A stretch of DNA of 64,000 nucleotides, from positions 59,966-123,965 of the forward strand of contig NZ_LNYE01000029.1 of the NCBI RefSeq assembly GCF_001467695.1, in the 5' to 3' direction. A program made the translations under genes and the position numbers. Positions 1 to 64,000 of this stretch are shown here, in pieces (within the stretch, counting starts at the first letter, position 1; each line of letters opens with the position of its first letter). The stretch is from Legionella gratiana (GTDB taxonomy: Bacteria > Pseudomonadota > Gammaproteobacteria > Legionellales > Legionellaceae). The notes under the pieces are model-generated. The model did no database searches, was not told where the DNA came from, and saw nothing but the letters and a program-made list of their open reading frames with translations.

Positions 1-1492
1 TTTTGTCATTAGCTACACGATAGGTAACTTTTTTGCAGAATTGATTACTCTCGCCAAATTCTTCACGCACAACCTGGATTATGTCGTCGGCATGGCTGTC
101 GGTTTTGGCGAAAACTAGAGTCTTCGGTACTTCCTTGCGACCAGGAAAAATAGAAGGTAAAGCATCTTTAAAGGTACGGATTACGGTGCGTATCTGGTCA
201 GGATTGACGATGTTCCGGTCTAGTTGTTTACTTGTGTAGGCTTCATCTTCATCCTGGGTTTCCCAACGTTTACGACGGGTGGTGCGTTCGCGTTTTTCCA
301 CCTGTTGTTTGGCGGTAATTTTTCCACCTTGTTTGGTTTTCTCAGTTTCAATTACAAAGATCTCATTACCGACGTTAACACCATCAGCTACTGCTTTTTC
401 ATGGTCATACTCGCTGACTACATTCTTACGGAAGAAGCCGTAGGTTCGATTATCGGGTGTTGCGGTCAAGCCTACTAGATAAGCGTCAAAGTATTCCAGT
501 ACCTGTCGCCATAAGTTGTAGATAGATCGGTGACATTCATCGATAATGATGACATCGAAAAACTCAGGTGGAATTTTTCGATTATAAACGACTGGTAAGG
601 GCTCTTTCGGGCGGATGTATTGTTCCGCCGGGTTTTCTTCTTCCAAAGCTTCATCAAGCGGTTCATCTTTCAGAATGGAATACATGCGCTGGATTGTACT
701 GATGCACACCTGGGCATCTTTGGCTATGTATTGGTTTTTCAGTCGTTGCACTGTATAGAGCTCTGTGAACTTGCGGTTATCGTCATTGGGGACAAAACTC
801 ATGAACTCCTGCTCTGCCTGTTCCCCCAGGTTTTTGGTATCTACCAGAAACAGGATGCGATTAGCACTCACAGGTTCTTTTAGCAAACGATAGCTTGCAG
901 TGATGGCAGTAAAAGTTTTGCCAGATCCAGTGGCCATTTGCACTAATGCGCGAGGTTTGTCTTGCTTTAGCGAAGCCTCTAAATTAGTGATTGCTGTAAT
1001 TTGGCAATCGCGTAGGCCATCGGTTTTCAATGGAGGGAAATCTTGTAGGCGACCACGCAGGCTTTTGCTCTCACGCATCCATTTAGATAATGTTTCAGGG
1101 CAGTGAAAATTAAACACTTCACGTGAACGAGGATTCGGGTCTAAGTTATCGGTAAAACGTGTGATTACCCCAGTGCTTTCATATATAAAGCGCAATGGCT
1201 GGTTGTTGTTGACCCACTTTAGTTTCGCATTTGCATAATTAGAGGATTGCTCTTCAACGGTAGTTATTTTTTCGCCCCAATACTCTGGCTTGGCTTCAAT
1301 GATACCTACTGCCTTTTTGTCCACAAACAGCACATAATCAGCAGGGCCAACATCCGTTTGATATTCACGCACAGCCACGCCTAGTGTGGCAGAAAAGTCG
1401 ATCTTCTTCTTATCCTGTACAGCCCAACCTGCTTTTTTAAGGAGGGTATCTATTTCATCTCGGGCTATTTGTTCCGGATTCTGGTTGACCAT
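1..1492 (-). CDS. hsdR: Type I restriction enzyme R subunit (partial, N-terminal ~497 residues)
   Basis: This is the N-terminal part of the ATP-dependent translocase/endonuclease subunit of a type I restriction-modification system; it runs off the left edge. The open frame from the ATG at 1492 shows a PD-(D/E)xK nuclease signature (Asp52, then Glu66-Ala-Lys68), a Walker A box ATGSGKT at about residues 187-193 and a DECH Walker B box at about 318-321, which is the EcoEI-like HsdR order of domains. A good ribosome site (AGGAAG) precedes the start. No HsdM or HsdS is seen to the right, so they would have to lie beyond position 1. A small helix-turn-helix gene sits immediately upstream. Confidence 0.9.
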   Translation of the reverse strand, partial: MVNQNPEQIARDEIDTLLKKAGWAVQDKKKIDFSATLGVAVREYQTDVGPADYVLFVDKKAVGIIEAKPEYWGEKITTVEEQSSNYANAKLKWVNNNQPLRFIYESTGVITRFTDNLDPNPRSREVFNFHCPETLSKWMRESKSLRGRLQDFPPLKTDGLRDCQITAITNLEASLKQDKPRALVQMATGSGKTFTAITASYRLLKEPVSANRILFLVDTKNLGEQAEQEFMSFVPNDDNRKFTELYTVQRLKNQYIAKDAQVCISTIQRMYSILKDEPLDEALEEENPAEQYIRPKEPLPVVYNRKIPPEFFDVIIIDECHRSIYNLWRQVLEYFDAYLVGLTATPDNRTYGFFRKNVVSEYDHEKAVADGVNVGNEIFVIETEKTKQGGKITAKQQVEKRERTTRRKRWETQDEDEAYTSKQLDRNIVNPDQIRTVIRTFKDALPSIFPGRKEVPKTLVFAKTDSHADDIIQVVREEFGESNQFCKKVTYRVANDK

Positions 1493-1522
1493 ATTTACTT
1501 CCTGGCTAATTGAGCCACTCGC

Positions 1523-1717
1523 TTAATTATTATTCATTTCAGTTTGCTGCATGCTTCCAGCTTCGATCCAATCATCAACTTGAGAAACTTTAAACTTCCA
1601 AAGCCGCCCAATTTTATGTGCAGGCATGCCTCTCTCATTAATCCATTTGTAGACAGTATCTCTTTTAACCCCGAGGTATTCGCCAATTTCATCAACCGAT
1701 AACCACCTATCATTCAT
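1523..1717 (-). CDS. Small helix-turn-helix (excisionase/AlpA-type) DNA-binding protein
   Basis: A 64-residue protein of the excisionase-family helix-turn-helix class. The N-terminal part reads WLSVDEIGEYLGV, followed by the recognition helix region RDTVYKWINERG and a WKFKVSQVDDWI tail, which is the classic layout (HTH, then a conserved Trp/Phe-Lys strand, then a D-x-W helix). I start it at the internal ATG at 1717 because the family begins just before the WLS motif; an in-frame ATG at 1756 would add 13 unlikely residues. It lies 30 bp upstream of hsdR on the same strand, so it is probably cotranscribed and may regulate the restriction operon or act in island mobility. Confidence 0.75.
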   Translation of the reverse strand: MNDRWLSVDEIGEYLGVKRDTVYKWINERGMPAHKIGRLWKFKVSQVDDWIEAGSMQQTEMNNN

Positions 1718-1954
1718 TGCTTTTCTCTTATGATTATTTTTGCAATATAAAAACAAGTATAGCCAATGAAAACCAGATTACATTAGGCTAAAAAGGTTTA
1801 AAACCGGCCTATGCTAATGAATTTATTTTGAATAATCAATTTACTGGTCATGTTATGATCATAGTGTACCAATCTTGATTTATTTGATGGATGGATTCGT
1901 TCTTTAAGTTATCTAAAAACCATAGAACAGATCTAGTTTTACAGAAATAAAGTT

Positions 1955-2197
1955 CTAATGCCCAATTAGCATGGTGAAATAAAGAAATAGGTTGTGTGCC
2001 TTCGAAGGACCTAAGAACTCTTTTCCAGTCAATACTTGGCTGATCACGAGTGGGCTGGCTTCAAGTATTTGAGCTAGTTCTCTACAGTTCAATTCACTGT
2101 AAGACAGAATAAAATCAATCAAATATTTCTGAGAGTCTTTTTTTAATTGAAACTTAACATCAATAACAGGCTCTAAAACCTCGATAAAACATTCCAT
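1955..2197 (-). CDS. Small putative helix-turn-helix protein, function unknown
   Basis: An 80-residue protein that I cannot name. The middle (residues ~37-60, CRELAQILEASPLVISQVLTG) has the spacing of an XRE-like helix-turn-helix, with a C-terminal stretch rich in aromatic residues. The start ATG at 2197 has a GAGGT ribosome site about 7 bases upstream, which supports it as a real gene. It sits alone between the restriction genes and the peptide transporter inside the island. A regulator role is an inference from the helix-turn-helix only. Confidence 0.5.
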   Translation of the reverse strand: MECFIEVLEPVIDVKFQLKKDSQKYLIDFILSYSELNCRELAQILEASPLVISQVLTGKEFLGPSKAHNLFLYFTMLIGH

Positions 2198-2358
2198 GTA
2201 ACGACCTCACTTTTATATTATTACGGCATAGTCCAGTCGAAAGACAGTAAACCATAGCTGTGATATCGATAAAATTAGTTTTTTTACATAGAAAAGATCA
2301 GAGGTAAAATGCAATTTTGATCTATTTTATATCAATTGTTATCATTTAATATTCCCTT

Positions 2359-3840
2359 TTACGCAGCTGTTATTGCCTCTAATAACTTCGAATCTGTTTT
2401 CTGTTCAATAACAGGATTAATTCTTTTGGCGATCAAGTAAAGGAAAAGCGCGCCCAATAGTGCCCACATACCCAGCTGGTTAAACACATGCAGGTAATCG
2501 ACATTGGATAGCAATGGATTCGTGGACTCACCTTGGGTCATAGCATTGGAAAAGTAATGTGATAAAGATGCTGATACACCTGATACCATCATCCAGGTGC
2601 CCATGAACACGCCTTGTAATTGTGGTGGGGAAATTCTGCCGATCATGGCGTAGCCTACGGGTCCTATCAGTAACTCCGCAATTGCTTGCGTGATAAAATG
2701 AAGCATCACCCAATAAACACTAGTATATCCATCCATATTGGCAGAGAGAATACCGCCGGATAACAAGAAGAAAGAACCTGCAAGTATCAGAAAGGCCCAG
2801 ATAAATTGTTTTGTTACTGATACATTGTATCCTTTTACATGTAGTCGTGTTATCACTATTGATAATAACGGAGCGCCTATAATTATCACAATGGCATTGA
2901 TATTCAAAATCCATTGAGTTGCCATTTCATAATGGAACAGGTGTTTGTCGACATTATTTTTAATGAATAGGGTTACACCCATTGGGCCTGTGAAGTAGAT
3001 CATCCAGAATAGGATTGATGTTACTGTTAGGATTAGAAAAGTCATAATTTTTTGCTTATCTAAAGTCGATTTTTGTTGGTAGCCAAGGTACAGAATTACA
3101 AAAAACATAATAATGCTGAGGCCTACTACAACCCCATTACTGAGCTGTGCTTTTTGAAAACAAAGCAAAGTGAATGGGATAATTGATAATATAATTCCCC
3201 AACCAATAGTTTTTTTGTAATTCAGTGAAGCTTTACTTTTAACTTTGAGTAAGGGAGTATCGCGATCATTCAGGTTTGACCAATAGCTACACATAAGGAA
3301 AAGCGTAATTAGGTTTGGAATTATGCTGGCATAGAGCAGAGTTTGATACTGATTGGAGTAATCAAAAAAACCGCTGATAATGTAGCCAGCGCAAAAGCCG
3401 ACGTTCATGCTGGAATAGCTCAAGAAAAAGGCTTTATCTCTGCGGTTATCATCCGATGCAAAGCGTTGTGTCAGTATGCTGTTGTATGCGGTAGTATTTA
3501 AGCCACATCCAACAAGAAATAAACTCAGCCCAAGATAAAGCAGCGACTTAACTGATAGTGCCAAAAGTAAAATACCAATGGTTTGTATGGCTGTGGTAAT
3601 TAAAAACAAGGATCGGTTACTTAAAAATCGTCCACCAACCACACCACCGAGTAAATGTAGAACATAGTTAAATGCTAGAAATAACCCAACAATGCTGTTT
3701 GAAAAGGTATTAGACAATCCTAATTGTTTAGTGAGAAACAGAGACAATGAGGAATATAGAATCGCATAGGAAAAGGTTGAAAAAGCCTGTATTAAATACA
3801 GGGGCATGATTCCTTTTGGCATTTTTTCTGATAACAACAT
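2359..3840 (-). CDS. POT/PTR-family proton-dependent oligopeptide transporter
   Basis: A 493-residue polytopic inner-membrane protein of the major facilitator superfamily, best matching the proton-dependent oligopeptide transporter (POT) family that imports di- and tripeptides. It has about 12-14 hydrophobic segments, an early SLSLFLTKQLGLS stretch followed by FNYVLHLLGGVVGGRF (POT signature region after helix 2), and the C-terminal GPVGYAMIGRISPPQLQG motif typical of these transporters. Length fits the family. It is divergently transcribed from the unknown gene at 3943. Its presence near a candidate modified-peptide locus is suggestive, but POT transporters usually serve nutrition and no link is shown. 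Confidence 0.85.
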   Translation of the reverse strand: MLLSEKMPKGIMPLYLIQAFSTFSYAILYSSLSLFLTKQLGLSNTFSNSIVGLFLAFNYVLHLLGGVVGGRFLSNRSLFLITTAIQTIGILLLALSVKSLLYLGLSLFLVGCGLNTTAYNSILTQRFASDDNRRDKAFFLSYSSMNVGFCAGYIISGFFDYSNQYQTLLYASIIPNLITLFLMCSYWSNLNDRDTPLLKVKSKASLNYKKTIGWGIILSIIPFTLLCFQKAQLSNGVVVGLSIIMFFVILYLGYQQKSTLDKQKIMTFLILTVTSILFWMIYFTGPMGVTLFIKNNVDKHLFHYEMATQWILNINAIVIIIGAPLLSIVITRLHVKGYNVSVTKQFIWAFLILAGSFFLLSGGILSANMDGYTSVYWVMLHFITQAIAELLIGPVGYAMIGRISPPQLQGVFMGTWMMVSGVSASLSHYFSNAMTQGESTNPLLSNVDYLHVFNQLGMWALLGALFLYLIAKRINPVIEQKTDSKLLEAITAA

Positions 3841-3910
3841 AATTTTTTCCCTAAAACTATTTTGGAAAGTGACTCTACCATTAAAAATGGATAAACTTAA
3901 TCCCTTTCTT

Positions 3911-3942
3911 CAATTATCCTTCTTTTTAAGAAAGGATAATTG
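3911..3942 (+). promoter_or_regulatory. Hairpin enclosing the ribosome-binding site of the next gene
   Basis: CAATTATCCTTCTT (3911-3924) pairs with AAGAAAGGATAATTG (3928-3942): 14 base pairs with one bulged A and a 3-base T loop. The right arm contains AAGGA at 3932-3936, the ribosome site of the gene starting at 3943, so the site would be fully paired in the mRNA. It could be translational control, or as DNA an operator palindrome between the divergent genes. Confidence 0.55.
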
Positions 3943-5283
3943 ATGTTTAATTGCTATATGGTGCTTAGGGAAATGAACAATATTACTAAAGTTTCATGGG
4001 ATGAAATCAAACATAAGGTAAAACCAGTCAATGAATCGATATATCGTGTCATTGAAGAAATTAAACCTGGCAAAAAAATACCATTCTTTGTAGCTCGTTA
4101 TAAATTTGGTGAGCATTTTGGTATTAAAAATCATGCCTATCTGCCAACCAGTAGCGGCCAAATGGAAAAGATTGACAGCAAGCACACAGATAATGAGTTA
4201 TTCAATCATCTTGGCTATGGTAAAAATAGTCTGCCTTTGGGCTTAATACTGGATAAATTTTGTGAGTGGCATTATTTTGGAGAAGATGAGCGCATCTTTC
4301 CAGACTGTGTCCAGGGACCTGGTGCAATTTTTAATATGCAGGTTATTTTTGATGAAGATCAGACTGTAGATAACAATGTGCTGTCTGTTTCTTCTGGCGC
4401 GCTTTCATCCTTTTTATTGCCGAATATCGGTTGCAAAAGAAAACATGCTAGAGTCCAGAAATATTTTAATGTTACTGTTCCGGCTCCCAAATCACCTTAT
4501 GAACATTATCAGGTATTCAAAGAGATATTGAAGGATAAAAATACTAACGATAATTGGCATAGTGAGATTCTTTATTTTTCTGAGCAGTTTATCAATGAAG
4601 TCAAACATAATGATAAATGGCTTAAGCTGAAACTATATTTCTCGGAGTCGTTAAGGAAAAAGCTGACGCAAAATACTTATGATGCTTCCTGTAACGATTT
4701 ATTTCTCAGTGCCAAAAGTATTAATCGTTTCAGACCTACGCCATTCATCATGGATACAGCAAAATACATTTTTAATATTTGCATGGGCTCAGGTATTGGT
4801 GTGAAGCCAGCAATTGATGAGCAATACTTCCCCGTTAAAACGATTCAGAAAATTTATAATGAATGTTATGACTTAGAATACACAGCGACCGTAATGGTGC
4901 CGTCAACCTTAAATGGTCAGTCTGATAGCGTTTATTATCCCTTACAGTGCCCCTTTGCGAAGATTAATACATTTAAAACCAATCAAAGCAACAGCGCTTA
5001 TAGTGAACTGGAAATGCTAAAAAATGTGTTGTTGGCTTATCAGTCGGAATTTACTGCCGATAATAGTTCTGCGTTTGGAAGTCCACTTTACCATGTGAGT
5101 AAAAAAACAGAATTTTCTTTTTACCATTATAAATCTTCTAATAATCACAGTATTCTATGCTCTGAAGGTTTAAGGGATACAGATAACCGATTTGTTTTTT
5201 CTTATTGTACTGACTCAGTACAATTTGCCAGTGACGCTAAGTTATTTAGAGGTTGTGTAAGATTAAGCAAGAATGGTTTATAA
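3943..5283 (+). CDS. Unknown protein, 446 residues
   Basis: I do not recognise this protein. It is soluble-looking, mixed charged/aromatic, with no signal peptide, membrane helix or familiar motif; there are several Cys residues (for example CVQGPG near residue 126 and CNDLF near 245) but no clear metal-binding pattern. I start it at the ATG at 3943, preceded by AAGGA 6 bases upstream; a TTG at 3940 and ATGs at 3958 and 3973 are alternatives with worse ribosome sites. It is divergent from the POT transporter and followed, convergently, by the HEPN-like gene. Codon use looks like its neighbours. Function unknown. Confidence 0.65.
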   Translation: MFNCYMVLREMNNITKVSWDEIKHKVKPVNESIYRVIEEIKPGKKIPFFVARYKFGEHFGIKNHAYLPTSSGQMEKIDSKHTDNELFNHLGYGKNSLPLGLILDKFCEWHYFGEDERIFPDCVQGPGAIFNMQVIFDEDQTVDNNVLSVSSGALSSFLLPNIGCKRKHARVQKYFNVTVPAPKSPYEHYQVFKEILKDKNTNDNWHSEILYFSEQFINEVKHNDKWLKLKLYFSESLRKKLTQNTYDASCNDLFLSAKSINRFRPTPFIMDTAKYIFNICMGSGIGVKPAIDEQYFPVKTIQKIYNECYDLEYTATVMVPSTLNGQSDSVYYPLQCPFAKINTFKTNQSNSAYSELEMLKNVLLAYQSEFTADNSSAFGSPLYHVSKKTEFSFYHYKSSNNHSILCSEGLRDTDNRFVFSYCTDSVQFASDAKLFRGCVRLSKNGL

Positions 5284-5300
5284 AATAGTTAATTAATTAG

Positions 5301-6131
5301 TTAGTGTTTATCGATATTAGTAAAATATTTTTTGACATGTGCTAAAAAACTGATTAAAAGTTTATAAATTTTATTCTGAGAGAGAGGAATTGTTATTGTT
5401 TGATTAGGATATTTAACAATTTCCATGTATTGTTTGACTCTTTTGAAATTATGCTCATTTATATTGCTACCTGAGCCCAATAACTCTAAAAAGTTAGCAC
5501 TTACATTTGAAATTTGCTCGAGAGCTTTCAAAGCATCTTTTTTTTGATTATGAGTTTTTGTTGACCAGCGATGAAAATAATTAGTTCTTAACCTATGTAC
5601 GTCAATTAAATTTTTTCTTTCAGTGTCTGAGATTATTTTTGCATGTTGAAGCCAGCGAATTCGTAAACTTTGGTCTAGGTTGTTTGCAATGTTAATTAAT
5701 TTTGCATCTCCTCTACTTCTAATTTTTATCTGATCCTTTGATTGCATGTTACCAATATTATTTATTAATTCATCACTGCTAGTAATGCATAGATAATTTG
5801 CTAACATTTCTCCATGCAGTGCACAAAGCTCAATACACGCAAGGTATTCCCCAAACGAAAAAGTTTTCTTTGCCGAACTTAATGTACTAATTAATTTTGT
5901 ATGGATATTTTCTTGAGTGGTTCCAGCACTTATATTTGTCATTATATCGCAGGCTTCTACATATCTCTCAAGCAAAGCCCTATAAAGTTCTGATGAATCT
6001 AATTCAAAAAAAGCACATATCCACTTTCTTTCATTGCAATATGACTGATTATCTAAATCTAAAAGTGGATTTATATCATTCTCATTTAGATGATAACCAA
6101 GAACATTAAATTTTAATGTAACATTTTGCAT
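5301..6131 (-). CDS. HEPN-like protein with an RxxxxH motif, function unknown
   Basis: A helical protein of about 276 residues. The C-terminal half contains LIDVHRLRTNYFHRW, where Arg and His are four residues apart (R-T-N-Y-F-H); this RxxxxH arrangement inside a helical bundle is the hallmark of HEPN domains, many of which are RNases in toxin, abortive-infection and restriction-associated proteins. The residue after Arg is Thr rather than the common Asn/Asp/His, so activity is uncertain. I take the ATG at 6131; a TTG at 6152 would extend it by seven residues. It is in the island with a type I restriction gene and directly downstream of the methyltransferase gene, both minus strand, separated by about 130 bp. 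Confidence 0.5.
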   Translation of the reverse strand: MQNVTLKFNVLGYHLNENDINPLLDLDNQSYCNERKWICAFFELDSSELYRALLERYVEACDIMTNISAGTTQENIHTKLISTLSSAKKTFSFGEYLACIELCALHGEMLANYLCITSSDELINNIGNMQSKDQIKIRSRGDAKLINIANNLDQSLRIRWLQHAKIISDTERKNLIDVHRLRTNYFHRWSTKTHNQKKDALKALEQISNVSANFLELLGSGSNINEHNFKRVKQYMEIVKYPNQTITIPLSQNKIYKLLISFLAHVKKYFTNIDKH

Positions 6132-6263
6132 GTCAATTCTATCTAGTTGCAAAGATCTAATAATATAATTCTAAATCTCTATATTGGTACATATCAATAA
6201 TAGTCTATATGGTGGATATCTTAATTATTCAGTATTCAATAAAGAAGAGCATAATATTTAGCT

Positions 6264-7034
6264 TTAAACTAAATCTTCAACTTTCAATTCAAGTAACTTT
6301 AAATATTTGCTACTGATTTCTGTTTTTCCTGAAGGTGGAACATAAACAGTTGTTATCGGGTTAATAAGGGATTTATCGAGATATGAAAGCGTGATCCATT
6401 CTATTCTTGGTTGCTGAGTGGGTAAGGAAGGTGCTTCATATAAACATATGGTATATTCCTTTGAAAAATATTCGCACAAGTAATCTTTTAAAATTGAGAG
6501 CTTATTAGATTTCTTTCCGTCTGTTCTGCCGAAGTTTGCTACTTGCCAAAGAATCAAGTGTGAATGAATATCAATATGACGTTCAAATAATACCAGTTCG
6601 GTAGCTTCGATTGAAAAGCATCCATGATTACCAGGGTCAATTTTAAGATCACTAAAAAGACAATCTTGAGCAGAAACAGCAGGTAATATGATAGCGTCAC
6701 CGCCATTTTTTTTGATCTGTATTACGGCATTTAGCGCCGAATCTGCAAAAACGGCAGGATGGCCGTAAAAAACCACGCATAAAATTGAAACCTTCTTATA
6801 TTCTTCAATGATATGATTTGTTAGTAACTGATATGCTTCAATCCGTTTTTCACTGCTAAAGTAGATAGAATCCAACGATTCAGAATTTTTTGCTTCTCGT
6901 TGAATCCATTGTTTTAGATTATCTTCATTAACGAGGTAGAGTACCTTATCAGCACTTTGAATAACCTGTTTAGTTTCTTCGGTCAGATGGGAAATCGATT
7001 TTATTCCTGACCCTACTACTATGAGCTTATTCAT
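6264..7034 (-). CDS. Borosin-type (OphMA-like) peptide backbone N-methyltransferase, tetrapyrrole-methylase fold
   Basis: A 256-residue SAM-dependent methyltransferase of the tetrapyrrole methylase fold. It follows the fungal omphalotin methyltransferase domain closely: LIVVGSGIKSISHLT at the N-terminus (family: VGTGIxSxxxxT), ADKVLYLV, then VVFYGHPAVFADSA, LPAVSAQDCLFSDL, IDPGNHGC, IHSHLILWQV and a late TTVYVPPSG. Enzymes with this pattern methylate backbone amides of a ribosomal peptide (borosins). The protein stops after the methyltransferase domain and lacks a fused core peptide, as in split borosin systems. Its ATG overlaps the stop region of the upstream 61-codon gene by 8 bases, implying translational coupling. 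Substrate identity is inference. Confidence 0.8.
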   Translation of the reverse strand: MNKLIVVGSGIKSISHLTEETKQVIQSADKVLYLVNEDNLKQWIQREAKNSESLDSIYFSSEKRIEAYQLLTNHIIEEYKKVSILCVVFYGHPAVFADSALNAVIQIKKNGGDAIILPAVSAQDCLFSDLKIDPGNHGCFSIEATELVLFERHIDIHSHLILWQVANFGRTDGKKSNKLSILKDYLCEYFSKEYTICLYEAPSLPTQQPRIEWITLSYLDKSLINPITTVYVPPSGKTEISSKYLKLLELKVEDLV

Positions 7035-7212
7035 TAACTTGTTTTATATTTACTATCTTATTGCTATCAGGCTGATGGTGTCTTTGTACAGAAACTATTG
7101 TATTAGAATTAGTCTTCCTCTGATTGTTTTGATTTGTGTCTAACAATAAATCTTTGTGGCTGATCAAATACTCATTTCCTACTGCGTGTTCTAGTTTTTC
7201 CAGTAAACTCAT
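7027..7212 (-). CDS. 61-residue peptide, candidate precursor substrate of the borosin-type methyltransferase
   Basis: A small gene with a strong ribosome site (AAGGTGA about 7 bases before ATG 7212), overlapping the methyltransferase start by 8 bases (ATGAATAA). Residues 1-25 look helical and leader-like (MSLLEKLEHAV, then SHKDLLLD); the remainder is rich in Asn and Gln and holds two imperfect units, SNTIVSVQ at 36-43 and SNKIVNIK at 50-57, fourteen residues apart. That layout would fit a leader followed by a repeated core. I do not see a convincing copy of the known borosin-binding helical domain, so precursor status rests on size, coupling and the repeat. Confidence 0.6.
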   Translation of the reverse strand: MSLLEKLEHAVGNEYLISHKDLLLDTNQNNQRKTNSNTIVSVQRHHQPDSNKIVNIKQVNE

Positions 7213-7323
7213 TTGATGTCACCTTACCTATATTAAATTTTGATAAACATTGTACAAATAAAATTCTTATAGGTATAGCCTTAAAAAACATTTGCAGTGA
7301 AGTGCTCATTATGCTCTAATAAG

Positions 7324-7338
7324 TACTCGAATCGAGTA
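7324..7338 (+). promoter_or_regulatory. Palindromic operator-like site ahead of the excisionase/integrase genes
   Basis: TACTCGA-A-TCGAGTA is a perfect 7-bp inverted repeat with a one-base centre, directly followed by a TATGATAT stretch that could be a -10 box, about 40 bp before the start at 7375. A regulator of the integrase operon could bind here; which one is unknown. Confidence 0.45.
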
Positions 7339-7374
7339 GTTATGATATGAGAGAGTTACAGGAGTTGAGAAGTC

Positions 7375-7752
7375 ATGAGCAATATTCATCTAATCCCCCG
7401 ATTAATTCGTTTAAGAGATGCCCCTACCTATGTAGGTATGGATCGCCATCGATTTAATAAAGATGTAAGGCCAAATCTGGTTGAGATTCCCATGGGAACT
7501 CAGGGTATTGCTTTTGATCGACTTGATTTAGATGCCTGGGTAGACGATTATATACAGTGTAGTGGTCGTCCCGCGGCAGTTGAACGTAGGAGTTTGGAGT
7601 TATGGGACGAAAAAGAACGCCAGGGCTGCAAAAGCGTGGCAGCGTCTGGTGTATTGACAAAAAGGTCTTCGGACGACGACTTTGCGAAAGCACTGGTACT
7701 GACAACCTCGAAGAGGCGGAAAAGTATCTCGCACGGCGTCTCGAAGAGATAA
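7375..7752 (+). CDS. Putative excisionase-like/regulatory protein overlapping the integrase
   Basis: A 125-residue protein whose first ~60 residues (PRLIRLRDAPTYVGMDRHRFN, then GIAFDRLDLDAWVDDYI) have the AlpA/excisionase helix-turn-helix plan: a short HTH, a strand, and a D-x-W helix. The last 50 residues overlap the integrase gene by 151 bp in another frame and are Ser/Lys/Arg-rich without recognisable structure. A ribosome site (AGGAG, about 14 bases upstream) is present. Such small proteins commonly precede tyrosine integrases on islands and steer excision or regulate them. The long overlap suggests translational coupling. Confidence 0.65.
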   Translation: MSNIHLIPRLIRLRDAPTYVGMDRHRFNKDVRPNLVEIPMGTQGIAFDRLDLDAWVDDYIQCSGRPAAVERRSLELWDEKERQGCKSVAASGVLTKRSSDDDFAKALVLTTSKRRKSISHGVSKR

Positions 7753-8729
7753 GACTTGCAACAGTCTACGGTGTTCGCCCCAAAAGAACATTCAAAGAAG
7801 CCGCTACTAAATTTCTGATGGAAAACCAACACAAACGCAGTATCAGTGATGATGCTGGTCGTTTGCGAGAGGTGGTTAAGTACATCGGGGATTTGCCTAT
7901 TGAAGCAATTCATATCGGTAGTTTGCAATCCTTTATTGAAGGTCGAAGAAAGGATGAAGTGAGCACGAGAACTATCAATCATGGTTTGATGATTGTTCGG
8001 CGTATATTAAATTTAGCTGCTAGTGAATGGATGGATGAATTCGGTTTAACCTGGTTAAACTCAGCGCCAAAGATAAAACTTTTACCTGAGCCAGATTTAA
8101 GAAAACCTTATCCATTAAGTTGGGATGAACAGCACAAGCTGTTTCAGCAGTTACCTGAACATCTGAAAAATATGGCTTTGTTTGCCGTAAATACAGGGTG
8201 TCGAGATCGTGAAATATGTGAATTGCGCTGGGATTGGGAAATACAAATTCCAGAATTGCCACACATCATCGTTTTTATTGTACCAGGTGAACTGGTCAAA
8301 AACGGAGAGGAACGGCTGATTGTTTGTAACGAAACAGTTCGGGAAGTGATAGAAGGGGAGAGAGGTAAACATCCTACTCATGTCTTTAGTTTTAAAGGCC
8401 GACCATTAAGTCGTATGTTATCGACTGGTTGGCGACAGGCTAGAGAAAAGGCGAAATTGCCTGAAGTAAGAGTGCATGATTTAAAGCATACCTTTGGCAG
8501 ACGATTGAGAGCTGCAGGGGTAAGTTTTGAAGACAGGCAAGATTTACTTGGGCATCGTTCAGGTAGGATTACAACTCACTATTCCTCAGCTGAGTTGCAA
8601 AGTTTATATCAAGCTGCGAATAAGATTTGTGAGAATCGTAAAAGTGGAGTGATATTAACGTTATTGCGAAACCCAAAGAGTAGACCTGCCAGTCAAAATA
8701 CTCTAAGGGAAAGTCACGTAAGTTTGTAA
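7602..8729 (+). CDS. Tyrosine recombinase / island integrase
   Basis: A 375-residue site-specific recombinase. Residues ~60-150 form the SAM-like core-binding domain; the catalytic domain shows Arg201 in TGCRDREICELRW, the H-x-x-x-H stretch VHDLKHTFGRRL (292-302), LGHRSG at 316-321 and the nucleophile Tyr327 in THYSS. The usual Arg of HDLRHT is Lys here (HDLK), which I believe recurs in this integrase branch. It ends 90 bp from the 3' end of a tRNA gene and faces it, the normal position of an integrase at the edge of a tRNA-integrated island. Confidence 0.9.
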   Translation: MGRKRTPGLQKRGSVWCIDKKVFGRRLCESTGTDNLEEAEKYLARRLEEIRLATVYGVRPKRTFKEAATKFLMENQHKRSISDDAGRLREVVKYIGDLPIEAIHIGSLQSFIEGRRKDEVSTRTINHGLMIVRRILNLAASEWMDEFGLTWLNSAPKIKLLPEPDLRKPYPLSWDEQHKLFQQLPEHLKNMALFAVNTGCRDREICELRWDWEIQIPELPHIIVFIVPGELVKNGEERLIVCNETVREVIEGERGKHPTHVFSFKGRPLSRMLSTGWRQAREKAKLPEVRVHDLKHTFGRRLRAAGVSFEDRQDLLGHRSGRITTHYSSAELQSLYQAANKICENRKSGVILTLLRNPKSRPASQNTLRESHVSL

Positions 8730-8761
8730 GTGCGTGATCTAGGTCACGCAAAAGTCACGCA
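8714..8761. repeat. Cluster of four TCACGYA repeats at the island edge (candidate arm-type recombinase sites)
   Basis: TCACGTA at 8714, TGCGTGA (inverted) at 8731, TCACGCA at 8744 and TCACGCA at 8755 lie within 48 bp between the integrase C-terminus and the tRNA. The middle two form the palindrome TGCGTGA-N6-TCACGCA (8731-8750). Position next to an attachment site suggests binding sites for integrase or excisionase; inferred from position and repetition only. Confidence 0.5.
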
Positions 8762-8819
8762 AGGACTTTTGTGTTAAAACAGGTAATCAACGTAAGTTAT
8801 TGATTTTAAAGGTCTAAAT

Positions 8820-8896
8820 TGGTGGGCCCACTAGGACTTGAACCTAGGACCAACGGATTATGAGTCCGCTGCTCTGACCAACTGAGCTATGGGCCC
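8820..8896 (-). tRNA. tRNA with anticodon CAU (tRNA-Ile2 or tRNA-Met), CCA encoded
   Basis: A complete cloverleaf reads on the minus strand from 8896: acceptor GGGCCCA pairs with TGGGCCC, the D-arm is GCTC..GAGC, the anticodon arm is CGGACTCATAATCCG with anticodon CAT, the T-arm is CCTAGGTTCAAGTCCTAGG, and CCA is encoded (8822-8820). A CAU anticodon is read as elongator Met or, if modified to lysidine by TilS, as Ile for AUA; the overall body (ACTCATAATC, G1-C72 rich stem) leans toward Ile2 but does not settle it. Its 3' end faces the integrase, so it is the probable attachment site. Confidence 0.95.
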
Positions 8897-8973
8897 GGAG
8901 AGGGTGTCATTTTAAACTTAATTTGTTTAATGTGCTAGTTTTTTTTGTGATTTTTTAGCTATTCTTATCTTCA

Positions 8974-9020
8974 TTTTTAAAAATGATGAGGATAAGAGAC
9001 TCATTGTTCTCTTTATCCCC
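8974..9020 (-). terminator. Terminator of the rpoD operon
   Basis: Downstream of rpoD the minus-strand RNA folds GGATAAAGAGA with TCTCTTATCC (one bulged A) and continues into a T-rich stretch (ATTTTT). The position, just past the rpoD stop and before the tRNA, fits an intrinsic terminator. Confidence 0.6.
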
Positions 9021-9037
9021 ATTTTGAACTGATGAGC

Positions 9038-10912
9038 TTAGCCTTCGTCGCCTTCGAGGAAACTTCTTAGTTTCTCGGAGCGCGATGGATGGCGTAGTTT
9101 GCGTAGTGCTTTGGCTTCAATTTGACGAATTCGTTCGCGAGTTACGTCAAATTGTTTTCCTACTTCTTCCAGAGTATGGTCAGTATTCATTTCGATACCA
9201 AAACGCATGCGCAGTACTTTAGCTTCCCGTGGCGTCAGCGTTTCCAAAATTTCCAAAGTCGCTTCGCGTAATCCTTCGGCAGTAGCCATGTCGATAGGAG
9301 ATTCAATGTTATTGTCTTCAATAAAATCACCTAAGTGTGAGTCATCATCATCGCCAACCGGAGTTTCCATGGAAATTGGTTCTTTAGCAATCTTTAAGAC
9401 TTTGCGAATCTTGTCTTCGCTCAATTCCATTTTTTCGGCGAGTTCTTCTGGAGTCGCTTCACGTCCTGTCTCTTGTAGGATTTGTCGGGAAATTCGATTG
9501 AGTTTGTTAATGGTCTCGATCATATGTACCGGTATACGAATGGTACGTGCCTGATCAGCAATAGAGCGAGTAATTGCTTGTCTAATCCACCATGTAGCAT
9601 AAGTAGAGAATTTATAGCCGCGACGGTATTCAAACTTATCTACGGCTTTCATTAATCCTATATTTCCTTCTTGAATTAAATCAAGAAATTGCAGGCCACG
9701 GTTGGTGTATTTTTTGGCTATAGAAATTACTAGACGTAAATTCGCTTCAACCATTTCCTTTTTGGCGCGACGTGCCTTCGCTTCGCCAATAGACATTTTA
9801 CGGTTAATTTCTTTAATTTCAGAAATTGATAAGCCATATTCTAATTCGAACGCAACTAATCGGGATTGAATGCGTAAAATCTCTTCTGTATTGTCCTGAA
9901 TACGTGCCATATCAAGCTTTTTGCTGTATTTCGCAATAATTGAGTTCAACCACTCAAGATCAGTTTCTTGGCCAGGGAAGGTATCTATAAATAATTTTCT
10001 TGGAATACGTGCTTTTTCAATGCAAAGACGCATAATGCCGCGTTCATGTTCTCTAATGTGATTGCGTAATTGGCGGAAATGGCGGGTTAAGCGATCTACT
10101 TGTCTTGAGGTGAGCTTAAGCTTTAAAAAGGATTCCGACATTACATCTAATGTTTTAATGGTTTTAGCATGGGTTCTGCCGTGTTCTTTTAATGCAACTA
10201 CGGCTGCTTCATAAGTTTCCCGTAAATCATCAAAGTAAGCTTTTGCTTGTTCGGGGTTAGGACCATCGTCAACTTCACCCATGCTTCCTTCACCATCTCC
10301 GTCTTCATCTTCATCGTCAGAGAGAAGAATTTCTTCTTGCTGCTCTTCGTCGAGCATAGAACCAATACTTGAAGCAGGGGCTATTTCCTCTTCAACATCA
10401 GCAAAGCCGCTAATAATTTCATTAAGACGAATTTCTTGGGCATTGAAGCGTTCATAATCATCAAGAACAAGTTGTACTGTTTCTGGGTAATGAGCCAAAG
10501 ACTTAAGCACTTGATAGATGCCTTCTTCAATCCGCTTAGCAATCCGGATTTCACCCTCGCGAGTCAATAATTCTACTGTACCCATTTCACGCATATACAT
10601 GCGTACAGGATCTGTAGTTCGACCGGTTTCCTTGTCCACGGAGGCGAGTACCATAGCCGCTTCTTCAATATCAGGTACTTCTTCAGTATTCAGCAATAGC
10701 GCTAGCTCATCATCACCTGGTGGTAGTTCAAATACTTTGATGTTCATGCCTTCCAACATGCTGATAATGACATCAAAATGTTCCGTGTCGACTATATTCG
10801 GCAGTAAGTCATTGATTTGACTGTAAGTCAAATAACCCTGCTCTTTTCCTAGGCTAATGACTTTGGTTATCTGTGAGCTTTGCTGTTCTTGATCATTTAT
10901 GGTCATAGGCAC
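9038..10912 (-). CDS. rpoD: RNA polymerase primary sigma factor (sigma-70)
   Basis: Housekeeping sigma factor, 624 residues, normal length. Region 1.2 ([20 protein letters not shown]), the acidic non-conserved insert ([20 protein letters not shown]), region 2 ([36 protein letters not shown] in two parts: helix 2.2 and the -10-melting 2.3/2.4), region 3 and the region 4.2 helix-turn-helix ([19 protein letters not shown]) all appear in order. It is the last gene of rpsU-yqeY-dnaG-rpoD, the macromolecular synthesis operon, with a strong hairpin between dnaG and rpoD that may give it separate expression. Confidence 0.98.
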
Positions 10913-10934
10913 TTCTCTAGGGACAATTGGAAAA

Positions 10935-11004
10935 AATCCTAAAAAAACAACTCAACCCATAGCGTTAAGGCTGTTGATTGAGTTTTGATTGTTTTTTTAG
11001 GATT
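10935..11004 (-). terminator. Strong hairpin between dnaG and rpoD
   Basis: AATCCTAAAAAAACAA (10935-10950) is perfectly complementary to TTGTTTTTTTAGGATT (10989-11004), with an inner CTCAA/TTGAG pairing. In the operon's direction the stem is followed by a run of T (GGATTTTTTCC). It looks like an internal attenuator/terminator or an RNA processing site separating primase from sigma factor output, an arrangement known in other macromolecular synthesis operons. Confidence 0.6.
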
Positions 11005-11125
11005 ACAAAATCTTATAATTATAAACTGGCTAACAGCAACATACCAGTAATTTTTCATTGCTTTTTTTGAGTTCTCTTATTTTCTGCACTAAAAGTCTGC
11101 TTATTATGGGGAGGTGTTGGCTCAA

Positions 11126-12844
11126 TTAAGCATGTCTTTCTTTTAACATTTCTTGTAATTTTATTTTTTCTGCTTCGCTTAAACCATGTTGGCGTGATTT
11201 ATTAATGAGTTGGCGTATAGTCAATTCTTGGTTTTGTTTTTGTAAAAAAAGTATAATATCTATAAACTCTTTGACCAATTCCGGTTCAGGTACTTGATGA
11301 TCCCATGCCGCTAATTTATTGATAAAATCAAAATAAGGATGATTTCGCCACGCTTCAATCAGTGTCGCGGTATTGGCTTTTGGATTTATGGTTAATTGGC
11401 TTAAGAGTTGAAGCAGTATTTCATGCTCTTCGGCATCGAAGAGATCAAGATTCATTTGCGACATACTTTGCGCATAAATTTCTGGATGCTGTAGTAAAAG
11501 AGCTACTGCAATACGCATAGGTGTGCGGGTAATCGTCATTATGGGGTCTTGAGAAGGATTCTTAGATTGATTTGCAATGAGCTGATTGAGTCTATGAGGT
11601 TCAATATGAGTCAGGCGTGCGAGATCTTCTATGAGTATTTGCTTGTATGATCCTTCACTCATCTTTTGTAAAAAAGGCTTGGCCAGATTAATTAATTGAG
11701 TTTTTCCTGCTGGTCTGAGCAGATTCAGATCTTTTGCCAAATTATCAAAGAAGAAGCGATTTAGAGGAATGGCTTGTTTTATTCGATTTAAAAACCGTTC
11801 TTTCCCCTCCTTTCTGACCAGACTATCTGGGTCATGCTCATCCGGTAAAAACATAAAACTGACATCCAAACCTAGATTCAAATGTGGAAGGCAGCTTTCA
11901 AGTCCACGCCATGCGGCTTGTTTTCCTGCATTATCTCCATCGAAGCAAAAAATTAGAGATTGAGTATGTTTGCTCAGTAACTGAATATGATAGGTGCTCG
12001 TTGCTGTGCCTAATGTGGCTACAACGTTGGTGATTCCATGCTGGACCAGAGCAATGACGTCCATATAACCCTCAACAATAATTATATAATCTATTGATTT
12101 TTGTTGACTTAGAATTTGATGTAACCCATAAAGTTCTCGGCTTTTTTGAAAAATTACAGTTTCTGGAGAGTTCAGGTATTTGGGTTTTTGTTCCGTATCT
12201 AGGACGCGTCCACCAAAGCCAATAATACGTCCATGACGATCATGGATAGGGAACATAATGCGATTACGGTAGCGATCATAAATTTTCCCTTCTTCATTTT
12301 TAATAAGCATGCCTGTTGCAATCAGTTCACGTTGATTGCGAGGAAATGCTTTTTCCAAGTGATGCCATCCTTCTGTTGCAAAGCCTAATTGATAAAGCTT
12401 TGCTACTTCTCCACTTAAACCCCGATCGCGTAAATAATTAATGGCAAGCTCTCCTTCATACTTTAATTTTTTTCGATAATAAAGACTCACTGCTGCCAAT
12501 AGCTTATAAAGATCGCGGGATGTATTCTCTTTTTCTGTTTGCTTTTCTCGAGGAATCATTAAACCAATGCGTGTCGCGAGGGTTTCAACGGCATCAACAA
12601 ATCCCTGATGGAAATAATTCATTACAAAACTAATTGCATTTCCTGAAGCACCGCAGCCAAAACAATGATAAAACTGTTTTCTGGCAACAACATTAAAAGA
12701 AGGGGATTTTTCATTATGAAAAGGACAGCATGCAACATGGCTGTTCCCTCTTTTTTTTAAGGGAACATAACTGTCAATAAGTTCAACCAGATCCGTGCGT
12801 TGTAGGAGATCATCAATGAATGGCTGAGGGATTAAGCCAGACAT
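11126..12844 (-). CDS. dnaG: DNA primase
   Basis: Replication primase, 572 residues. N-terminal CHC2 zinc finger (CCPFHNEKSPSF, then FYHCFGCGASG; residues ~38-67), central primase core with GRIIGFGGR and the TOPRIM motif IIIVEGYMDV (~258-267) and the metal-binding DGDNAG at ~308-313, and a helical C-terminal domain for DnaB helicase contact. It starts eight bases after yqeY ends and belongs to the rpsU-yqeY-dnaG-rpoD operon. Confidence 0.97.
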   Translation of the reverse strand: MSGLIPQPFIDDLLQRTDLVELIDSYVPLKKRGNSHVACCPFHNEKSPSFNVVARKQFYHCFGCGASGNAISFVMNYFHQGFVDAVETLATRIGLMIPREKQTEKENTSRDLYKLLAAVSLYYRKKLKYEGELAINYLRDRGLSGEVAKLYQLGFATEGWHHLEKAFPRNQRELIATGMLIKNEEGKIYDRYRNRIMFPIHDRHGRIIGFGGRVLDTEQKPKYLNSPETVIFQKSRELYGLHQILSQQKSIDYIIIVEGYMDVIALVQHGITNVVATLGTATSTYHIQLLSKHTQSLIFCFDGDNAGKQAAWRGLESCLPHLNLGLDVSFMFLPDEHDPDSLVRKEGKERFLNRIKQAIPLNRFFFDNLAKDLNLLRPAGKTQLINLAKPFLQKMSEGSYKQILIEDLARLTHIEPHRLNQLIANQSKNPSQDPIMTITRTPMRIAVALLLQHPEIYAQSMSQMNLDLFDAEEHEILLQLLSQLTINPKANTATLIEAWRNHPYFDFINKLAAWDHQVPEPELVKEFIDIILFLQKQNQELTIRQLINKSRQHGLSEAEKIKLQEMLKERHA

Positions 12845-12852
12845 AAGGCTCC

Positions 12853-13296
12853 TTAACTTAATTTAGCCTTAATCAATCCACTAACCTGTGCCATATCAGC
12901 ACGTCCTTGTAAACTTGGCTTTAACAAAGCCATGACTTTACCCATGTCTGCCATTTTTGTGGCGCCAGTTTCGACCATGGCATCATGGATCATTTTTTCG
13001 ATTTCTGCTGCGGATAATGGCTCAGGCAAATAGTTCTTTAAGACATTCAGCTCAAATTGTTCTTGTGCTACTAAATCATTGCGATTTGCTTTTTCATATT
13101 GTGCTATGGATTCTTTACGTTGTTTACTCATCTTATCCAAAATCATCAACATACGTTCGTCATCAACTTCAATTCGTTCATCGACTTCAACTTGTTTTAC
13201 CGCAGCAGTAATTAAACGTAATGTGGATAACAGTTCTTTATCTTTAGCACGCATTGCATCTTTAATGTCATTATTGAGACGTTCTTTAATAGTCAT
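12853..13296 (-). CDS. yqeY: GatB/YqeY domain protein
   Basis: A 147-residue helical protein of the YqeY family, related to the tail domain of the amidotransferase subunit GatB. The N-terminal LNNDIKDAMRAKDKELLSTLRLI and the C-terminal GKVMALLKPSLQGRADMAQVSGLIK are family signatures. The function is not firmly known; a tRNA-linked role is usually proposed. It lies between rpsU and dnaG, a very common position in proteobacteria, and the close spacing to dnaG supports one operon. Confidence 0.92.
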   Translation of the reverse strand: MTIKERLNNDIKDAMRAKDKELLSTLRLITAAVKQVEVDERIEVDDERMLMILDKMSKQRKESIAQYEKANRNDLVAQEQFELNVLKNYLPEPLSAAEIEKMIHDAMVETGATKMADMGKVMALLKPSLQGRADMAQVSGLIKAKLS

Positions 13297-13411
13297 TTTT
13301 AATTCCTTAAAAAAAACGAAAAGGCCACATTCAATACGCCACCTTAGTCAATTTATTGTGACTACGCGAAGTATATGTGACCTTAGTAAAAAATACAGGA
13401 CAGAGTAAATC

Positions 13412-13642
13412 CTATTTACGTCGGCGTTTTGAACCTTGTTGTCTTGCAGAAGCGTCACGAGAAATTTTCTTTAAATGACGTTTTACTGCAGCAGCTTGTT
13501 TGCGTTTGCGCTCAGCAGTTGGTTTTTCATAAAATTCACGGCGACGTAATTCAGTTAGAATACCGGCCTTTTCACAAGAGCGCTTAAAACGACGCAATGC
13601 ATATTCTGGGTTTTCGCCTTCTTTGACGCGAACGGTAGGCAT
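13412..13642 (-). CDS. rpsU: 30S ribosomal protein S21
   Basis: A 76-residue basic protein matching S21: [21 protein letters not shown] at the start, then [14 protein letters not shown] and a Lys/Arg-rich tail. S21 is the first gene of the macromolecular synthesis operon. A gap of about 115 bp to yqeY contains TAGTCA-N8-TGACTA and a repeated ACTAAGGT, which may form a partial terminator that lets rpsU be expressed more than dnaG. Confidence 0.97.
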
Positions 13643-13874
13643 TAATTAGTCCTCTGGTTATTTGACTTAATAGGTGGGCAATTCTAGTGCTAGTTGAAGC
13701 GGTCGTCAAGTTTTAAATAGATAAATTTTATTAATTCTTAGTATATCTTAAGTATCTATTTAATCATAAAAGTCCTTTTTTGATCTTCCAAGAGAGATGA
13801 TAGACGTCTCCTCTCATAATTAATGTGTTACAATTATAAATTTGCTTTAATCTTTGGATTTGGATTAGGTTTTT

Positions 13875-14876
13875 ATGTTTGTTTTAGGAATTGAATCTTC
13901 TTGTGATGAAACTGGTGTAGCTCTTTACGATTCAGAAACTGGTTTGTTAGCGCATGCTTTGCATTCCCAAATTGAGACACATCGGATGTATGGGGGCGTG
14001 GTACCTGAGCTTGCTTCACGTGATCATATAAATTACTTGATTCCTTTAGTTGATAAAGTTCTGCAACAGACGGGGCTTGATAAGAATGCTTTAGATGGGA
14101 TTGCCTATACAGCAGGGCCTGGTTTAATAGGGGCTTTACTCGTGGGCTCTTGTTTTGCAAAAAGTTTGGCCTATGCGTTACAGATTCCAGCGTTGGGTAT
14201 TCACCATTTGGAAGCACATGTGTTAGCAGCAAAAATGGAAACGCCATCTCTTGGATTTCCTTTTATTGCTCTTTTAGTATCAGGTGGACATTGTCAATTA
14301 ATCGAAGTTAACGATCTCGGTGTATATCGGTTACTTGGGGATACTATGGACGATGCAGTAGGTGAAGCTTTTGATAAAACTGCAAAACTTATGGGAATTC
14401 CTTATCCAGGAGGACCAGTATTGGCGGCACTTGCAGATCAGTGCGAGTCAACTCCTTATCATTTTCCAAGACCTATGACAGACCGACCAGGACTTGATTT
14501 TAGTTTCAGTGGCTTAAAAACATATGCATTAAATACTTGGAATCAAAGTGCAAAAGATGAGCGTGCACGCTTGGAAATTGCTAAAGCATTCCAACAAGCT
14601 GTTGTCGATACGCTAATGATTAAATGTAAAAGAGCGCTCCAAGAGTCTTCATGCAAGCAATTAGTGGTTGCAGGTGGTGTCGGAGCAAATAAGTCATTAC
14701 GTATAGGCTTGCAGGAATGGATTCAAAGCATCGGTGGGACAATTTATTTTCCAGCTTTAGAATACTGTACTGACAATGGAGCAATGATTGCTTACGCAGG
14801 ATACCTACGGATGCTAAGAGGAGAAAGGGACTTAAGTTCAGGAATAGAAGTTAGGGCAAGATGGCCATTGGCATGA
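13875..14876 (+). CDS. tsaD: tRNA N6-adenosine threonylcarbamoyltransferase
   Basis: Catalytic component for the universal t6A37 modification of ANN-decoding tRNAs, acting with TsaB, TsaE and TsaC. 333 residues, normal length. [15 protein letters not shown] at the start, [11 protein letters not shown], the metal-binding HHLEAH (about residues 114-119), [10 protein letters not shown] and the late [13 protein letters not shown] are ASKHA/TsaD motifs. Divergent from rpsU, the usual neighbour of this gene (historically gcp). Confidence 0.97.
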
Positions 14877-14912
14877 ATTTTATAGCATCAAATTTATACC
14901 CTATTATTATGA

Positions 14913-15761
14913 TTATTCGTCCGTTTGCTTCTTGGTTCTGGGTTTTGATGGAGCAGGCCTTTTAGTTGTTCTTGCTTTCTTTTCAGATGTGTCCTCATTT
15001 TTATTCATTGTTTTAGTTGTTTTTTCTACTTTTTTTGTTTTAGGTGTTTCGACGATTGCTTCTGTAATTGTCACCGTTTCTATTTCAATTTCTGCTACTA
15101 CCGTTTGTTCTTTCTTATGATGATGTATGGGTGCTTTATGTGTTCCCTCCATGATTTTTTCAATAACATTGGGTTTTAGTTTGATTTTGGATTCCTTACC
15201 ATCGATGAGACGGTTAATGTTATCTTTGTGTTTATAAAGGATAAGTAAAGCTATAGCGAAAATGGGTAGGAAAACGTCCAGGTGTTGGATCAGTAATAGC
15301 GAATATAAAGGTGCCAAACCAATAGATGTTATCGATGCTAAAGAAGAGTAACGCGAGAGTTTAGCTACTAATAACCAGGTTGCAACAACAAAAATACCAA
15401 CAAGAAAATGCAAACCTAATAAAGCACCTATTGCGGTTGCAACTCCTTTACCTCCTTTAAATTGAAAGAAAATAGGATACATATGTCCAAGTACTGCAGC
15501 TAAAGCAGTAAAACTTACTGTTACTGGATCAGCACCTAGAATTTTAGCGATAACTACTGGAATAGTACCTTTGAGAAGATCGGCAGCCATAACTAATGCG
15601 GCATATTGTTTTCCTGCCAACCGTAATACATTAGTTGTACCAGGATTTTTAGAACCTTCTGTGCGCGGATCAGGAAGAGAACAGGCTTTGCAGACAATAA
15701 CCGCAGAGCAAATAGAGCCCATTAAATAGCCAAGAACTACCAAGAATATAAACAATACCAC
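14913..15761 (-). CDS. plsY: Glycerol-3-phosphate acyltransferase PlsY with a long basic C-terminal extension
   Basis: Inner-membrane enzyme that moves the acyl group from acyl-phosphate (made by PlsX) to glycerol-3-phosphate, the first step of phospholipid synthesis. Residues 1-200 give the family: GSICSAVIVCK, the SKNPGTTNVLRLAGK loop, the FKGGKGVATAIG motif and the C-terminal YKHKDNINRLIDGKESK motif, with five to seven membrane helices. Typical PlsY ends near 200 residues; this one continues for about 80 more, first Ile/Glu/Thr-rich and then dominated by Lys, Thr and Pro (KKARTTKRPAPSKPRTKK). The tail looks disordered and cationic. Convergent with tsaD. Confidence 0.93.
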   Translation of the reverse strand: MVLFIFLVVLGYLMGSICSAVIVCKACSLPDPRTEGSKNPGTTNVLRLAGKQYAALVMAADLLKGTIPVVIAKILGADPVTVSFTALAAVLGHMYPIFFQFKGGKGVATAIGALLGLHFLVGIFVVATWLLVAKLSRYSSLASITSIGLAPLYSLLLIQHLDVFLPIFAIALLILYKHKDNINRLIDGKESKIKLKPNVIEKIMEGTHKAPIHHHKKEQTVVAEIEIETVTITEAIVETPKTKKVEKTTKTMNKNEDTSEKKARTTKRPAPSKPRTKKQTDE

Positions 15762-15893
15762 TGCTCGCTCCTTTTTCGGTAATTATTTAATTATTAATGA
15801 ATCTTTATTGACAAGCAAGTGACTTCAATTTGACTTAAAAAGATTTCATCATTTTAGGGGTTCAAATGAGAAGAATTTTAAATTGCTTTTAAG

Positions 15894-17018
15894 TTATAAG
15901 TATAGTGCTTGAAGATCATTTGTATAACGTCTACCTAAAGGGGTGACTTGCCAGTGTGTTTCTGTCAAGGTAATTAATTTTTTCTTTTCGGCTATTTTGA
16001 GTTTAGGGAGTAGTTCGGTGAATGCCAGTCCCGTGGTTTGTGTAAATAGTTCTAAGGGAATCGTTTGTTCAAGACGTGTTGTATTGAGCATAAATTCAAA
16101 GAGAAGATCTTTTGCATTTACGGTTTCTATGTGTGCTAAAAAGGATTTTTTGGGGTCTAAATATTCTTTGGGTTGACGATGTTTTCGCGTTCTTAATATT
16201 CCATTTTCAGTGCTGATCTTGCCATGAGCTCCTGCACCTATGCCTAAGTAATCACCAAATAGCCAGTAATTTAAATTATGTTGGGACTGATGATTTGCCT
16301 GAGTAAAGGCAGAAATTTCATAGCGTTCAAAACCCGCTGCCTTGAGCAATGCTAATCCTTCTTCTTCCAAGAGATAAGCTTCATCTTCGGAGGGTAGCGT
16401 AGGTTTTTTTTTGTAAAATACGGTATTGGGCTCTAAGGTTAATTGATACCAGGATAAATGCTCTGGTTGGTGGGCTAATGCGGCGCGTAAATCCTCTATT
16501 CCTTGGGCAATGCTTTGTTGGGGTAAGCCGTGCATAATATCTAAATTTAGGTTAGTAAAACCTGCATTTCGTGCTGATTCAATGGCACGATGTGCTTGTT
16601 GACCATCATGAATGCGACCTAAAGCATGTAACTGTTTGGAATTGAAGCTTTGGATGCCTAAGGAAAGTCGATTAATGCCTAATTGGCGGTAATCCATAAA
16701 ACGCTGTTGTTCTACAGTGCCAGGATTAGCCTCCATGGTGATCTCTATGTCTTGTGCAAAAGGCAAAAGGCATTTGAGTTCAGTGAATAACGTTTCATAG
16801 GCTTGGGCAGAGAGTAAGCTGGGAGTGCCGCCACCAATGAAAATAGAACAGATTTCTCGAGTTTCAAAACGTTGTAAATCGGTTTTTAAGTCAGCAATAA
16901 GCGCTTGAATATAACTTTGTTCAGGTAACGTCTCAGGACTTTTATGTGAGTTAAAATCGCAATAAGGACATTTACGAATGCACCATGGAATATGAATGTA
17001 CAACGATAAAGAGATCAT
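15894..17018 (-). CDS. hemW: Heme chaperone HemW (radical SAM)
   Basis: Radical SAM protein of the HemN/HemW family, 374 residues from the chosen start. The SAM cluster motif CIRKCPYC (C-x3-C-x2-C) follows LYIHIPWC near the N-terminus; GGGTPSLL, EANPGT and LSLGIQSFN are later SAM-domain motifs, and a HemN C-terminal domain follows. It is too short and lacks the features of the true coproporphyrinogen dehydrogenase HemN, so heme transfer (HemW) is the better call. I prefer the ATG at 17018 because family members begin right before LYIHIPWC; ATG 17051 would add eleven residues. Confidence 0.92.
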   Translation of the reverse strand: MISLSLYIHIPWCIRKCPYCDFNSHKSPETLPEQSYIQALIADLKTDLQRFETREICSIFIGGGTPSLLSAQAYETLFTELKCLLPFAQDIEITMEANPGTVEQQRFMDYRQLGINRLSLGIQSFNSKQLHALGRIHDGQQAHRAIESARNAGFTNLNLDIMHGLPQQSIAQGIEDLRAALAHQPEHLSWYQLTLEPNTVFYKKKPTLPSEDEAYLLEEEGLALLKAAGFERYEISAFTQANHQSQHNLNYWLFGDYLGIGAGAHGKISTENGILRTRKHRQPKEYLDPKKSFLAHIETVNAKDLLFEFMLNTTRLEQTIPLELFTQTTGLAFTELLPKLKIAEKKKLITLTETHWQVTPLGRRYTNDLQALYL

Positions 17019-17235
17019 TATTTTTTTGGACTGGCTTGTTTGAACATGCAATAGTATACTTCGTTCGGTTACAATTTGAAGTTTTTCCGCAAAAGAATTA
17101 AGACTAAACTTCGGGCTGAACGAATTATATCACATTGAGCATTTTATCACAGAAATTGTAATTATTTATTTTACTTTTCTCATAAATAGAATAAGAATTT
17201 GAGATGTTATACTTAATAAATTAAAAGGAAATCAC

Positions 17236-18225
17236 ATGGCGAATAAACGAGTAAGAGTTGCTGTTACTGGGGCAGCCGGACAAATTGGTTACGCTTTATT
17301 ATTTCGAATCGCTTCTGGGCAAATGTTTGGTGCAAATACAGAAGTCGAATTGAATTTACTTGAGCTTGAAGCTGCTCTTCCTTCTTTGGAAGGAGTTGCT
17401 ATGGAGCTTGATGATTGTGCTTTTCCCTTATTAAAGCGGGTGGTATGTACTGCGGATATGAATAAAGCAATGGATGGGGTAAATTGGGCTTTATTAGTGG
17501 GCTCTATTCCTCGTAAACAAGGAATGGAACGTTCGGATTTATTGCAAATTAATGGCGGAATATTTACCAAACAAGGCCAGGCAATTAATGATCATGCAAG
17601 TGATGATGTGCGTGTGTTTGTAGTAGGTAATCCTTGCAATACAAACTGCTTGATTGCCATGCACCATGCTAAAGATGTACCCAATGATCGTTTTTACGCG
17701 ATGACTACTTTGGATGAGTTACGATCACGGACTCAATTAGCTAAAAAAGCAAATGTTGATATCACTGCTGTGACTCAAATGACCATTTGGGGTAACCATT
17801 CTTCTACCCAATATCCTGATTTTTATAATGCAAAGATCAAGGGTGTCTCTGCTGCACAAGTGATTGATGAGTCATGGTTGAAGGATACTTTTGTTGCTAC
17901 AGTACAACAGCGTGGTGCGGCGGTAATCAAAGCACGTGGTTCTTCTTCTGCTGCATCTGCTGCAAATGCTATTATTACAGGTGTGAATCATTTAGTGAAT
18001 GATACTCCTGCAGGAGAGTCATTCTCCATGTGCCGTTGCTCTCAAGGTGAGTACGGTGTTGATGAAGGATTGATTTTTTCATTCCCTTGCCGTCGTCAGC
18101 AAAATCAATTGAGTGTTGTTGAAGGATTGAGCTTTAATGATTATGGCCGAGACATGTTTAACAAAACCTTAGATGAGTTAAGACAAGAACGTGATACTGT
18201 TAAATCTTTAGGTTTATTGGATTAG
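17236..18225 (+). CDS. mdh: Malate dehydrogenase
   Basis: NAD-dependent malate to oxaloacetate conversion in the citric acid cycle. 329 residues of the dimeric cytosolic-type family: nucleotide-binding [15 protein letters not shown], the substrate-Arg loop around [23 protein letters not shown], and the catalytic [13 protein letters not shown] with its His. AAGGA lies about 8 bases before the ATG and a TATACT box at about 17208 is a plausible -10. Downstream is the IS element, which splits what was once a terminator-like hairpin. Confidence 0.97.
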
Positions 18226-18271
18226 GAATTTATTTCTAGTAGAGTACCAAGCCCCAGAGCGCTCTCTCTTT

Positions 18272-18284
18272 TCTATATCCTGCG
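18272..18284 (+). terminator. Left half of a hairpin split by IS insertion
   Basis: TCTATATCCTGCG here pairs with CGCGGGATATAGA at 21691-21703 (12-13 bp, one G-T pair) once the element between is removed. It lies 47 bp past the mdh stop, so it was probably the mdh terminator or a hairpin repeat before the insertion. Confidence 0.55.
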
Positions 18285-18292
18285 GTTTACTC
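18284..18292. repeat. Left 9-bp target site duplication of the IS5-family element
   Basis: GGTTTACTC occurs immediately before the left terminal repeat (18284-18292) and immediately after the right one (21683-21691). Nine bases is the usual duplication size for the IS903 group. Confidence 0.85.
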
Positions 18293-18321
18293 GGCGTTGT
18301 TGCATCTATAAAAGCTCCGCT

Positions 18322-18337
18322 AGCCCCTTAAGGGGCT
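18322..18337 (-). terminator. Palindromic terminator-like hairpin near the left IS end
   Basis: AGCCCCTTAAGGGGCT is a perfect 16-base palindrome just beyond the transposase remnant's stop codon; in the minus direction TAGCGGAGCTTTT follows. Probably the original transposase terminator. Confidence 0.45.
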
Positions 18338-18339
18338 GC

Positions 18340-18423
18340 TTAAAAATCAGCCACACTTTTAGGTAGTCCTAATGTATTCATTTTATTTATAATCTGATAT
18401 CGAATAGAAAGGTCTGGCTGAAA
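18340..18423 (-). pseudogene. C-terminal remnant of IS903-group transposase
   Basis: Twenty-seven codons between two stops read ...SIRYQIINKMNTLGLPKS..., matching the conserved end of IS903-group transposases (a basic stretch, then L-G-M/L-P near the C-terminus). It has no start and lies exactly where the transposase should end, inside the left inverted repeat. The catalytic DDE portion is missing. Confidence 0.65.
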
Positions 18424-18450
18424 TTAAGAAAGGTCCAAAAGAGTCCATTT

Positions 18451-21084
18451 TTAATTAGGCGCGCCGGGTCTTTCTTGTTGTTCTTTGGCTTCTAACTCTG
18501 AATGTACTTTATTATGATGGAAAAATCGATATAACTTACTGTCTTTATCTCTTTCGTCCACTCCAGTGAGTACAAAGTTAATATGTTTTTTTACATCTTC
18601 GGGAAATTGTTCCAAGCTTGTTTTTAGCTGTTGATTGAGTTTGGGAATATCTTCCTCTTTCACCCCTAACTCTAAACCACGCACGATGGCAAGTAATACA
18701 ATTTTTGCATCTGTAAGATTAACTTCTTTCTGATTTAAAATATTGTTTACTGCTTCTTGGATTGCTGGATAAAGCTCGCCACGTTTCTTACCACGAAAAT
18801 AGAAATGTGCTAGCTGGTGCAAACATTGTCCTGAACGAATGGCTCCCATGGATGCGCGACGATCATATAATTTAGTACCATCATTCATTTTAACATTATT
18901 AAAACTTGCAGAACTTGGGTATAAAAAATTAAAACTATCGCGAATTTTATATCGATTTATTTCTTTTTTTATAGGCAAGTCTTCAGGATCATGTAATAAT
19001 CGAGAGCGCAAAAATAATGGATAATCTTCCAGTTGTGAATTGGGTTGTTTGGGATTAGTTAGAAAAAATTTTACTAATGATTGATTTTCTTTTAATCTTT
19101 TTTCAAATTCGTAACCCGATTTTAATTCAACGTAATGGTCAATCAAAGTAGATAAGTAAAAATCTTGTTGATGGATTACATCTTCATGTTTTAATTTTTC
19201 GGAGACTGCTTTTTTACAATGCATGACAAAGCCTGCAGGTGCTCGTTTATACATTGTTGATTTATTATAGGAATTAACGATACTTACACCGATACATTGC
19301 TCGGGAAATTCATCAAAAATTTTCTGCACAATTCCTGGATCTTTTTTTAGTGTTTCATCCACAACGACATAAAATTTCTGAGTGGGAGGAATCTCTTCCT
19401 TATCATAACCATCCGTTAACTTATAAATAATTTGCTTTATAACGTCCACATCTTGATAGTACTCAGAAACAGGGGCTACATAAATAATGTGATTTTTATC
19501 CGAATTTTTCCATGCAGATAATTCCGCCTGTCTGACTTCAAAATAAAAAGAATTATCAAATTCATAAGTTATTAAAAATTTATTACTGTGTTCTTTAGTG
19601 ATTTCTTTTAAAGAAGTAATAATATCATCATCGTTTTCATCATAAGAATAAAAATCCACATCAGGAGAGCCTCCTCCTGCAATTTTTCTCAATGTTTCCA
19701 ATTCTTCAGTAATCCATTTTTCTTTATTTTTTAGAATACAATTTTTTGTTTCAGTTAATGTCGAATATTCTTTTTGAGAATCTAAAGATTCTGAGGGATA
19801 AGATAACTCTAATGTTTTGATTTTTTGTTGTATCTTATCTAATTCACCGTCAATTACTTGTTGGTATTCTGCTAACATTATTGGATCATTTAATTTACAT
19901 TCATTTATTTTTTGAAATTGCTCATGAGCATAATAAGTAGCAGATAAAATCGCGTTCATACAGGAATTTTTTAGAGCAAAGTCTACATCACCTTGTGGAC
20001 ATGTAATTTTTTTTAGTTCTTGTAAATAGTCATGGTATAACGCATCCTTATTTGTAAATTGAAATAAATGGTAGAGCAATTGAGATGCATTTTCAAAAAA
20101 ATACTCAAATCTAACAGGGTCTTCTTTTGAATGTTCAAATGCTTTGGTAATCTCTTTTTCTAATAAGTTGATTAACTGTAAAATTACTTTTTTATTTTTA
20201 TCAAACAACTCTTTATCGATATTATTTTCTAGAAGTTTAATTGTATTTAGCCATTTGTTTGCAATAAGGCCTCGATAATCTGTAGTGTATTTTAATAATG
20301 CTACAATCGAAGGATTTTCTTTTAACTGTTTAATTTTTTCATACGGATCATCTTCAAAATTCTTGCTGCTAGATTCATCGGCATACAGAGCGTTAAAATT
20401 CAAATTCAACTCTTTATCTATAAAATCTTTTGGAGAATTATAACATCTCGCTAGGTTAAAAAAGAATTTACTTGCATTCGATGCCAACATAGTAAAGCCA
20501 GTATATTGACCAAACATGTTGTTTTTTTTATCAAACTCGTCATTCATAATGAATACAGGTGTATTATTAATATAAGCTAAGCCAATAAAAGGTGCATTTT
20601 TATTTCCTTCTCCTAGTAAATCACATAAGATTTTTTTTTCAAAATGGACAAAATTATCATAATGTAAATCCGATTTATAATAATAACCTTTATCATTTTC
20701 CTCGTAATTAGACTTAGGATCGATATGTTTTATCTTTTTTAAATCTAAAAACTGTTCTATTTCTTTTAAATCATATTCATCAATTGGAACAACTTTAAAT
20801 TTTTTCTTACCTATAGTTATTGTTTTAGCTAAACAACCTTCTCGACTATATACGCCTCCCTTGTGATCTACTGGATCTATACTGCGGAATAAACCATATG
20901 ACATATAGGATGCATTGGCCCCTATTTCTCGCCGAGCAAGGTATGCATAAGCATGCTTTAAAGGCTCCGGTAATTGATCATTTTTTAAATCTTCTTCAGA
21001 AATTTGTACTAAGCGTTTTAATAGATGAGAATATTCTTTAAAAAATAATGCTTTTTTAAGCTTTGTTTCTATTTTCTTTTTCAT
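18451..21084 (-). CDS. Large effector-like protein of unknown function carried inside an IS element
   Basis: An 877-residue soluble protein that I cannot assign to a family. It has no signal peptide or membrane helix, is Lys/Glu/Asn-rich and mostly helical in appearance, with a mixed region at about 540-640 (for example HIIYVAPVSEYY, KFYVVVDE, CIGVSIVNSYN) that looks like a compact alpha/beta domain. The C-terminus ends SELEAKEQQERPGAPN, an acidic Glu block close to the end as in many Dot/Icm substrates. It sits within a gutted IS903-type element, 24 bp after the transposase fragment's stop on the same strand. An effector role is inferred from size, composition and C-terminus. Confidence 0.6.
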   Translation of the reverse strand: MKKKIETKLKKALFFKEYSHLLKRLVQISEEDLKNDQLPEPLKHAYAYLARREIGANASYMSYGLFRSIDPVDHKGGVYSREGCLAKTITIGKKKFKVVPIDEYDLKEIEQFLDLKKIKHIDPKSNYEENDKGYYYKSDLHYDNFVHFEKKILCDLLGEGNKNAPFIGLAYINNTPVFIMNDEFDKKNNMFGQYTGFTMLASNASKFFFNLARCYNSPKDFIDKELNLNFNALYADESSSKNFEDDPYEKIKQLKENPSIVALLKYTTDYRGLIANKWLNTIKLLENNIDKELFDKNKKVILQLINLLEKEITKAFEHSKEDPVRFEYFFENASQLLYHLFQFTNKDALYHDYLQELKKITCPQGDVDFALKNSCMNAILSATYYAHEQFQKINECKLNDPIMLAEYQQVIDGELDKIQQKIKTLELSYPSESLDSQKEYSTLTETKNCILKNKEKWITEELETLRKIAGGGSPDVDFYSYDENDDDIITSLKEITKEHSNKFLITYEFDNSFYFEVRQAELSAWKNSDKNHIIYVAPVSEYYQDVDVIKQIIYKLTDGYDKEEIPPTQKFYVVVDETLKKDPGIVQKIFDEFPEQCIGVSIVNSYNKSTMYKRAPAGFVMHCKKAVSEKLKHEDVIHQQDFYLSTLIDHYVELKSGYEFEKRLKENQSLVKFFLTNPKQPNSQLEDYPLFLRSRLLHDPEDLPIKKEINRYKIRDSFNFLYPSSASFNNVKMNDGTKLYDRRASMGAIRSGQCLHQLAHFYFRGKKRGELYPAIQEAVNNILNQKEVNLTDAKIVLLAIVRGLELGVKEEDIPKLNQQLKTSLEQFPEDVKKHINFVLTGVDERDKDSKLYRFFHHNKVHSELEAKEQQERPGAPN

Positions 21085-21108
21085 AGGAACTCTGTGTAAA
21101 ACGATAGT

Positions 21109-21558
21109 CTATGGTAAATTATAGTTCAAATTGCATCCGTAATTGCACATAATCCAAGTCTCTGAATTAAGCTTTATGAGCAGCTCATCGCGAGGAATAA
21201 GTGCGGGGTTTTTCTTAATTTTATTTCTTTGCACTGCAGCATTATGTTGAGGAGGAAAAACAAGCTTTAAGTCCTTTGCTCTACGACATAAAGTACTATA
21301 ATCTGGCGCCTGGATTTCTAACTGATTGAGTTGAATTAAGGAGCGTAAAAAACCTTCGGTCGCTCTGTAAGGCAAATGAAATAGTTGTCTTAGCGTTAAT
21401 GCACAAAGAATAAGTGAATTAGAATAGGCTTGATTTCCATGCGTGCCTTCAGCACTTCTTATATGCTCTTTATTAAACCATACAGTAAGACTTCCACGAG
21501 ATACTAATCCTTTGTTATACTCCGACCAGTTACGAACTCTATAGACTTTTTTAGTCAT
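21109..21558 (-). pseudogene. N-terminal fragment of IS5-family (IS903-group) transposase
   Basis: The first ~110 residues (VRNWSEYNKGLVSRGSLTVWF, then LTLRQLFHLPYRATEGFL and APDYSTLCRRAK) are the N-terminal domain of IS5/IS903 transposases. The frame stops at 149 codons, before the first catalytic Asp, and the rest has been replaced by the effector-like gene. The matching C-terminal piece is at 18340-18423. Not a functional transposase. Confidence 0.8.
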
Positions 21559-21682
21559 GGGTAAACTCCTTTTTTTCGACGAACAGAAATTATACCGTTT
21601 AGGTTCGTAACGCCATATTTTTTATATCTTTTTTACATCCCCGAAATTTAAAAAGCAGATTTTATAAATCTGCAACAACGCC

Positions 21683-21691
21683 GGTTTACTC
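21683..21691. repeat. Right 9-bp target site duplication
   Basis: GGTTTACTC repeats the sequence at 18284-18292 exactly and abuts the right inverted repeat. Confidence 0.85.
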
Positions 21692-21766
21692 GCGGGATAT
21701 AGAGTTTCATTAACATCACTTGATTCTTCAGTAATCTGCAGACGGCGCAGAATTTTCGGATATTAT

Positions 21767-22609
21767 TTAAAATTTAGGCTTCAAATTTTCATTTTCGGCT
21801 GTAAATATGGGTGGTTGTTGGCGATTTTTATATTCATCAGTTTGATAGATGCGAAAAAATTCAGAACGGTCCAAAATTGCTTTGGCTTCTGCATTACGTA
21901 GGAGAGTAGAAATAGAACGTCCGTTAGATAATATTTCATTAACTTTATCCACTAATTGTTCTACTTGCATGAATGCATTTGGATGCTCCTGTCGTAAATT
22001 AGGTAAGTACTTGATTATTGCGCTCGCGATTTGTTCATCAGTTAAGTAAAGAATGAGACGTGTATTTGCAATTTTGATGAAATCACTTTCTGATTTCATA
22101 ATCAAACGTGATAAAAATTCGGGATCTTTTTCTAAATGAGCCCTTAATTTTTGACTAAATCCAAGGTGCTCTCTGTGTGCAATTAAGATAAGAGTTTGTT
22201 CACTAGACGAAAATTGCGTGAACGCTTTTCCTGATTGGGTACTTAACCATGAGATAAGTTCGACATCTTGTTGCTTCACAGCAAAGGCATTGAATGCAAA
22301 CCTTGATGAAATCCTAGAATGATGCAGAAATTTATCCCAATTGACGCGGGCCATTTGGTGATCTGCTGCCATTAAATCAATCGAGGTTTTGACGGCTTCG
22401 AAATTAATTCTTAATTTCTCAAAGTGTGGTAATGCTGCACCTATTGCTTTGACCAAATGAATGAACGTTACTCTTTTATCCATATGGTAATTCACGCAGG
22501 CTTCTTTCAAATGTTGAATTTCAGGATAAGTGTATTTACCGTTTCTCATCGGGACGGAATGAAATGCAGATTCTAGTGCTGTTTTTAGCGCAGAAAAAGG
22601 GTCATCCAT
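21767..22609 (-). CDS. Unknown helical protein, possible Dot/Icm effector
   Basis: A 280-residue soluble, mostly helical protein with no family I recognise. The N-terminus reads DDPFSALKTALESAF and the C-terminus ENENLKPKF. I start it at ATG 22609, which has AGAGGA about 8 bases upstream; a TTG at 22612 is the only extension. Position downstream of mdh matches my recollection that Legionella pneumophila has effector genes beside mdh, but I could not verify the relationship. There is a regulatory-size gap of about 310 bp before the next gene. Confidence 0.6.
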   Translation of the reverse strand: MDDPFSALKTALESAFHSVPMRNGKYTYPEIQHLKEACVNYHMDKRVTFIHLVKAIGAALPHFEKLRINFEAVKTSIDLMAADHQMARVNWDKFLHHSRISSRFAFNAFAVKQQDVELISWLSTQSGKAFTQFSSSEQTLILIAHREHLGFSQKLRAHLEKDPEFLSRLIMKSESDFIKIANTRLILYLTDEQIASAIIKYLPNLRQEHPNAFMQVEQLVDKVNEILSNGRSISTLLRNAEAKAILDRSEFFRIYQTDEYKNRQQPPIFTAENENLKPKF

Positions 22610-22741
22610 CAAATTATCCTCTGTAGGCCCTTATTTAAAAGTAGTTTATAAAAAAGCAAATGCCAAGATTTTTTGCAAATTGATTGCTATGGGACTTTAT
22701 GTTTCAAAAAATAAACTTCATTTATTCCTCCTTCTCTTGCA

Positions 22742-22906
22742 CCTAGTATTGGCATACCTATTTATGTATTGGTTGTAACCAGCATCGTTGCTGGGCTTGC
22801 TTTTTTATCTTTCATTTTTGGAAATGGTATTGTTTTCATTTGATTGTTCAGTGCCGCAAGTTTTTCTGGTTTTAAAAGTAGCAACGGTTACTCTAATTTC
22901 TGCTAA
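22742..22906 (+). pseudogene. Remnant of an amino-acid permease (APC family)
   Basis: An in-frame stretch with one internal stop reads PSIGIPIYVLVVTS, then LAFLSFIFGNGIVF and, after the stop, LFSAASFSGFKSS. This matches a late-helix region of LysP/AroP-type amino-acid permeases (G-x-P-x-Y-x-L-x-x-T-S ... FLSF-x-x-G-x-x-x-V-F ... GF). Nothing precedes it that would complete the gene, so it is a decayed fragment filling the gap upstream of the DMT transporter. Confidence 0.55.
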
Positions 22907-22926
22907 AATAGGTACATTTATTTTGT

Positions 22927-23841
22927 ATGGATGTAGTGATGCAGACTTTCAAAGTGTTCTCCGTTGTTATTATTGTGATTGTTTTGTGGGCTTCGGCATT
23001 TATTGGAATACGAATAGGATTAACGGATTATTCTCCAGGAGCACTGGCACTATTACGGTTTATGATTGCATCACTTTGTCTGTTAATTATTTACTATAGT
23101 TTAGGCATAAAAAAACGAGTTTCTTGGAAAGATCGTGTCCAGTTGCTTATCACAGGAATGGCTGGGATAGGCATTTATAATATTTGTTTAAATTATGGCG
23201 AGCTTAGTGTTTCAGCGGGTATTGCCAGCTTTGTGATTGGTTTAATGCCGATTATGACTGTAGTTTTATCATTTATCTTTTTACAGGAAAAGCTAAAGCG
23301 TCATGTTTGGTATGGTATCTTAATTAGTGTACTAGGTTTGGTATTATTGACTCTCGGTGAGAGTTCGGTTCCAGGAATGCGACATGGGGTCTTAGCGATT
23401 TTGGTTTCCGCTTTAATGGGAGCTATTTTAACCATTGTGCAAAAGCAATTTGTACGTGTTTATCATCCAGTTGCAATTATTTCTTGGATCATGTGGGGTG
23501 GAACTTTATTGTTGGTTATTTTTTTACCTGATTTACTTCAACAAATTAAGATTGCCCATGTACAGACTACTGTAGCAGTTGTCTATATGGGGATTTTCCC
23601 TGCAGCTCTTGCTTATCTGGCTTGGGGGTATGCATTAAAATATTTATCTGCTTCTAAAGCAGCAATTACGTTATATGCACTTCCTATTGTATCTACTTTA
23701 ATGGGATTTGTAGTGTTGCATGAACACCCCTCACTTCTTTCGTTGATTGGATGCAGCATTACGTTGTTAGGCGCTTTTATTGCCAGCCGTTCTCCGCTAG
23801 AGACTTCTTTTGCTTATAAAGAATCCTTTAAAATGGAATAG
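22927..23841 (+). CDS. DMT-superfamily transporter (EamA type)
   Basis: A 304-residue inner-membrane protein with about ten hydrophobic helices arranged as two EamA repeats, the drug/metabolite transporter layout. The first repeat begins VLWASAFIGIRIGLTDYSPGALALLRF, typical of the RhaT/EamA group; the second ends LGAFIASR. Such proteins usually export amino acids or metabolites; the substrate cannot be read from sequence. Length is normal. Confidence 0.88.
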   Translation: MDVVMQTFKVFSVVIIVIVLWASAFIGIRIGLTDYSPGALALLRFMIASLCLLIIYYSLGIKKRVSWKDRVQLLITGMAGIGIYNICLNYGELSVSAGIASFVIGLMPIMTVVLSFIFLQEKLKRHVWYGILISVLGLVLLTLGESSVPGMRHGVLAILVSALMGAILTIVQKQFVRVYHPVAIISWIMWGGTLLLVIFLPDLLQQIKIAHVQTTVAVVYMGIFPAALAYLAWGYALKYLSASKAAITLYALPIVSTLMGFVVLHEHPSLLSLIGCSITLLGAFIASRSPLETSFAYKESFKME

Positions 23842-23930
23842 TTTTCTTCACAACATTAAAGTTATTAATTAATTCTCTGTAAAAAGGTTGAAACTGGGTT
23901 TATACTTTTTGTTTTGAAGTTTTTGGCGAA

Positions 23931-25961
23931 ATGCTCATGGAATTGAGAATTGATAATACTCCGTTTAAAGCCTTATTTCAGTCTTTGGATTTAGGTTTTA
24001 CTCAATTAAAAAATCGATTATTAATGGGATCGATGCATACTGGCCTTGAAGAAGATAAGGACAGTTTAAATCGTTTGGCCCAATTTTACAGAGAAAGAGC
24101 TCTAGGGGGTGTAGGATTAATTGCTACTGGTGGTTTTGCGCCAGATCGAGCGGGTCGTTTGGCTCCTTTTTCTGCTAAATTGACGAACAGCAAAGAGCAA
24201 CAGAGACATGAGTTAATCACCCATACGGTACATGAAGCAGGGGGCAAAATTGTTCTGCAAGCCTTGCATGCTGGACGTTATGGTTATCACCCTTTTATTG
24301 TAGCTCCTAGCGGAATCAAATCACCAATTAGTCCATTTAAACCCTGGGTAATGAGTCAATATCGAATTAAAAAAACCATCAAGCATTTTGCCCGTTGTGC
24401 TCGGCTTGCCCAATTAGCCGGTTATGATGGGATTGAAATTATGGGAAGTGAGGGTTATTTAATCAATCAGTTCATTGTTACTCATACCAATCAACGTCAA
24501 GATGAATGGGGTGGTAATTATAGTAACCGTATTCGTTTTCCTGTTGAGATAGTGCGAAGTGTACGTGAAGCAGTGGGCGAGAAATTTATTATTATTTTTC
24601 GTTTATCTATGCTTGATTTAATTGCAGATGGTAGTAATTGGGAAGAAATCGTGATCCTGGCTAAAGCCATTGAAGAAGCCGGTGCTACTTTAATTAATAC
24701 AGGTATTGGTTGGCATGAGGCGCGAATTCCAACTATTGCAACTATGGTTCCTGATGCGGCGTTTACTCATTTAACGCACCATTTAAAGCCAGAAGTGAAC
24801 ATACCTGTAATTACTTCAAATCGTATTAATACCCCTGAACTAGCCAATCAAATAATCGAGTCCGGTGTTGCTGATATGGTCTCTATGGCTAGACCCTTTT
24901 TAGCAGACCCTTTATTTCCTGAAAAAGCAAAAAAAGGTGAAAGTGAAGCGATCAATGTGTGCATTGCATGCAATCAGGCTTGCCTTGATCAAGTTTTCGT
25001 GCACAAAACCGCTTCTTGTTTGGTGAATCCTCGAGCATGTAATGAAACGGAGTTGATTTATGAGGTGACTGCAGAACCCAAATCAATTGCTGTAGTGGGT
25101 TCTGGACCCGCGGGGTTAGCCTTTGCTGCAGTTGCTGCTGAACGCGGACATAAAGTCACTTTATTTGAACGAAGCGGACAACTCGGGGGACAATTTAATT
25201 TAGCAAAGAAAATCCCAGGTAAAGAAATTTTTCAATACACGTTGAATTATTTTACCTATCAATTACAGAAATTTAAGGTAACAATTCATTTAAATACAGA
25301 AGCAACAGTGAATCATTTGCTGGATTTTGATGAAGTCGTTTTAGCGAGTGGAATTAAGCCTCGAATTCCAGAAATTCCAGGCATCGAGCACCCCAAAGTT
25401 GCCAGTTATATTGATGTGATTACTGGAAAAAAGGATGTAGGTAAACGAGTTGCAATTATTGGTGCGGGTGGAATTGGTTTTGATGTTGCTGAGTTTTTAA
25501 CTCATGAACATCAAGCTTCTAAAGAGCAGTTTTATAATGAATGGGGTATTGATGTTTATGGTAAATATCGGGGTGGGATTAAGCCTCCTGAGAGTACACC
25601 AAGTCCACGTGAGGTTTATTTAATACAGCGCAAAAAAGAAAAAATGGGTAAACGTTTGGGAAAAACGACAGGTTGGATTCATCGGGCAAGCTTAAAACAC
25701 AAACACGTTAAAATGATTTCTGGAGTGAGTTATGATGCTATTGATGATCAAGGGTTGCATCTTCGCGTTGATGAAAAACCGCAAATTATAGAGGTCGATA
25801 CTGTGGTGATTTGTGCGGGTCAAGTCGAATTGACCGAACTATTCACTCCTTTAAAAGAGGCCAAAAAGATTGTCCATTTGGTAGGTGGGGCATATAAAGC
25901 CTTAGAGTTGGATGCACGCCATGCTATTGATCAAGCATGTCGTTTGGCTGCTCTGATTTGA
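23931..25961 (+). CDS. fadH: 2,4-dienoyl-CoA reductase-like NADH:flavin oxidoreductase
   Basis: A 676-residue three-domain flavoenzyme of the old-yellow-enzyme/FadH class. Residues ~10-350 form the FMN TIM barrel (GSMHTGLEE, QALHAGRYGYH, GYDGIEIMGSEGYLINQF); a 4Fe-4S cluster motif C-x2-C-x3-C-x11-C begins at CIACNQAC; then an FAD Rossmann site AVVGSGPAGLAFA and an NAD(P)H site AIIGAGGIGFDVAEF. FadH removes double bonds of unsaturated fatty acids during beta-oxidation; close paralogs act on other enoates, so the substrate is likely but not certain. About 90 bp separate it from the DMT gene. Confidence 0.85.
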   Translation: MLMELRIDNTPFKALFQSLDLGFTQLKNRLLMGSMHTGLEEDKDSLNRLAQFYRERALGGVGLIATGGFAPDRAGRLAPFSAKLTNSKEQQRHELITHTVHEAGGKIVLQALHAGRYGYHPFIVAPSGIKSPISPFKPWVMSQYRIKKTIKHFARCARLAQLAGYDGIEIMGSEGYLINQFIVTHTNQRQDEWGGNYSNRIRFPVEIVRSVREAVGEKFIIIFRLSMLDLIADGSNWEEIVILAKAIEEAGATLINTGIGWHEARIPTIATMVPDAAFTHLTHHLKPEVNIPVITSNRINTPELANQIIESGVADMVSMARPFLADPLFPEKAKKGESEAINVCIACNQACLDQVFVHKTASCLVNPRACNETELIYEVTAEPKSIAVVGSGPAGLAFAAVAAERGHKVTLFERSGQLGGQFNLAKKIPGKEIFQYTLNYFTYQLQKFKVTIHLNTEATVNHLLDFDEVVLASGIKPRIPEIPGIEHPKVASYIDVITGKKDVGKRVAIIGAGGIGFDVAEFLTHEHQASKEQFYNEWGIDVYGKYRGGIKPPESTPSPREVYLIQRKKEKMGKRLGKTTGWIHRASLKHKHVKMISGVSYDAIDDQGLHLRVDEKPQIIEVDTVVICAGQVELTELFTPLKEAKKIVHLVGGAYKALELDARHAIDQACRLAALI

Positions 25962-26038
25962 GGTAATTGGTTAGTACTCATCAGAGAACAGAGATTTATT
26001 ATACTTCATCTTGCAGCATGTCTTAATAAATGTAATTG

Positions 26039-26093
26039 AACGTGAGTTCGACATAAAAAGCGTTTCTATGCCCTTTTATGTCGAACTCACGTT
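26039..26093. terminator. Perfect long inverted repeat, probable bidirectional terminator or repeat hairpin
   Basis: AACGTGAGTTCGACATAAAA (26039-26058) is exactly complementary to the stretch at 26074-26093, giving a 20-bp perfect stem with a 15-base loop. It follows fadH by about 80 bp. AT-rich flanks allow termination, but a perfect 20-bp stem is longer than most terminators, so a dispersed palindromic repeat is possible. Confidence 0.6.
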
Positions 26094-26236
26094 AATTTAG
26101 TCACTATTCACCATGTATCTCTTAAATCCCCAGGATGCACTCAGGGGTAAAAAATCTTTTAGCCCAGCAACTATAATTATCATAAACTGACGATTAATTT
26201 TTGTTTTTTGGATAGAAATACTCTGAAGGGGTATAA

Positions 26237-28783
26237 ATGAAAACTAAAATAGAAAATGAATTTCAAGGCATTCAACTGATCCGTAATCTTATTCAAAAAA
26301 TGCCCTATGAGTCGTATCGTTTAGCTATCGATGGTATAAAGCAAAGTGAAGGATGCGTAGATCAATGGGAATTAAGAGAGCCTGGATCATTGACAGGAGT
26401 ATTAAATGGTTTTGATTTTGTGATTAAAACATTATCTGAATATACAGGACCAAGTTTTGTTCCAAACAGCCAATTTTTAAAAAATCTTCATCTTGTATGT
26501 ACAAAGCATGTCCAGAAACTGAATAAGGGTTCATTACCAGGACAATTTCGAGATGGTGAAGCACGTTATGGTCTTGGGGATGACAATTCTACAAATAACG
26601 GCATGTCTGATATTAAAAATCATCCTCGATCAAATGCGTATTTTAATATTAATCAAAATTCCGTTGACCATCGAGGATTTGGTTGGAATTTAAAAAATCA
26701 AGACACCATAGATACAGAGATAGAAAAACAAGTAACTATTATTTTTGGTGAATATGAAAAAGCAATACAATTATCCCAAAATGATGATGATAAAATTGAA
26801 GCTATTACTCGTTGTATACAGGAATTAGAATGGTTGCATCCTTTTGGTGATGCAAACTGCCGAACAATTTGTGTGCTCCTTCTTAATACACTCTTATTAT
26901 CTCAAAATTTAAATCCCGTCATTCTAAATGATCCAAATAGATTTGATGGCTATGCAACAAAAGAATTAATTGATGAGATTAAAAAAGGACAAGATAATTT
27001 TTTGTTATTGTTACAAAAACAAAATAAATTCTCATTTAACTCAAGAAGAATTTTCACAGATGGCCCATCAGCTCAAATTAATGATGTTACTGATTTTGAT
27101 AAATTACCTGATTGTATAAAATATTCGACCCTCTATTTAAATCATACTGGAAATGAATATTTATTGGGCATTGCAAGTAGTATGCAAAAAACACTGGAAT
27201 TAAATGAACAGAACAAAAAATATTTGGATGATATATTGAGCATATGCATCAAATATAAAAACAAAGAGCTTCTAGAGTATTTCCTTGATAATAACTTTAT
27301 TGATATTAATAGAAGAGATAAAAACAATGATACTCTTTTGCATATAGCTTTAAAAAATAATTCTGTTGATATAGCTAAGCTTTTATTAGAAAAAAATATA
27401 AACATCAGTCCCATTAATAATCAAGGCCTATCAGTGCTTAATTTGGCTGTTAATAATAATTACATGCTTAAGATGTTAATGGATTTTGATCCATCGGTAC
27501 TATCCAAACAAGATAATAATGGTCAAACACTTTTGCATTTAGCTATTTATACAAGAAATACTGAACTGGTATCATTCCTTATCAATAAGGCTAAGGTTGA
27601 TTTAAATATTAAAAACAATTCTAACGAGTCTCCTCTTATTTTTGCTATAAAATCCATACATTCTGAATATGGGTATGAAAAGTCAAAACAAATAATTCAA
27701 TCCATTAGCCAAGCAATGAATAATGAAATTAATTTCGAAGAGTTGTTAACTGTACTATTCAATAATGAAGAATTATTTTTAAATCATCAACTCACATTAA
27801 TAAATTTAATTTTTGGTGAAGGGCAGGCGATTGATTTGGCATCAAAAATAAATAATCCGAGTTTGAAAACACAATTTTTTAGTTTATTAATAAATCGTGA
27901 TATTGAAAATAAAGAATTTAAGGATTTTCAATATTTTTCATTTTTAAACCTGGAGTCAATATTTAATTCTTCTGAAGAATACAAGGAAATGATAGATGGT
28001 CTTATCTTATATGCCATTAGTTGCCCAAATCCAGATAATTTAAAGTTACTTTTAGAAAAGCATTACATCGATAAATCCACTGAGCTTTCAAATGGTAGTT
28101 CTATTTTTGATTTTGCCTTAAAAAAGGGGGCATTAGCATCCATTAATTTGTTGATTGATAACGAAAATGCTTCTCACTTGGAGGATGAAGATGCTTTTAT
28201 TGATTTTTTAACTTCAAAACATGCAGCCTCTCCTATTGAAATTATTGAATTTTTAAAGAAAAACGAACAATGGAAGGAGCTCATTAGAAATAATAGAAAA
28301 ATTTTACCTACTCTAGCTTATTACTCTATCGAAAAGCAAGTTTTTAAATTTATTGTTGATTCAGGAGCAGTATATAAACAAAAAGATTTGGCTTGGGAGC
28401 TTCAAGACAACCCAAACAGCAAATATACTACCATTTATATTGATTTTTTATGTGACAAGCAAAAAAAAGTAATGAATGAAACATCGGGGGCAATCAATAA
28501 TATCCAAAACGTTTCTTTGCTATTTGACTCGCTAAGCAAGCGATTCGATCAACTTAAAAACAAACCTAAAGGGGATGACAAGCTGGAGTTGCAGATAGTA
28601 AAAACTTGTTTATGCTACTTAATGGGCGGTATAAGTGAAAAAAAATTTAGTAAAATAATTAAGGAGATTAACAACGATGAGAAAAATTATTCTTGGCTTT
28701 TTAAAGTGAAACAATTAACCCTTTCTTCATTAAAAGAATTTCAACAATTAGAGGATAATCAAAAGCTGGACCTTAAGTTCTAA
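26237..28783 (+). CDS. Fic-domain protein with ankyrin repeats (AnkX-like architecture), probable Dot/Icm effector
   Basis: An 848-residue protein. The N-terminal third is Fic-like: FRDGEARYGLGDDN, then WLHPFGDANCRT at residues 200-210, aligning with the Fic motif HPFx(D/E)(G/A)N(G/K)R. The catalytic His201, Asp205 and Arg209 are kept; the second Gly position is Cys208, and the Gly-to-Ala at 206 is as in AnkX (DANGR). From about residue 345 to 480 come ankyrin repeats (NNDTLLHIALKNNSVDIAKLLLEK; NNGQTLLHLAIYTRNTELVSFLI), followed by ~360 helical residues. Fic plus ankyrin is the layout of AnkX, which phosphocholinates Rab GTPases; whether this one does so is unknown. Confidence 0.8.
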   Translation: MKTKIENEFQGIQLIRNLIQKMPYESYRLAIDGIKQSEGCVDQWELREPGSLTGVLNGFDFVIKTLSEYTGPSFVPNSQFLKNLHLVCTKHVQKLNKGSLPGQFRDGEARYGLGDDNSTNNGMSDIKNHPRSNAYFNINQNSVDHRGFGWNLKNQDTIDTEIEKQVTIIFGEYEKAIQLSQNDDDKIEAITRCIQELEWLHPFGDANCRTICVLLLNTLLLSQNLNPVILNDPNRFDGYATKELIDEIKKGQDNFLLLLQKQNKFSFNSRRIFTDGPSAQINDVTDFDKLPDCIKYSTLYLNHTGNEYLLGIASSMQKTLELNEQNKKYLDDILSICIKYKNKELLEYFLDNNFIDINRRDKNNDTLLHIALKNNSVDIAKLLLEKNINISPINNQGLSVLNLAVNNNYMLKMLMDFDPSVLSKQDNNGQTLLHLAIYTRNTELVSFLINKAKVDLNIKNNSNESPLIFAIKSIHSEYGYEKSKQIIQSISQAMNNEINFEELLTVLFNNEELFLNHQLTLINLIFGEGQAIDLASKINNPSLKTQFFSLLINRDIENKEFKDFQYFSFLNLESIFNSSEEYKEMIDGLILYAISCPNPDNLKLLLEKHYIDKSTELSNGSSIFDFALKKGALASINLLIDNENASHLEDEDAFIDFLTSKHAASPIEIIEFLKKNEQWKELIRNNRKILPTLAYYSIEKQVFKFIVDSGAVYKQKDLAWELQDNPNSKYTTIYIDFLCDKQKKVMNETSGAINNIQNVSLLFDSLSKRFDQLKNKPKGDDKLELQIVKTCLCYLMGGISEKKFSKIIKEINNDEKNYSWLFKVKQLTLSSLKEFQQLEDNQKLDLKF

Positions 28784-28856
28784 GAGTGGATGTTTCGGTT
28801 CAGGCATGCTCTTACCTCTGTGGAATAGTTGGACTCCATAATAGACACCAAAAAAG

Positions 28857-28894
28857 AGGAGCAGCTAAGATGAGGTGAAATCTTAGCTACTCCT
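28857..28894. terminator. Bidirectional terminator between the Fic gene and the AhpD-like gene
   Basis: AGGAGCAGCTAAGAT (28857-28871) pairs with ATCTTAGCTACTCCT (28880-28894), 14 of 15 positions, with an eight-base loop; A-rich sequence precedes and TTTGCTTT follows. It sits between convergent genes. Confidence 0.65.
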
Positions 28895-28915
28895 TTGCTT
28901 TATAAAGATTCTAGT

Positions 28916-29257
28916 TTATTTACTAAACTCATCAAATGCTTCTAAAGCTTCTGCTGCGTACATTAAAGAGGGGCCACCTCCCATATAAACAGCCATCCCC
29001 AAAGTTTCAAGAAGTTCTTCACGAGTAGTTTCTAGTTTTATTAACGTTTGAGAATGGAATCCAATGCATCCTGGACATTGTTTGGCAACTGCTAACGCCA
29101 TGGCGATTAGTTCTTTAGTTTTTTTATCTAAAACACCATCCTTAGTCGCCGCTTGAGCTAGAGCTGAAAATCCAGACATGACTTCAGGCATTTCTTTGCG
29201 CATTTTAGCTAATTGTGTGCTGATATCTTTAGTGATATGAGTAAATTTATCTGACAT
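28916..29257 (-). CDS. Carboxymuconolactone decarboxylase/AhpD-family protein
   Basis: A 113-residue protein of the AhpD-like fold. The active-site motif CPGCIGFH (C-x2-C-x3-H) is intact and is followed by a helix with TREELLETLGMAVYMGGGPSLMYA, typical of the alkylhydroperoxidase-like branch rather than true decarboxylases. Such proteins act in thiol-based peroxide defence. No partner gene such as ahpC is adjacent. Confidence 0.85.
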   Translation of the reverse strand: MSDKFTHITKDISTQLAKMRKEMPEVMSGFSALAQAATKDGVLDKKTKELIAMALAVAKQCPGCIGFHSQTLIKLETTREELLETLGMAVYMGGGPSLMYAAEALEAFDEFSK

Positions 29258-29411
29258 TTGAACGAGCTCCTTTTGTAATTTCTTATTATGGATTATCCAT
29301 AAAACAATTTAGTATAGGTACGAGTAATTACTTTAACGCCAAATAGGCGTTCCTAATTTACCTCATTACTTAATTCAGAAAAAGATCTTGGATGATTGAG
29401 TTTTGTTTTTT

Positions 29412-29942
29412 CTAGGATGATACAGCTCGATTTAATGTTTCTTTTGCTAAAGTTAAACTTCGTTCGACTTCACCTAATTCGGCCTTCAAATTCAAAAGTG
29501 CATCGGAGTCTTGCCGGCATTGTAGGTGCGCCAAACTCTTTATCATTGCTTGCCGTTGTGTCGATAAAGCGTCAATTTCTATTTCTAGATCGTTTATCCA
29601 TTGTTGTCTTGTACTTAACATTTTGATGCCAAAATAACTTTTTCCTTCTGGTTTATTTTTCCGATGATGTATTTGGCACAAGACTACTAATACATTAATC
29701 TTTTGGCGGATACGCTCCGCTAAGTAAAAAGCACTACGTTTGTTAGTTTGTTTGGATAATGCATGAATGTCTGCTTTAATTTCAGCAATGCACAGTGCTG
29801 CAGTTGATTCTGAAGTTATACGAAATAATCCTTTGGGTAGGCTATGACTTAAAAAAGACATGCCTAAACCATTGAGTTTCCATTCTAACTCAGGTAATCG
29901 AGCAATTAATTTATGGAACAACTCATCGGGTTCAATTAACAT
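29412..29942 (-). CDS. priC: PriC-like primosomal replication restart protein
   Basis: A 176-residue, all-helical protein. The order of segments resembles PriC: an N-terminal helix, LFRITSESTAALCIAEIKADIHAL, the central YLAERIRQKINVL (E. coli has WLAEHLAAQLEAI at this place) and a C-terminal long helix with MLSTRQQWINDLEIEIDAL. PriC helps reload DnaB at stalled forks. Low-complexity helical similarity leaves some doubt. Confidence 0.6.
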   Translation of the reverse strand: MLIEPDELFHKLIARLPELEWKLNGLGMSFLSHSLPKGLFRITSESTAALCIAEIKADIHALSKQTNKRSAFYLAERIRQKINVLVVLCQIHHRKNKPEGKSYFGIKMLSTRQQWINDLEIEIDALSTQRQAMIKSLAHLQCRQDSDALLNLKAELGEVERSLTLAKETLNRAVSS

Positions 29943-29997
29943 GTCATTAGAATATTTTTAATTTTTCTTAGTAAGCGATTTTAGAAAAAAGACCTGT

Positions 29998-31404
29998 TTA
30001 ATCCAAAGCGGGCTCCATTGCTGCTGATTTTCCTTGTATCCATGAACTTATAAATGGCGGCAAGCACATTAAAATTAAACCACCAATTAACGTCAATTCA
30101 TAACGGACCAAACTACCTACATTAATACCTTCTGGCGGAATAAAACTTACTCCCAAGGTAGTGCATACACCAACAATTCCTACGCCTGCAACAAACAACA
30201 TTCCAACTAAACCACCTGGTATTTTAAAAGGTCGATGATGCTCCGGTTGCGATAAACGTAATTTAATTGCAGCAAGAAACATAATAAAATACATTAACAT
30301 ATACAATTGAGCAGCCAATGCTGTTAATAACCAATAAGAGCCATTCACGCTAGGCATAAACAAAAATAACCCTGACAACACAGTAACAATGGTGGCCTGG
30401 GTATATAACATAATGACAGGAGCACCTTTGGCATTAGTGCGTTGGAAATAATCCGGTAAGTTTCCATCTTCTGCTGCTACCAATAATCCTTTTGTAGGAG
30501 CAATAATCCAGTTGCTTACACCACCTAGGCCGCCCAAAACCAACATAACTGCCACTACAGGCATCATCCAATACATATGGTAGCTTGAAAAAAATGCTTC
30601 AAACGCCTGCATAATTCCTGCTACTAGGTTGATGTCTTTTCCAGGTAGAACAATCGCGATAGCTAAAGAGCCAAGAATTAAGGTACTTAAGATAATACCT
30701 ACTGAATAAATTAATACCTTGGGAAAAGCATGTTGTGGATTCTTTACGTCATTTGCATGAACAGTGGCGATTTCGATACCACAGAATGACATAATAATTG
30801 CTGTAAGAGATACCCACATGGATTTATCCTCTAAGTGAGGAACAATGCTTGGAATATCAAATTGAATCTGCAAAGGATTACCCTGGGTTACCCAAACTAC
30901 TCCAAGACCAATAATTAACGACATAGGTAACAATAAACCTGCAAGAGAGCATAAGTTACTAAATGCAGCAGAAGACTTCATACCTCGTAGATTTAATGCA
31001 GTAGCCCCCCAAAATGAACTAACGATAACGGCCCATAGAAAATAAGGATTGCTCGTTAATGTTGGATTAATTAAATAGCCAATTGTTCCTGCAACAAAAG
31101 ATAAAATGGTTGGGTACCAAATGACATTTTCTATCCATTGCAACCAAATGGCTAAAAAGCCAATTCTTTTGCCAAATGCTTGTTTCACCCAAATATAAAT
31201 CCCTCCTTGTTTTGCCCACCCCGAGGCTAATTCAGCTGAGACTAAAGCAGTAGGAATTAAAAAAAATAAAGCGCCTAGGAAAAAATAAAAGATTAATTGA
31301 CTACCGAATAAGGCTGTTGCTGGTAAATTACGTATGCTATCCACAGATCCAACTGTAATCATAGTCAAACTGAAAATTGTTAGTGAATGTTTTTTCTCAA
31401 TCAT
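29998..31404 (-). CDS. APC-superfamily amino-acid transporter (glutamate:GABA antiporter-like)
   Basis: A 468-residue inner-membrane protein with about 12 helices. SLTIFSLTMITVGSVDSIRNLPATALFG in helix 1, then ELASGWAKQGGIYIWVKQAFGKR and FCGIEIATVHANDVKNP, fit the GadC/YjeM antiporter branch of the APC superfamily. Substrate probably an amino acid; Legionella grow mainly on amino acids. It stands alone, divergent from ffh, with a 288-bp gap in which I see no other gene. Confidence 0.85.
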   Translation of the reverse strand: MIEKKHSLTIFSLTMITVGSVDSIRNLPATALFGSQLIFYFFLGALFFLIPTALVSAELASGWAKQGGIYIWVKQAFGKRIGFLAIWLQWIENVIWYPTILSFVAGTIGYLINPTLTSNPYFLWAVIVSSFWGATALNLRGMKSSAAFSNLCSLAGLLLPMSLIIGLGVVWVTQGNPLQIQFDIPSIVPHLEDKSMWVSLTAIIMSFCGIEIATVHANDVKNPQHAFPKVLIYSVGIILSTLILGSLAIAIVLPGKDINLVAGIMQAFEAFFSSYHMYWMMPVVAVMLVLGGLGGVSNWIIAPTKGLLVAAEDGNLPDYFQRTNAKGAPVIMLYTQATIVTVLSGLFLFMPSVNGSYWLLTALAAQLYMLMYFIMFLAAIKLRLSQPEHHRPFKIPGGLVGMLFVAGVGIVGVCTTLGVSFIPPEGINVGSLVRYELTLIGGLILMCLPPFISSWIQGKSAAMEPALD

Positions 31405-31692
31405 CGCAGTCCTTCAGTGCAGTTTTTTGGGCGTGCAGAAGCTTATATTATATAAAAAGTAAGCTTAAGAAACGCTTAATAATAGGGCAATAAATAAACA
31501 AAATGTTCCTGAATTTTATTTACCATGAAACCTACTTATCGGTTGTCATGTAAAATAGCATGATTTAATCAGAAAATCTCTGCATTTTTTCTTAACGTTG
31601 TGTTAATCAATAGGGCTGTATAAAAACAGTATTTGCCAGTTTCATACTACAGCCTCTCTATGCTATAGTGACTATTTTTTTGGGCATACATT

Positions 31693-33072
31693 ATGTTTGA
31701 AACCTTAACGGAACGTTTAACCCGCACCTTTAAAAATTTGCGAGGATTGGGTCGATTAACTGAAGAAAATGTACAACACGCGCTGCGTGAAGTCAGACTA
31801 TCCCTGCTTGAAGCAGATGTTGCCTTACCTGTTATTAAAGAATTTATAGACCAAGTAAAACAAAATGCTTTAGGACAAGAAGTTTTAACTCATTTAAATC
31901 CTGATCAAGCTTTTGTGAAGATTGTACATGACGAATTAGTCCATGTCATGGGTGATGAGCGTGTTGAGCTCAACTTCAAAACCCAACCTCCAGCTATATT
32001 TTTAATGGCAGGATTACAGGGCTCAGGTAAGACAACCAGCACTGCAAAACTAGCGCGCTACTTAAAAGAATCTGAAAATAAAAAAGTAATGGTAGTTAGT
32101 GTTGATATTTATCGACCCGCTGCAATCCAACAGCTTAAAGTATTGGCTGAACAAATAGATGTTACTTTTTTCCCAGCAGAAGCTAATGAACCACCGTTAA
32201 TTATTGCTCGTAAAGCTTTGGAAGCTGCGAAAAAGCAATATATGGATGTATTGCTCATTGATACCGCAGGTCGTTTGCACATTGATGCCGAGATGATGGC
32301 TGAAATTAAAGAATTACACCAAGCGGTGAACCCAATTGAAACTTTATTTGTTGTAGACAGCATGACAGGACAAGACGCTGCAAATACAGCAAAAGCATTT
32401 CATGAGGCACTTCCATTAACAGGGGTTATTTTGACTAAAACAGATGGCGATGCACGAGGTGGTGCAGCTCTTTCTGTAAAACAAATCACCGGACAACCTA
32501 TTAAATTTATTGGCAGTGGCGAAAAAGTAGATGCACTAGAACCCTTTCATCCTGAACGCGTTGCTTCAAGAATTCTTGGTATGGGTGATATTCTTACCTT
32601 AATTGAAGAGGTTGAACGCAAAGCAGACAAGCAAGCTAGTGAAAAACTTGCTAAAAAGTTAAAAAAGGGGAAGAGCTTTGATTTGGAAGACTTCAAGCAA
32701 CAACTGCTGCAAATGAATAATATGGGTGGTATTGCTGGAATGATGAGTAAGTTACCTGGTGTGAGCCAAATGATGCCTCAGCAAGCAATGAAACAGGTCA
32801 GCGAAAAAGCTATGGCACAAACTATTGCCATTATTAATTCAATGACCCCAAAGGAGCGCCGTATTCCTAAACTTATTGTAGGTTCTCGCAAAAAACGTAT
32901 TGCTCTGGGTTCAGGAACACAGATACAGGATGTCAATAAGTTATTAAAGCAATTTGAACAAATGCAAAAAATGATGAAAAAATTTACTAAACCTGGTGGA
33001 ATGCAGAAAATGATGCGTGGAATTGGTGGTATACCTGGATTAAAAGGAATATTACCAGACGATTTTAAATAA
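31693..33072 (+). CDS. ffh: Signal recognition particle protein (SRP54)
   Basis: A 459-residue GTPase that binds signal sequences and 4.5S RNA and docks with FtsY. N domain at the start, G domain with GLQGSGKTTSTAKLA (G1), VDIYRPAA, DTAGRLH (G3) and TKTDGDARGG (G4), then a Met-rich M domain (MNNMGGIAGMMSKLPG, MQKMMKKF) and the SRP-RNA-binding SMTPKERR stretch. Normal length. It precedes the rpsP-rimM-trmD-rplS operon by about 110 bp, a common arrangement. Confidence 0.98.
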   Translation: MFETLTERLTRTFKNLRGLGRLTEENVQHALREVRLSLLEADVALPVIKEFIDQVKQNALGQEVLTHLNPDQAFVKIVHDELVHVMGDERVELNFKTQPPAIFLMAGLQGSGKTTSTAKLARYLKESENKKVMVVSVDIYRPAAIQQLKVLAEQIDVTFFPAEANEPPLIIARKALEAAKKQYMDVLLIDTAGRLHIDAEMMAEIKELHQAVNPIETLFVVDSMTGQDAANTAKAFHEALPLTGVILTKTDGDARGGAALSVKQITGQPIKFIGSGEKVDALEPFHPERVASRILGMGDILTLIEEVERKADKQASEKLAKKLKKGKSFDLEDFKQQLLQMNNMGGIAGMMSKLPGVSQMMPQQAMKQVSEKAMAQTIAIINSMTPKERRIPKLIVGSRKKRIALGSGTQIQDVNKLLKQFEQMQKMMKKFTKPGGMQKMMRGIGGIPGLKGILPDDFK

Positions 33073-33181
33073 TTCGTAAGAATTACTTCACATGGTGAAT
33101 TAATTTTCGTACAATACACGGCATTTTTATGCTTAGTGCGATTACTAAGTATGTGTAACCACTCTAAAATAGAGGAAAATA

Positions 33182-33439
33182 ATGGTCGTTATACGTTTAT
33201 CTAGAGGTGGCGCTAAAAAGCGTCCTTTTTATCATATGGTCGTTACTGACAGTCGCAAACGTCGCGATGGCAGTTATATTGAGCGTATTGGTTATTTTAA
33301 TCCTATAGCCCGTGGGCAAGAAGTTCGTTTGCATATTGATGCAGAAAAATTGAGCCATTGGCAAAAAGTAGGGGCAAAATTATCTGATCGAGTTAGTGCT
33401 TTAGTTAAAGAATTTAATAAAAAAGGCGAAGCTGCTTAA
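33182..33439 (+). CDS. rpsP: 30S ribosomal protein S16
   Basis: An 85-residue ribosomal protein matching S16: [21 protein letters not shown], then [19 protein letters not shown], with [14 protein letters not shown] near the end. First gene of the rpsP-rimM-trmD-rplS operon, preceded by AGAGGA about 8 bases before the ATG. Confidence 0.98.
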
Positions 33440-33444
33440 ATAAC

Positions 33445-33954
33445 GTGGATAATCAGAAGAATTGGATAATAATTGCCCGATTTGGGCGGCCTCATGGTGT
33501 TAAAGGGTTTATTACGGTGCATTCTTTTACAGAACCCCGTGATAATGTTCTGAAATATACAAATTGGCATGCTTTTATTGATAATAAATGGCGACCTATT
33601 AAATTAGTGCGTGCTGAAGTACAAAGCAAATCTATTATTATCCAAATAGAAGGTTATCTTGAGCGTGAATTAGTAGCTCATCTTACTAATATAGAAATTG
33701 CAGTACACCAAGATCAACTGGAACAATTGAAGCCTGGTGAATATTACTGGCATCAACTTATAGGCATGAATGTGATAAACCAACAAGGTGAGTCTTTTGG
33801 AAAAGTCACTGAAATAATTCCTACGGGTGCTAATGATGTGTTGGTTGTAGAGGGTGATAAAAGACATTTAATCCCTTACTTACCTGGCCAATTTATATTA
33901 GATATTAATCTCAACCAGCAATTAATCACTGTTAATTGGGATGTGGATTTTTAA
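33445..33954 (+). CDS. rimM: 16S rRNA processing protein RimM
   Basis: A 169-residue ribosome maturation factor that binds S19 during 30S assembly. N-terminal GRPHGVKGFITVHSFTEP and the C-terminal PRC-barrel part with YYWHQLIGMNV, GKVTEIIPTGANDVLVV and IPYLPGQFI are family motifs. It starts at GTG 33445, six bases after the rpsP stop. Overlap-free packing with trmD supports one operon. Confidence 0.97.
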   Translation: MDNQKNWIIIARFGRPHGVKGFITVHSFTEPRDNVLKYTNWHAFIDNKWRPIKLVRAEVQSKSIIIQIEGYLERELVAHLTNIEIAVHQDQLEQLKPGEYYWHQLIGMNVINQQGESFGKVTEIIPTGANDVLVVEGDKRHLIPYLPGQFILDINLNQQLITVNWDVDF

Positions 33955-34704
33955 GTGGTGCTTCATCTTGGAGTCATTAGCCTAATACCCGAGATACTTA
34001 ATGCCTTGAATTATGGCATATCGGGTAGAGCCATAGCGCAAGGGTTAGTAAAAATTGATTTCTGGAATCCAAGAGATTGGTCCTCTAGGCCTTATAGACA
34101 AGTAGATGATAAACCTTATGGGGGTGGCCCTGGGATGGTCATGATGTACGAGCCCTTGCGGGGAGCCATTGTGCAGGCACGAAGCCAAATGCCAAGTCAT
34201 TGTAAGACGATTTATCTAAGCCCTCAAGGCAGAGTAATTCGCCAAAATGACTTAAATCAGGTGGCAAGTGAGAAACAACCCCTGCTATTTATTGCAGGAC
34301 GATATGAAGGAATTGATGAGCGTATTCTTCAACAGTATGTAGATGAAGAATGGTCTTTAGGAGATTTTGTTTTAAGTGGTGGTGAGTTAGCAGCCACGGT
34401 ATTTATCGATGCACTTATTCGCTTAATACCAGGTAGCCTTGGGCATCTTGGTTCAGCAGAACACGATTCATTTATGAATGGTTTACTGGATTGCCCCCAC
34501 TACACTCGACCGGCAGAGGTTGATGGATTAGGTGTTCCGCCTGTTTTATTAGGCGGTAACCACAGAGATATTGAACTGTGGCGAAGAAAACAGTCTCTAG
34601 GTAAAACTTGGCTTAAGCGGCCGGATTTACTTGAAAAAATACAGTTAAGTGAAGCAGACAAGCAATTGCTTGTTGAGTTTAAGTTTGAGCACGGTGAATC
34701 CTAG
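33955..34704 (+). CDS. trmD: tRNA (guanine-N1-)-methyltransferase
   Basis: Methylates G37 of tRNAs, preventing +1 frameshifting. 249 residues of the SPOUT class: LGVISLIPEI at the start, KPYGGGPGMVMMYEPL, the knot region IAGRYEGIDERI and LGDFVLSGGELAA. It begins with GTG immediately after the rimM stop, so the two are translationally coupled. Confidence 0.97.
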   Translation: MVLHLGVISLIPEILNALNYGISGRAIAQGLVKIDFWNPRDWSSRPYRQVDDKPYGGGPGMVMMYEPLRGAIVQARSQMPSHCKTIYLSPQGRVIRQNDLNQVASEKQPLLFIAGRYEGIDERILQQYVDEEWSLGDFVLSGGELAATVFIDALIRLIPGSLGHLGSAEHDSFMNGLLDCPHYTRPAEVDGLGVPPVLLGGNHRDIELWRRKQSLGKTWLKRPDLLEKIQLSEADKQLLVEFKFEHGES

Positions 34705-34731
34705 ACGATGAACCAATTTGAGGAGTAGTCC

Positions 34732-35097
34732 ATGACTAATATTATTGACCAACTGAATGCGGAGCAAATGCAAGGTAAGGAAATCCCTGAGTTTAATCCA
34801 GGTGATACTGTTTTGGTTCAAGTGAAAGTAATTGAAGGTAACCGTGAACGCTTACAAGCTTTTGAAGGTGTTGTCATTGCTAAGCGTAATCGTGGTTTGA
34901 ATTCTGCTTTTACTGTTCGTAAAATTTCTCATGGTGTTGGTGTTGAGCGTGTGTTTCAAACCTACAGTCCAATTGTTGATAGTATTACTGTAAAAAGACG
35001 CGGTGATGTACGTCGTGCTAAACTTTATTACCTACGCAACTTGGCTGGACGTGCTGCACGCATTAAAGAAAAATTAACTGGCAAAAAAGAAGGCTAG
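34732..35097 (+). CDS. rplS: 50S ribosomal protein L19
   Basis: A 121-residue ribosomal protein with the L19 signatures [45 protein letters not shown] and [17 protein letters not shown]. Last gene of rpsP-rimM-trmD-rplS; TGAGGAG lies about 9 bases before the ATG and a strong hairpin follows the stop. Confidence 0.98.
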
Positions 35098-35138
35098 GGG
35101 TTTTATTCTTTAACTCAAAGTTTGGTTAAAAATTATTC

Positions 35139-35163
35139 ATAATCCCCACATTGTGGGGATTAT
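35139..35163 (+). terminator. Terminator of the rpsP-rplS operon
   Basis: ATAATCCCCACA and TGTGGGGATTAT form a near-perfect palindrome around a single central T, followed by a T-rich stretch. It lies about 40 bp past the rplS stop. Confidence 0.75.
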
Positions 35164-35170
35164 TATTTAT

Positions 35171-35395
35171 GTTACCGATAAAAAATCTCATGATTTTCTA
35201 AGTTTTTTCATCCATGACAACAACATCTCCATCTGCTGTTTATGTGTCGCTTCGATCCAGCGTGTAAAGCAATTGGTAGACTGTTTAGTATTCAGCTTTC
35301 TCATCACGAGCTATCGTATCATCAACGGGAATGCCATTCTCATAAGTCAGAACCTGCCTTTACCACTCGAGCTTAAGTAAACCGAAATTTCTGAT
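35171..35395 (-). pseudogene. ISAs1/H-repeat-type transposase remnant
   Basis: Minus-strand translation gives YENGIPVDDTIAR and, after a frameshift, VMRKLNTKQ, then CFTRWIEATHKQ before stops. This is the N-terminal H-repeat-associated domain of ISAs1-family transposases (ENGIPSHDT-like, then a F-x-x-W-hydrophobic motif). Frameshifts and stops show it is dead. It fills most of the 484-bp gap before the next gene; between 35396 and 35540 I see nothing coding. Confidence 0.6.
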
Positions 35396-35540
35396 TGCTC
35401 CAGCCGTCACATCCATGAATGTAGCACCACTAATAATAAAAAATAATTTCAATTAGCGGATAGCGCTTAATTGTATAACACCACATTAGATTACCAGGTT
35501 GGATAAATTATATTCCTTATGCTATATATTTAATAAAAGT

Positions 35541-35571
35541 GTATTTTAAATTTCTAATTTGTATTTTAAAT
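35541..35571 (+). promoter_or_regulatory. Direct repeats upstream of an unknown gene
   Basis: GTATTTTAAAT occurs at 35541-35551 and again at 35561-35571, exactly 20 bp apart (two helical turns), ending where the ribosome site of the next gene begins. The spacing suits a regulator that binds direct repeats; which one is unknown. Confidence 0.4.
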
Positions 35572-35581
35572 GAGGTGCAGT

Positions 35582-36106
35582 ATGCAAGATAAGCAAGATA
35601 AGCAACAGGGGTATAAATTCGAGAATCCTAAATTATTTTTCACACTTCCGTTCTCAATTCTTACGTCAGCGTTTACAGGTGCGAAACCACCGGAGGAATT
35701 TCACTGTCCACAGAGAAAAGCATTACATGAGCATTGTTCAAAGGTGCAGGGCTTTGATAGTTATACGGTTCCACCAGTAAATATTGAGTTGCATCATGAA
35801 AAAACACCTTTGACTAAAGAGTCATTTCAGGCTTTAAAAGATGATATGGATCATACGGCATCGTGGAAATCAACATTTTCAGATAAAGAACGCATTCAAT
35901 TTTATAAGGAACAATCGGAACATCAGACCAAAATTAGTAAAAGCTTTTTTGAAGCCGGTGAACATGAAGGAGCGTTCATGCATGCGAGATTGTCCGATTT
36001 CTTTTCATTTAAAGCAAAGACATTTGATTTTGGGAGCCGATTGGGTCAGCAAATGGATCAGGAGCTGTCAGGAAAAACAACTCCGATAATAACTCAAAAT
36101 TGGTAA
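35582..36106 (+). CDS. Unknown protein, 174 residues, possible effector
   Basis: I do not recognise this protein. It begins MQDKQDKQQGYKFENPKLFF, has a short hydrophobic patch (FSILTSAF), two His/Cys-bearing stretches (FHCPQRKALHEHC near residues 42-54) and a Lys/Glu-rich rest. I start it at ATG 35582, which has GAGGTG about 5 bases upstream; an ATG 12 bases earlier lacks one. It is 21 bp ahead of the next unknown gene on the same strand and likely cotranscribed. Its surroundings are rich in effector-like genes, hence the guess. Confidence 0.5.
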   Translation: MQDKQDKQQGYKFENPKLFFTLPFSILTSAFTGAKPPEEFHCPQRKALHEHCSKVQGFDSYTVPPVNIELHHEKTPLTKESFQALKDDMDHTASWKSTFSDKERIQFYKEQSEHQTKISKSFFEAGEHEGAFMHARLSDFFSFKAKTFDFGSRLGQQMDQELSGKTTPIITQNW

Positions 36107-36127
36107 TTATATAAATAGGGGGAATGT

Positions 36128-36934
36128 ATGATACCTAAGGATACAATAATGGGCCGTCAAGGTCCGAGTTCAGGCGTGCACACAAAGGATTGTGCACTTC
36201 TTTCTTTAACTCCTAAAGAACAATTTTTTCCGTACTTAGTCGACATTGCTGAAGATATGCTTGATTTACCGGAGGAGGAAACAAAAAAATTACTTGATCA
36301 TTCTCTTCTTGAAAGCCATACTGTGCCCGTTTGTATTCCCCTGCTTACTAAACCTGATGATTTATCTTTATTTATTAAAAATAATAGCAAGATATTGTTT
36401 GATTTAATGTTAACTGCTTGGCCATTTAAAAACGCGCAATGGGGTTTTACTGATAAAAATAGTGAATTAATTGAAAAGCTTGTTTATATTAAATATTTCC
36501 CAATAGTGTATAAAGCGATTACCAAACGAGTTAAAAACACGTTGGATTTATCAGTAACGTTCGTTGGTCCGACCAAGGCTTTGGTTGATTATATCATAGA
36601 GAGCTTGGCCTCAGAAAAAATGGATCGAAGAGAAGAGGAATTAAGAACTTTGCTATTTATGCTATCGACTGGAATCGCTATTGTCACAAATACATTGGAA
36701 AAATCAGCAAATCAGAGTACTGAGGACTATCTTTTGGCAATAAATGATTCGAAAAACTATCTAGCTGTTCTAAAAGATAAAATAGTAGAAACTCTTTTTA
36801 ATTTTTATTTTAAGAGTAAAGATGAATATCCTCCAAACAGTAGTGATGAATTTTTGCATTTTTGGTTTGATACAAAAACCTATCAGGGAATGTATATGTT
36901 TCCTGAACCATCAATCGCAAAAAAATATGCTTAA
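36128..36934 (+). CDS. Unknown protein, 268 residues, possible effector
   Basis: A helical, soluble protein with no family I recognise. The N-terminus (MGRQGPSSGVHTKDCALLSL) looks flexible; residues 40 onward are amphipathic helices with no signal peptide. AGGGGG lies before the ATG. It probably forms a two-gene unit with the preceding gene and is followed by a clear bidirectional hairpin. There is no sequence evidence for function. Confidence 0.5.
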   Translation: MIPKDTIMGRQGPSSGVHTKDCALLSLTPKEQFFPYLVDIAEDMLDLPEEETKKLLDHSLLESHTVPVCIPLLTKPDDLSLFIKNNSKILFDLMLTAWPFKNAQWGFTDKNSELIEKLVYIKYFPIVYKAITKRVKNTLDLSVTFVGPTKALVDYIIESLASEKMDRREEELRTLLFMLSTGIAIVTNTLEKSANQSTEDYLLAINDSKNYLAVLKDKIVETLFNFYFKSKDEYPPNSSDEFLHFWFDTKTYQGMYMFPEPSIAKKYA

Positions 36935-36943
36935 AGTTACAGT

Positions 36944-36996
36944 GTTATAAATGTTGATAGGGATTATATTAAGAAAATCCCTATAACATTTATAAC
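36944..36996. terminator. Bidirectional terminator between convergent genes
   Basis: GTTATAAATGTTGATAGGGATT (in part) pairs with AATCCCTATAACATTTATAAC across an 10-base A/T-rich loop, with one bulged G. It lies between the unknown gene ending at 36934 and the protease-like gene ending at 37004. Confidence 0.7.
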
Positions 36997-37003
36997 CTCA
37001 AAC

Positions 37004-37588
37004 TCAACCTATTCCAAGTCTAAATGATGTGTCTTCATCAAGAGAGTAGTGTTTTCTGAGATATTCCATCGCTTCTGGAATAAGTTCCTCACATGGTTTT
37101 ACTCGTTCCCCACCATTAAGGTTTGCATCAAAGAAGCGACATTTTGATGCACTTTGCTTTCCAAGATATACTTGATGATATTTATCTTTTTGATTTAATT
37201 CAAATGTCATTAACATATGGTCTTTATCTTCTAAAGTTTTACTGACTTTCTCTGGGGTTAAACTTTTAAGAGAATGGTGTTCGTCTCGATGCTCTACCTT
37301 ATTTTTATGAAAAGCATGATGCTCCTCTTCACCTGGATTTTGGGCTCTAAAATCAATCTCTTGATTTTCTTCAATTATGGATTGCTTTAAAAATTGCTTA
37401 CCATCTTGTAATTCTTGGGTTGGATCTTGTTTCTTTAGTAGTAAATCTAAATAGTGATTTGACATTGGTTGACACATCCCAACAGCTTCACCATCATCGT
37501 TAATGGCTTGCCCACTTTCCATTAACATATCAAATTGATTCGTAAATGGCTTGATACCTTGCAGTCTTTTAAATAATTTTTCTAGCAT
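37004..37588 (-). CDS. YopT/AvrPphB-like (peptidase C58) cysteine protease, probable effector
   Basis: A protein of 194 residues from the preferred ATG at 37588 (GGAG 7 bases upstream; ATG 37600 lacks a ribosome site). It carries the papain-like C58 triad in order: Cys in GMCQPMSNHYLDLL, His in KYHQVYLGKQ and Asp in CRFFDANLNGG. His to Asp spacing is 16 residues, as in YopT (H258, D274), and FFDxN-G is the family's Asp block. YopT-type enzymes cleave prenylated or acylated host proteins. The protein is short, and the next gene (37827) ends in a prenylation box. Family assignment is by motif only. Confidence 0.65.
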   Translation of the reverse strand: MLEKLFKRLQGIKPFTNQFDMLMESGQAINDDGEAVGMCQPMSNHYLDLLLKKQDPTQELQDGKQFLKQSIIEENQEIDFRAQNPGEEEHHAFHKNKVEHRDEHHSLKSLTPEKVSKTLEDKDHMLMTFELNQKDKYHQVYLGKQSASKCRFFDANLNGGERVKPCEELIPEAMEYLRKHYSLDEDTSFRLGIG

Positions 37589-37785
37589 GTAAAACTCCAT
37601 ATTAGGGAGAGCAACAAATAATGTTGCACGTAATTAATACTGAAACAAACAACAGTTATTATACTGAATTGTACAATAATAAGTCAAATTTATTTCCATT
37701 AGTACTAAAATTACCCCTTAATGATTTTTTATTAGAGCTCTTCTGAAACTATCATAGATGCTCACTGACACAGCAGTCGAAAAAT

Positions 37786-37813
37786 ATGCATGGGAATAAA
37801 CGTTCCCATGCAT
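37786..37813 (-). terminator. Terminator of the CaaX-protein gene
   Basis: ATGCATGGGAA and TTCCCATGCAT form a perfect 11-bp stem with a six-base loop just past the stop codon at 37827; in the minus direction it is followed by ATATTTTTC. Confidence 0.75.
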
Positions 37814-37826
37814 GTTATTGGGCACC

Positions 37827-38423
37827 TTAGAAAATAGTGCAATTAATGCTATTTTGATTTTGGGTTTCTTGTAAATCAATTGTTGGCAATTTTTTTTCTA
37901 ATTCATTAGGCTGTATTAAAGAAACGAGCTTTAAATGCGTAGCAGAAATTTTACCGTTATTATCGATAACATTACTTTTTAAGTTCAATGGAATTTCAGC
38001 CTTAATAATTAAAGGAGTATGCCAAACGGGATCTCGACCTTCAACGCCATCCATAGAAGACATATAGGTAAAACTTAAATCTGAATGTCGCTTGGAAATT
38101 GTCAATGCATATTGTTGCGCTTCTTCTTCAGAGCCAAACACCTTAACCTTTTCGCTTCCTTTAGGCAGCGCATTGATTATATCGTTTGTTGGGTCCTCGT
38201 TATAAAGGTATTCAACGCTGCGTATGATGCCTCCTTTGATATTTTGCATTTCTACTATCTTGTTGCTGACAACGTAAACTGGGCTTTTACCTAATCCAGC
38301 TTCCTCTAAAATCATTTGCTTAATAAATTTAGGTGGTTGAGCTTGCTTGCTAATAACTCTATTAATAGCCATTAATGTAGTTAAAGTCGCATTGTTTCTT
38401 GCAAAAATATCTTTAGCTCTCAT
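37827..38423 (-). CDS. Unknown protein ending in a CaaX prenylation box (CTIF), candidate effector
   Basis: A 198-residue protein that I do not recognise. Its last four residues are Cys-Thr-Ile-Phe, directly before the stop, fitting the eukaryotic CaaX box; a final Phe is usually read by geranylgeranyltransferase I. Legionella deliver several effectors that are prenylated by host enzymes. The N-terminus begins MRAKDIFARNNATLTTLMAIN, with no signal peptide. GGAG lies 8 bases before the ATG. Alone on its own promoter, upstream of which is an inverted repeat (38460-38497). The CaaX call is from sequence; host lipidation is inference. Confidence 0.6.
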   Translation of the reverse strand: MRAKDIFARNNATLTTLMAINRVISKQAQPPKFIKQMILEEAGLGKSPVYVVSNKIVEMQNIKGGIIRSVEYLYNEDPTNDIINALPKGSEKVKVFGSEEEAQQYALTISKRHSDLSFTYMSSMDGVEGRDPVWHTPLIIKAEIPLNLKSNVIDNNGKISATHLKLVSLIQPNELEKKLPTIDLQETQNQNSINCTIF

Positions 38424-38459
38424 GCTAATCTCCGGTGGTTTACTAAAAAAAGGTTTTTA

Positions 38460-38497
38460 AAACCAAGGAAGTACGGGATCGTCTATTTCCTTGGTTT
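38460..38497. promoter_or_regulatory. Inverted repeat upstream of the CaaX gene
   Basis: AAACCAAGGAA (38460-38470) and TTCCTTGGTTT (38487-38497) are perfect inverted repeats 16 bases apart, 37 bp upstream of the start at 38423. It may be an operator or the terminator of a lost gene. Confidence 0.4.
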
Positions 38498-38674
38498 ATA
38501 TAAAACCAGAAAATCACGATATACCCGTTTAATGAAAGCGATTAAACTAAACACCAGCAAAGTGGTGTCAGTCCTCTGACTTACTCAGAGAAGATATCAT
38601 CAGTATTTATCATAAAATGAGGTGATATAATACCATGCCTAGCATAAAATGTAAACAATTTGATTGTATTTTGG

Positions 38675-39360
38675 TTATTTTTGTATTGAAAATTTATGGC
38701 AAAAGTACTCAAATGAAATTATTATCTCTTTGGGATTTTCAAACCATGGGTAGTGTCCTACGTTAGAAATTTCCTTTATGAGTATATTATTTCTCGGGTA
38801 GAGCTTATTTTTTTTAAAAAGCGATAAAGGCGTACTATGATCATGAGATCCGGTGATAATTAAAGTTGGAATTTTCTGCGGTACCCACGTGGCTTTATAC
38901 TTTTTAGAGTCAAAAAGTTCGGATGATTGAACGTGGGCTGTATTATTAATAGGTAATTTTTCGAATAGATATTTTCCTTCACATAATGATTTTTCATTTA
39001 TAAAGAGTACTTGGCTGAAGCCACTAAGAGCCGCCTTAAACGCTCATCATCTGGATTTACAGCATATTCCTCTTCAGCTTTAAGAATGGATTCATCCGTA
39101 TGATTTTTACAGTATTCAATAAATCCTTCTTGCCATGATGAGTCTGGTGCGGAACCTATTAATACAAGGCCATATAAAATATTTTCCAGTTCGGGCATGG
39201 TTTGAACATACATTCCAGGGGTAGAGTGTGCCACTAGTATTACTTTTTTAAATGCTGTAGTCGCTTGGATAATTGAGGAATGTAAGTTTGAAATGGGTTT
39301 ATCTTTTAAAACATTTGCGCCGTCATTAGGCAAATCTAAATGCCAAATAGTACCAGGGAT
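38675..39360 (-). pseudogene. Frameshifted alpha/beta hydrolase
   Basis: Translation gives IWHLDLPNDGANV, then the nucleophile elbow VAHSTPGMY, a stop at 38998, and in another frame ...IPTLIITGSHDHSTP (acid strand region) and VGHYPWFENP (catalytic His). These are alpha/beta-hydrolase landmarks in the right order but in two frames with no N-terminus. The gene is dead. From 38498 to 38674 I see no other gene. Confidence 0.65.
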
Positions 39361-39436
39361 TTATCCGAGCGTTTTATATTACTAAAAGTAAGGACTTAAT
39401 CACAACAAATCATAGGAAGATAGAAAATGGTTGAAA

Positions 39437-40294
39437 TTAAACTTGAGGCGTTTCTGATTGCCCTGAAATCAATTCACCAATGGATTTTTTATGCAAAACC
39501 AAATTAAAAAAACCTATTCCCATTCCCGTTACCCAACGCCAAGTGTTGTCTAAAGTTGAAGGTGGAGAAAGAGCATCTAAACGTTCTTCTTCCCATTTAC
39601 TAGGGTGAAATTCACGAAGTGTGTTCACATAATTAGTAATTTCATCAGCTACTTTGGGTGTGAATTCAATTTGTTCATATATATAGGTAAGTAAACGTTT
39701 TGCCATACTTAATCGGGCCGTATAAAGTTCGTCTTGTTCTTTTTTTAATCTCTCTAAGTGTAAAATATAATCTTCAAGAAGATACCTAAGTCGAGTAATT
39801 TCATGAATTTTATGAAAAACAGCATTGACTTCATGTTTATCCATATTTTCTACCCATTGAAAAAACTTGGCTTGTACTTCAGTTAAACTGCTTTGATAAA
39901 TCGATGAGGGCAATTGTTTACTACTTTGGTCTACTAATTGATTGATTTCATGACAAGTTACTTTAGCAGAATGGGATTGTGGACAAAAATTATGCTTATG
40001 GAAAACCATACATAGAAATAAAGCAACCATAATAGTTTTAAATGCGTAATCTAATTTTCCTTGTAACGGTTTGGATTCTAAATCATATACTGCATGTAAG
40101 AGGGCTAATTTCTTGGCATCTTCTTCTGAATAGCCATTATTTAACCATTCAAAAATTAAGGAATTTGTTGTATCGTCAGCATCTAAACTCTCTTTATCTG
40201 AATATTTTTTCGCAATAAAATCAACCCATTCCAAAAAAAGAAGATACTTTCCCTCATGAAGTGCTTTCAGGTATTCGGAACTGGATGAGAGCAT
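39437..40294 (-). CDS. Unknown helical protein, 285 residues, possible effector
   Basis: I do not recognise this protein. It is mostly helical, with a hydrophobic stretch near residues 85-99 (TIMVALFLCMVF) that may be a membrane helix, a coiled-coil-like middle (RYLLEDYILHLERLKKEQDELY) and a second hydrophobic patch near the C-terminus (WVTGMGIGFFNLVL). It ends SETPQV. Surroundings and composition are effector-like; there is no direct evidence. Confidence 0.5.
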   Translation of the reverse strand: MLSSSSEYLKALHEGKYLLFLEWVDFIAKKYSDKESLDADDTTNSLIFEWLNNGYSEEDAKKLALLHAVYDLESKPLQGKLDYAFKTIMVALFLCMVFHKHNFCPQSHSAKVTCHEINQLVDQSSKQLPSSIYQSSLTEVQAKFFQWVENMDKHEVNAVFHKIHEITRLRYLLEDYILHLERLKKEQDELYTARLSMAKRLLTYIYEQIEFTPKVADEITNYVNTLREFHPSKWEEERLDALSPPSTLDNTWRWVTGMGIGFFNLVLHKKSIGELISGQSETPQV

Positions 40295-40366
40295 GATGGT
40301 CCTTGACTACTTTTTTTCAATCATATCCTATAATTAAAAAACATAAACATGCAAATGGTGCACACT

Positions 40367-40651
40367 ATGAAAAGGAAATGGTATGTGACTGTTGCTTTAT
40401 CTCTTTTGCCCCTTCATTTATCTTTGGCAGCAAATTGCGATTTAACTCATTTTCGTTGGGAATGTGATTTGCCTGTTCATGTTAAACCAAAACCAGGAGC
40501 CACATCGCTTGTATATTGTGGTAACTCTTACGGTTATATAACAAAACAAGAGTATGACATACTCGCTCGCTATCAACGTGCTAATGTTAATATGGTCTTA
40601 GATATTAATGGTGAATATATAGACAGTCCTTGTATCGCTGCACAAAGATAG
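40367..40651 (+). CDS. Small exported protein of unknown function
   Basis: A 94-residue protein with a clear signal peptide ([21 protein letters not shown], likely cut before ANCD). The mature part has four Cys and looks like a small periplasmic or secreted domain stabilised by disulfides. I start it at ATG 40367; upstream in-frame ATGs would only add hydrophilic residues before the basic signal start. A long stem-loop follows. Confidence 0.6.
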
Positions 40652-40697
40652 TAAAATAGGCCAGTAAACTTTACTCTGGGAGTGCGAATGCATTATC

Positions 40698-40755
40698 CTA
40701 GAAAAAGCAGTTGAATCCGTAGATTGCCCGCTACGAATTCAACTGCTTTTTCTAG
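40698..40755 (+). terminator. Long stem-loop after the exported protein gene
   Basis: A 25-bp stem with one mismatch (CTAGAAAAAGCAGTTGAAT... pairing with ...ATTCAACTGCTTTTTCTAG) and an eight-base loop. The right arm ends in a T-run, as in an intrinsic terminator; its length is unusual. Confidence 0.65.
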
Positions 40756-40809
40756 AAGTATCCTTTTCCAGCTTCTTTTTTATTTTGCAGTGCATAAACT
40801 TAAGATACG

Positions 40810-41508
40810 ATGAATAATAGGATCATTGAGATCGATGGCATCCCCATTGAAGTAATACGAAAAAAAATTAAAAACATGCACTTACGTATTTATCCACCCG
40901 ATGGATTGGTTAAGGTAAGCGTGCCTCTTAAGTTTAGTGATCAATTAATTCGACAAACGCTACAAACTAAGGGGACATGGATTCATCAACAACGTGAACG
41001 CATTCGCAGTCGCTCCATTATTGAAAAGGGTGAATTAGCAACAGGAGCTACTGTAGCTTTTAAAGGAAAACACTATTTGCTCATTGTCCAGGAGCATCAT
41101 GGTCCCACACACATTAAAATAAATGACGAATTGATGTACTGTTATACGCCACCAAACAGTTCTCACGAACAAAAACAAAGGCTCCTTGATAATTGGTATC
41201 GATATCAAATGCAAATCGTAGTACCTGATTTAATTCAGCACTGGGAGGTTATTGTTGGTGTAACAGTGTCTCAATGGGGAATAAAAAAAATGAAAACACG
41301 TTGGGGCTCCTGCAATACGAAAGCAGGGCGTATCTGGTTAAATCTTAATCTTATAAAAAAACCACAGATCTGCATGGAATATGTCTTGGTACATGAGTTA
41401 GTACATTTACTTGAGCCCAGCCATAATAAACGATTTTATCAATTGATGAGCAAATTTATGCCCGAATGGCGCCAATATGAATTTCTACTTGAAGGACGTA
41501 CACTTTGA
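40810..41508 (+). CDS. YgjP-like (DUF45) zinc metallopeptidase
   Basis: A 232-residue protein of the YgjP/WrpA family. The N-terminal IPIEVIRKKIKNMHLRIYPPDG, the MKTRWGSC motif and the zinc-binding VHELVHLLEPSHNKRF (HExxH, then a downstream His) are family signatures. No signal peptide, so cytosolic. The last codons overlap the next gene by 4 bp, suggesting coexpression with the oxygenase. Confidence 0.88.
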   Translation: MNNRIIEIDGIPIEVIRKKIKNMHLRIYPPDGLVKVSVPLKFSDQLIRQTLQTKGTWIHQQRERIRSRSIIEKGELATGATVAFKGKHYLLIVQEHHGPTHIKINDELMYCYTPPNSSHEQKQRLLDNWYRYQMQIVVPDLIQHWEVIVGVTVSQWGIKKMKTRWGSCNTKAGRIWLNLNLIKKPQICMEYVLVHELVHLLEPSHNKRFYQLMSKFMPEWRQYEFLLEGRTL

Positions 41509-42113
41509 TCGATTCTGAATTACTTATCCATAATCTTTGCACCCAAGGATTTCATATTATCGAAGATTTTCTTGAGTTTAATCAATGCCAATTAATTCAA
41601 GAAAAAGCTCATGAAATGTATACACAAGGATTATTTCGCGGAGCAAAAATAGGTCTTAATCTAGATTCCCAGAATAATAAGACTATTCGAGCGGATGAAA
41701 TTTTTTGGTTGGATGAATATGAAGAAAATCCAGCAATACAAAATTATTTAAAACGAATCCAGCAATTAGCACAGCTCCTCAATCAAGAGCTCTTTTTAGG
41801 GCTGCATGAATTTGAAACTCATCTCGCTGCATATCAACCTGGATCTTATTATAAAAAACATATTGATCAGTTTGCTATGAAAAAAAATCGAAAAATCTCT
41901 TGTGTGTATTATTTAAATAAAGACTGGCGGCCTGAGTTAGGTGGTGAATTAAAGCTTTACAATCAAGAAGAACAACTAATCCAAGTTATTTTACCCCAAG
42001 AAAATCGTTTTATTTGCTTCAGCAGTGAGTTACCCCATGAAGTATGTCAGACCCATCGACCTCGGTATAGTATTGCTGGTTGGTTGAAGACTCGTTCTGA
42101 GTATATGTATTAA
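41505..42113 (+). CDS. 2-oxoglutarate/Fe(II)-dependent dioxygenase (prolyl 4-hydroxylase-like)
   Basis: A 202-residue oxygenase. The iron ligands are His and Asp in KKHIDQF and a distal His in LPHEVCQ, with the 2-oxoglutarate-binding Arg in RPRYSIAGW. CVYYLNKDWRPELGGELKLY is the typical prolyl-4-hydroxylase core. It overlaps the preceding metallopeptidase gene by four bases. Substrate unknown; bacterial homologs act on proteins such as EF-Tu, so a protein substrate is possible. Confidence 0.85.
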   Translation: MIDSELLIHNLCTQGFHIIEDFLEFNQCQLIQEKAHEMYTQGLFRGAKIGLNLDSQNNKTIRADEIFWLDEYEENPAIQNYLKRIQQLAQLLNQELFLGLHEFETHLAAYQPGSYYKKHIDQFAMKKNRKISCVYYLNKDWRPELGGELKLYNQEEQLIQVILPQENRFICFSSELPHEVCQTHRPRYSIAGWLKTRSEYMY

Positions 42114-42291
42114 GGCGATTCTCTTCTTAAGAAGATAGTGAACCAATTATTAGCTTACGTTTGTTCAATGTTGTGCGCTACTGAAGGTTAGTGCAACAAG
42201 AAATTAAATATAAAAAATTCAATCATATTGAATAAATTATGAGCATTAACTATAATTAGCTTAGTGTTGTTTTAATATGAGGATGTCAGTC

Positions 42292-42708
42292 ATGAAATCG
42301 CGTGAATTTAAAAATAATTTTTTTAACACAGCAATCAAAAATTTATCAAATTCCGGAGTTGAAAAAAAAATTCAGTCAATAAATGAAGCTATAAGTAGAG
42401 CTCAACACGAAGTTAGTACAATCGAAGATAAAATAGCGAAGTCAGAAATTGGATTAAAATTATTAAAGTTATTTGATCAAATACAGGATGATAAACAATC
42501 TTTAAAATTAGCAACAGAAGAAAATAAAGAAGGATTGCAAGCATTAGCACAAACATTACTTGATATACATGAAAAAGAATATAAAATCATCGAGGAACAA
42601 TGTGATAAACTTAACAAACAACTCAGTGAATCAAAAGAGTTATTAAACGAATTAAACGAACAATTAAAAGAAGTATTGCAATCTTCTATGAACATTAAAC
42701 CACTCTAA
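42292..42708 (+). CDS. Small coiled-coil protein, function unknown
   Basis: A 138-residue, almost entirely helical protein with heptad-like patterns of Leu and Ile from residue 25 to the end (ISRAQHEVSTIEDKIAKSEIG, LNKQLSESKELLNELNEQLKE). GAGG lies nine bases before ATG 42292, which I prefer to the in-frame ATGs upstream. No known family. Legionella genomes have many such small coiled-coil genes, some of them effectors. The next ~300 bp (42709-43011) hold only a promoter-like TATAAT. Confidence 0.5.
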   Translation: MKSREFKNNFFNTAIKNLSNSGVEKKIQSINEAISRAQHEVSTIEDKIAKSEIGLKLLKLFDQIQDDKQSLKLATEENKEGLQALAQTLLDIHEKEYKIIEEQCDKLNKQLSESKELLNELNEQLKEVLQSSMNIKPL

Positions 42709-42979
42709 AAGTGTGTGTTGTACAGAAGCCCCTTCTTTTAATAAGTTGGAAAGTTTTATCTATAGGTGTACTTAATTGTCTTCATGATGTCTTAAATTTT
42801 AAAAAGCGCCGAATTTGCTTGAACGAAGTAGTGATATTTAAACTCAGATATAATTTGGGATTTGATAATACCTAGGTTACTCAATTGGGCCTATTCAATT
42901 CATCAACAGCAATAATGCATGTATCCATCCATCGTTTAAATGAATTACAACTTGCTTTCGAAGAAATACGATTCTTGTG

Positions 42980-42985
42980 TATAAT
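42980..42985 (+). promoter_or_regulatory. Putative -10 box of the ABC transporter operon
   Basis: A consensus TATAAT lies 26 bp before the ABC ATPase start; no good -35 hexamer is seen at 17 bp spacing (TTCGAA there). Weakly supported. Confidence 0.35.
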
Positions 42986-43011
42986 GATATTTTTATTTTC
43001 ACTTATCCCTT

Positions 43012-43926
43012 ATGCATGCCCTAGAGATTAAACAGCTATCTAAAACTTATGCTAATGGTGTTCAAGCATTGAAAGGCATTGATTTAACCATTAACACGGG
43101 TGACTTTTTTGCTTTGCTGGGAGCAAATGGGGCGGGAAAATCAACAACCATCGGCTTAATAACTACCTTACTCAAAAAAACATCTGGTAGCATCTGTATT
43201 TATGGTTATGATTTGGAAAAAGAATCTGAAAAAGCCAAATCGTGTTTAGGACTTGTACCCCAGGAAATTAATCTTAATATTTTTGAAACTTGTGAACAAA
43301 TTTTACTAAACCAAGCAGGTTATTATGGGATTTCGCGAAAAAATGCCCAACCTCAAGTTGAATCATTATTGCAACAATTAGGCCTTTGGGAGAAGCGACA
43401 TTCTATAACACGTCATTTGTCTGGTGGCATGAAACGTCGACTGATGATTGCTAGGGCGTTAGTGCATAAGCCCAAGGTATTGATCCTTGATGAACCTACA
43501 GCTGGCGTGGACATAGAGATCAGACACAGTATGTGGGAGTTTTTAATCCGCACTAATGCAGAAGGAACAACAATTATTCTTACGACTCACTATCTTGAGG
43601 AAGCAGAACAATTGTGTAAGAACATTGCCATTATCGATAAAGGAGAAATTATAAAAAATACTTCGATGAAGGCTTTGTTACAAACATTGCGACATCAGAC
43701 TTTTATTTTTAATACAGAAGATCGCATGAATACTTTGCCTGATTTACACCCATTCAAACCATCACTCATTGATAGTACTACTATAGAACTTAGAGTTGAT
43801 AATCACTTAAGTTTAAATGACGCATTTGCTCTCTTCACCAAACAAGGAATACGGATTCATAGTATGCGCAACAAAACCAATCGCTTGGAAGAGCTTTTTT
43901 TGGATCTCATAAAAAATGGCCATTAA
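43012..43926 (+). CDS. ABC transporter ATP-binding protein (YadG-like)
   Basis: A 304-residue ABC ATPase. Walker A GANGAGKST, the Q-loop region LVPQEINLN, signature LSGGMKRR, Walker B VLILDEPT and the H-loop TTHYLEE are all intact; a C-terminal extension after about residue 230 is typical of ABC-2 exporters. Its stop overlaps the permease start by 11 bp, giving a two-gene exporter like YadG-YadH. Substrate unknown. Confidence 0.93.
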   Translation: MHALEIKQLSKTYANGVQALKGIDLTINTGDFFALLGANGAGKSTTIGLITTLLKKTSGSICIYGYDLEKESEKAKSCLGLVPQEINLNIFETCEQILLNQAGYYGISRKNAQPQVESLLQQLGLWEKRHSITRHLSGGMKRRLMIARALVHKPKVLILDEPTAGVDIEIRHSMWEFLIRTNAEGTTIILTTHYLEEAEQLCKNIAIIDKGEIIKNTSMKALLQTLRHQTFIFNTEDRMNTLPDLHPFKPSLIDSTTIELRVDNHLSLNDAFALFTKQGIRIHSMRNKTNRLEELFLDLIKNGH

Positions 43927-44689
43927 AAAACAACTTATTGCACTTTATACTTTGGTACGACGCGAACTTGTTCGGATGTTTCGTATTGCATCCCAAGTTT
44001 TTTTACCCCCAGTAATCACAACCACACTTTATTTTCTTATTTTCGGCAGCTTAATAGGGCCTCGCATTGGCAATATTGAAGGAGTAAGCTATCCAATGTT
44101 CATTGCCCCAGGACTAATTATGATGTCAGTGATTGTTAATTCCTATGGCAATGTATCTTCTTCATTATACAGCGTTCGCTTTCAAAGAAGCGTTGAAGAA
44201 ATGCTTGTTAGTCCGATGCATCATGGTCTTTTACTTCTAGGATATGTCTTAGGGGGCGTATTTAGAGGATTAATTGTTGCTGTTTTAGTTTTTCTTGTGG
44301 CTAGTTCTTTCTTAACCCTGGAGTTAAGTCATTTGCCTATGACTCTGTTAGTGGTCTTATTGGTTTCTGCAATATTTTCACTGGCAGGTTTCACTAACGC
44401 AATGGTTGCCCGTAATTTTGATGATATTATGATTATTCCAACGTTCATTTTGACCCCGCTTACCTATTTGGGGGGGGTATTTTACAGCATTACCATGTTG
44501 CCAGAATTTTGGCAAAAGGTATCCTGGTTTAATCCTATTTTATATATGGTTAATGCACTGAGAAGTGCAATGATAGGCCAAAGTGAAGTAAGCATCTCTT
44601 TGGCTATGGGTATTATTGTACTCATGTTAGTTTTACTCACTATGCTCAACATGATTTTGTTGAAAAAAGGAGTAGGGTTACGCGAATAA
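43916..44689 (+). CDS. ABC-2 type transporter permease (YadH-like)
   Basis: A 257-residue inner-membrane protein with about six helices. The segment YPMFIAPGLIMMSVIVNSYGN and the later PLTYLGGVFYSITMLPEFWQKVSWFNPILYMVNALRS are signatures of the ABC-2 permease family. It is coupled by overlap to the ATPase gene. Natural substrate not predictable; members export drugs, polysaccharides or lipids. Confidence 0.92.
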   Translation: MAIKKQLIALYTLVRRELVRMFRIASQVFLPPVITTTLYFLIFGSLIGPRIGNIEGVSYPMFIAPGLIMMSVIVNSYGNVSSSLYSVRFQRSVEEMLVSPMHHGLLLLGYVLGGVFRGLIVAVLVFLVASSFLTLELSHLPMTLLVVLLVSAIFSLAGFTNAMVARNFDDIMIIPTFILTPLTYLGGVFYSITMLPEFWQKVSWFNPILYMVNALRSAMIGQSEVSISLAMGIIVLMLVLLTMLNMILLKKGVGLRE

Positions 44690-44707
44690 TCACACGCTAC
44701 CTCAATA

Positions 44708-45649
44708 CTATGGGGTAGTCTGAGTGGAATCTGAAAACTCTATACCCTTTTGATCCAACATTAATCGTGCTTTTTCTGCTAGAATTTTATGTGCTAATCC
44801 AGTGGGGTGTACTAAATCAAAAAATAAATAACCTGTGCAAACATCTTCTTTTGCTTGAGATTTTACTGCTGCAACCATTTTTAAAACAGATGTTTGAGCG
44901 ATGTTATCCTCAAATTGAACACAAGTATCTGTAAGGTTGGTAAAGCCATAATCTTGCGAATGCTCTATGACCTCTTCAAAGGCTTGATATAGATCATAAT
45001 AAAGCCATTCTACATCTGGATATTCATGTCTCAAATTATCAATCGATCGATTTAATAAGTGATTATGCTCTTTAGCAAAGAAAGTCATCTCTCCTACAGC
45101 ACCTAGTTCAAACGCAGCAGGGGTCCGGCCTAAATCAGGTAAATTCACCACTAAGATATGTTTGGCGCCTTTTTCGACTAATCGTTGTAAACTATGTACA
45201 ATTCCAGTATGAACATCGTGTAACGTTTTTTCAATTTCAGAAGGTAATGCAATATAATTATTAGCTCCTATCCATACCACAAAAAGGCTGTCTCCACTAG
45301 CTTTGTCATTATGTTCCAACAAATACTTATTAACCTCTCTCCTTAATGTAAATAATACATCATCCGCACCTTCCTCTTCAGAAACACCGGCTCCTCCAAA
45401 AGCATAATCAAATAAATGATCGCTAGGATTTTCAGGAAAATAAGAGGCGATCACATGCTCAATCCAGACCGGTCCATTAGAAAAACGGCCTTCATAATAA
45501 GGGGGCGATTGTGGAATTTGCTTTTTCATAAATTCATACAAATTACCGTTATCAGATAAACTATCTCCAAATATAACGATATTATGAAGAGGGGTTGCTG
45601 AAATAATCCCAGAAAATAAAAAAGCACCTATAGTTGCTAACAGTCTCAT
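44708..45649 (-). CDS. plaA: Secreted lysophospholipase A / GDSL hydrolase (PlaA-like)
   Basis: A 313-residue exported lipase of the GDSL family. A signal peptide (MRLLATIGAFLFSGIISA) is followed by the block I motif VIFGDSLSDNGNLY, the WIGANNY oxyanion block and DLVHPTGLAH with the catalytic Asp and His. Two Cys (TDTCVQF and KEDVCTGY) about 30 residues apart frame a loop, as in PlaA, whose disulfide loop is clipped by the zinc protease ProA for activation. PlaA is a type II-secreted virulence-associated lysophospholipase A of Legionella; identity beyond the family is by memory. Confidence 0.75.
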   Translation of the reverse strand: MRLLATIGAFLFSGIISATPLHNIVIFGDSLSDNGNLYEFMKKQIPQSPPYYEGRFSNGPVWIEHVIASYFPENPSDHLFDYAFGGAGVSEEEGADDVLFTLRREVNKYLLEHNDKASGDSLFVVWIGANNYIALPSEIEKTLHDVHTGIVHSLQRLVEKGAKHILVVNLPDLGRTPAAFELGAVGEMTFFAKEHNHLLNRSIDNLRHEYPDVEWLYYDLYQAFEEVIEHSQDYGFTNLTDTCVQFEDNIAQTSVLKMVAAVKSQAKEDVCTGYLFFDLVHPTGLAHKILAEKARLMLDQKGIEFSDSTQTTP

Positions 45650-45897
45650 GAATACCCTTAATCTTAATCCTAAAAAAGCAGTGTCAACAGACCCTAGCTA
45701 TGACTTCTGCACTGATTTTGAAGAGTTTATTTGATTGTTTTAAAAACAAAAACATCGGCATTATAGTATGAAAAATCGTTCATAAGCAATTTTTTTAAAT
45801 CATCACGTAATATAGTATTTTTAATTATTTATCATATGGTTACGTTAAATTAACTATGAAACAGAGCACTGAAGAAGATATAATTATGATTATTTGA

Positions 45898-45974
45898 TGG
45901 ACAAACTTAGGGCTTGTCCGCGGTCTGCAGTGTTTTAGCACAGAGCTCCTAGAAGATCCCGCAGAGAACTGCGG
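45898..45974. other. Two hairpins in the 416-bp plaA/helicase gap
   Basis: GGACAA-N10-TTGTCC (45898-45919) and CCGCAG-AGAA-CTGCGG (about 45959-45974) lie in an otherwise AT-rich gap, the second with a GNRA-like tetraloop. Terminators for the helicase gene or a small RNA are both possible. I see no open frame worth calling in 45650-46065. Confidence 0.35.
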
Positions 45975-46065
45975 AACGTGGGAGAGTAGAGTGAGACTGA
46001 ATTTTTAGAGATGTATCGACGATTTAGCGCCTTCGTAGAGAGCGATGTGATTACTGAATTAAGCA

Positions 46066-47766
46066 CTAACTGATTAAAGTTAATTTTAACTGCCGTCCAC
46101 AAACCCAAGCTTTGGTTAAACCGCTCATGACTTCTTTAGGCATGCCTTTGGGAAGACGTACAATAGAATGATCATCAAGGATTTTAAGGCCGGTAATGTG
46201 CTTACTTTGTAAACCTGCTTCATTAGCAATAGCACCGACAATATTGCCTGGTTTTACTCCATGAACCTTACCTACATCAAGACGGAACAAATCTTGTTCT
46301 AAATCATTAGTTTTTTTACGGCTTTCTCTAAAACCCTTCTTATCCAAAGCAAAACTTTTTCTTTCGTCAAAACGAGAAGATGAGCGCTCGAATTTACCAT
46401 TACGTTCGGAACGGCTTTCTTTCATTGGGCGATGTTCTTTAGGCAAGGATTGTTCCTTTTGCCATGGCATATCTTTATGCAATAATAAGGCAAGTGTTGC
46501 AGCAACATCGACGGCAGAAGCATTATTCTCTTTGATGTATTCTTCAATAATTCGTTTATATGAAGTTAAGTGTTCATGTTCTAAACGTGCAGTAATATTC
46601 GCCATGAAACGCTGTTGGCGTGTCATATGGATCATATGGTCTGTTGGCACAGCTACTTTAGTAATACGCTGACGAGTATGTCGTTCGATGCTTGTAATAA
46701 GTCGACCCTCCTTAGGTGTTACAAAGAGCACAGCAACCCCAGAACGTCCAGCTCTTCCTGTTCTTCCAATACGGTGAACATAAGTTTCATTATCATGAGG
46801 TAAGTCATAGTTAATCACATGAGTGACTCGCTCGACATCTAAACCACGTGCAGCAACATCGGTAGCAACTAGGATATCAATTGCTCCCTGTCTAAATTGA
46901 GCAATAATACGTTCACGTAATGCTTGAGTAATGTCACCATGTATGGCCATAGCTCGCAGCCCTTGTTGTTGTAATACTTCTGCTACTTCTTCAGTACTGC
47001 TTTTAGTGCGTACAAATACAATAACGCCCTGATGCTCTTCCACTGCTAACACCCGTAATAATGCGTCAGGCTTTTGATGCCCTGATGCAAACAAGAAACG
47101 TTGTTCAATACTTTTTACTGTGGCAGTTTCGGCACGTATTTCAATAGACGCGGGATTATGCAAATACGTATTAGCAATTTGGCGTATGCGATGAGGCATA
47201 GTTGCAGAAAATAAACCTATTTGTTTTTTCTCGGGCAACTTAGACATGATTAGTTCAATATCTTCAATAAACCCCATACGTAACATTTCATCTGCTTCAT
47301 CAAGGATGAAAGTGCGTAAATTGTCTAAAAGCAAAGTACCTTTATCGATATGATCCAAAATTCGCCCTGGAGTCCCGACTACAATTTGCGCTCCAGCTCG
47401 TAATTGCTTCAATTGACGACCATATTCTTGGCCACCACATAAAACCGCAATTGTAATGCCGCGTTGATTGGCACTTAATAATTCGAACTGTTCTGCAACT
47501 TGAATAGCCAATTCACGCGTAGGTGCTAAAATTAAAGCTTGAGTGTTGCGCGAAGATAAGGATAAATTTTGCAAAATAGGTAACGCAAAAGCAGCAGTTT
47601 TACCGGTTCCTGTTTGCGCAAGGGCAATGGCATCTCTACCTTCTAGCAGTAAAGGAATAGTTTGGGCTTGAATTGGTGAAGGAATAGTAAACTTCATATC
47701 CTCTAACGCTCTATTTAAGGCATCAGAAAAATTAAAAGAAGTGAAGTTGGTGATTTCTTGAGACAT
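46066..47766 (-). CDS. deaD: DEAD-box RNA helicase (DeaD/CsdA-like)
   Basis: A 566-residue RNA helicase. Q motif and motif I (AQTGTGKTAA), motif Ia (PTRELA), DEAD box (LDEADEML), SAT (FSATMP), and the C-terminal motifs ARGLDVERV and HRIGRTGRAGRSG are all in order; a charged linker (KESRSERNGKFERSSSRFD) precedes a C-terminal domain with the pattern of the DbpA RNA-binding fold (FRLDVGKVHGVKPGNIVGAIANEAG). Typical roles are ribosome assembly and mRNA decay at low temperature. Confidence 0.93.
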   Translation of the reverse strand: MSQEITNFTSFNFSDALNRALEDMKFTIPSPIQAQTIPLLLEGRDAIALAQTGTGKTAAFALPILQNLSLSSRNTQALILAPTRELAIQVAEQFELLSANQRGITIAVLCGGQEYGRQLKQLRAGAQIVVGTPGRILDHIDKGTLLLDNLRTFILDEADEMLRMGFIEDIELIMSKLPEKKQIGLFSATMPHRIRQIANTYLHNPASIEIRAETATVKSIEQRFLFASGHQKPDALLRVLAVEEHQGVIVFVRTKSSTEEVAEVLQQQGLRAMAIHGDITQALRERIIAQFRQGAIDILVATDVAARGLDVERVTHVINYDLPHDNETYVHRIGRTGRAGRSGVAVLFVTPKEGRLITSIERHTRQRITKVAVPTDHMIHMTRQQRFMANITARLEHEHLTSYKRIIEEYIKENNASAVDVAATLALLLHKDMPWQKEQSLPKEHRPMKESRSERNGKFERSSSRFDERKSFALDKKGFRESRKKTNDLEQDLFRLDVGKVHGVKPGNIVGAIANEAGLQSKHITGLKILDDHSIVRLPKGMPKEVMSGLTKAWVCGRQLKLTLIS

Positions 47767-48006
47767 AAAAATCCTGATTGAGTAAAACGTAGCCTAAAAA
47801 GGCAATGTGATATAAAAATTGAACATTATAATAACAAAATAAACAGGAAAAAGCACTATATTTTTAGTTGATGACTTTATATGGACAACAACGTAGCGAC
47901 ATTAAGGAAGGGAATTTTCTGGAAATTTCCGGATTTTTCCACCTTTATCCAGAGCTGAAGTTGCTCACGTCATCGGTTTTCGTGCTCATGGATGCTCTAA
48001 TAGTTG

Positions 48007-48453
48007 TTACGATTGTCCTAATGCCGCAGAAACATGGACCATTTCATTTTTAGCCGCAGTGTTTTGTTGGCAAGGATACTGTTTACTTGCTCCTAGCCAA
48101 GCTACCTGGGATACGGTCATCGAATCTTTGTCACTTTGTTGGCTTGACATTTCTTTATAAGTTTGTTGCAGTAGCTGACAAAGAGTGGTTGCATTAAGCT
48201 GTACGCTTGGAGGTAGGCAAAAAATAGGATTGCCTTGGTTTTTAGCAATTTCATTTGCCTGAAGCATTGTTTCGGCAATACTTTCACAGGTTATAGTTAG
48301 AACGTGTCGCGCTGAACGAGCCCAAGCTTGAGCTTGTGGATCTGCTTTAATTTCCATCTGTGGAATATTATCGGCAATATTTATATAATTTTTTATAGTA
48401 TCTGCATGGATGCAGTTACAAAGAAATATAAAACTGATGAATAATAGACGCAT
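48007..48453 (-). CDS. Exported Rap1a/Tai-like protein
   Basis: A 148-residue protein with a signal peptide (MRLLFISFIFLCNCIHA). The mature part has conserved cysteines in the pattern ITCESIAETML, IFCLPPSV and QYPCQ, resembling the Rap1a/Tai domain, which includes some type VI immunity proteins but is also found widely without an effector nearby. No cognate toxin is seen here. It lies 15 bp after the small membrane protein gene on the same strand. The 240 bp between it and the helicase hold no gene I would call. Confidence 0.55.
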   Translation of the reverse strand: MRLLFISFIFLCNCIHADTIKNYINIADNIPQMEIKADPQAQAWARSARHVLTITCESIAETMLQANEIAKNQGNPIFCLPPSVQLNATTLCQLLQQTYKEMSSQQSDKDSMTVSQVAWLGASKQYPCQQNTAAKNEMVHVSAALGQS

Positions 48454-48468
48454 AATAAATCCTTAAAT

Positions 48469-48672
48469 TTAAATGCCATGGGGTTTAATTAATCCCAGTT
48501 TAAAAGCAATTAATAAAAAGATAAATAAACTAACAGAAATACTTACCCTAATGGTCAATGCTCTAACTGTTCGTTTCGAATTACCCGAATCACGAATGAG
48601 GAAAATAAGCCCACTTGCTAAAGAGCCTGCGATAATAATCATGGCAAAGATGATGATAATTTTAGTGATCAT
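48469..48672 (-). CDS. Twin-transmembrane protein (DUF2909-like), cytochrome oxidase neighbourhood
   Basis: A 67-residue protein with two hydrophobic helices separated by a basic loop (RDSGNSKRTVRALTIR), ending LGLIKPHGI. This matches DUF2909 proteins, which are small membrane proteins often found next to SURF1 and cytochrome c oxidase genes. It is divergent from the SURF1-like gene by 60 bp. Function not established. Confidence 0.7.
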   Translation of the reverse strand: MITKIIIIFAMIIIAGSLASGLIFLIRDSGNSKRTVRALTIRVSISVSLFIFLLIAFKLGLIKPHGI

Positions 48673-48732
48673 TTGTTATACTCCTGAAAATTGCCATCAG
48701 ATTATGGCCAACATTTGAACATTTGATGAACC

Positions 48733-49467
48733 ATGCCCAGTTTAACCTGTTTTAAATTTCGTTTCACCCCAAGTTGGTTGATGCTTATCCTCACCATCCT
48801 ATTTTTTTCATTATTTACTCGTCTTGGTTTTTGGCAAATTCAACGAGCAGATGAAAAAAAGAAAATGATTGTGGCACAAAAAACTCAAGAACTGCAAAAA
48901 CCTTTTTTTTGGACTCATAATCAAAAGCAGCCCTTACAATATGAGCGTATTATACTGAAAGGAACTTATTTGCCACAGATATTTTTATTAGATAACCAAC
49001 ACCACCAACATCAATTTGGATATAATGTCTTATCGCCTTTAGAACTTCCTGATGGTTCAGTTCTTATGATTGATAGAGGCTGGGTTCCTGGAGAATTGAG
49101 TCGTCGAATTCTTCCTAATATCAAGACCCCAAATGGTTTAGTGAAATTACAGGGATCTGTGTATTTTCCAAGTAAAAATCAATGGGTTTTAGGTCCTTCC
49201 TTAGAAAAGAAAGGAAATAAAGTAATAATTCTTGAACGCTTGGATACACAATTGATTAGCCAAGTTTTGCAAAAAGCGGTCTCTCCGTTTATTATTCGCC
49301 TCGACAAACAAGAGGCAAATGGATTTGTGCGTGAATGGGCGACGGTATCTATGCCCCCGCAGCGGCATTTAGCCTATGCCCTGCAGTGGTTTGTAATGGC
49401 GTTGGTTGTCCTAATTATATTTGTGGCATTAAATCTGAAGAAAGAAAATGAAGAAACAAGCTTCTAA
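48733..49467 (+). CDS. SURF1-family cytochrome c oxidase assembly protein
   Basis: A 244-residue membrane protein of the SURF1 family, which delivers heme a to oxidase. One helix at each end (WLMLILTILFFSLFTRLGFWQIQRADEK, where GFWQIQRA is the signature; and WFVMALVVLIIFVAL near the C-terminus) with a periplasmic domain between (YNVLSPLELPDGSVLMIDRGWVP). It overlaps the next gene by 20 bp, starting a run of oxidase assembly genes. Confidence 0.92.
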   Translation: MPSLTCFKFRFTPSWLMLILTILFFSLFTRLGFWQIQRADEKKKMIVAQKTQELQKPFFWTHNQKQPLQYERIILKGTYLPQIFLLDNQHHQHQFGYNVLSPLELPDGSVLMIDRGWVPGELSRRILPNIKTPNGLVKLQGSVYFPSKNQWVLGPSLEKKGNKVIILERLDTQLISQVLQKAVSPFIIRLDKQEANGFVREWATVSMPPQRHLAYALQWFVMALVVLIIFVALNLKKENEETSF

Positions 49468-50011
49468 ATATTACATTTTATTATTGTTAGTTCTAATATT
49501 TGCAACTCCTGGAATAGCTGCGTATTTGTTTTATCAGCATCCTTCTTGGTTAGGCACTGCAACGATTAATAAAGGAACTTTACTCAATCCACCTGTAGCG
49601 TTGAACTCCTTCGAAGGAGCAGCAAAATGGCGTATTATTTTTTGGAATCCGAGTGTTTGTGATAAAGCATGCATAAAACAGCTCGATATTATAGCTAGAG
49701 TTCGATTGGCGTTAGGACGTAAATTATATCAAGTTGATCAATGGTTGCTTCTTGGTAATAAATCACCCTCATTATCTCAAGAACAGCACTCTTTTCTAAG
49801 AGAAATAGATTTTAAAGTGACGAAATTACCTGCAACCGAAATCCAAGCCCAAAGAGCTTTATTTGCTCAAGCAAAAATTTTTATAGCTGATCCTAATAAT
49901 TATTTAATTCTCAGTTATTCACCACAGGTTAACCCTGATGATGTGTATAAGGATTTAAAGTTGTTGCTCAATACAACAGAAAACAAGAGTGATAAATCCA
50001 ATGCAAAATAA
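49448..50011 (+). CDS. Membrane-anchored thioredoxin-like protein of the oxidase assembly cluster
   Basis: A 187-residue protein with one N-terminal helix (YILLLLVLIFATPGIAAYLF) and a soluble domain with a CxxxC motif in FWNPSVCDKACIKQL, like the copper site of SCO proteins, and FIADPNNYLILSY at the place of the thioredoxin-like late strand. It sits between SURF1 and ctaA, a position where a similar gene is common. A role in copper or thiol handling during oxidase assembly is inference. Confidence 0.7.
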   Translation: MKKQASKYYILLLLVLIFATPGIAAYLFYQHPSWLGTATINKGTLLNPPVALNSFEGAAKWRIIFWNPSVCDKACIKQLDIIARVRLALGRKLYQVDQWLLLGNKSPSLSQEQHSFLREIDFKVTKLPATEIQAQRALFAQAKIFIADPNNYLILSYSPQVNPDDVYKDLKLLLNTTENKSDKSNAK

Positions 50012-51005
50012 ATTATTACGCTATGTCGTAACATGCGCTATTCTTTTATCTTTATTTGTAGTCATGTTGGGAGCTTATACTCGACTCACAGATGCAGGGT
50101 TGGGTTGCCCAGATTGGCCAGGCTGCTACGGACAGATGGTTCTTCCTAGCACTAAGGAACAATTGCAGGCCGCTCAAACTCAATACCCAAAAATTCCTAT
50201 TGAAACTAGGAAAGCATGGACTGAAATGATCCATCGTTATATGGCGGGTACTTTAGCATTATTGATCTTTTTTATTGGCTTTTATGTTTTACGTAAACGT
50301 GCACAGGGTGGTCATTTACCTTGGCATTTGCCTGTTGCTTTATTAATCCTAGTTATTTTTCAAGCAGTTTTGGGGATGTGGACGGTCACTTTAAAACTCT
50401 TACCTGTTGTAGTCATGGGGCATCTTGTAGGAGGTATGTTGATCGTTGCTTGTTTAAGTAGGTTTCGCTGTCAAATCAGCACCTTAAGTGGTCACGATTT
50501 ACCGCAATGGCGTCCTTGGTTACGTTTAGGCGTTCTTATTGTTTTGATACAAATTGCTTTAGGTGGCTGGGTTAGCGCTAATTATGCAGGAATTTCATGT
50601 ATTGGTTTTCCAACATGTAACGGAGCTTGGTGGCCTGAGTTGCATTTTTCCCAGGGGTTTCATTTATTTTCTCCAGTAGGAGCAAATTATCAAGGTGGAT
50701 TACTTGAGCATGATGTGCGAACGACGATCCAATTTATACACCGCTTGGGTGCAATGATAACTGCTGTTTATGTGATAATGCTTTCCTTTTTTATTCTCTT
50801 GAAAAGTGACTTTAGGTATCTTAAAACAGCAGCTGTAGTGATGTTTTTCTTGGTATTAGTTCAATTTACTTTAGGGATTCTTAATGTGATTTATTTACTT
50901 CCAATTACAGTAGCTGTAGCTCACAATGGAGTTGCGGCATTATTATTGGCTACTGTATTTAGCACATTGCATTTTACGCGTAAGGGGCAGAATGATGCAT
51001 GCTGA
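50001..51005 (+). CDS. ctaA: Heme A synthase
   Basis: COX15/CtaA family enzyme that converts heme O to heme A. From ATG 50001 it is 334 residues with eight helices. Family features include [34 protein letters not shown] with its heme-ligating His, the second-half [21 protein letters not shown], and the His in [10 protein letters not shown] and [11 protein letters not shown]. It overlaps the previous gene by 11 bp and the next by 14 bp, so the cluster is one transcription unit. Confidence 0.95.
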
Positions 51006-51882
51006 TCCTACAGTGCAACCTACATCAGCCGTTTGGCGTAATTATGTTGAATTATGTAAGCCTCGTGTTGTGTTATTGATGCTCTTGACTGTTGTAGTTG
51101 GTATGTATCTTGCTGCTCCAGGGTGGGTAAATTTATTTCTGTTAAGTACCTCTTTGTTGGGTATTGGGTTATGTGCAGGTAGTGCTGCGGCAATTAACCA
51201 TCTTGTCGACAAACGAATTGATTCCATTATGGCTAGAACGAAAAAAAGGCCTGTAGCGAGTGGCCAAGTTTCAGTGCGTCAAGCTTTATGGTTTGCCTTA
51301 ATCATGGGAACAATCGGATTAACTGTTTTAGTGGTTTTTGTGAATGGGTTAACTGCATTGCTCACTTTTATGACTTTGATTGGATACGCGGGTATTTATA
51401 CAGGTTATTTAAAACGAGCTACTCCACAAAACATAGTAATAGGGGGGTTAGCTGGCGCTGCGCCTCCATTATTAGGCTGGACTGCTGTGACGAATCATTT
51501 GGATCCGCAAGCGTTGTTGTTGGTGCTCATTATTTTTATTTGGACACCGCCCCATTTTTGGGCTCTAGCGATTTATCGTTATGAAGAATATCAACATGCG
51601 CAAATTCCTATGCTACCAGTCACTCACGGTATCCAATTTACTAAATTGAATATTTATTTATATACCATTTTACTGGTTGTAGTGAGCGTATTGCCTTTTG
51701 TTATTGGGATGAGTGGCTTATTTTATTTGATTGGCGCATTAGTGCTTGGTGCACGTTTTTTATTTTGGGCGCATCAATTATATCATACAGATAAGTCTGT
51801 GGTTGCGATGCAAACATTTAGATTTTCAATAATTTATTTGATGCTACTGTTTGTCTTTTTATTGATTGATCATTATTTGTAA
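50992..51882 (+). CDS. cyoE: Protoheme IX farnesyltransferase (heme O synthase)
   Basis: UbiA-type prenyltransferase that attaches farnesyl to heme B, giving heme O, the substrate of CtaA. About 296 residues with nine helices; [23 protein letters not shown] holds the first Asp-rich motif and the [25 protein letters not shown] segment the second conserved loop. I start it at ATG 50992 (ATGATG; 50995 is equally possible), inside the end of ctaA. Gene name also ctaB. Confidence 0.95.
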
Positions 51883-52022
51883 GGATATAGGAACTAAGTT
51901 CCGTTATATAGGGTTTGTTGACAATTCGCCATTTTGGCCAGGAGAGTAGAATTTCAACAGACCTATTAAATTTTTGTTATGGAGACTTAGTTCATTTATG
52001 TTCTTTAAACGGGGAGAGTAAA

Positions 52023-52664
52023 ATGAGTTTAAAAGCTAAGGGTGTTACTTTTACTGTAGTTGTCTTGTTGGCTCTTGCAGGGTTATTTTCGGGAATTTTT
52101 GTAGGACAACATATTCATTTTAAAAAAAAAATTGATGCAAGCAAATTCCATGGTACTTATCTTGAACGCCCAAGACCAGTCAATAAATTCAGCCTAACGG
52201 GAATTGATAACAATGCTTTTGATAATCAAAGTTTAGAAGGTAAATGGACTTTATTATTTTTTGGTTTTACTAATTGCGGCTATGTTTGCCCAACAACTAT
52301 GGCTGAGTTAGCTAAAATGTATCGTATCCTTGATGAAAAAGGTGTAAAAAATTTACCACGAGTAGTGATGATATCTATTGATCCGGAGCGTGATAATCAA
52401 CAGAAATTAGGCAATTATGTGACTTCTTTTCATCCTAATTTTTATGGTGCACGAGGAGATGAGGAGTCGATTAAATTGATGACTCGAGAAATGGGCATTG
52501 CCTATACGAAGGTGATTGAAGCAAACAATGACTCTAAAAATTATGACATGCAGCATAGTGGCGCATTGATGTTATTTAATCCCCAAGGAGAGCTCAATGC
52601 ATTTTTTACTACGCCACATCATGCGGATCTTTTAGCAAGAGATTATCTATTATTGGTTTCTTGA
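52023..52664 (+). CDS. SCO1/SenC-type copper chaperone for cytochrome oxidase
   Basis: A thioredoxin-fold protein of 213 residues with an N-terminal membrane anchor (VTFTVVVLLALAGLFSGIFVG). The copper-binding CxxxC lies in GFTNCGYVCPTTMAEL and the distal His in DMQHSGALMLFNPQG. I take ATG 52023, with GGGGAGAG upstream, rather than the longer frame starting at 51915. It closes the oxidase assembly cluster. Confidence 0.9.
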   Translation: MSLKAKGVTFTVVVLLALAGLFSGIFVGQHIHFKKKIDASKFHGTYLERPRPVNKFSLTGIDNNAFDNQSLEGKWTLLFFGFTNCGYVCPTTMAELAKMYRILDEKGVKNLPRVVMISIDPERDNQQKLGNYVTSFHPNFYGARGDEESIKLMTREMGIAYTKVIEANNDSKNYDMQHSGALMLFNPQGELNAFFTTPHHADLLARDYLLLVS

Positions 52665-52814
52665 TTAGGCAACTTTTTTATTAAATCTCAATGTGATTTT
52701 AGTTTTTTTAGGCTAGGCTTAATTTATATGAATCGTTTATAAACAAGTTTATTTTGCTCATCAAGAATTTTTAAAAATAACAAGAATAAAAAATAGTTAA
52801 GGAATGCGTGTTTC

Positions 52815-53723
52815 ATGAAAATTGCAATATTGGCTACGAACCCACATTTATATTCTCATAAGCGTCTGAAAGCCGAGGGTGAAGCTGTTGGCCATGAGAT
52901 AAAATTTATAAATCCGTTATATTGTTATATGAATGTCGCTGCTTCCTGCCCAAAAGTTCATTACAGAGGAGGAACACCATTACCTCATTTTGATGCGGTA
53001 ATTCCAAGAATCGGTGCGTCAAATACTTATTATGGTACTGCTGTTTTACGCCATATGGAAACTATGGGTATGTATACTTTAAATGAGTCAATAGCCATTT
53101 CTCGTTCTCGAGATAAACTTCGTTCACTCCAATTATTGGCTCGTAAAGGAATTCCTATGCCATTGACCAGTTTCGCGCAATCTCCTGATGATACTGAAGA
53201 TTTGGTTCGAATGGTGGGTGGTGCACCTTTAGTGATCAAATTATTGGAAGGAACTCAAGGGAAAGGGGTGATTTTAGCAGATAGCCATCAATCTGCAGTG
53301 AGTATTATCAATGCTTTTAAAGAAATGCGCGCCAATATTTTAGTGCAAGAATTTATTGAGGAATCACGTGGAGTTGACATTCGTTGTTTTGTTGTCGGTG
53401 AGAAGATTGTTGCTGCTATGAAACGACAAGCAAAAGATGGCGAATTTCGTGCTAATGTGCATCAAGGAGGTACGGCGATTAAAGTAAAATTATCCCCAGA
53501 AGAGAGAACAATTGCTATTAGAGCTGCAAAAACTATGGGATTAAAGGTTGCAGGTGTTGATTTAATTCGTTCTAATCATGGTCCTTTAGTTTTAGAAATT
53601 AATTCATCACCAGGCCTTGAAGGTGTAGAAAAGGCAACAGGGATTAATATTGCTGGGAAAATTATTGAATATATTGAGAAGCATGCAAGGCCAATCAGTG
53701 CAAGCGATCGATTTCATGGTTAA
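52815..53723 (+). CDS. rimK: RimK-type ATP-grasp ligase (ribosomal protein S6 modification)
   Basis: A 302-residue ATP-grasp enzyme that adds glutamates to the C-terminus of ribosomal protein S6. Motifs include [29 protein letters not shown] (ATP-binding loop), [18 protein letters not shown] and the metal-binding [15 protein letters not shown]. Normal length. It is separated by 150 bp from the SCO gene. Confidence 0.95.
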
Positions 53724-53750
53724 GTAATCTACAGACGTACTATCTAATCT

Positions 53751-53771
53751 GAGCTGGTTTAAAACTAGCTC
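53751..53771 (+). terminator. Probable rimK terminator
   Basis: GAGCTGGTTTAAAACTAGCTC is a near-palindrome 28 bp past the rimK stop (one G/T mismatch), followed by AT-rich sequence with scattered T-runs. The rest of the gap to 53968 shows no gene. Confidence 0.45.
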
Positions 53772-53968
53772 AATCACTATTTATTTCTATTTAACAATAA
53801 AATTCTGATCCTAATTTGTATTATTAAATTATTTGATATCCAATATGAATAAAATCAATTTGATTTGCGATTCCTGGGTGTGTAAATTTTATACATTGGC
53901 TCTTAAAGTCCAATGAATCATTCTAACAATAAGCAAGTTTATTGCTGATACGTAGGGGTTTATCGAAT

Positions 53969-55945
53969 ATGAAAGACGATCCAGTAATAAAAGATGAGGA
54001 AAATAATTATTTAAAAGAGTTATACAGAGCAATCAAAAACACTCAAGAAAGAATAAAATTGGAAAGAGATGATCAGCAGCTAGAATCAGTCCACACAATG
54101 ATTGAGGCGGTTAATAGTACCCAAGATAAAGCAATACAAAAGAAGCTCATTAACACAGCTCATATTCAAGCTAAAAATTTTCAATTAGATTTAATCGAGT
54201 TGATGATTAACAATTTTAGCGAGCTACCAAAAAGGGAAGAAGTAGAACATCCAATTGTCCAAGGATTAAAGGATACGAAATCCGATGAAAAGTCGTTATT
54301 CAATAAATTTTTGGATAATGTCGAAGATTCAATAAATGCTTTTTCTCAAACTATGGATTATTTTTCTACACAATTCAATGAAGATGCTTTATTGATGAAA
54401 CGCCTTGAAGAAGCAAAAAATTGGCTAGAAAAAAGTGAACCTAACCAAGAAATTGAATTGGCTGATTTTAATAATCTTATTAATACTTATACAATAATGC
54501 TTGCAAAGAAAAACGGAAACTTTTCAGACGTAAAAGGAAATGACTCCTTCATAGACAATGAGATACATCATTCCAAAGAACGCATAAAAACATTAACTGA
54601 ACTTACCTCTGAATTAGCTCAATTATCGGAGCAATATGGTTTAGAAGTAAGTGCAATTAGAGCACTTCGTCAGGAATTCGAAGAAAAAGTCGCTTTAGTA
54701 AAGGATGAGCTCGACCTAAAAGTATTGAGCTCATATGATTCTCTATTACAGCAAGTAGATGAGGTTATCCGTGAAAGAGAGCGTGAATTTACTGCTCAAG
54801 TCTCTGATTCTAGTGAGCAAATCCTGAAACAAATTGAAATTACAAAAAATGCACAAGTGACCTTGAGGCAAATAAATGAAAAATTAATTGATTTTTTAGT
54901 CAATACACTGGAGCCTGCTATCAAACCAGTAGAAAAGAATAGAGTTGATTATGCAAAATGTTCCCTGAACTCTTTAAACGTACAACTTGATAAGTTTAAG
55001 AATCTTAAGAAATGTTATGAGGATCTAAAGCAGGATCCAAGACTGCAGAATGATCCACGACTGTTAAACTATTTGCAGCATTATGAGGGAGACATAACAA
55101 CAGCGTGGACAATTTCTGACTCTATAATGAAGGAATTATCAACAAACAAATTATCCAAGAAACAGATAGAAACAAAGAAAGATGAGGCGGAACAAAAACT
55201 TTCTACAATTACACAGTCATTAGATTACCAAATAAAGAGAATTAATAAATTTTTGAAGAGTAAAGAGCAATTAGAAACAGAATTAAATGAGTTAGAAAAA
55301 GAACTAAAAAAATCTCCTCTGGCCGAAATATATGGTAATGATTTTAATGATCTTAATCAGATTAGGAAAGACTTACAAAAAGAAAACGATATTTATTCTG
55401 AGATATCAAAGAACATTTCTGCAGGCATTGCAAATCTTAAAACTAAATTAGCGAGTCAAAGACAAGAATATACTGAAAGGCTTACCTCAAACGAAGTTAT
55501 CCAACTTAACAAATTGATCGATGCAATTGCGTCCCTTGAAATGGAAATGCCTAATAACACTCCTGATGGGGTAAAAAATTTAAAATCGGGTTTAGAGGGA
55601 ATTAGGTCGGAGTATTTGGCATCTAAAATTACTGGAGAACAATTCAAAATCGCCTCTGCTCAAGCAATAGTGACCAATGTTACTGAAAAAGAAGTAAGAC
55701 AGTTGACTAACAATCATGAGAATGCAACCCGCTTCGGAAATTTCTTTCGCGCCTTAGCGGAATTCATCGTTGCAATTGGCTATTCCATCACACGGCAAGA
55801 AAAACCTCTTTATAGACCGCAGTTTTTTGCTTCACATCAAGAGAAAGAAATTGCTGGTAAACTGTATGAAACCTATAAGCTTTTAAAAATTAAAGATGAT
55901 GCTGAAAATCAGCTACCGAGTCAATCTCAAAGAATCAGCATTTAA
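53969..55945 (+). CDS. Large coiled-coil protein, candidate Dot/Icm effector
   Basis: A 658-residue protein, nearly all predicted helix with long heptad stretches (SKERIKTLTELTSELAQLSEQ, QLETELNELEKELKKSPL) and no signal peptide. The C-terminal part (HENATRFGNFFRALAEFIVAI) holds the only hydrophobic segment, and the protein ends QLPSQSQRISI. I start it at ATG 53969; an upstream in-frame ATG at 53942 would add nine residues. Long coiled-coil proteins of this kind are frequent among Legionella effectors (for example SidC/LegC-type names), but I cannot match it to a named one. Confidence 0.6.
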   Translation: MKDDPVIKDEENNYLKELYRAIKNTQERIKLERDDQQLESVHTMIEAVNSTQDKAIQKKLINTAHIQAKNFQLDLIELMINNFSELPKREEVEHPIVQGLKDTKSDEKSLFNKFLDNVEDSINAFSQTMDYFSTQFNEDALLMKRLEEAKNWLEKSEPNQEIELADFNNLINTYTIMLAKKNGNFSDVKGNDSFIDNEIHHSKERIKTLTELTSELAQLSEQYGLEVSAIRALRQEFEEKVALVKDELDLKVLSSYDSLLQQVDEVIREREREFTAQVSDSSEQILKQIEITKNAQVTLRQINEKLIDFLVNTLEPAIKPVEKNRVDYAKCSLNSLNVQLDKFKNLKKCYEDLKQDPRLQNDPRLLNYLQHYEGDITTAWTISDSIMKELSTNKLSKKQIETKKDEAEQKLSTITQSLDYQIKRINKFLKSKEQLETELNELEKELKKSPLAEIYGNDFNDLNQIRKDLQKENDIYSEISKNISAGIANLKTKLASQRQEYTERLTSNEVIQLNKLIDAIASLEMEMPNNTPDGVKNLKSGLEGIRSEYLASKITGEQFKIASAQAIVTNVTEKEVRQLTNNHENATRFGNFFRALAEFIVAIGYSITRQEKPLYRPQFFASHQEKEIAGKLYETYKLLKIKDDAENQLPSQSQRISI

Positions 55946-55971
55946 GCATCACTCAGTTTTTTGAGCTGAAT

Positions 55972-56002
55972 CCCCGTAATAAGTGCTACTTATTTTACGG
56001 GG
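55972..56002 (+). terminator. Terminator after the coiled-coil gene
   Basis: CCCCGTAATAAGT pairs with ACTTATTTTACGGGG across a three-base loop (one bulged region), followed by TGTTTCG. It is 26 bp past the stop. Confidence 0.65.
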
Positions 56003-56105
56003 GTGTTTCGAGATCCTGGTATACAAATACTATGTGAATTTAGGGTATCTATGGAGATGAGTTAGCGCTATGAAGCATAGAGCTTTTTCCCTTATTTTCG
56101 TCATA

Positions 56106-56345
56106 TTAATGAGAGGACTCATCACTTTTGCCTACTAACCAATCAGCACTTACCTCAAATTCTTGGGCTAGGGTATTAAGTAAGTCTTCATCAGGATTTG
56201 TTGCTCCATTAAGTAAAGCTTCTGCTTTAAATTTAGGAATTTTCACTAATTTTGACAATACTTCAATTCGCTCTGAACTTGATTCTGGTACACCAATATT
56301 ATCTAACTCTTTATTCAGTCTTTCTGAAAATCTTTTATTAAGCAT
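56106..56345 (-). CDS. Small XRE-family helix-turn-helix regulator
   Basis: A 79-residue protein with an XRE-type helix-turn-helix: RIEVLSKLVKIPKFKAEALLNGATNPDEDLLNTLAQEFEVSADWLVG, where the A-E-x-L-L-N-G and the S-x-x-W-L-x-G end are typical. It lacks an extra domain. Target unknown; it could regulate the neighbouring coiled-coil gene or itself. Confidence 0.7.
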   Translation of the reverse strand: MLNKRFSERLNKELDNIGVPESSSERIEVLSKLVKIPKFKAEALLNGATNPDEDLLNTLAQEFEVSADWLVGKSDESSH

Positions 56346-56630
56346 CAGATTCTCCTAATAATAATTTAAGGTTTAGGTAAATCAGAGTGTTTACATCTCT
56401 GCATCATTTACGCTAACCACGAGATAGCAAGCGGAAGTAAGTAATTACCTTAATATTTCTATAGCATAAAAATCAATTTTTGCAATACGGTCTATTGACG
56501 ATTTGAACCAATATTAAACTCTGGCAAGGTTGGATGCGGTGCATAAAGCGCAGCACGTAAACGTAGGCAGTGGGAATCAATGGTCAACAGACTCTAATAT
56601 TCAGTTTCTTAAAAATTTACACTACATGGG

Positions 56631-56767
56631 ATTTCGTTCCAAACTTTACTGTAGTGGAGAATTGCTTCGTCGATACGGTGCTCGAATCCTAATGTACTGG
56701 TGTGTACATTCCGGTTCTTGCTCCGTCTCTCCTCACACTTCTCACTACAGCGAGTTTGGAACGAAGT
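56631..56767. repeat. Long nested inverted repeat upstream of zwf
   Basis: Outer arms 56635-56661 and 56739-56765 match at about 23 of 27 positions (CGTTCCAAACT... with ...AGTTTGGAACG); inside, AATGTAC-N6-GTACATT is perfect and the stretch between is weakly self-complementary. It looks like a small palindromic repeat or a structured RNA. It occupies part of the 524-bp gap before zwf; the open frame across it is not credible as a gene. Confidence 0.5.
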
Positions 56768-56869
56768 CTAGTGAGAAGCTTTTTCAGAGATAATCAGGAT
56801 TTAGGTTGATCTGTACTATCTTTCAATTTAGTATTTAACCCTCAAAATATGCTCGGGGTAGGATAAAAC

Positions 56870-58357
56870 ATGATCGAAGAAGTCGTTGCAAAATATCCTT
56901 GTAATTTAATTCTGTTTGGCGCCTTAGGAGACTTGTCTTGTCGCAAATTAATTCCCGCATTATTTCAGCTTGAATGTGCAAATTTACTCCATGCACATAC
57001 CCGCATCATTAGCTGCGCTCGCGAAGCATTAACGCTTACTAAGTATCTTGAGATCGCGAAGACAAAGACTCAAACTTTTATAGGTAAAGAACTTGATGAA
57101 AAGCTTTGGTCCCGGTTTGTTGAAAAAATGGTTTATTGCCAACTTGATTTAACACATTTTGAAGATTATGTACGATTAAAAGATCTTGTTACTCCTGATG
57201 AGCGAATCACAATTTCCTATTTGGCGATTCCTCCCTCTTTGTATGCACAAGCATGCCAAGGGCTTTCAAGTATAGGCTTAACAAAACAACCGTCTCGCAT
57301 TGTTTTGGAAAAACCAATTGGCCATGATTTACCTTCATCCATCGCAATTAATAACGAAGTTGCTCATTTTTTTGCTGAAAATCAAATTTATCGAATTGAT
57401 CATTATTTGGGTAAAGAAACAGTATTAAATCTTTTGGTACTTCGCTTTGCTAATGCTATTTTTTCATCAAATTGGGATAACCAGTCGATTGATAAAGTAG
57501 AGATTACTGTTGCAGAGGAAGTAGGAGTGGAAGGGCGCTGGGCCTACTATGATAAATCAGGCCAAGTAAGAGATATGTTGCAAAATCATTTATTACAAAT
57601 ACTTTCTCTTTTGGCAATGGAACCTCCAATGAGTTTGTCAGCGGAATGTATTCGTAGTGAAAAACTCAAAGTATTAAAATCATTACGTTCCATCAGTGAT
57701 CTTCAAGTACATGATCACACAATACGTGCCCAATATGTGGGAAATGTGATTAATGGCCAGAACATATCGGGTTATCTGGATGAAGAAGGAGCACAGCGAG
57801 GCTCCACTACAGAAACATTTGTTGCAATTAAAGCGTATATTGATAATTGGCGTTGGTCTGGTGTCCCTTTTTATTTACTGACGGGTAAAAGATTATCCAA
57901 AAAGCAAAGTGAAGTAGTTATTTATTTTAAGCCGCAACCTTATAATATTTTTAAACAATTAAAACAAAATTTATCGCCTAATCAGCTTATTATTCGTTTG
58001 CAACCTGATGAAGGAGTCGAGTTGCGCATGATGAATAAAATTCCAGGTTTGAGTGACTGCATGCAATTACGTGACAGTAAATTGAATTTAAATTTTAATC
58101 ATTTGTCTAACTCTCAAAGAATTGCGGATGCTTATGAGCGATTATTGCTTGAAGTTATGTTGGGCAATCAATACTTATTTGTTAGTCGCGAAGAAGTAGA
58201 GCAGGCTTGGAAATGGATTGACAACATTAAACTGGCTTGGGAAAAACAAGATACCCCACTTTATACTTATCCTTCAGGAACTTGGGGTCCTTTGGAAGTA
58301 ATTCGTTTATACAATGGTAAAGCACATGTATGGGGTGAGCAAAATGCAGTTACATAG
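56870..58357 (+). CDS. zwf: Glucose-6-phosphate 1-dehydrogenase
   Basis: First enzyme of the Entner-Doudoroff route: glucose-6-phosphate to 6-phosphogluconolactone with NAD(P)+. 495 residues, normal length; nucleotide-binding FGALGDLSCRKLIPALFQL, and the active-site RIDHYLGKETVLNLLVLRFAN with its catalytic His. First gene of zwf-pgl-edd-glk-eda; it overlaps pgl by 14 bp. Confidence 0.97.
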   Translation: MIEEVVAKYPCNLILFGALGDLSCRKLIPALFQLECANLLHAHTRIISCAREALTLTKYLEIAKTKTQTFIGKELDEKLWSRFVEKMVYCQLDLTHFEDYVRLKDLVTPDERITISYLAIPPSLYAQACQGLSSIGLTKQPSRIVLEKPIGHDLPSSIAINNEVAHFFAENQIYRIDHYLGKETVLNLLVLRFANAIFSSNWDNQSIDKVEITVAEEVGVEGRWAYYDKSGQVRDMLQNHLLQILSLLAMEPPMSLSAECIRSEKLKVLKSLRSISDLQVHDHTIRAQYVGNVINGQNISGYLDEEGAQRGSTTETFVAIKAYIDNWRWSGVPFYLLTGKRLSKKQSEVVIYFKPQPYNIFKQLKQNLSPNQLIIRLQPDEGVELRMMNKIPGLSDCMQLRDSKLNLNFNHLSNSQRIADAYERLLLEVMLGNQYLFVSREEVEQAWKWIDNIKLAWEKQDTPLYTYPSGTWGPLEVIRLYNGKAHVWGEQNAVT

Positions 58358-59018
58358 TTTTAGCGAAGCGCATTTATTAACTGAGGATTTGGCGGAACAA
58401 TTAAAACAGATTCTTTGCAATGCTATTGCCCAGCGTGGCCATGCCTATATGGTGGTTTCAGGAGGAAAAACACCTATTGATTTATTCAAAACTCTGGCAA
58501 AGATGGATCTTCCCTGGAGTAAGGTTACTTTAACTTTAGCTGATGAACGTTGTGTCCCTCTGAATAACTCGGATCGAAATGAACGTTTAGTTCGTCATTA
58601 TTTGCTGCAACATGAAGCGGCGGCTGCCTGTTTTTTAAGTTTATATAATGAAGGGTGCTCTGTAGAAGAAACAGCAAATATTATTGCATCTTTACCTACT
58701 TTTGATGCAGTAGTTTTAGGTATGGGTGAAGATGGTCATACCGCATCATTGTTTCCTTGCGCTAATGAGCTTGCTTTGGGGTTAGATGATAATGCTGCAG
58801 CAGTAGTGCAAATTACTCCTAAAAAAGCGCCTCATCATCGAGTGAGTTTATCGAAAAGAAGATTATTAAATAGTCGTATGATTTTTTTCCATTTAGTTGG
58901 CCATAAAAAACTAGCAGTATTACATCAAGCAATGGCGCAGCATGATCCAACGGTTATGCCTGTTAGCGCTTTTTTAAATAATCTTGATGCACATGTTCAG
59001 GTGATGTATGCACCTTAA
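58344..59018 (+). CDS. pgl: 6-phosphogluconolactonase
   Basis: Hydrolyses 6-phosphogluconolactone to 6-phosphogluconate. 224 residues from ATG 58344, which has GGGGTGAG upstream; the longer frame from 58314 lies entirely within zwf. VVSGGKTPIDLFKTLA, LADERCVPLNNSDRNE and VLGMGEDGHTASLFP are the DevB-family motifs. Overlaps the end of zwf, so coupled. Confidence 0.94.
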   Translation: MQLHSFSEAHLLTEDLAEQLKQILCNAIAQRGHAYMVVSGGKTPIDLFKTLAKMDLPWSKVTLTLADERCVPLNNSDRNERLVRHYLLQHEAAAACFLSLYNEGCSVEETANIIASLPTFDAVVLGMGEDGHTASLFPCANELALGLDDNAAAVVQITPKKAPHHRVSLSKRRLLNSRMIFFHLVGHKKLAVLHQAMAQHDPTVMPVSAFLNNLDAHVQVMYAP

Positions 59019-59027
59019 GGAAAGAGA

Positions 59028-60863
59028 ATGCATCCTGTTGTAGCTGAAGTTACAGAACGTATTCGCAAACGAAGTATGCGAAGCAGAGCCTCCTATTTAA
59101 GCCATACGGAGCGAGCACGAAGCAAAGGACCTCAACGTAGTTTACTTCATTGTGGAAATTTAGCCCATGGGTTTGCGGCCTGCCCAAAGCAGGATAAGAC
59201 TAACCTAAGTGGCATGACAAAAGCGAATATAGCCATTGTTTCCGCATATAACGATATGCTTTCTGCTCATCAGCCATATCATACTTATCCTTCTTTAATT
59301 AAAGAAGCTGTTTCTGCTGCGGGTGGTATAGCCCAATTTGCAGCAGGTGTCCCAGCAATGTGCGATGGAATTACTCAAGGTCAACCAGGAATGGAGTTGA
59401 GTTTATTAAGCCGCGACGTTATCGCTCTGTCTGCATCAGTTGGTTTATCGCATAATATGTTTGATGGCGGCTTAATGTTAGGAATCTGCGATAAAATTGT
59501 TCCTGGTTTATTGATGGCTGCTTTAAGTTTTGGACATTTGCCCTTTATTTTTGTTCCAGCCGGTCCTATGCCTTCAGGAATATCAAATCAGAAAAAAGCA
59601 CATATTCGTCAGTTGTATGCTGAAGGAAAGGTTGATAAAAGTGCTTTACTGGAAGTTGAGGCTGCTTCGTATCATTCTGCTGGTACTTGTACTTTTTATG
59701 GCACAGCCAATTCCAACCAATTAATTATAGAGGTTATGGGATTGCAACTTCCGGGTTCATCATTTATTCATCCAGGTACATTGTTACGTGATGCATTGAC
59801 CAAGTTTGCAGCACAACAGGTATTGTCTTTAACAGATTTAGGCAAACATTATATGCCCATAGGCCATATGATGGATGTAAAAAACATTGTTAATGGCATT
59901 GTAGCCTTGTTGGCCTCTGGTGGCTCCACGAATCACACCATGCATCTCATAGCCATTGCTTCAATGGCGGGTTATTTAGTAAATTGGGATGACTTCGCTC
60001 AGTTATCTGCTGTGACCCCTTTGATTGTCAAAATTTATCCTAATGGTTATGCTGATATCAATCATTTTCAACAAGCTGGTGGTATGGCTTATTTTATTCA
60101 TACTCTTTTAGAAGCCCAGTTATTGCATGAGGATGTTCATACAGTTATGGGTTATGGCTTGCACCAATATACCAAACAGCCTTTGTTGGATAATGAGCAA
60201 TTAGTATGGGTGGCTGGTTCTCCTATTTCCAATAATGAGCAAGTACTCACTTCAACCAAAACTCCCTTTAAGGCCCAAGGCGGCTTACAAGTATTAAGTG
60301 GAAATATAGGGCGTGCGATTATTAAAACTTCGGGGCTTACTGTTGAGAGAACTAGGATTAAAGCGCCCGCAATAGTGTGTTCGAGTCAGGAGGAGTTCAA
60401 TCAACTTTTCGAAAAAGGAGTATTAGAACAGGATTGTATTGTTGTGGTACGTTATCAAGGTCCAAAAGCATGTGGTATGCCCGAACTCCATCAGTTAACA
60501 CCTAAACTTGGGGTGCTTATGGATAAAGGATATCAAGTTGCATTGGTGACTGATGGGCGTATGTCGGGTGCTTCCGGTAAAGTTCCTGCAGCAATTCATG
60601 TTACTCCTGAGGCACTAGACAATGAAGTTCTTTCACGCATTGAAACTGGAGATATCATTTTGATTGATTCAGAACAAGGTATATTGCAATTACTGGTTAA
60701 TGAAAGTGAGTTGCAGGAAAGAACCAGAACTGTATTTGATGAGCATGGGCTTTATCAGGGTAGTGGTCGCGAACTATTTGCTAGTTTAAGGTCTCAATTT
60801 TCAGGAGCTGAGCAGGGAGCTTGTAGTTTATTTCAGGGAAAAGAGTCTTGTTATGAGTTTTAA
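59028..60863 (+). CDS. edd: 6-phosphogluconate dehydratase
   Basis: Fe-S dehydratase that makes 2-keto-3-deoxy-6-phosphogluconate, the committed step of the Entner-Doudoroff pathway. 611 residues, IlvD/Edd family: AIVSAYNDMLSAHQPY, the cluster Cys in PAMCDGITQGQPGMELSLLS, GTCTFYGTANSNQ and the late TDGRMSGASGKVPAAIH. It starts ten bp after pgl and overlaps glk by 11 bp. Confidence 0.97.
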   Translation: MHPVVAEVTERIRKRSMRSRASYLSHTERARSKGPQRSLLHCGNLAHGFAACPKQDKTNLSGMTKANIAIVSAYNDMLSAHQPYHTYPSLIKEAVSAAGGIAQFAAGVPAMCDGITQGQPGMELSLLSRDVIALSASVGLSHNMFDGGLMLGICDKIVPGLLMAALSFGHLPFIFVPAGPMPSGISNQKKAHIRQLYAEGKVDKSALLEVEAASYHSAGTCTFYGTANSNQLIIEVMGLQLPGSSFIHPGTLLRDALTKFAAQQVLSLTDLGKHYMPIGHMMDVKNIVNGIVALLASGGSTNHTMHLIAIASMAGYLVNWDDFAQLSAVTPLIVKIYPNGYADINHFQQAGGMAYFIHTLLEAQLLHEDVHTVMGYGLHQYTKQPLLDNEQLVWVAGSPISNNEQVLTSTKTPFKAQGGLQVLSGNIGRAIIKTSGLTVERTRIKAPAIVCSSQEEFNQLFEKGVLEQDCIVVVRYQGPKACGMPELHQLTPKLGVLMDKGYQVALVTDGRMSGASGKVPAAIHVTPEALDNEVLSRIETGDIILIDSEQGILQLLVNESELQERTRTVFDEHGLYQGSGRELFASLRSQFSGAEQGACSLFQGKESCYEF

Positions 60864-61860
60864 TTATTCTACTAAGTCATATGCCATTGTTGCGGATATA
60901 GGTGGGACTTTTGCGCGCTTTGCTTGTGTCCGTTTAGAAAACTTAGCAATAGATAAAGTCGAAATTTATACATGTGCTGCATTCAGCAGCTTGGAAGCAG
61001 TATTGTTAACTTATCAAGAGCAATATAAGTTACAAGAAATAAAGCAAGTAGTCATTGCTATTGCTTGTCCAGTATTTGACGATATGATTTGTATGACCAA
61101 TACTCATTGGCGTTTCTCTATTAGTGCATTAAAACAAAAACTTAATCTAACCGAGCTCAAGGTTTTAAATGATTTTAATGCTATAGCAATGAGCTTACCT
61201 GCTTTATCTGCGCAACAAGTTTTTCAAATAGGAAGAGGTACTGCGAACAAAGACAGTGTTAGGGCAGTATTAGGCGCAGGAACAGGATTAGGGGTAGCCT
61301 ATTTGATATCCAATGAATTGGGTTACTCTGCTTATGCTGGAGAAGGAGGGCATGTAAGTTGGGGAGCAAAAACGGATCAAGAATGGTTTATTTATTGTTA
61401 TCTGAAGAAACAGTATGCTCATATATCTTATGAACGTTTATTATCTGGTCATGGCTTGGAAAATTTATACCAAGCATTAGCTGCTTTAAATCAAAAAGAC
61501 AATGCTCCTATGCCTGCTGCTCAAATCATTGCTATGGCATTAGCAAAGCAATGTGCTATTGCAGAAGCTGCCGTAGCACAATTTTTTGCGATTTTGGGTT
61601 CTTATGCAGGAGATTTAGCATTAACATTTGCAGCTTTTGGTGGCATTTATATAGCGGGCGGTATCGTACCACGGTTAATTTCATTGCTTCATCATAGTGA
61701 CTTTAGAGTTCGTTTTGAAGAAAAGGGTCGTTTTAGCGAATTTAATATACAAATTCCAACCTTTATTATTACTGCCGAACAGCCAGGGATTCTAGGGGCC
61801 GCGGTTTACTTAAAACAATCGTTGGCTAGGAGTAGGGAAGCTGAAAGTGGAATGATATAA
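60853..61860 (+). CDS. glk: Glucokinase
   Basis: Phosphorylates glucose to glucose-6-phosphate with ATP, feeding zwf. 335 residues of the bacterial glucokinase family: VADIGGTFARFACV (phosphate 1), ACPVFDD, LNDFNAIAMSLPAL, GAGTGLGVAYL and the EGGHVSW motif with the catalytic region. It overlaps edd by 11 bp. Confidence 0.94.
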   Translation: MSFNYSTKSYAIVADIGGTFARFACVRLENLAIDKVEIYTCAAFSSLEAVLLTYQEQYKLQEIKQVVIAIACPVFDDMICMTNTHWRFSISALKQKLNLTELKVLNDFNAIAMSLPALSAQQVFQIGRGTANKDSVRAVLGAGTGLGVAYLISNELGYSAYAGEGGHVSWGAKTDQEWFIYCYLKKQYAHISYERLLSGHGLENLYQALAALNQKDNAPMPAAQIIAMALAKQCAIAEAAVAQFFAILGSYAGDLALTFAAFGGIYIAGGIVPRLISLLHHSDFRVRFEEKGRFSEFNIQIPTFIITAEQPGILGAAVYLKQSLARSREAESGMI

Positions 61861-61909
61861 ACCTAAGTTTCGCTTCATTTTGGCTACAGTAGGCTACAAG
61901 GAGAAGTTC

Positions 61910-62563
61910 ATGACATTTCCTAATTGGATAGTGCAACCGGAAGCAGTATTTTGTACATCACCTGTAATGCCGGTTGTTATCATTAAAGAATTAGAACATG
62001 CAGTGCCTTTGGCAACTGCATTATTTGCAGGCGGCATCCATGTACTTGAAATAGCATTAAGAACATCAGTAGCTTTAGATGCGGTTGAACTACTTACAAA
62101 AACGTTTCCAGAAGCATTAATCGGTGTAGGAACCGTAACTATCCCCGAACAATTAAAACAGGCTACTGAGGTAGGAGCTAAGTTTGCGCTAAGCCCAGGA
62201 AAAACTCAAACTTTATTAGAGGCTGGACGTTATTCTCATATTCCTTTAATTCCAGGTGTCTCTAGTGTTTCAGAGTTAATGGAAGGATTAACTTTAGGAT
62301 ATACGCATTTTAAGTTTTTCCCCGCAGCTCCAGCTGGAGGAATCAATATGCTTAAGGCAATTCATGGACCTTTCCCACAAGCAAGATTTTGTCCAACAGG
62401 GGGTATTAACGAAACAAATTTTGCTGATTATTTGATGCTTCCTAATGTTTCTTGTGTAGGAGGTTCTTGGATTGTCCCGGAGGAAGCAATTAAAAAGGAA
62501 AATTGGTCACTTATTACTGATTTATGTTTTTCTGTACGTCAGAGTATAAGGGGATGGGATTAG
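61910..62563 (+). CDS. eda: KDPG/KHG aldolase
   Basis: Cleaves 2-keto-3-deoxy-6-phosphogluconate to pyruvate and glyceraldehyde-3-phosphate, the last Entner-Doudoroff step. 217 residues from ATG 61910 (AAGGAG upstream; the earlier ATG at 61880 lacks one). PVVIIKELEHAVPLATALFAGGIHVLEIALRT, GVGTVTIPEQ, and the Schiff-base Lys in YTHFKFFPAAPAGG, then FCPTGGI are the family motifs. Confidence 0.96.
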   Translation: MTFPNWIVQPEAVFCTSPVMPVVIIKELEHAVPLATALFAGGIHVLEIALRTSVALDAVELLTKTFPEALIGVGTVTIPEQLKQATEVGAKFALSPGKTQTLLEAGRYSHIPLIPGVSSVSELMEGLTLGYTHFKFFPAAPAGGINMLKAIHGPFPQARFCPTGGINETNFADYLMLPNVSCVGGSWIVPEEAIKKENWSLITDLCFSVRQSIRGWD

Positions 62564-62580
62564 ATGACATAGAGCGTCAT

Positions 62581-62686
62581 CCACTAAGTTTTAGATAAGA
62601 CGCAAGTGAATGAGGTTAAGGAGTGTACATAAAGTACATTAGCGAACCAAGTGGGCTTGCAACACTGTATAAAACTTAGGGGGTGG
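62581..62686. repeat. Nested inverted repeat between eda and the sugar transporter
   Basis: Concentric complementary pairs: CTAAGTTTTA (62584-62593) with TAAAACTTAG (62670-62679), GCAAG with CTTGC, GGTT with AACC, and a central TGTAC-N5-GTACA. It resembles in plan the element at 56631-56767 and looks like a palindromic repeat or structured RNA within the operon. Confidence 0.5.
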
Positions 62687-62711
62687 CAGTATAGAATTAA
62701 AGGAGTTCAAG

Positions 62712-64000
62712 ATGACATGGGTTGTTGCAATTATTGGTTCAATAGCAGGTTTTTTATTTGGATATGATGAAGGAATTATTGCCGGCTCTTTGGAGCTGGT
62801 CAAAAATCATTTTGACTTGACGGCAATGAATATTGGCATAATGGCTTCTGCACTGCCTTTTGGTGCCTTATTGGGGGCGATGTTGATTGGGGCAATTACT
62901 GCCTCAAAGGCAATAAAGCGTTTTGGTCGTCGCACGTTACTGTCTTTTGCGGGCATTTTGTTCTTTTTTGGTGCAATGGGAGCAGGGTTTGCTGATTCCA
63001 TTGCGGTACTTATTCTTTCTCGACTGATTCTTGGTTTGGCGATTGGTGTCGCCTCAGTCATGACGCCCTTGTATCTTGCAGAAACAGCAACTTATGAAAC
63101 AAGAGGTGCTGTTGTTGCTATTTATCAGTTAGCGATGACTGTGGGTATTGTATGTGCTTATGCGGTGAATTATTTGTTTCTTGAAAATCATGATTGGCGT
63201 GCTATGTTTGCTTCGAGCGCAATCCCTGCTTTGGTTTTGAGTTTAGGCATTTTATTTATGCCAGAATCACCAAGATGGTTGTGTAGTGTAGGCCGACGTG
63301 ATGCAGCATCCAAAGCGTTAAGGAGGTTACGCAAAAGTCACTCTATTGAGCATGAATTACTTGATATTGAAGCGACTTTAGCGAATGAACCCAGACGGGG
63401 AAGTTGGTTGTTATTATTTAAAAATCCTTTGTTACCAGTATTGTTGTTAGGTACGATTTTATTTTGTTTACAGCAGCTAAGTGGTATTAATGTCATTATT
63501 TATTTTGCCCCTGAAATTTTTAAAAACTTAGGTTTAAATAGCACTACAGGACAAATATTAGCGACAATCGGTATTGGTATGGTTAACTTACTGGTTACGA
63601 TTATTGCAATGCTTAGCGTGGATAAAATAGGTCGTCGCAAGTTGCTGTTATTTGGTTTTTCAGGAATGTTCGTTAGTCTGTTGGCTTTGGGCGTATTTTC
63701 ATTAAATCAAGTTGTATGGCTTCCCTATTTGTCTGTTGCTTGTTTAATTCTCTATATTTTTTCCTTTGCAGTGAGTGTAGGACCAATACCGCATATCGCT
63801 ATGGCAGAAATTTTTCCTTTGCATGTGCGGGGTGCTGGAATGGGTTTGTCAGCTATGAGCAACTGGACTTTTAACACAGTAGTTATTTTTAGTTTTCCAC
63901 TTTTAGAAAAGATGATGGGCATTGAGTATACTTTTGCTTTATATGCAGTGATTTGTCTTTTAGGATTAATCTATTCTTATTTTTACATGCCGGAAACAAA
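62712..64000 (+). CDS. Sugar porter MFS transporter (partial, cut by the right edge)
   Basis: The start ATG at 62712 has AAGGAG upstream. About 430 residues are visible, with twelve helices. FLFGYDEGIIAGSLELV at the start, the GRR signature KRFGRRTLL and KIGRRKLLL repeats, the PESPRWL motif after helix 6 and QQLSGINVIIYFAPEIF are sugar porter (GalP/XylE) family features. It follows eda, so glucose or another hexose is the likely substrate; in Legionella a ywtG-like transporter is at this place. Incomplete at 64000. Confidence 0.93.
   Translation, partial: MTWVVAIIGSIAGFLFGYDEGIIAGSLELVKNHFDLTAMNIGIMASALPFGALLGAMLIGAITASKAIKRFGRRTLLSFAGILFFFGAMGAGFADSIAVLILSRLILGLAIGVASVMTPLYLAETATYETRGAVVAIYQLAMTVGIVCAYAVNYLFLENHDWRAMFASSAIPALVLSLGILFMPESPRWLCSVGRRDAASKALRRLRKSHSIEHELLDIEATLANEPRRGSWLLLFKNPLLPVLLLGTILFCLQQLSGINVIIYFAPEIFKNLGLNSTTGQILATIGIGMVNLLVTIIAMLSVDKIGRRKLLLFGFSGMFVSLLALGVFSLNQVVWLPYLSVACLILYIFSFAVSVGPIPHIAMAEIFPLHVRGAGMGLSAMSNWTFNTVVIFSFPLLEKMMGIEYTFALYAVICLLGLIYSYFYMPET

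What the first reader, a model, noticed from the sequence alone, without database searches (positions are those of the whole stretch)
6264..7212. Putative split borosin-type RiPP pair on a mobile island
Seen: a 256-residue tetrapyrrole-methylase-fold protein with the OphMA pattern (VGSGIKSISHLT, VFYGHPAVFADS, SAQDCLFSDL, IHSHLILWQV, TVYVPPSG), lacking a fused core, overlapped by 8 bp with a 61-codon gene that has a strong ribosome site. Known: omphalotin-type enzymes alpha-N-methylate backbone amides of their own C-terminal peptide; bacterial split forms act on a separate precursor. Inferred: the small gene is the substrate. I know of no described borosin from Legionella, so this would be a new peptide-modifying system, here carried near a type I restriction gene and an integrase.
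Basis: partly seen in the sequence, partly recalled or inferred. Interest (0 to 1): 0.9.

Follow-up and report, generated by a model that had tools for sequence, protein, structure and literature searches.

The report
Legionella peptide-methylation cluster on mobile element
A mobile DNA element of a Legionella species carries a small gene cluster that appears to make a backbone-methylated peptide, and it comes with a conserved partner protein of an unrecognised family that also sits in other peptide-making clusters of related bacteria.

Summary
The 256-residue protein (6264-7034, minus) is a borosin-family peptide alpha-N-methyltransferase: the 25 PDB sequences matched by the family profile at E <= 1e-3 are all borosin enzymes. 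Residues aligned with SonM Y58, R67, Y71 and Y93 are invariant in 28 of 28 rows. The 61-codon gene (7027-7212) is real: dN/dS is 0.31, against 0.92-1.34 in control frames. It looks like the substrate, with tandem NTIVSV/NKIVNI cores, but shows no SonA-type binding domain.

The finding is larger than a pair. The cluster also holds X, a 436-aa protein of no recognised family, a POT-type peptide transporter and a small gene R. X lies within 7 kb of 63 of 73 methyltransferase hits. X copies away from the methyltransferase sit beside YcaO or beside ATP-grasp/ThiS/ThiF in some related bacteria. The window's cluster is cargo of a ~52-kb integrative conjugative element at tRNA-Met.

No activity was tested, and the two main borosin-mining papers could not be read. 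New variant of a known kind; X is the novel part.

The parts
7027..7212 (-). A: 61-aa precursor peptide gene (leader about 34 aa, C-terminal core)
   Evidence: dN/dS 0.31 in frame; no SonA/BBD match
7219..7225 (-). Ribosome-binding site AAGGTGA of gene A
   Evidence: sequence
7087..7104 (-). Core motif 1, NTIVSV (residues 37-42 of A)
   Evidence: aligned with 24 other precursors; role inferred
7045..7062 (-). Core motif 2, NKIVNI (residues 51-56 of A); matches the single core copy at the C-terminus in the ~60%-identity clade
   Evidence: role inferred
6264..7034 (-). M: borosin-family peptide alpha-N-methyltransferase, 256 aa
   Evidence: SonM correspondence
3973..5283 (+). X: conserved partner protein, 436 aa, unrecognised family, transcribed towards M
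2359..3840 (-). T: POT-type oligopeptide:H+ symporter, 493 aa
   Evidence: PF00854 2.9e-19; TIGR00924 170 bits, over its cut-off of 130
1955..2197 (-). R: 80-aa protein, helix-turn-helix-like by eye only
   Evidence: a relative lies within 7 kb of M in 26 of 30 loci of the window clade; no family match
5301..6152 (-). 283-aa ORF in a variable slot between M and X; not a conserved part of the cluster
   Evidence: among the loci compared a relative is found only in the window and L115; other loci have a GNAT gene, other genes or no gap there
7375..7752 (+). 125-aa excisionase-like ORF, divergent from A
   Evidence: no Pfam match; only phrog_13517, unknown function; excisionase role inferred from position
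7602..8729 (+). Tyrosine integrase, 375 aa
   Evidence: PF00589 3.6e-17; PHROG integrase
8818..8864 (.). Right attachment repeat (47 bases: 3' part of tRNA-Met 8820-8896 plus two bases); exact copy about 52 kb to the left, outside the window

Best explanation
This is a split-borosin gene cluster. A is the precursor: an N-terminal helix-like leader (MSLLEKLEHAVGNEYL) holds it on M, which uses S-adenosylmethionine to methylate backbone amides of the hydrophobic C-terminal core motifs (NTIVSV, NKIVNI). X is a second maturation enzyme acting on the same peptide; leader removal, cyclisation or another tailoring step is possible and undecided. T moves the peptide, or a fragment of it, across the membrane, and R is a regulator. 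The cluster travels as cargo of an integrative conjugative element inserted in tRNA-Met. Shown by sequence: family of M, reality and conservation of A, frequent company of X and a transporter, mobile setting. Inferred: that A is methylated by M, what X does, direction of transport, and the role of R.
For: M: only borosin enzymes among the 25 PDB hits of the profile; window Y58, R64, Y68, Y90, aligned with SonM Y58, R67, Y71, Y93, are invariant in 28 of 28 rows. A: an ORF at this place in every intact locus of Legionella and its family examined, purifying selection in frame, leader tighter (dN/dS 0.17-0.22) than core (0.49), tandem core copies in L051, L065, L091 and others. X: within 7 kb of 63 of 73 M hits; 40 of the 41 genomes with an M match among 189 also have an X match (in G054 both are short pieces); M and X distances correlate, r 0.909 over 68 pairs and 0.836 over 24 divergent ones, 0 of 999 permutations as high. 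The same four genes (MFS, short ORF, M, X) are on a plasmid of L. israelensis, and M, an MFS gene and X lie together in uncultured gammaproteobacteria such as L142. Mobile setting.
Against: No enzymatic, proteomic or structural result: the only structure prediction was lost and the tool then switched off. The leader lacks a detectable match to the five-helix BBD that SonA uses, so how A docks is unknown. The spacing before the key arginine is 3 residues shorter than in SonM, so Y58 is assigned across a gap. X is convergent, not in one operon with A-M, and also occurs away from M; 10 of 73 M hits have no X nearby (3 are fragments, 2 lie at contig ends). Five of the 10 class-sample genomes with M have no X. 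The M/X correlation partly reflects shared ancestry.
Confidence: 0.82

Rival explanations
1. M is a borosin-fold methyltransferase that acts on another substrate (another protein or small molecule), and A is a regulatory or chaperone partner rather than its substrate.
For: A shows no SonA binding domain; no activity data; the parent superfamily is named for small-molecule methylases (PF00590).
Against: Peptide-contacting residues of the borosin site are kept; A's leader/core pattern, tandem core copies and constant position are those of a RiPP precursor; the transporter is of a peptide symporter family.
Confidence: 0.1
2. The cluster is an accessory of the mobile element itself: the peptide signals between cells or tunes excision and transfer, with T importing it and R sensing it.
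For: In the window clade 19 of 30 loci have an integrase within about 1.8 kb upstream of M and 7 more an excisionase-like ORF. About 0.14 of 30 would be expected from 424 integrase matches in about 165 Mb of 45 genomes (rough, as the two counts use different methods). Integrases of different sequence and several tRNA sites are involved. POT transporters usually import small peptides (established knowledge).
Against: Cargo often collects next to integrases; many of the integrases are 97-99% identical, so the loci are not independent. Of the 43 other M rows, 30 show no integrase in the stretch fetched and 13 do, nine of these downstream. One copy lies among plasmid genes.
Confidence: 0.15
3. X is an immunity or resistance protein for the peptide rather than a maturation enzyme.
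For: Separate, convergent transcription unit; close company of the cluster.
Against: X occurs with unrelated peptide-modifying enzymes and in several copies in some genomes. Across 55 aligned rows E98 and D404 are invariant, H385 is in 53, C428 in 52 and H178 in 49, more like a catalyst than an immunity protein.
Confidence: 0.2

Closest known systems
SonM/SonA split borosin of Shewanella oneidensis (type IV; PMC8429565, passages read, some from the abstract)
   Same: Separate 263-aa methyltransferase and short precursor; enzyme homologous over its whole length (1.6e-37); aligned catalytic residues kept
   Different: The Legionella precursor lies upstream, not downstream as in the SonM-like locus L153; no match to the 53-aa BBD; core NxIVxI; X and a POT transporter accompany it
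OphMA / dbOphMA fused fungal borosins
   Same: Best PDB sequence matches (8e-43 for dbOphMA, 8e-40 for OphMA)
   Different: There the core is on the enzyme's own C-terminus; the window enzyme ends after the methylase domain
'Class 4' borosins in the scheme of PMC11395268 (first fifth, passages and figure legends read)
   Same: Methyltransferase and core peptide separate, no BBD identified in the cluster
   Different: The papers that define types V-X were not held, so the exact type and earlier Legionella members could not be checked
YcaO and ThiF/ThiS clusters that hold X (L163 with TfuA, L165, L169; L161)
   Same: Share X and, in L161, a POT-family transporter
   Different: No borosin methyltransferase within 3.2 kb of X; different chemistry expected

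Membership tests
Borosin alpha-N-methyltransferase | Homology to OphMA/SonM above other tetrapyrrole methylases | tested here: met
   the 25 PDB hits of the profile at E <= 1e-3 are all borosin enzymes
Borosin alpha-N-methyltransferase | Active-site residues SonM Y58, R67, Y71, Y93 | tested here: met
   window Y58, R64, Y68, Y90; invariant in 28 of 28 rows; correspondence; Y58 aligned across a 3-residue gap
Borosin alpha-N-methyltransferase | Backbone alpha-N-methylation of a ribosomal peptide | not testable with these tools
   needs mass spectrometry; bench step referred
Split borosin | Separately encoded methyltransferase and precursor | tested here: met
   A is under purifying selection; that A is the precursor is inferred
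Type IV split borosin (SonA-like) | Precursor with a five-helix borosin binding domain (BBD) | tested here: not met
   by sequence only: no SonA hit for the window precursor, profile comparison with one SonA-like precursor without match, although that precursor (from L153) does hit SonA; structure not tested
RiPP cluster | Leader/core precursor, modifying enzyme, transporter | tested here: met
   (by sequence)
Integrative conjugative element | Integrase, att repeats at a tRNA, relaxase and type IV secretion genes | tested here: met
   47-base exact repeat; Relaxase, T4SS-DNA_transf, TrbE and TrbI families, T2SSE ATPase; transfer itself not tested
Known enzyme family for X | Match to Pfam, NCBIfam, PHROGs, PADLOC or PDB sequence | tested here: not met
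   window protein: none. 35 members: best Pfam DUF7276, E 0.0075, in 3 members; best NCBIfam E 0.044. Profile against PDB: best E 0.47

The most novel reading that the evidence does not exclude
X founds a new family of peptide-maturation enzymes of intracellular and host-associated gammaproteobacteria, used across RiPP classes: with borosin methyltransferases, with YcaO/TfuA, and with ATP-grasp/ThiS/ThiF. Within it the Legionella borosins form a new BBD-less type with short leaders and repeated NxIVxI cores, spread by integrative elements.
Probability: 0.4. Interest if true: 0.85.

Novelty: new variant of a known kind. Interest (0 to 1): 0.62.

Why it matters
Backbone N-methylation makes peptides stable and membrane-permeable, and PMC8429565 (2021) says that no type IV split-borosin pathway was then tied to a final product. 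A genus of amoeba-dwelling bacteria in which 33 of 45 sampled genomes match the enzyme, with several precursor kinds, a peptide transporter and one recurrent unknown partner, gives a concrete place to look for that product and for the missing maturation step. If X is a shared maturase across RiPP classes, it would be a new handle for finding such clusters by genome mining.

Tried and rejected
An ordinary tetrapyrrole or rRNA methylase was rejected. A chance ORF was rejected for the small gene. The 283-aa ORF as a conserved part was rejected: among the loci compared a relative is only in the window and L115. A defence function for M or X found no support: no PADLOC match for the window's proteins. 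A SonA-like BBD in the precursor was looked for and not found. Promoter and terminator scans were no better than shuffles (22 found against a mean of 25.3; 4 against 3.0) and were not used. Precursors in X clusters without M were looked for by eye; ORFs before the YcaO genes of L169 (7433-7603) and L163 (8167-8307) are possible but untested; Pfam found nothing in the second.

Full report
OBSERVATION. The 256-aa ORF (6264-7034, minus) and the 61-aa ORF (7027-7212, minus) exist as stated and overlap by 8 bases. The small gene has an AAGGTGA ribosome site; none is seen before the larger.

THE ENZYME. Pfam gives only the superfamily TP_methylase (1.6e-10); NCBIfam's best match, YabN, is far below its cut-off. 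Against PDB sequences the protein hits dbOphMA (8e-43), OphMA (8e-40), SonM (1.6e-37) and MroMA (5e-33); the two remaining hits are weak and unrelated (E 0.03 and 0.10). A profile of 28 relatives hits 25 distinct PDB sequences at E <= 1e-3, all borosin enzymes. Using the alignment of a SonM-like protein (L153) with SonM and the residues studied in PMC8429565 (passages read), SonM Y58, R67, Y71 and Y93 correspond to window Y58, R64, Y68 and Y90, invariant in 28 of 28 rows. The loop between Y58 and the arginine is 3 residues shorter than in SonM.

THE SMALL GENE. Of the M-family ORFs examined, every intact one from Legionella and its family has a 45-100-aa ORF ending from 45 bases before to 12 bases after its start (longest ORF taken; two fragments, L035 and L098, have none). 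In 16 close copies dN/dS of the small gene is 0.31 in frame and 0.92, 1.34 and 1.02 in the two other forward frames and the reverse complement; M gives 0.12. Codons 1-20 give 0.22, 21-34 0.17, 35-61 0.49: constrained leader, looser core. The C-terminus carries NTIVSV and NKIVNI. The ~60%-identity clade has one such motif at the very end (QPHANKIVLIK and the like). L051 has two near-identical copies, L065 three full and one partial QP-led repeats, and another clade two SDMSHV-type copies. There is no match to SonA's BBD, while a SonA-like precursor from L153 does hit SonA (6e-4). In L153 that precursor is downstream of the enzyme; in Legionella it is upstream.

THE CLUSTER. blastp over the window and the loci gave 73 M hits; X lies within 7 kb of 63. 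Of the ten without X, three are fragments (L035, L098, L100), two lie at contig ends (L087, L096), and five are L036, L041, L065, L071, L074. Of the 30 with at least 55% identity to the window enzyme, 28 have X, 28 the POT-type transporter and 26 a relative of R. Most other clades have M followed by a different MFS transporter and convergent X (Pfam tested in L142). The transporter of the window is over the cut-off of TIGR00924, oligopeptide:H+ symporter. The slot between M and X is variable: no gap, a GNAT acetyltransferase (Pfam tested in L049), a transposase by eye in L064, or the window's 283-aa ORF.

PARTNER X. The window's X has no match in Pfam, NCBIfam, PHROGs or PADLOC. Among 35 members the best Pfam hit is DUF7276 (E 0.0075, in 3 members) and the best NCBIfam hit E 0.044; the best PDB hit of the profile is E 0.47. 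X is in 51 of 189 relatives, against 41 for M; 40 of the 41 have both, the exception (G039) having only an M fragment. In the class sample X is in 24 of 369 genomes (E <= 1e-3) and M in 10 of 369 (E <= 1e-20), five genomes holding both. In a phylum-wide sample X was found in 1 of 398, the window's own (E <= 1e-10). So X looks lineage-restricted, with one contrary record: L140, a metagenome bin named Myxococcales. M and X distances correlate (r 0.909 for 68 distinct pairs, 0.836 for 24 pairs with M under about 70% identical; 0 of 999 permutations reach either); shared ancestry contributes. Twenty regions were taken around X copies that are not near M; a closed X ORF was listed in 19 (in L176 it runs off the contig), and no M ORF was seen within 3.2 kb of X. 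Four (L160, L161, L162, L164) have ATP-grasp, ThiS-like and ThiF-like neighbours (Pfam tested in L161), three (L163, L165, L169) a YcaO gene, with TfuA in L163 (Pfam tested), two (L168, L170) a class I methyltransferase (tested in L168), two (L166, L167) an MFS gene by eye; the other nine (L171-L179) show no evident peptide-modifying enzyme, though L173 and L174 have an MFS-like neighbour by eye. In 55 aligned rows (one gene counted twice) G46, E98, G142, W195, P287 and D404 are invariant, H385 is in 53, C428 in 52, H178 in 49. This suggests an enzyme used with several peptide-modifying chemistries; its reaction is unknown.

MOBILITY. A 47-base exact copy of window 8818-8864, the 3' part of tRNA-Met (8820-8896) plus two bases, lies about 52 kb to the left on the same contig. 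Between the copies are relaxase, coupling protein, TrbE and TrbI homologues, a secretion ATPase, CsrA, a type I restriction system with an inserted AAA_13 gene, and an OLD-like gene. In the window clade 19 of 30 loci have an integrase within about 1.8 kb upstream of M, of differing sequence, and 7 more an excisionase-like ORF (PHROG tested in L053); four have neither by that test (L051, L059, L060, L061), L060 with an AlpA-like ORF by eye. The genus has 424 integrase matches in 45 genomes, about 2.6 per Mb by summing the listed sizes, so about 0.14 of 30 would be expected. Of the 43 other M rows, 13 show an integrase in the fetched stretch and 30 do not. Of 31 loci scanned (L036-L066), 12 have tRNA-Met, 4 tRNA-Pro, 3 other tRNAs and 12 none. 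Integrases are often 97-99% identical where M is 74-82% identical, which suggests recombination between cassette and integration module, or faster change of M. A copy of the cluster is on a plasmid of L. israelensis.

DISTRIBUTION. 33 of 45 sampled genomes of the genus match M. Named records with the X gene of this cluster include L. santicrucis (X 98% identical), L. shakespearei, L. jamestowniensis, L. quateirensis, L. anisa, L. longbeachae, L. bozemanae and Fluoribacter gormanii, and uncultured gammaproteobacteria (M beside X in most of them).

LITERATURE. No held paper contains both 'borosin' and 'Legionella'. Of PMC11395268 the first fifth, passages and figure legends were read; its Class 4 (separate enzyme and peptide, no BBD) fits the window. 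Two passages of the review PMC11285071 were read. The two main split-borosin mining papers are not held; from recall one lists over a thousand bacterial pathways, so Legionella members may already be catalogued.

CONCLUSION. The most likely system is a split-borosin cluster A-M-X-T-R on an integrative conjugative element. What is shown is family, conservation and company; methylation, the reaction of X and the product are inferred.

Noticed in passing
window 2-1492 and L031 13302-18584: Type I restriction system (HsdM, HsdS, HsdR) with an AAA_13 gene between HsdM and HsdS (PADLOC PDC-S06, weaker PrrC match). The R-subunit ORF is only 523 aa, shorter than usual.
   Followed up: partly
L031 7757-13270: AAA ATPase plus calcineurin-like phosphoesterase pair (SbcCD-like by eye) and an OLD/GajA-like gene on the same element: a defence-rich cargo region.
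   Followed up: partly
L161 5878-8484 and similar stretches of L160, L162, L164: Legionella cluster of X, ATP-grasp, an 83-aa ThiS-like protein ending in GG, and a ThiF/rhodanese protein (Pfam tested in L161), with an MFS/POT transporter upstream in L161, L162 and L164: looks like an undescribed sulfur-dependent peptide or metabolite pathway.
   Followed up: partly
L163 5826-8307; L169 7433-8718: YcaO genes (with TfuA in L163) beside X, each preceded by a small ORF with a ribosome-like site that could be a precursor.
   Followed up: no
L034 and L035 (own genome, contigs 11 and 20): The same genome has a second borosin locus with a different precursor (ending ADMSRVVR) and a fragment of a third methyltransferase.
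   Followed up: partly
window 1523-1756: 77-aa helix-turn-helix protein close to MAD1 of the MADS defence system (79.6 bits against a cut-off of 80 in NCBIfam), next to HsdR.
   Followed up: no
L033 3582-3629: A third, imperfect copy (96%) of the tRNA-Met attachment sequence further left, near another integrase-like gene by eye: perhaps a tandem element.
   Followed up: no
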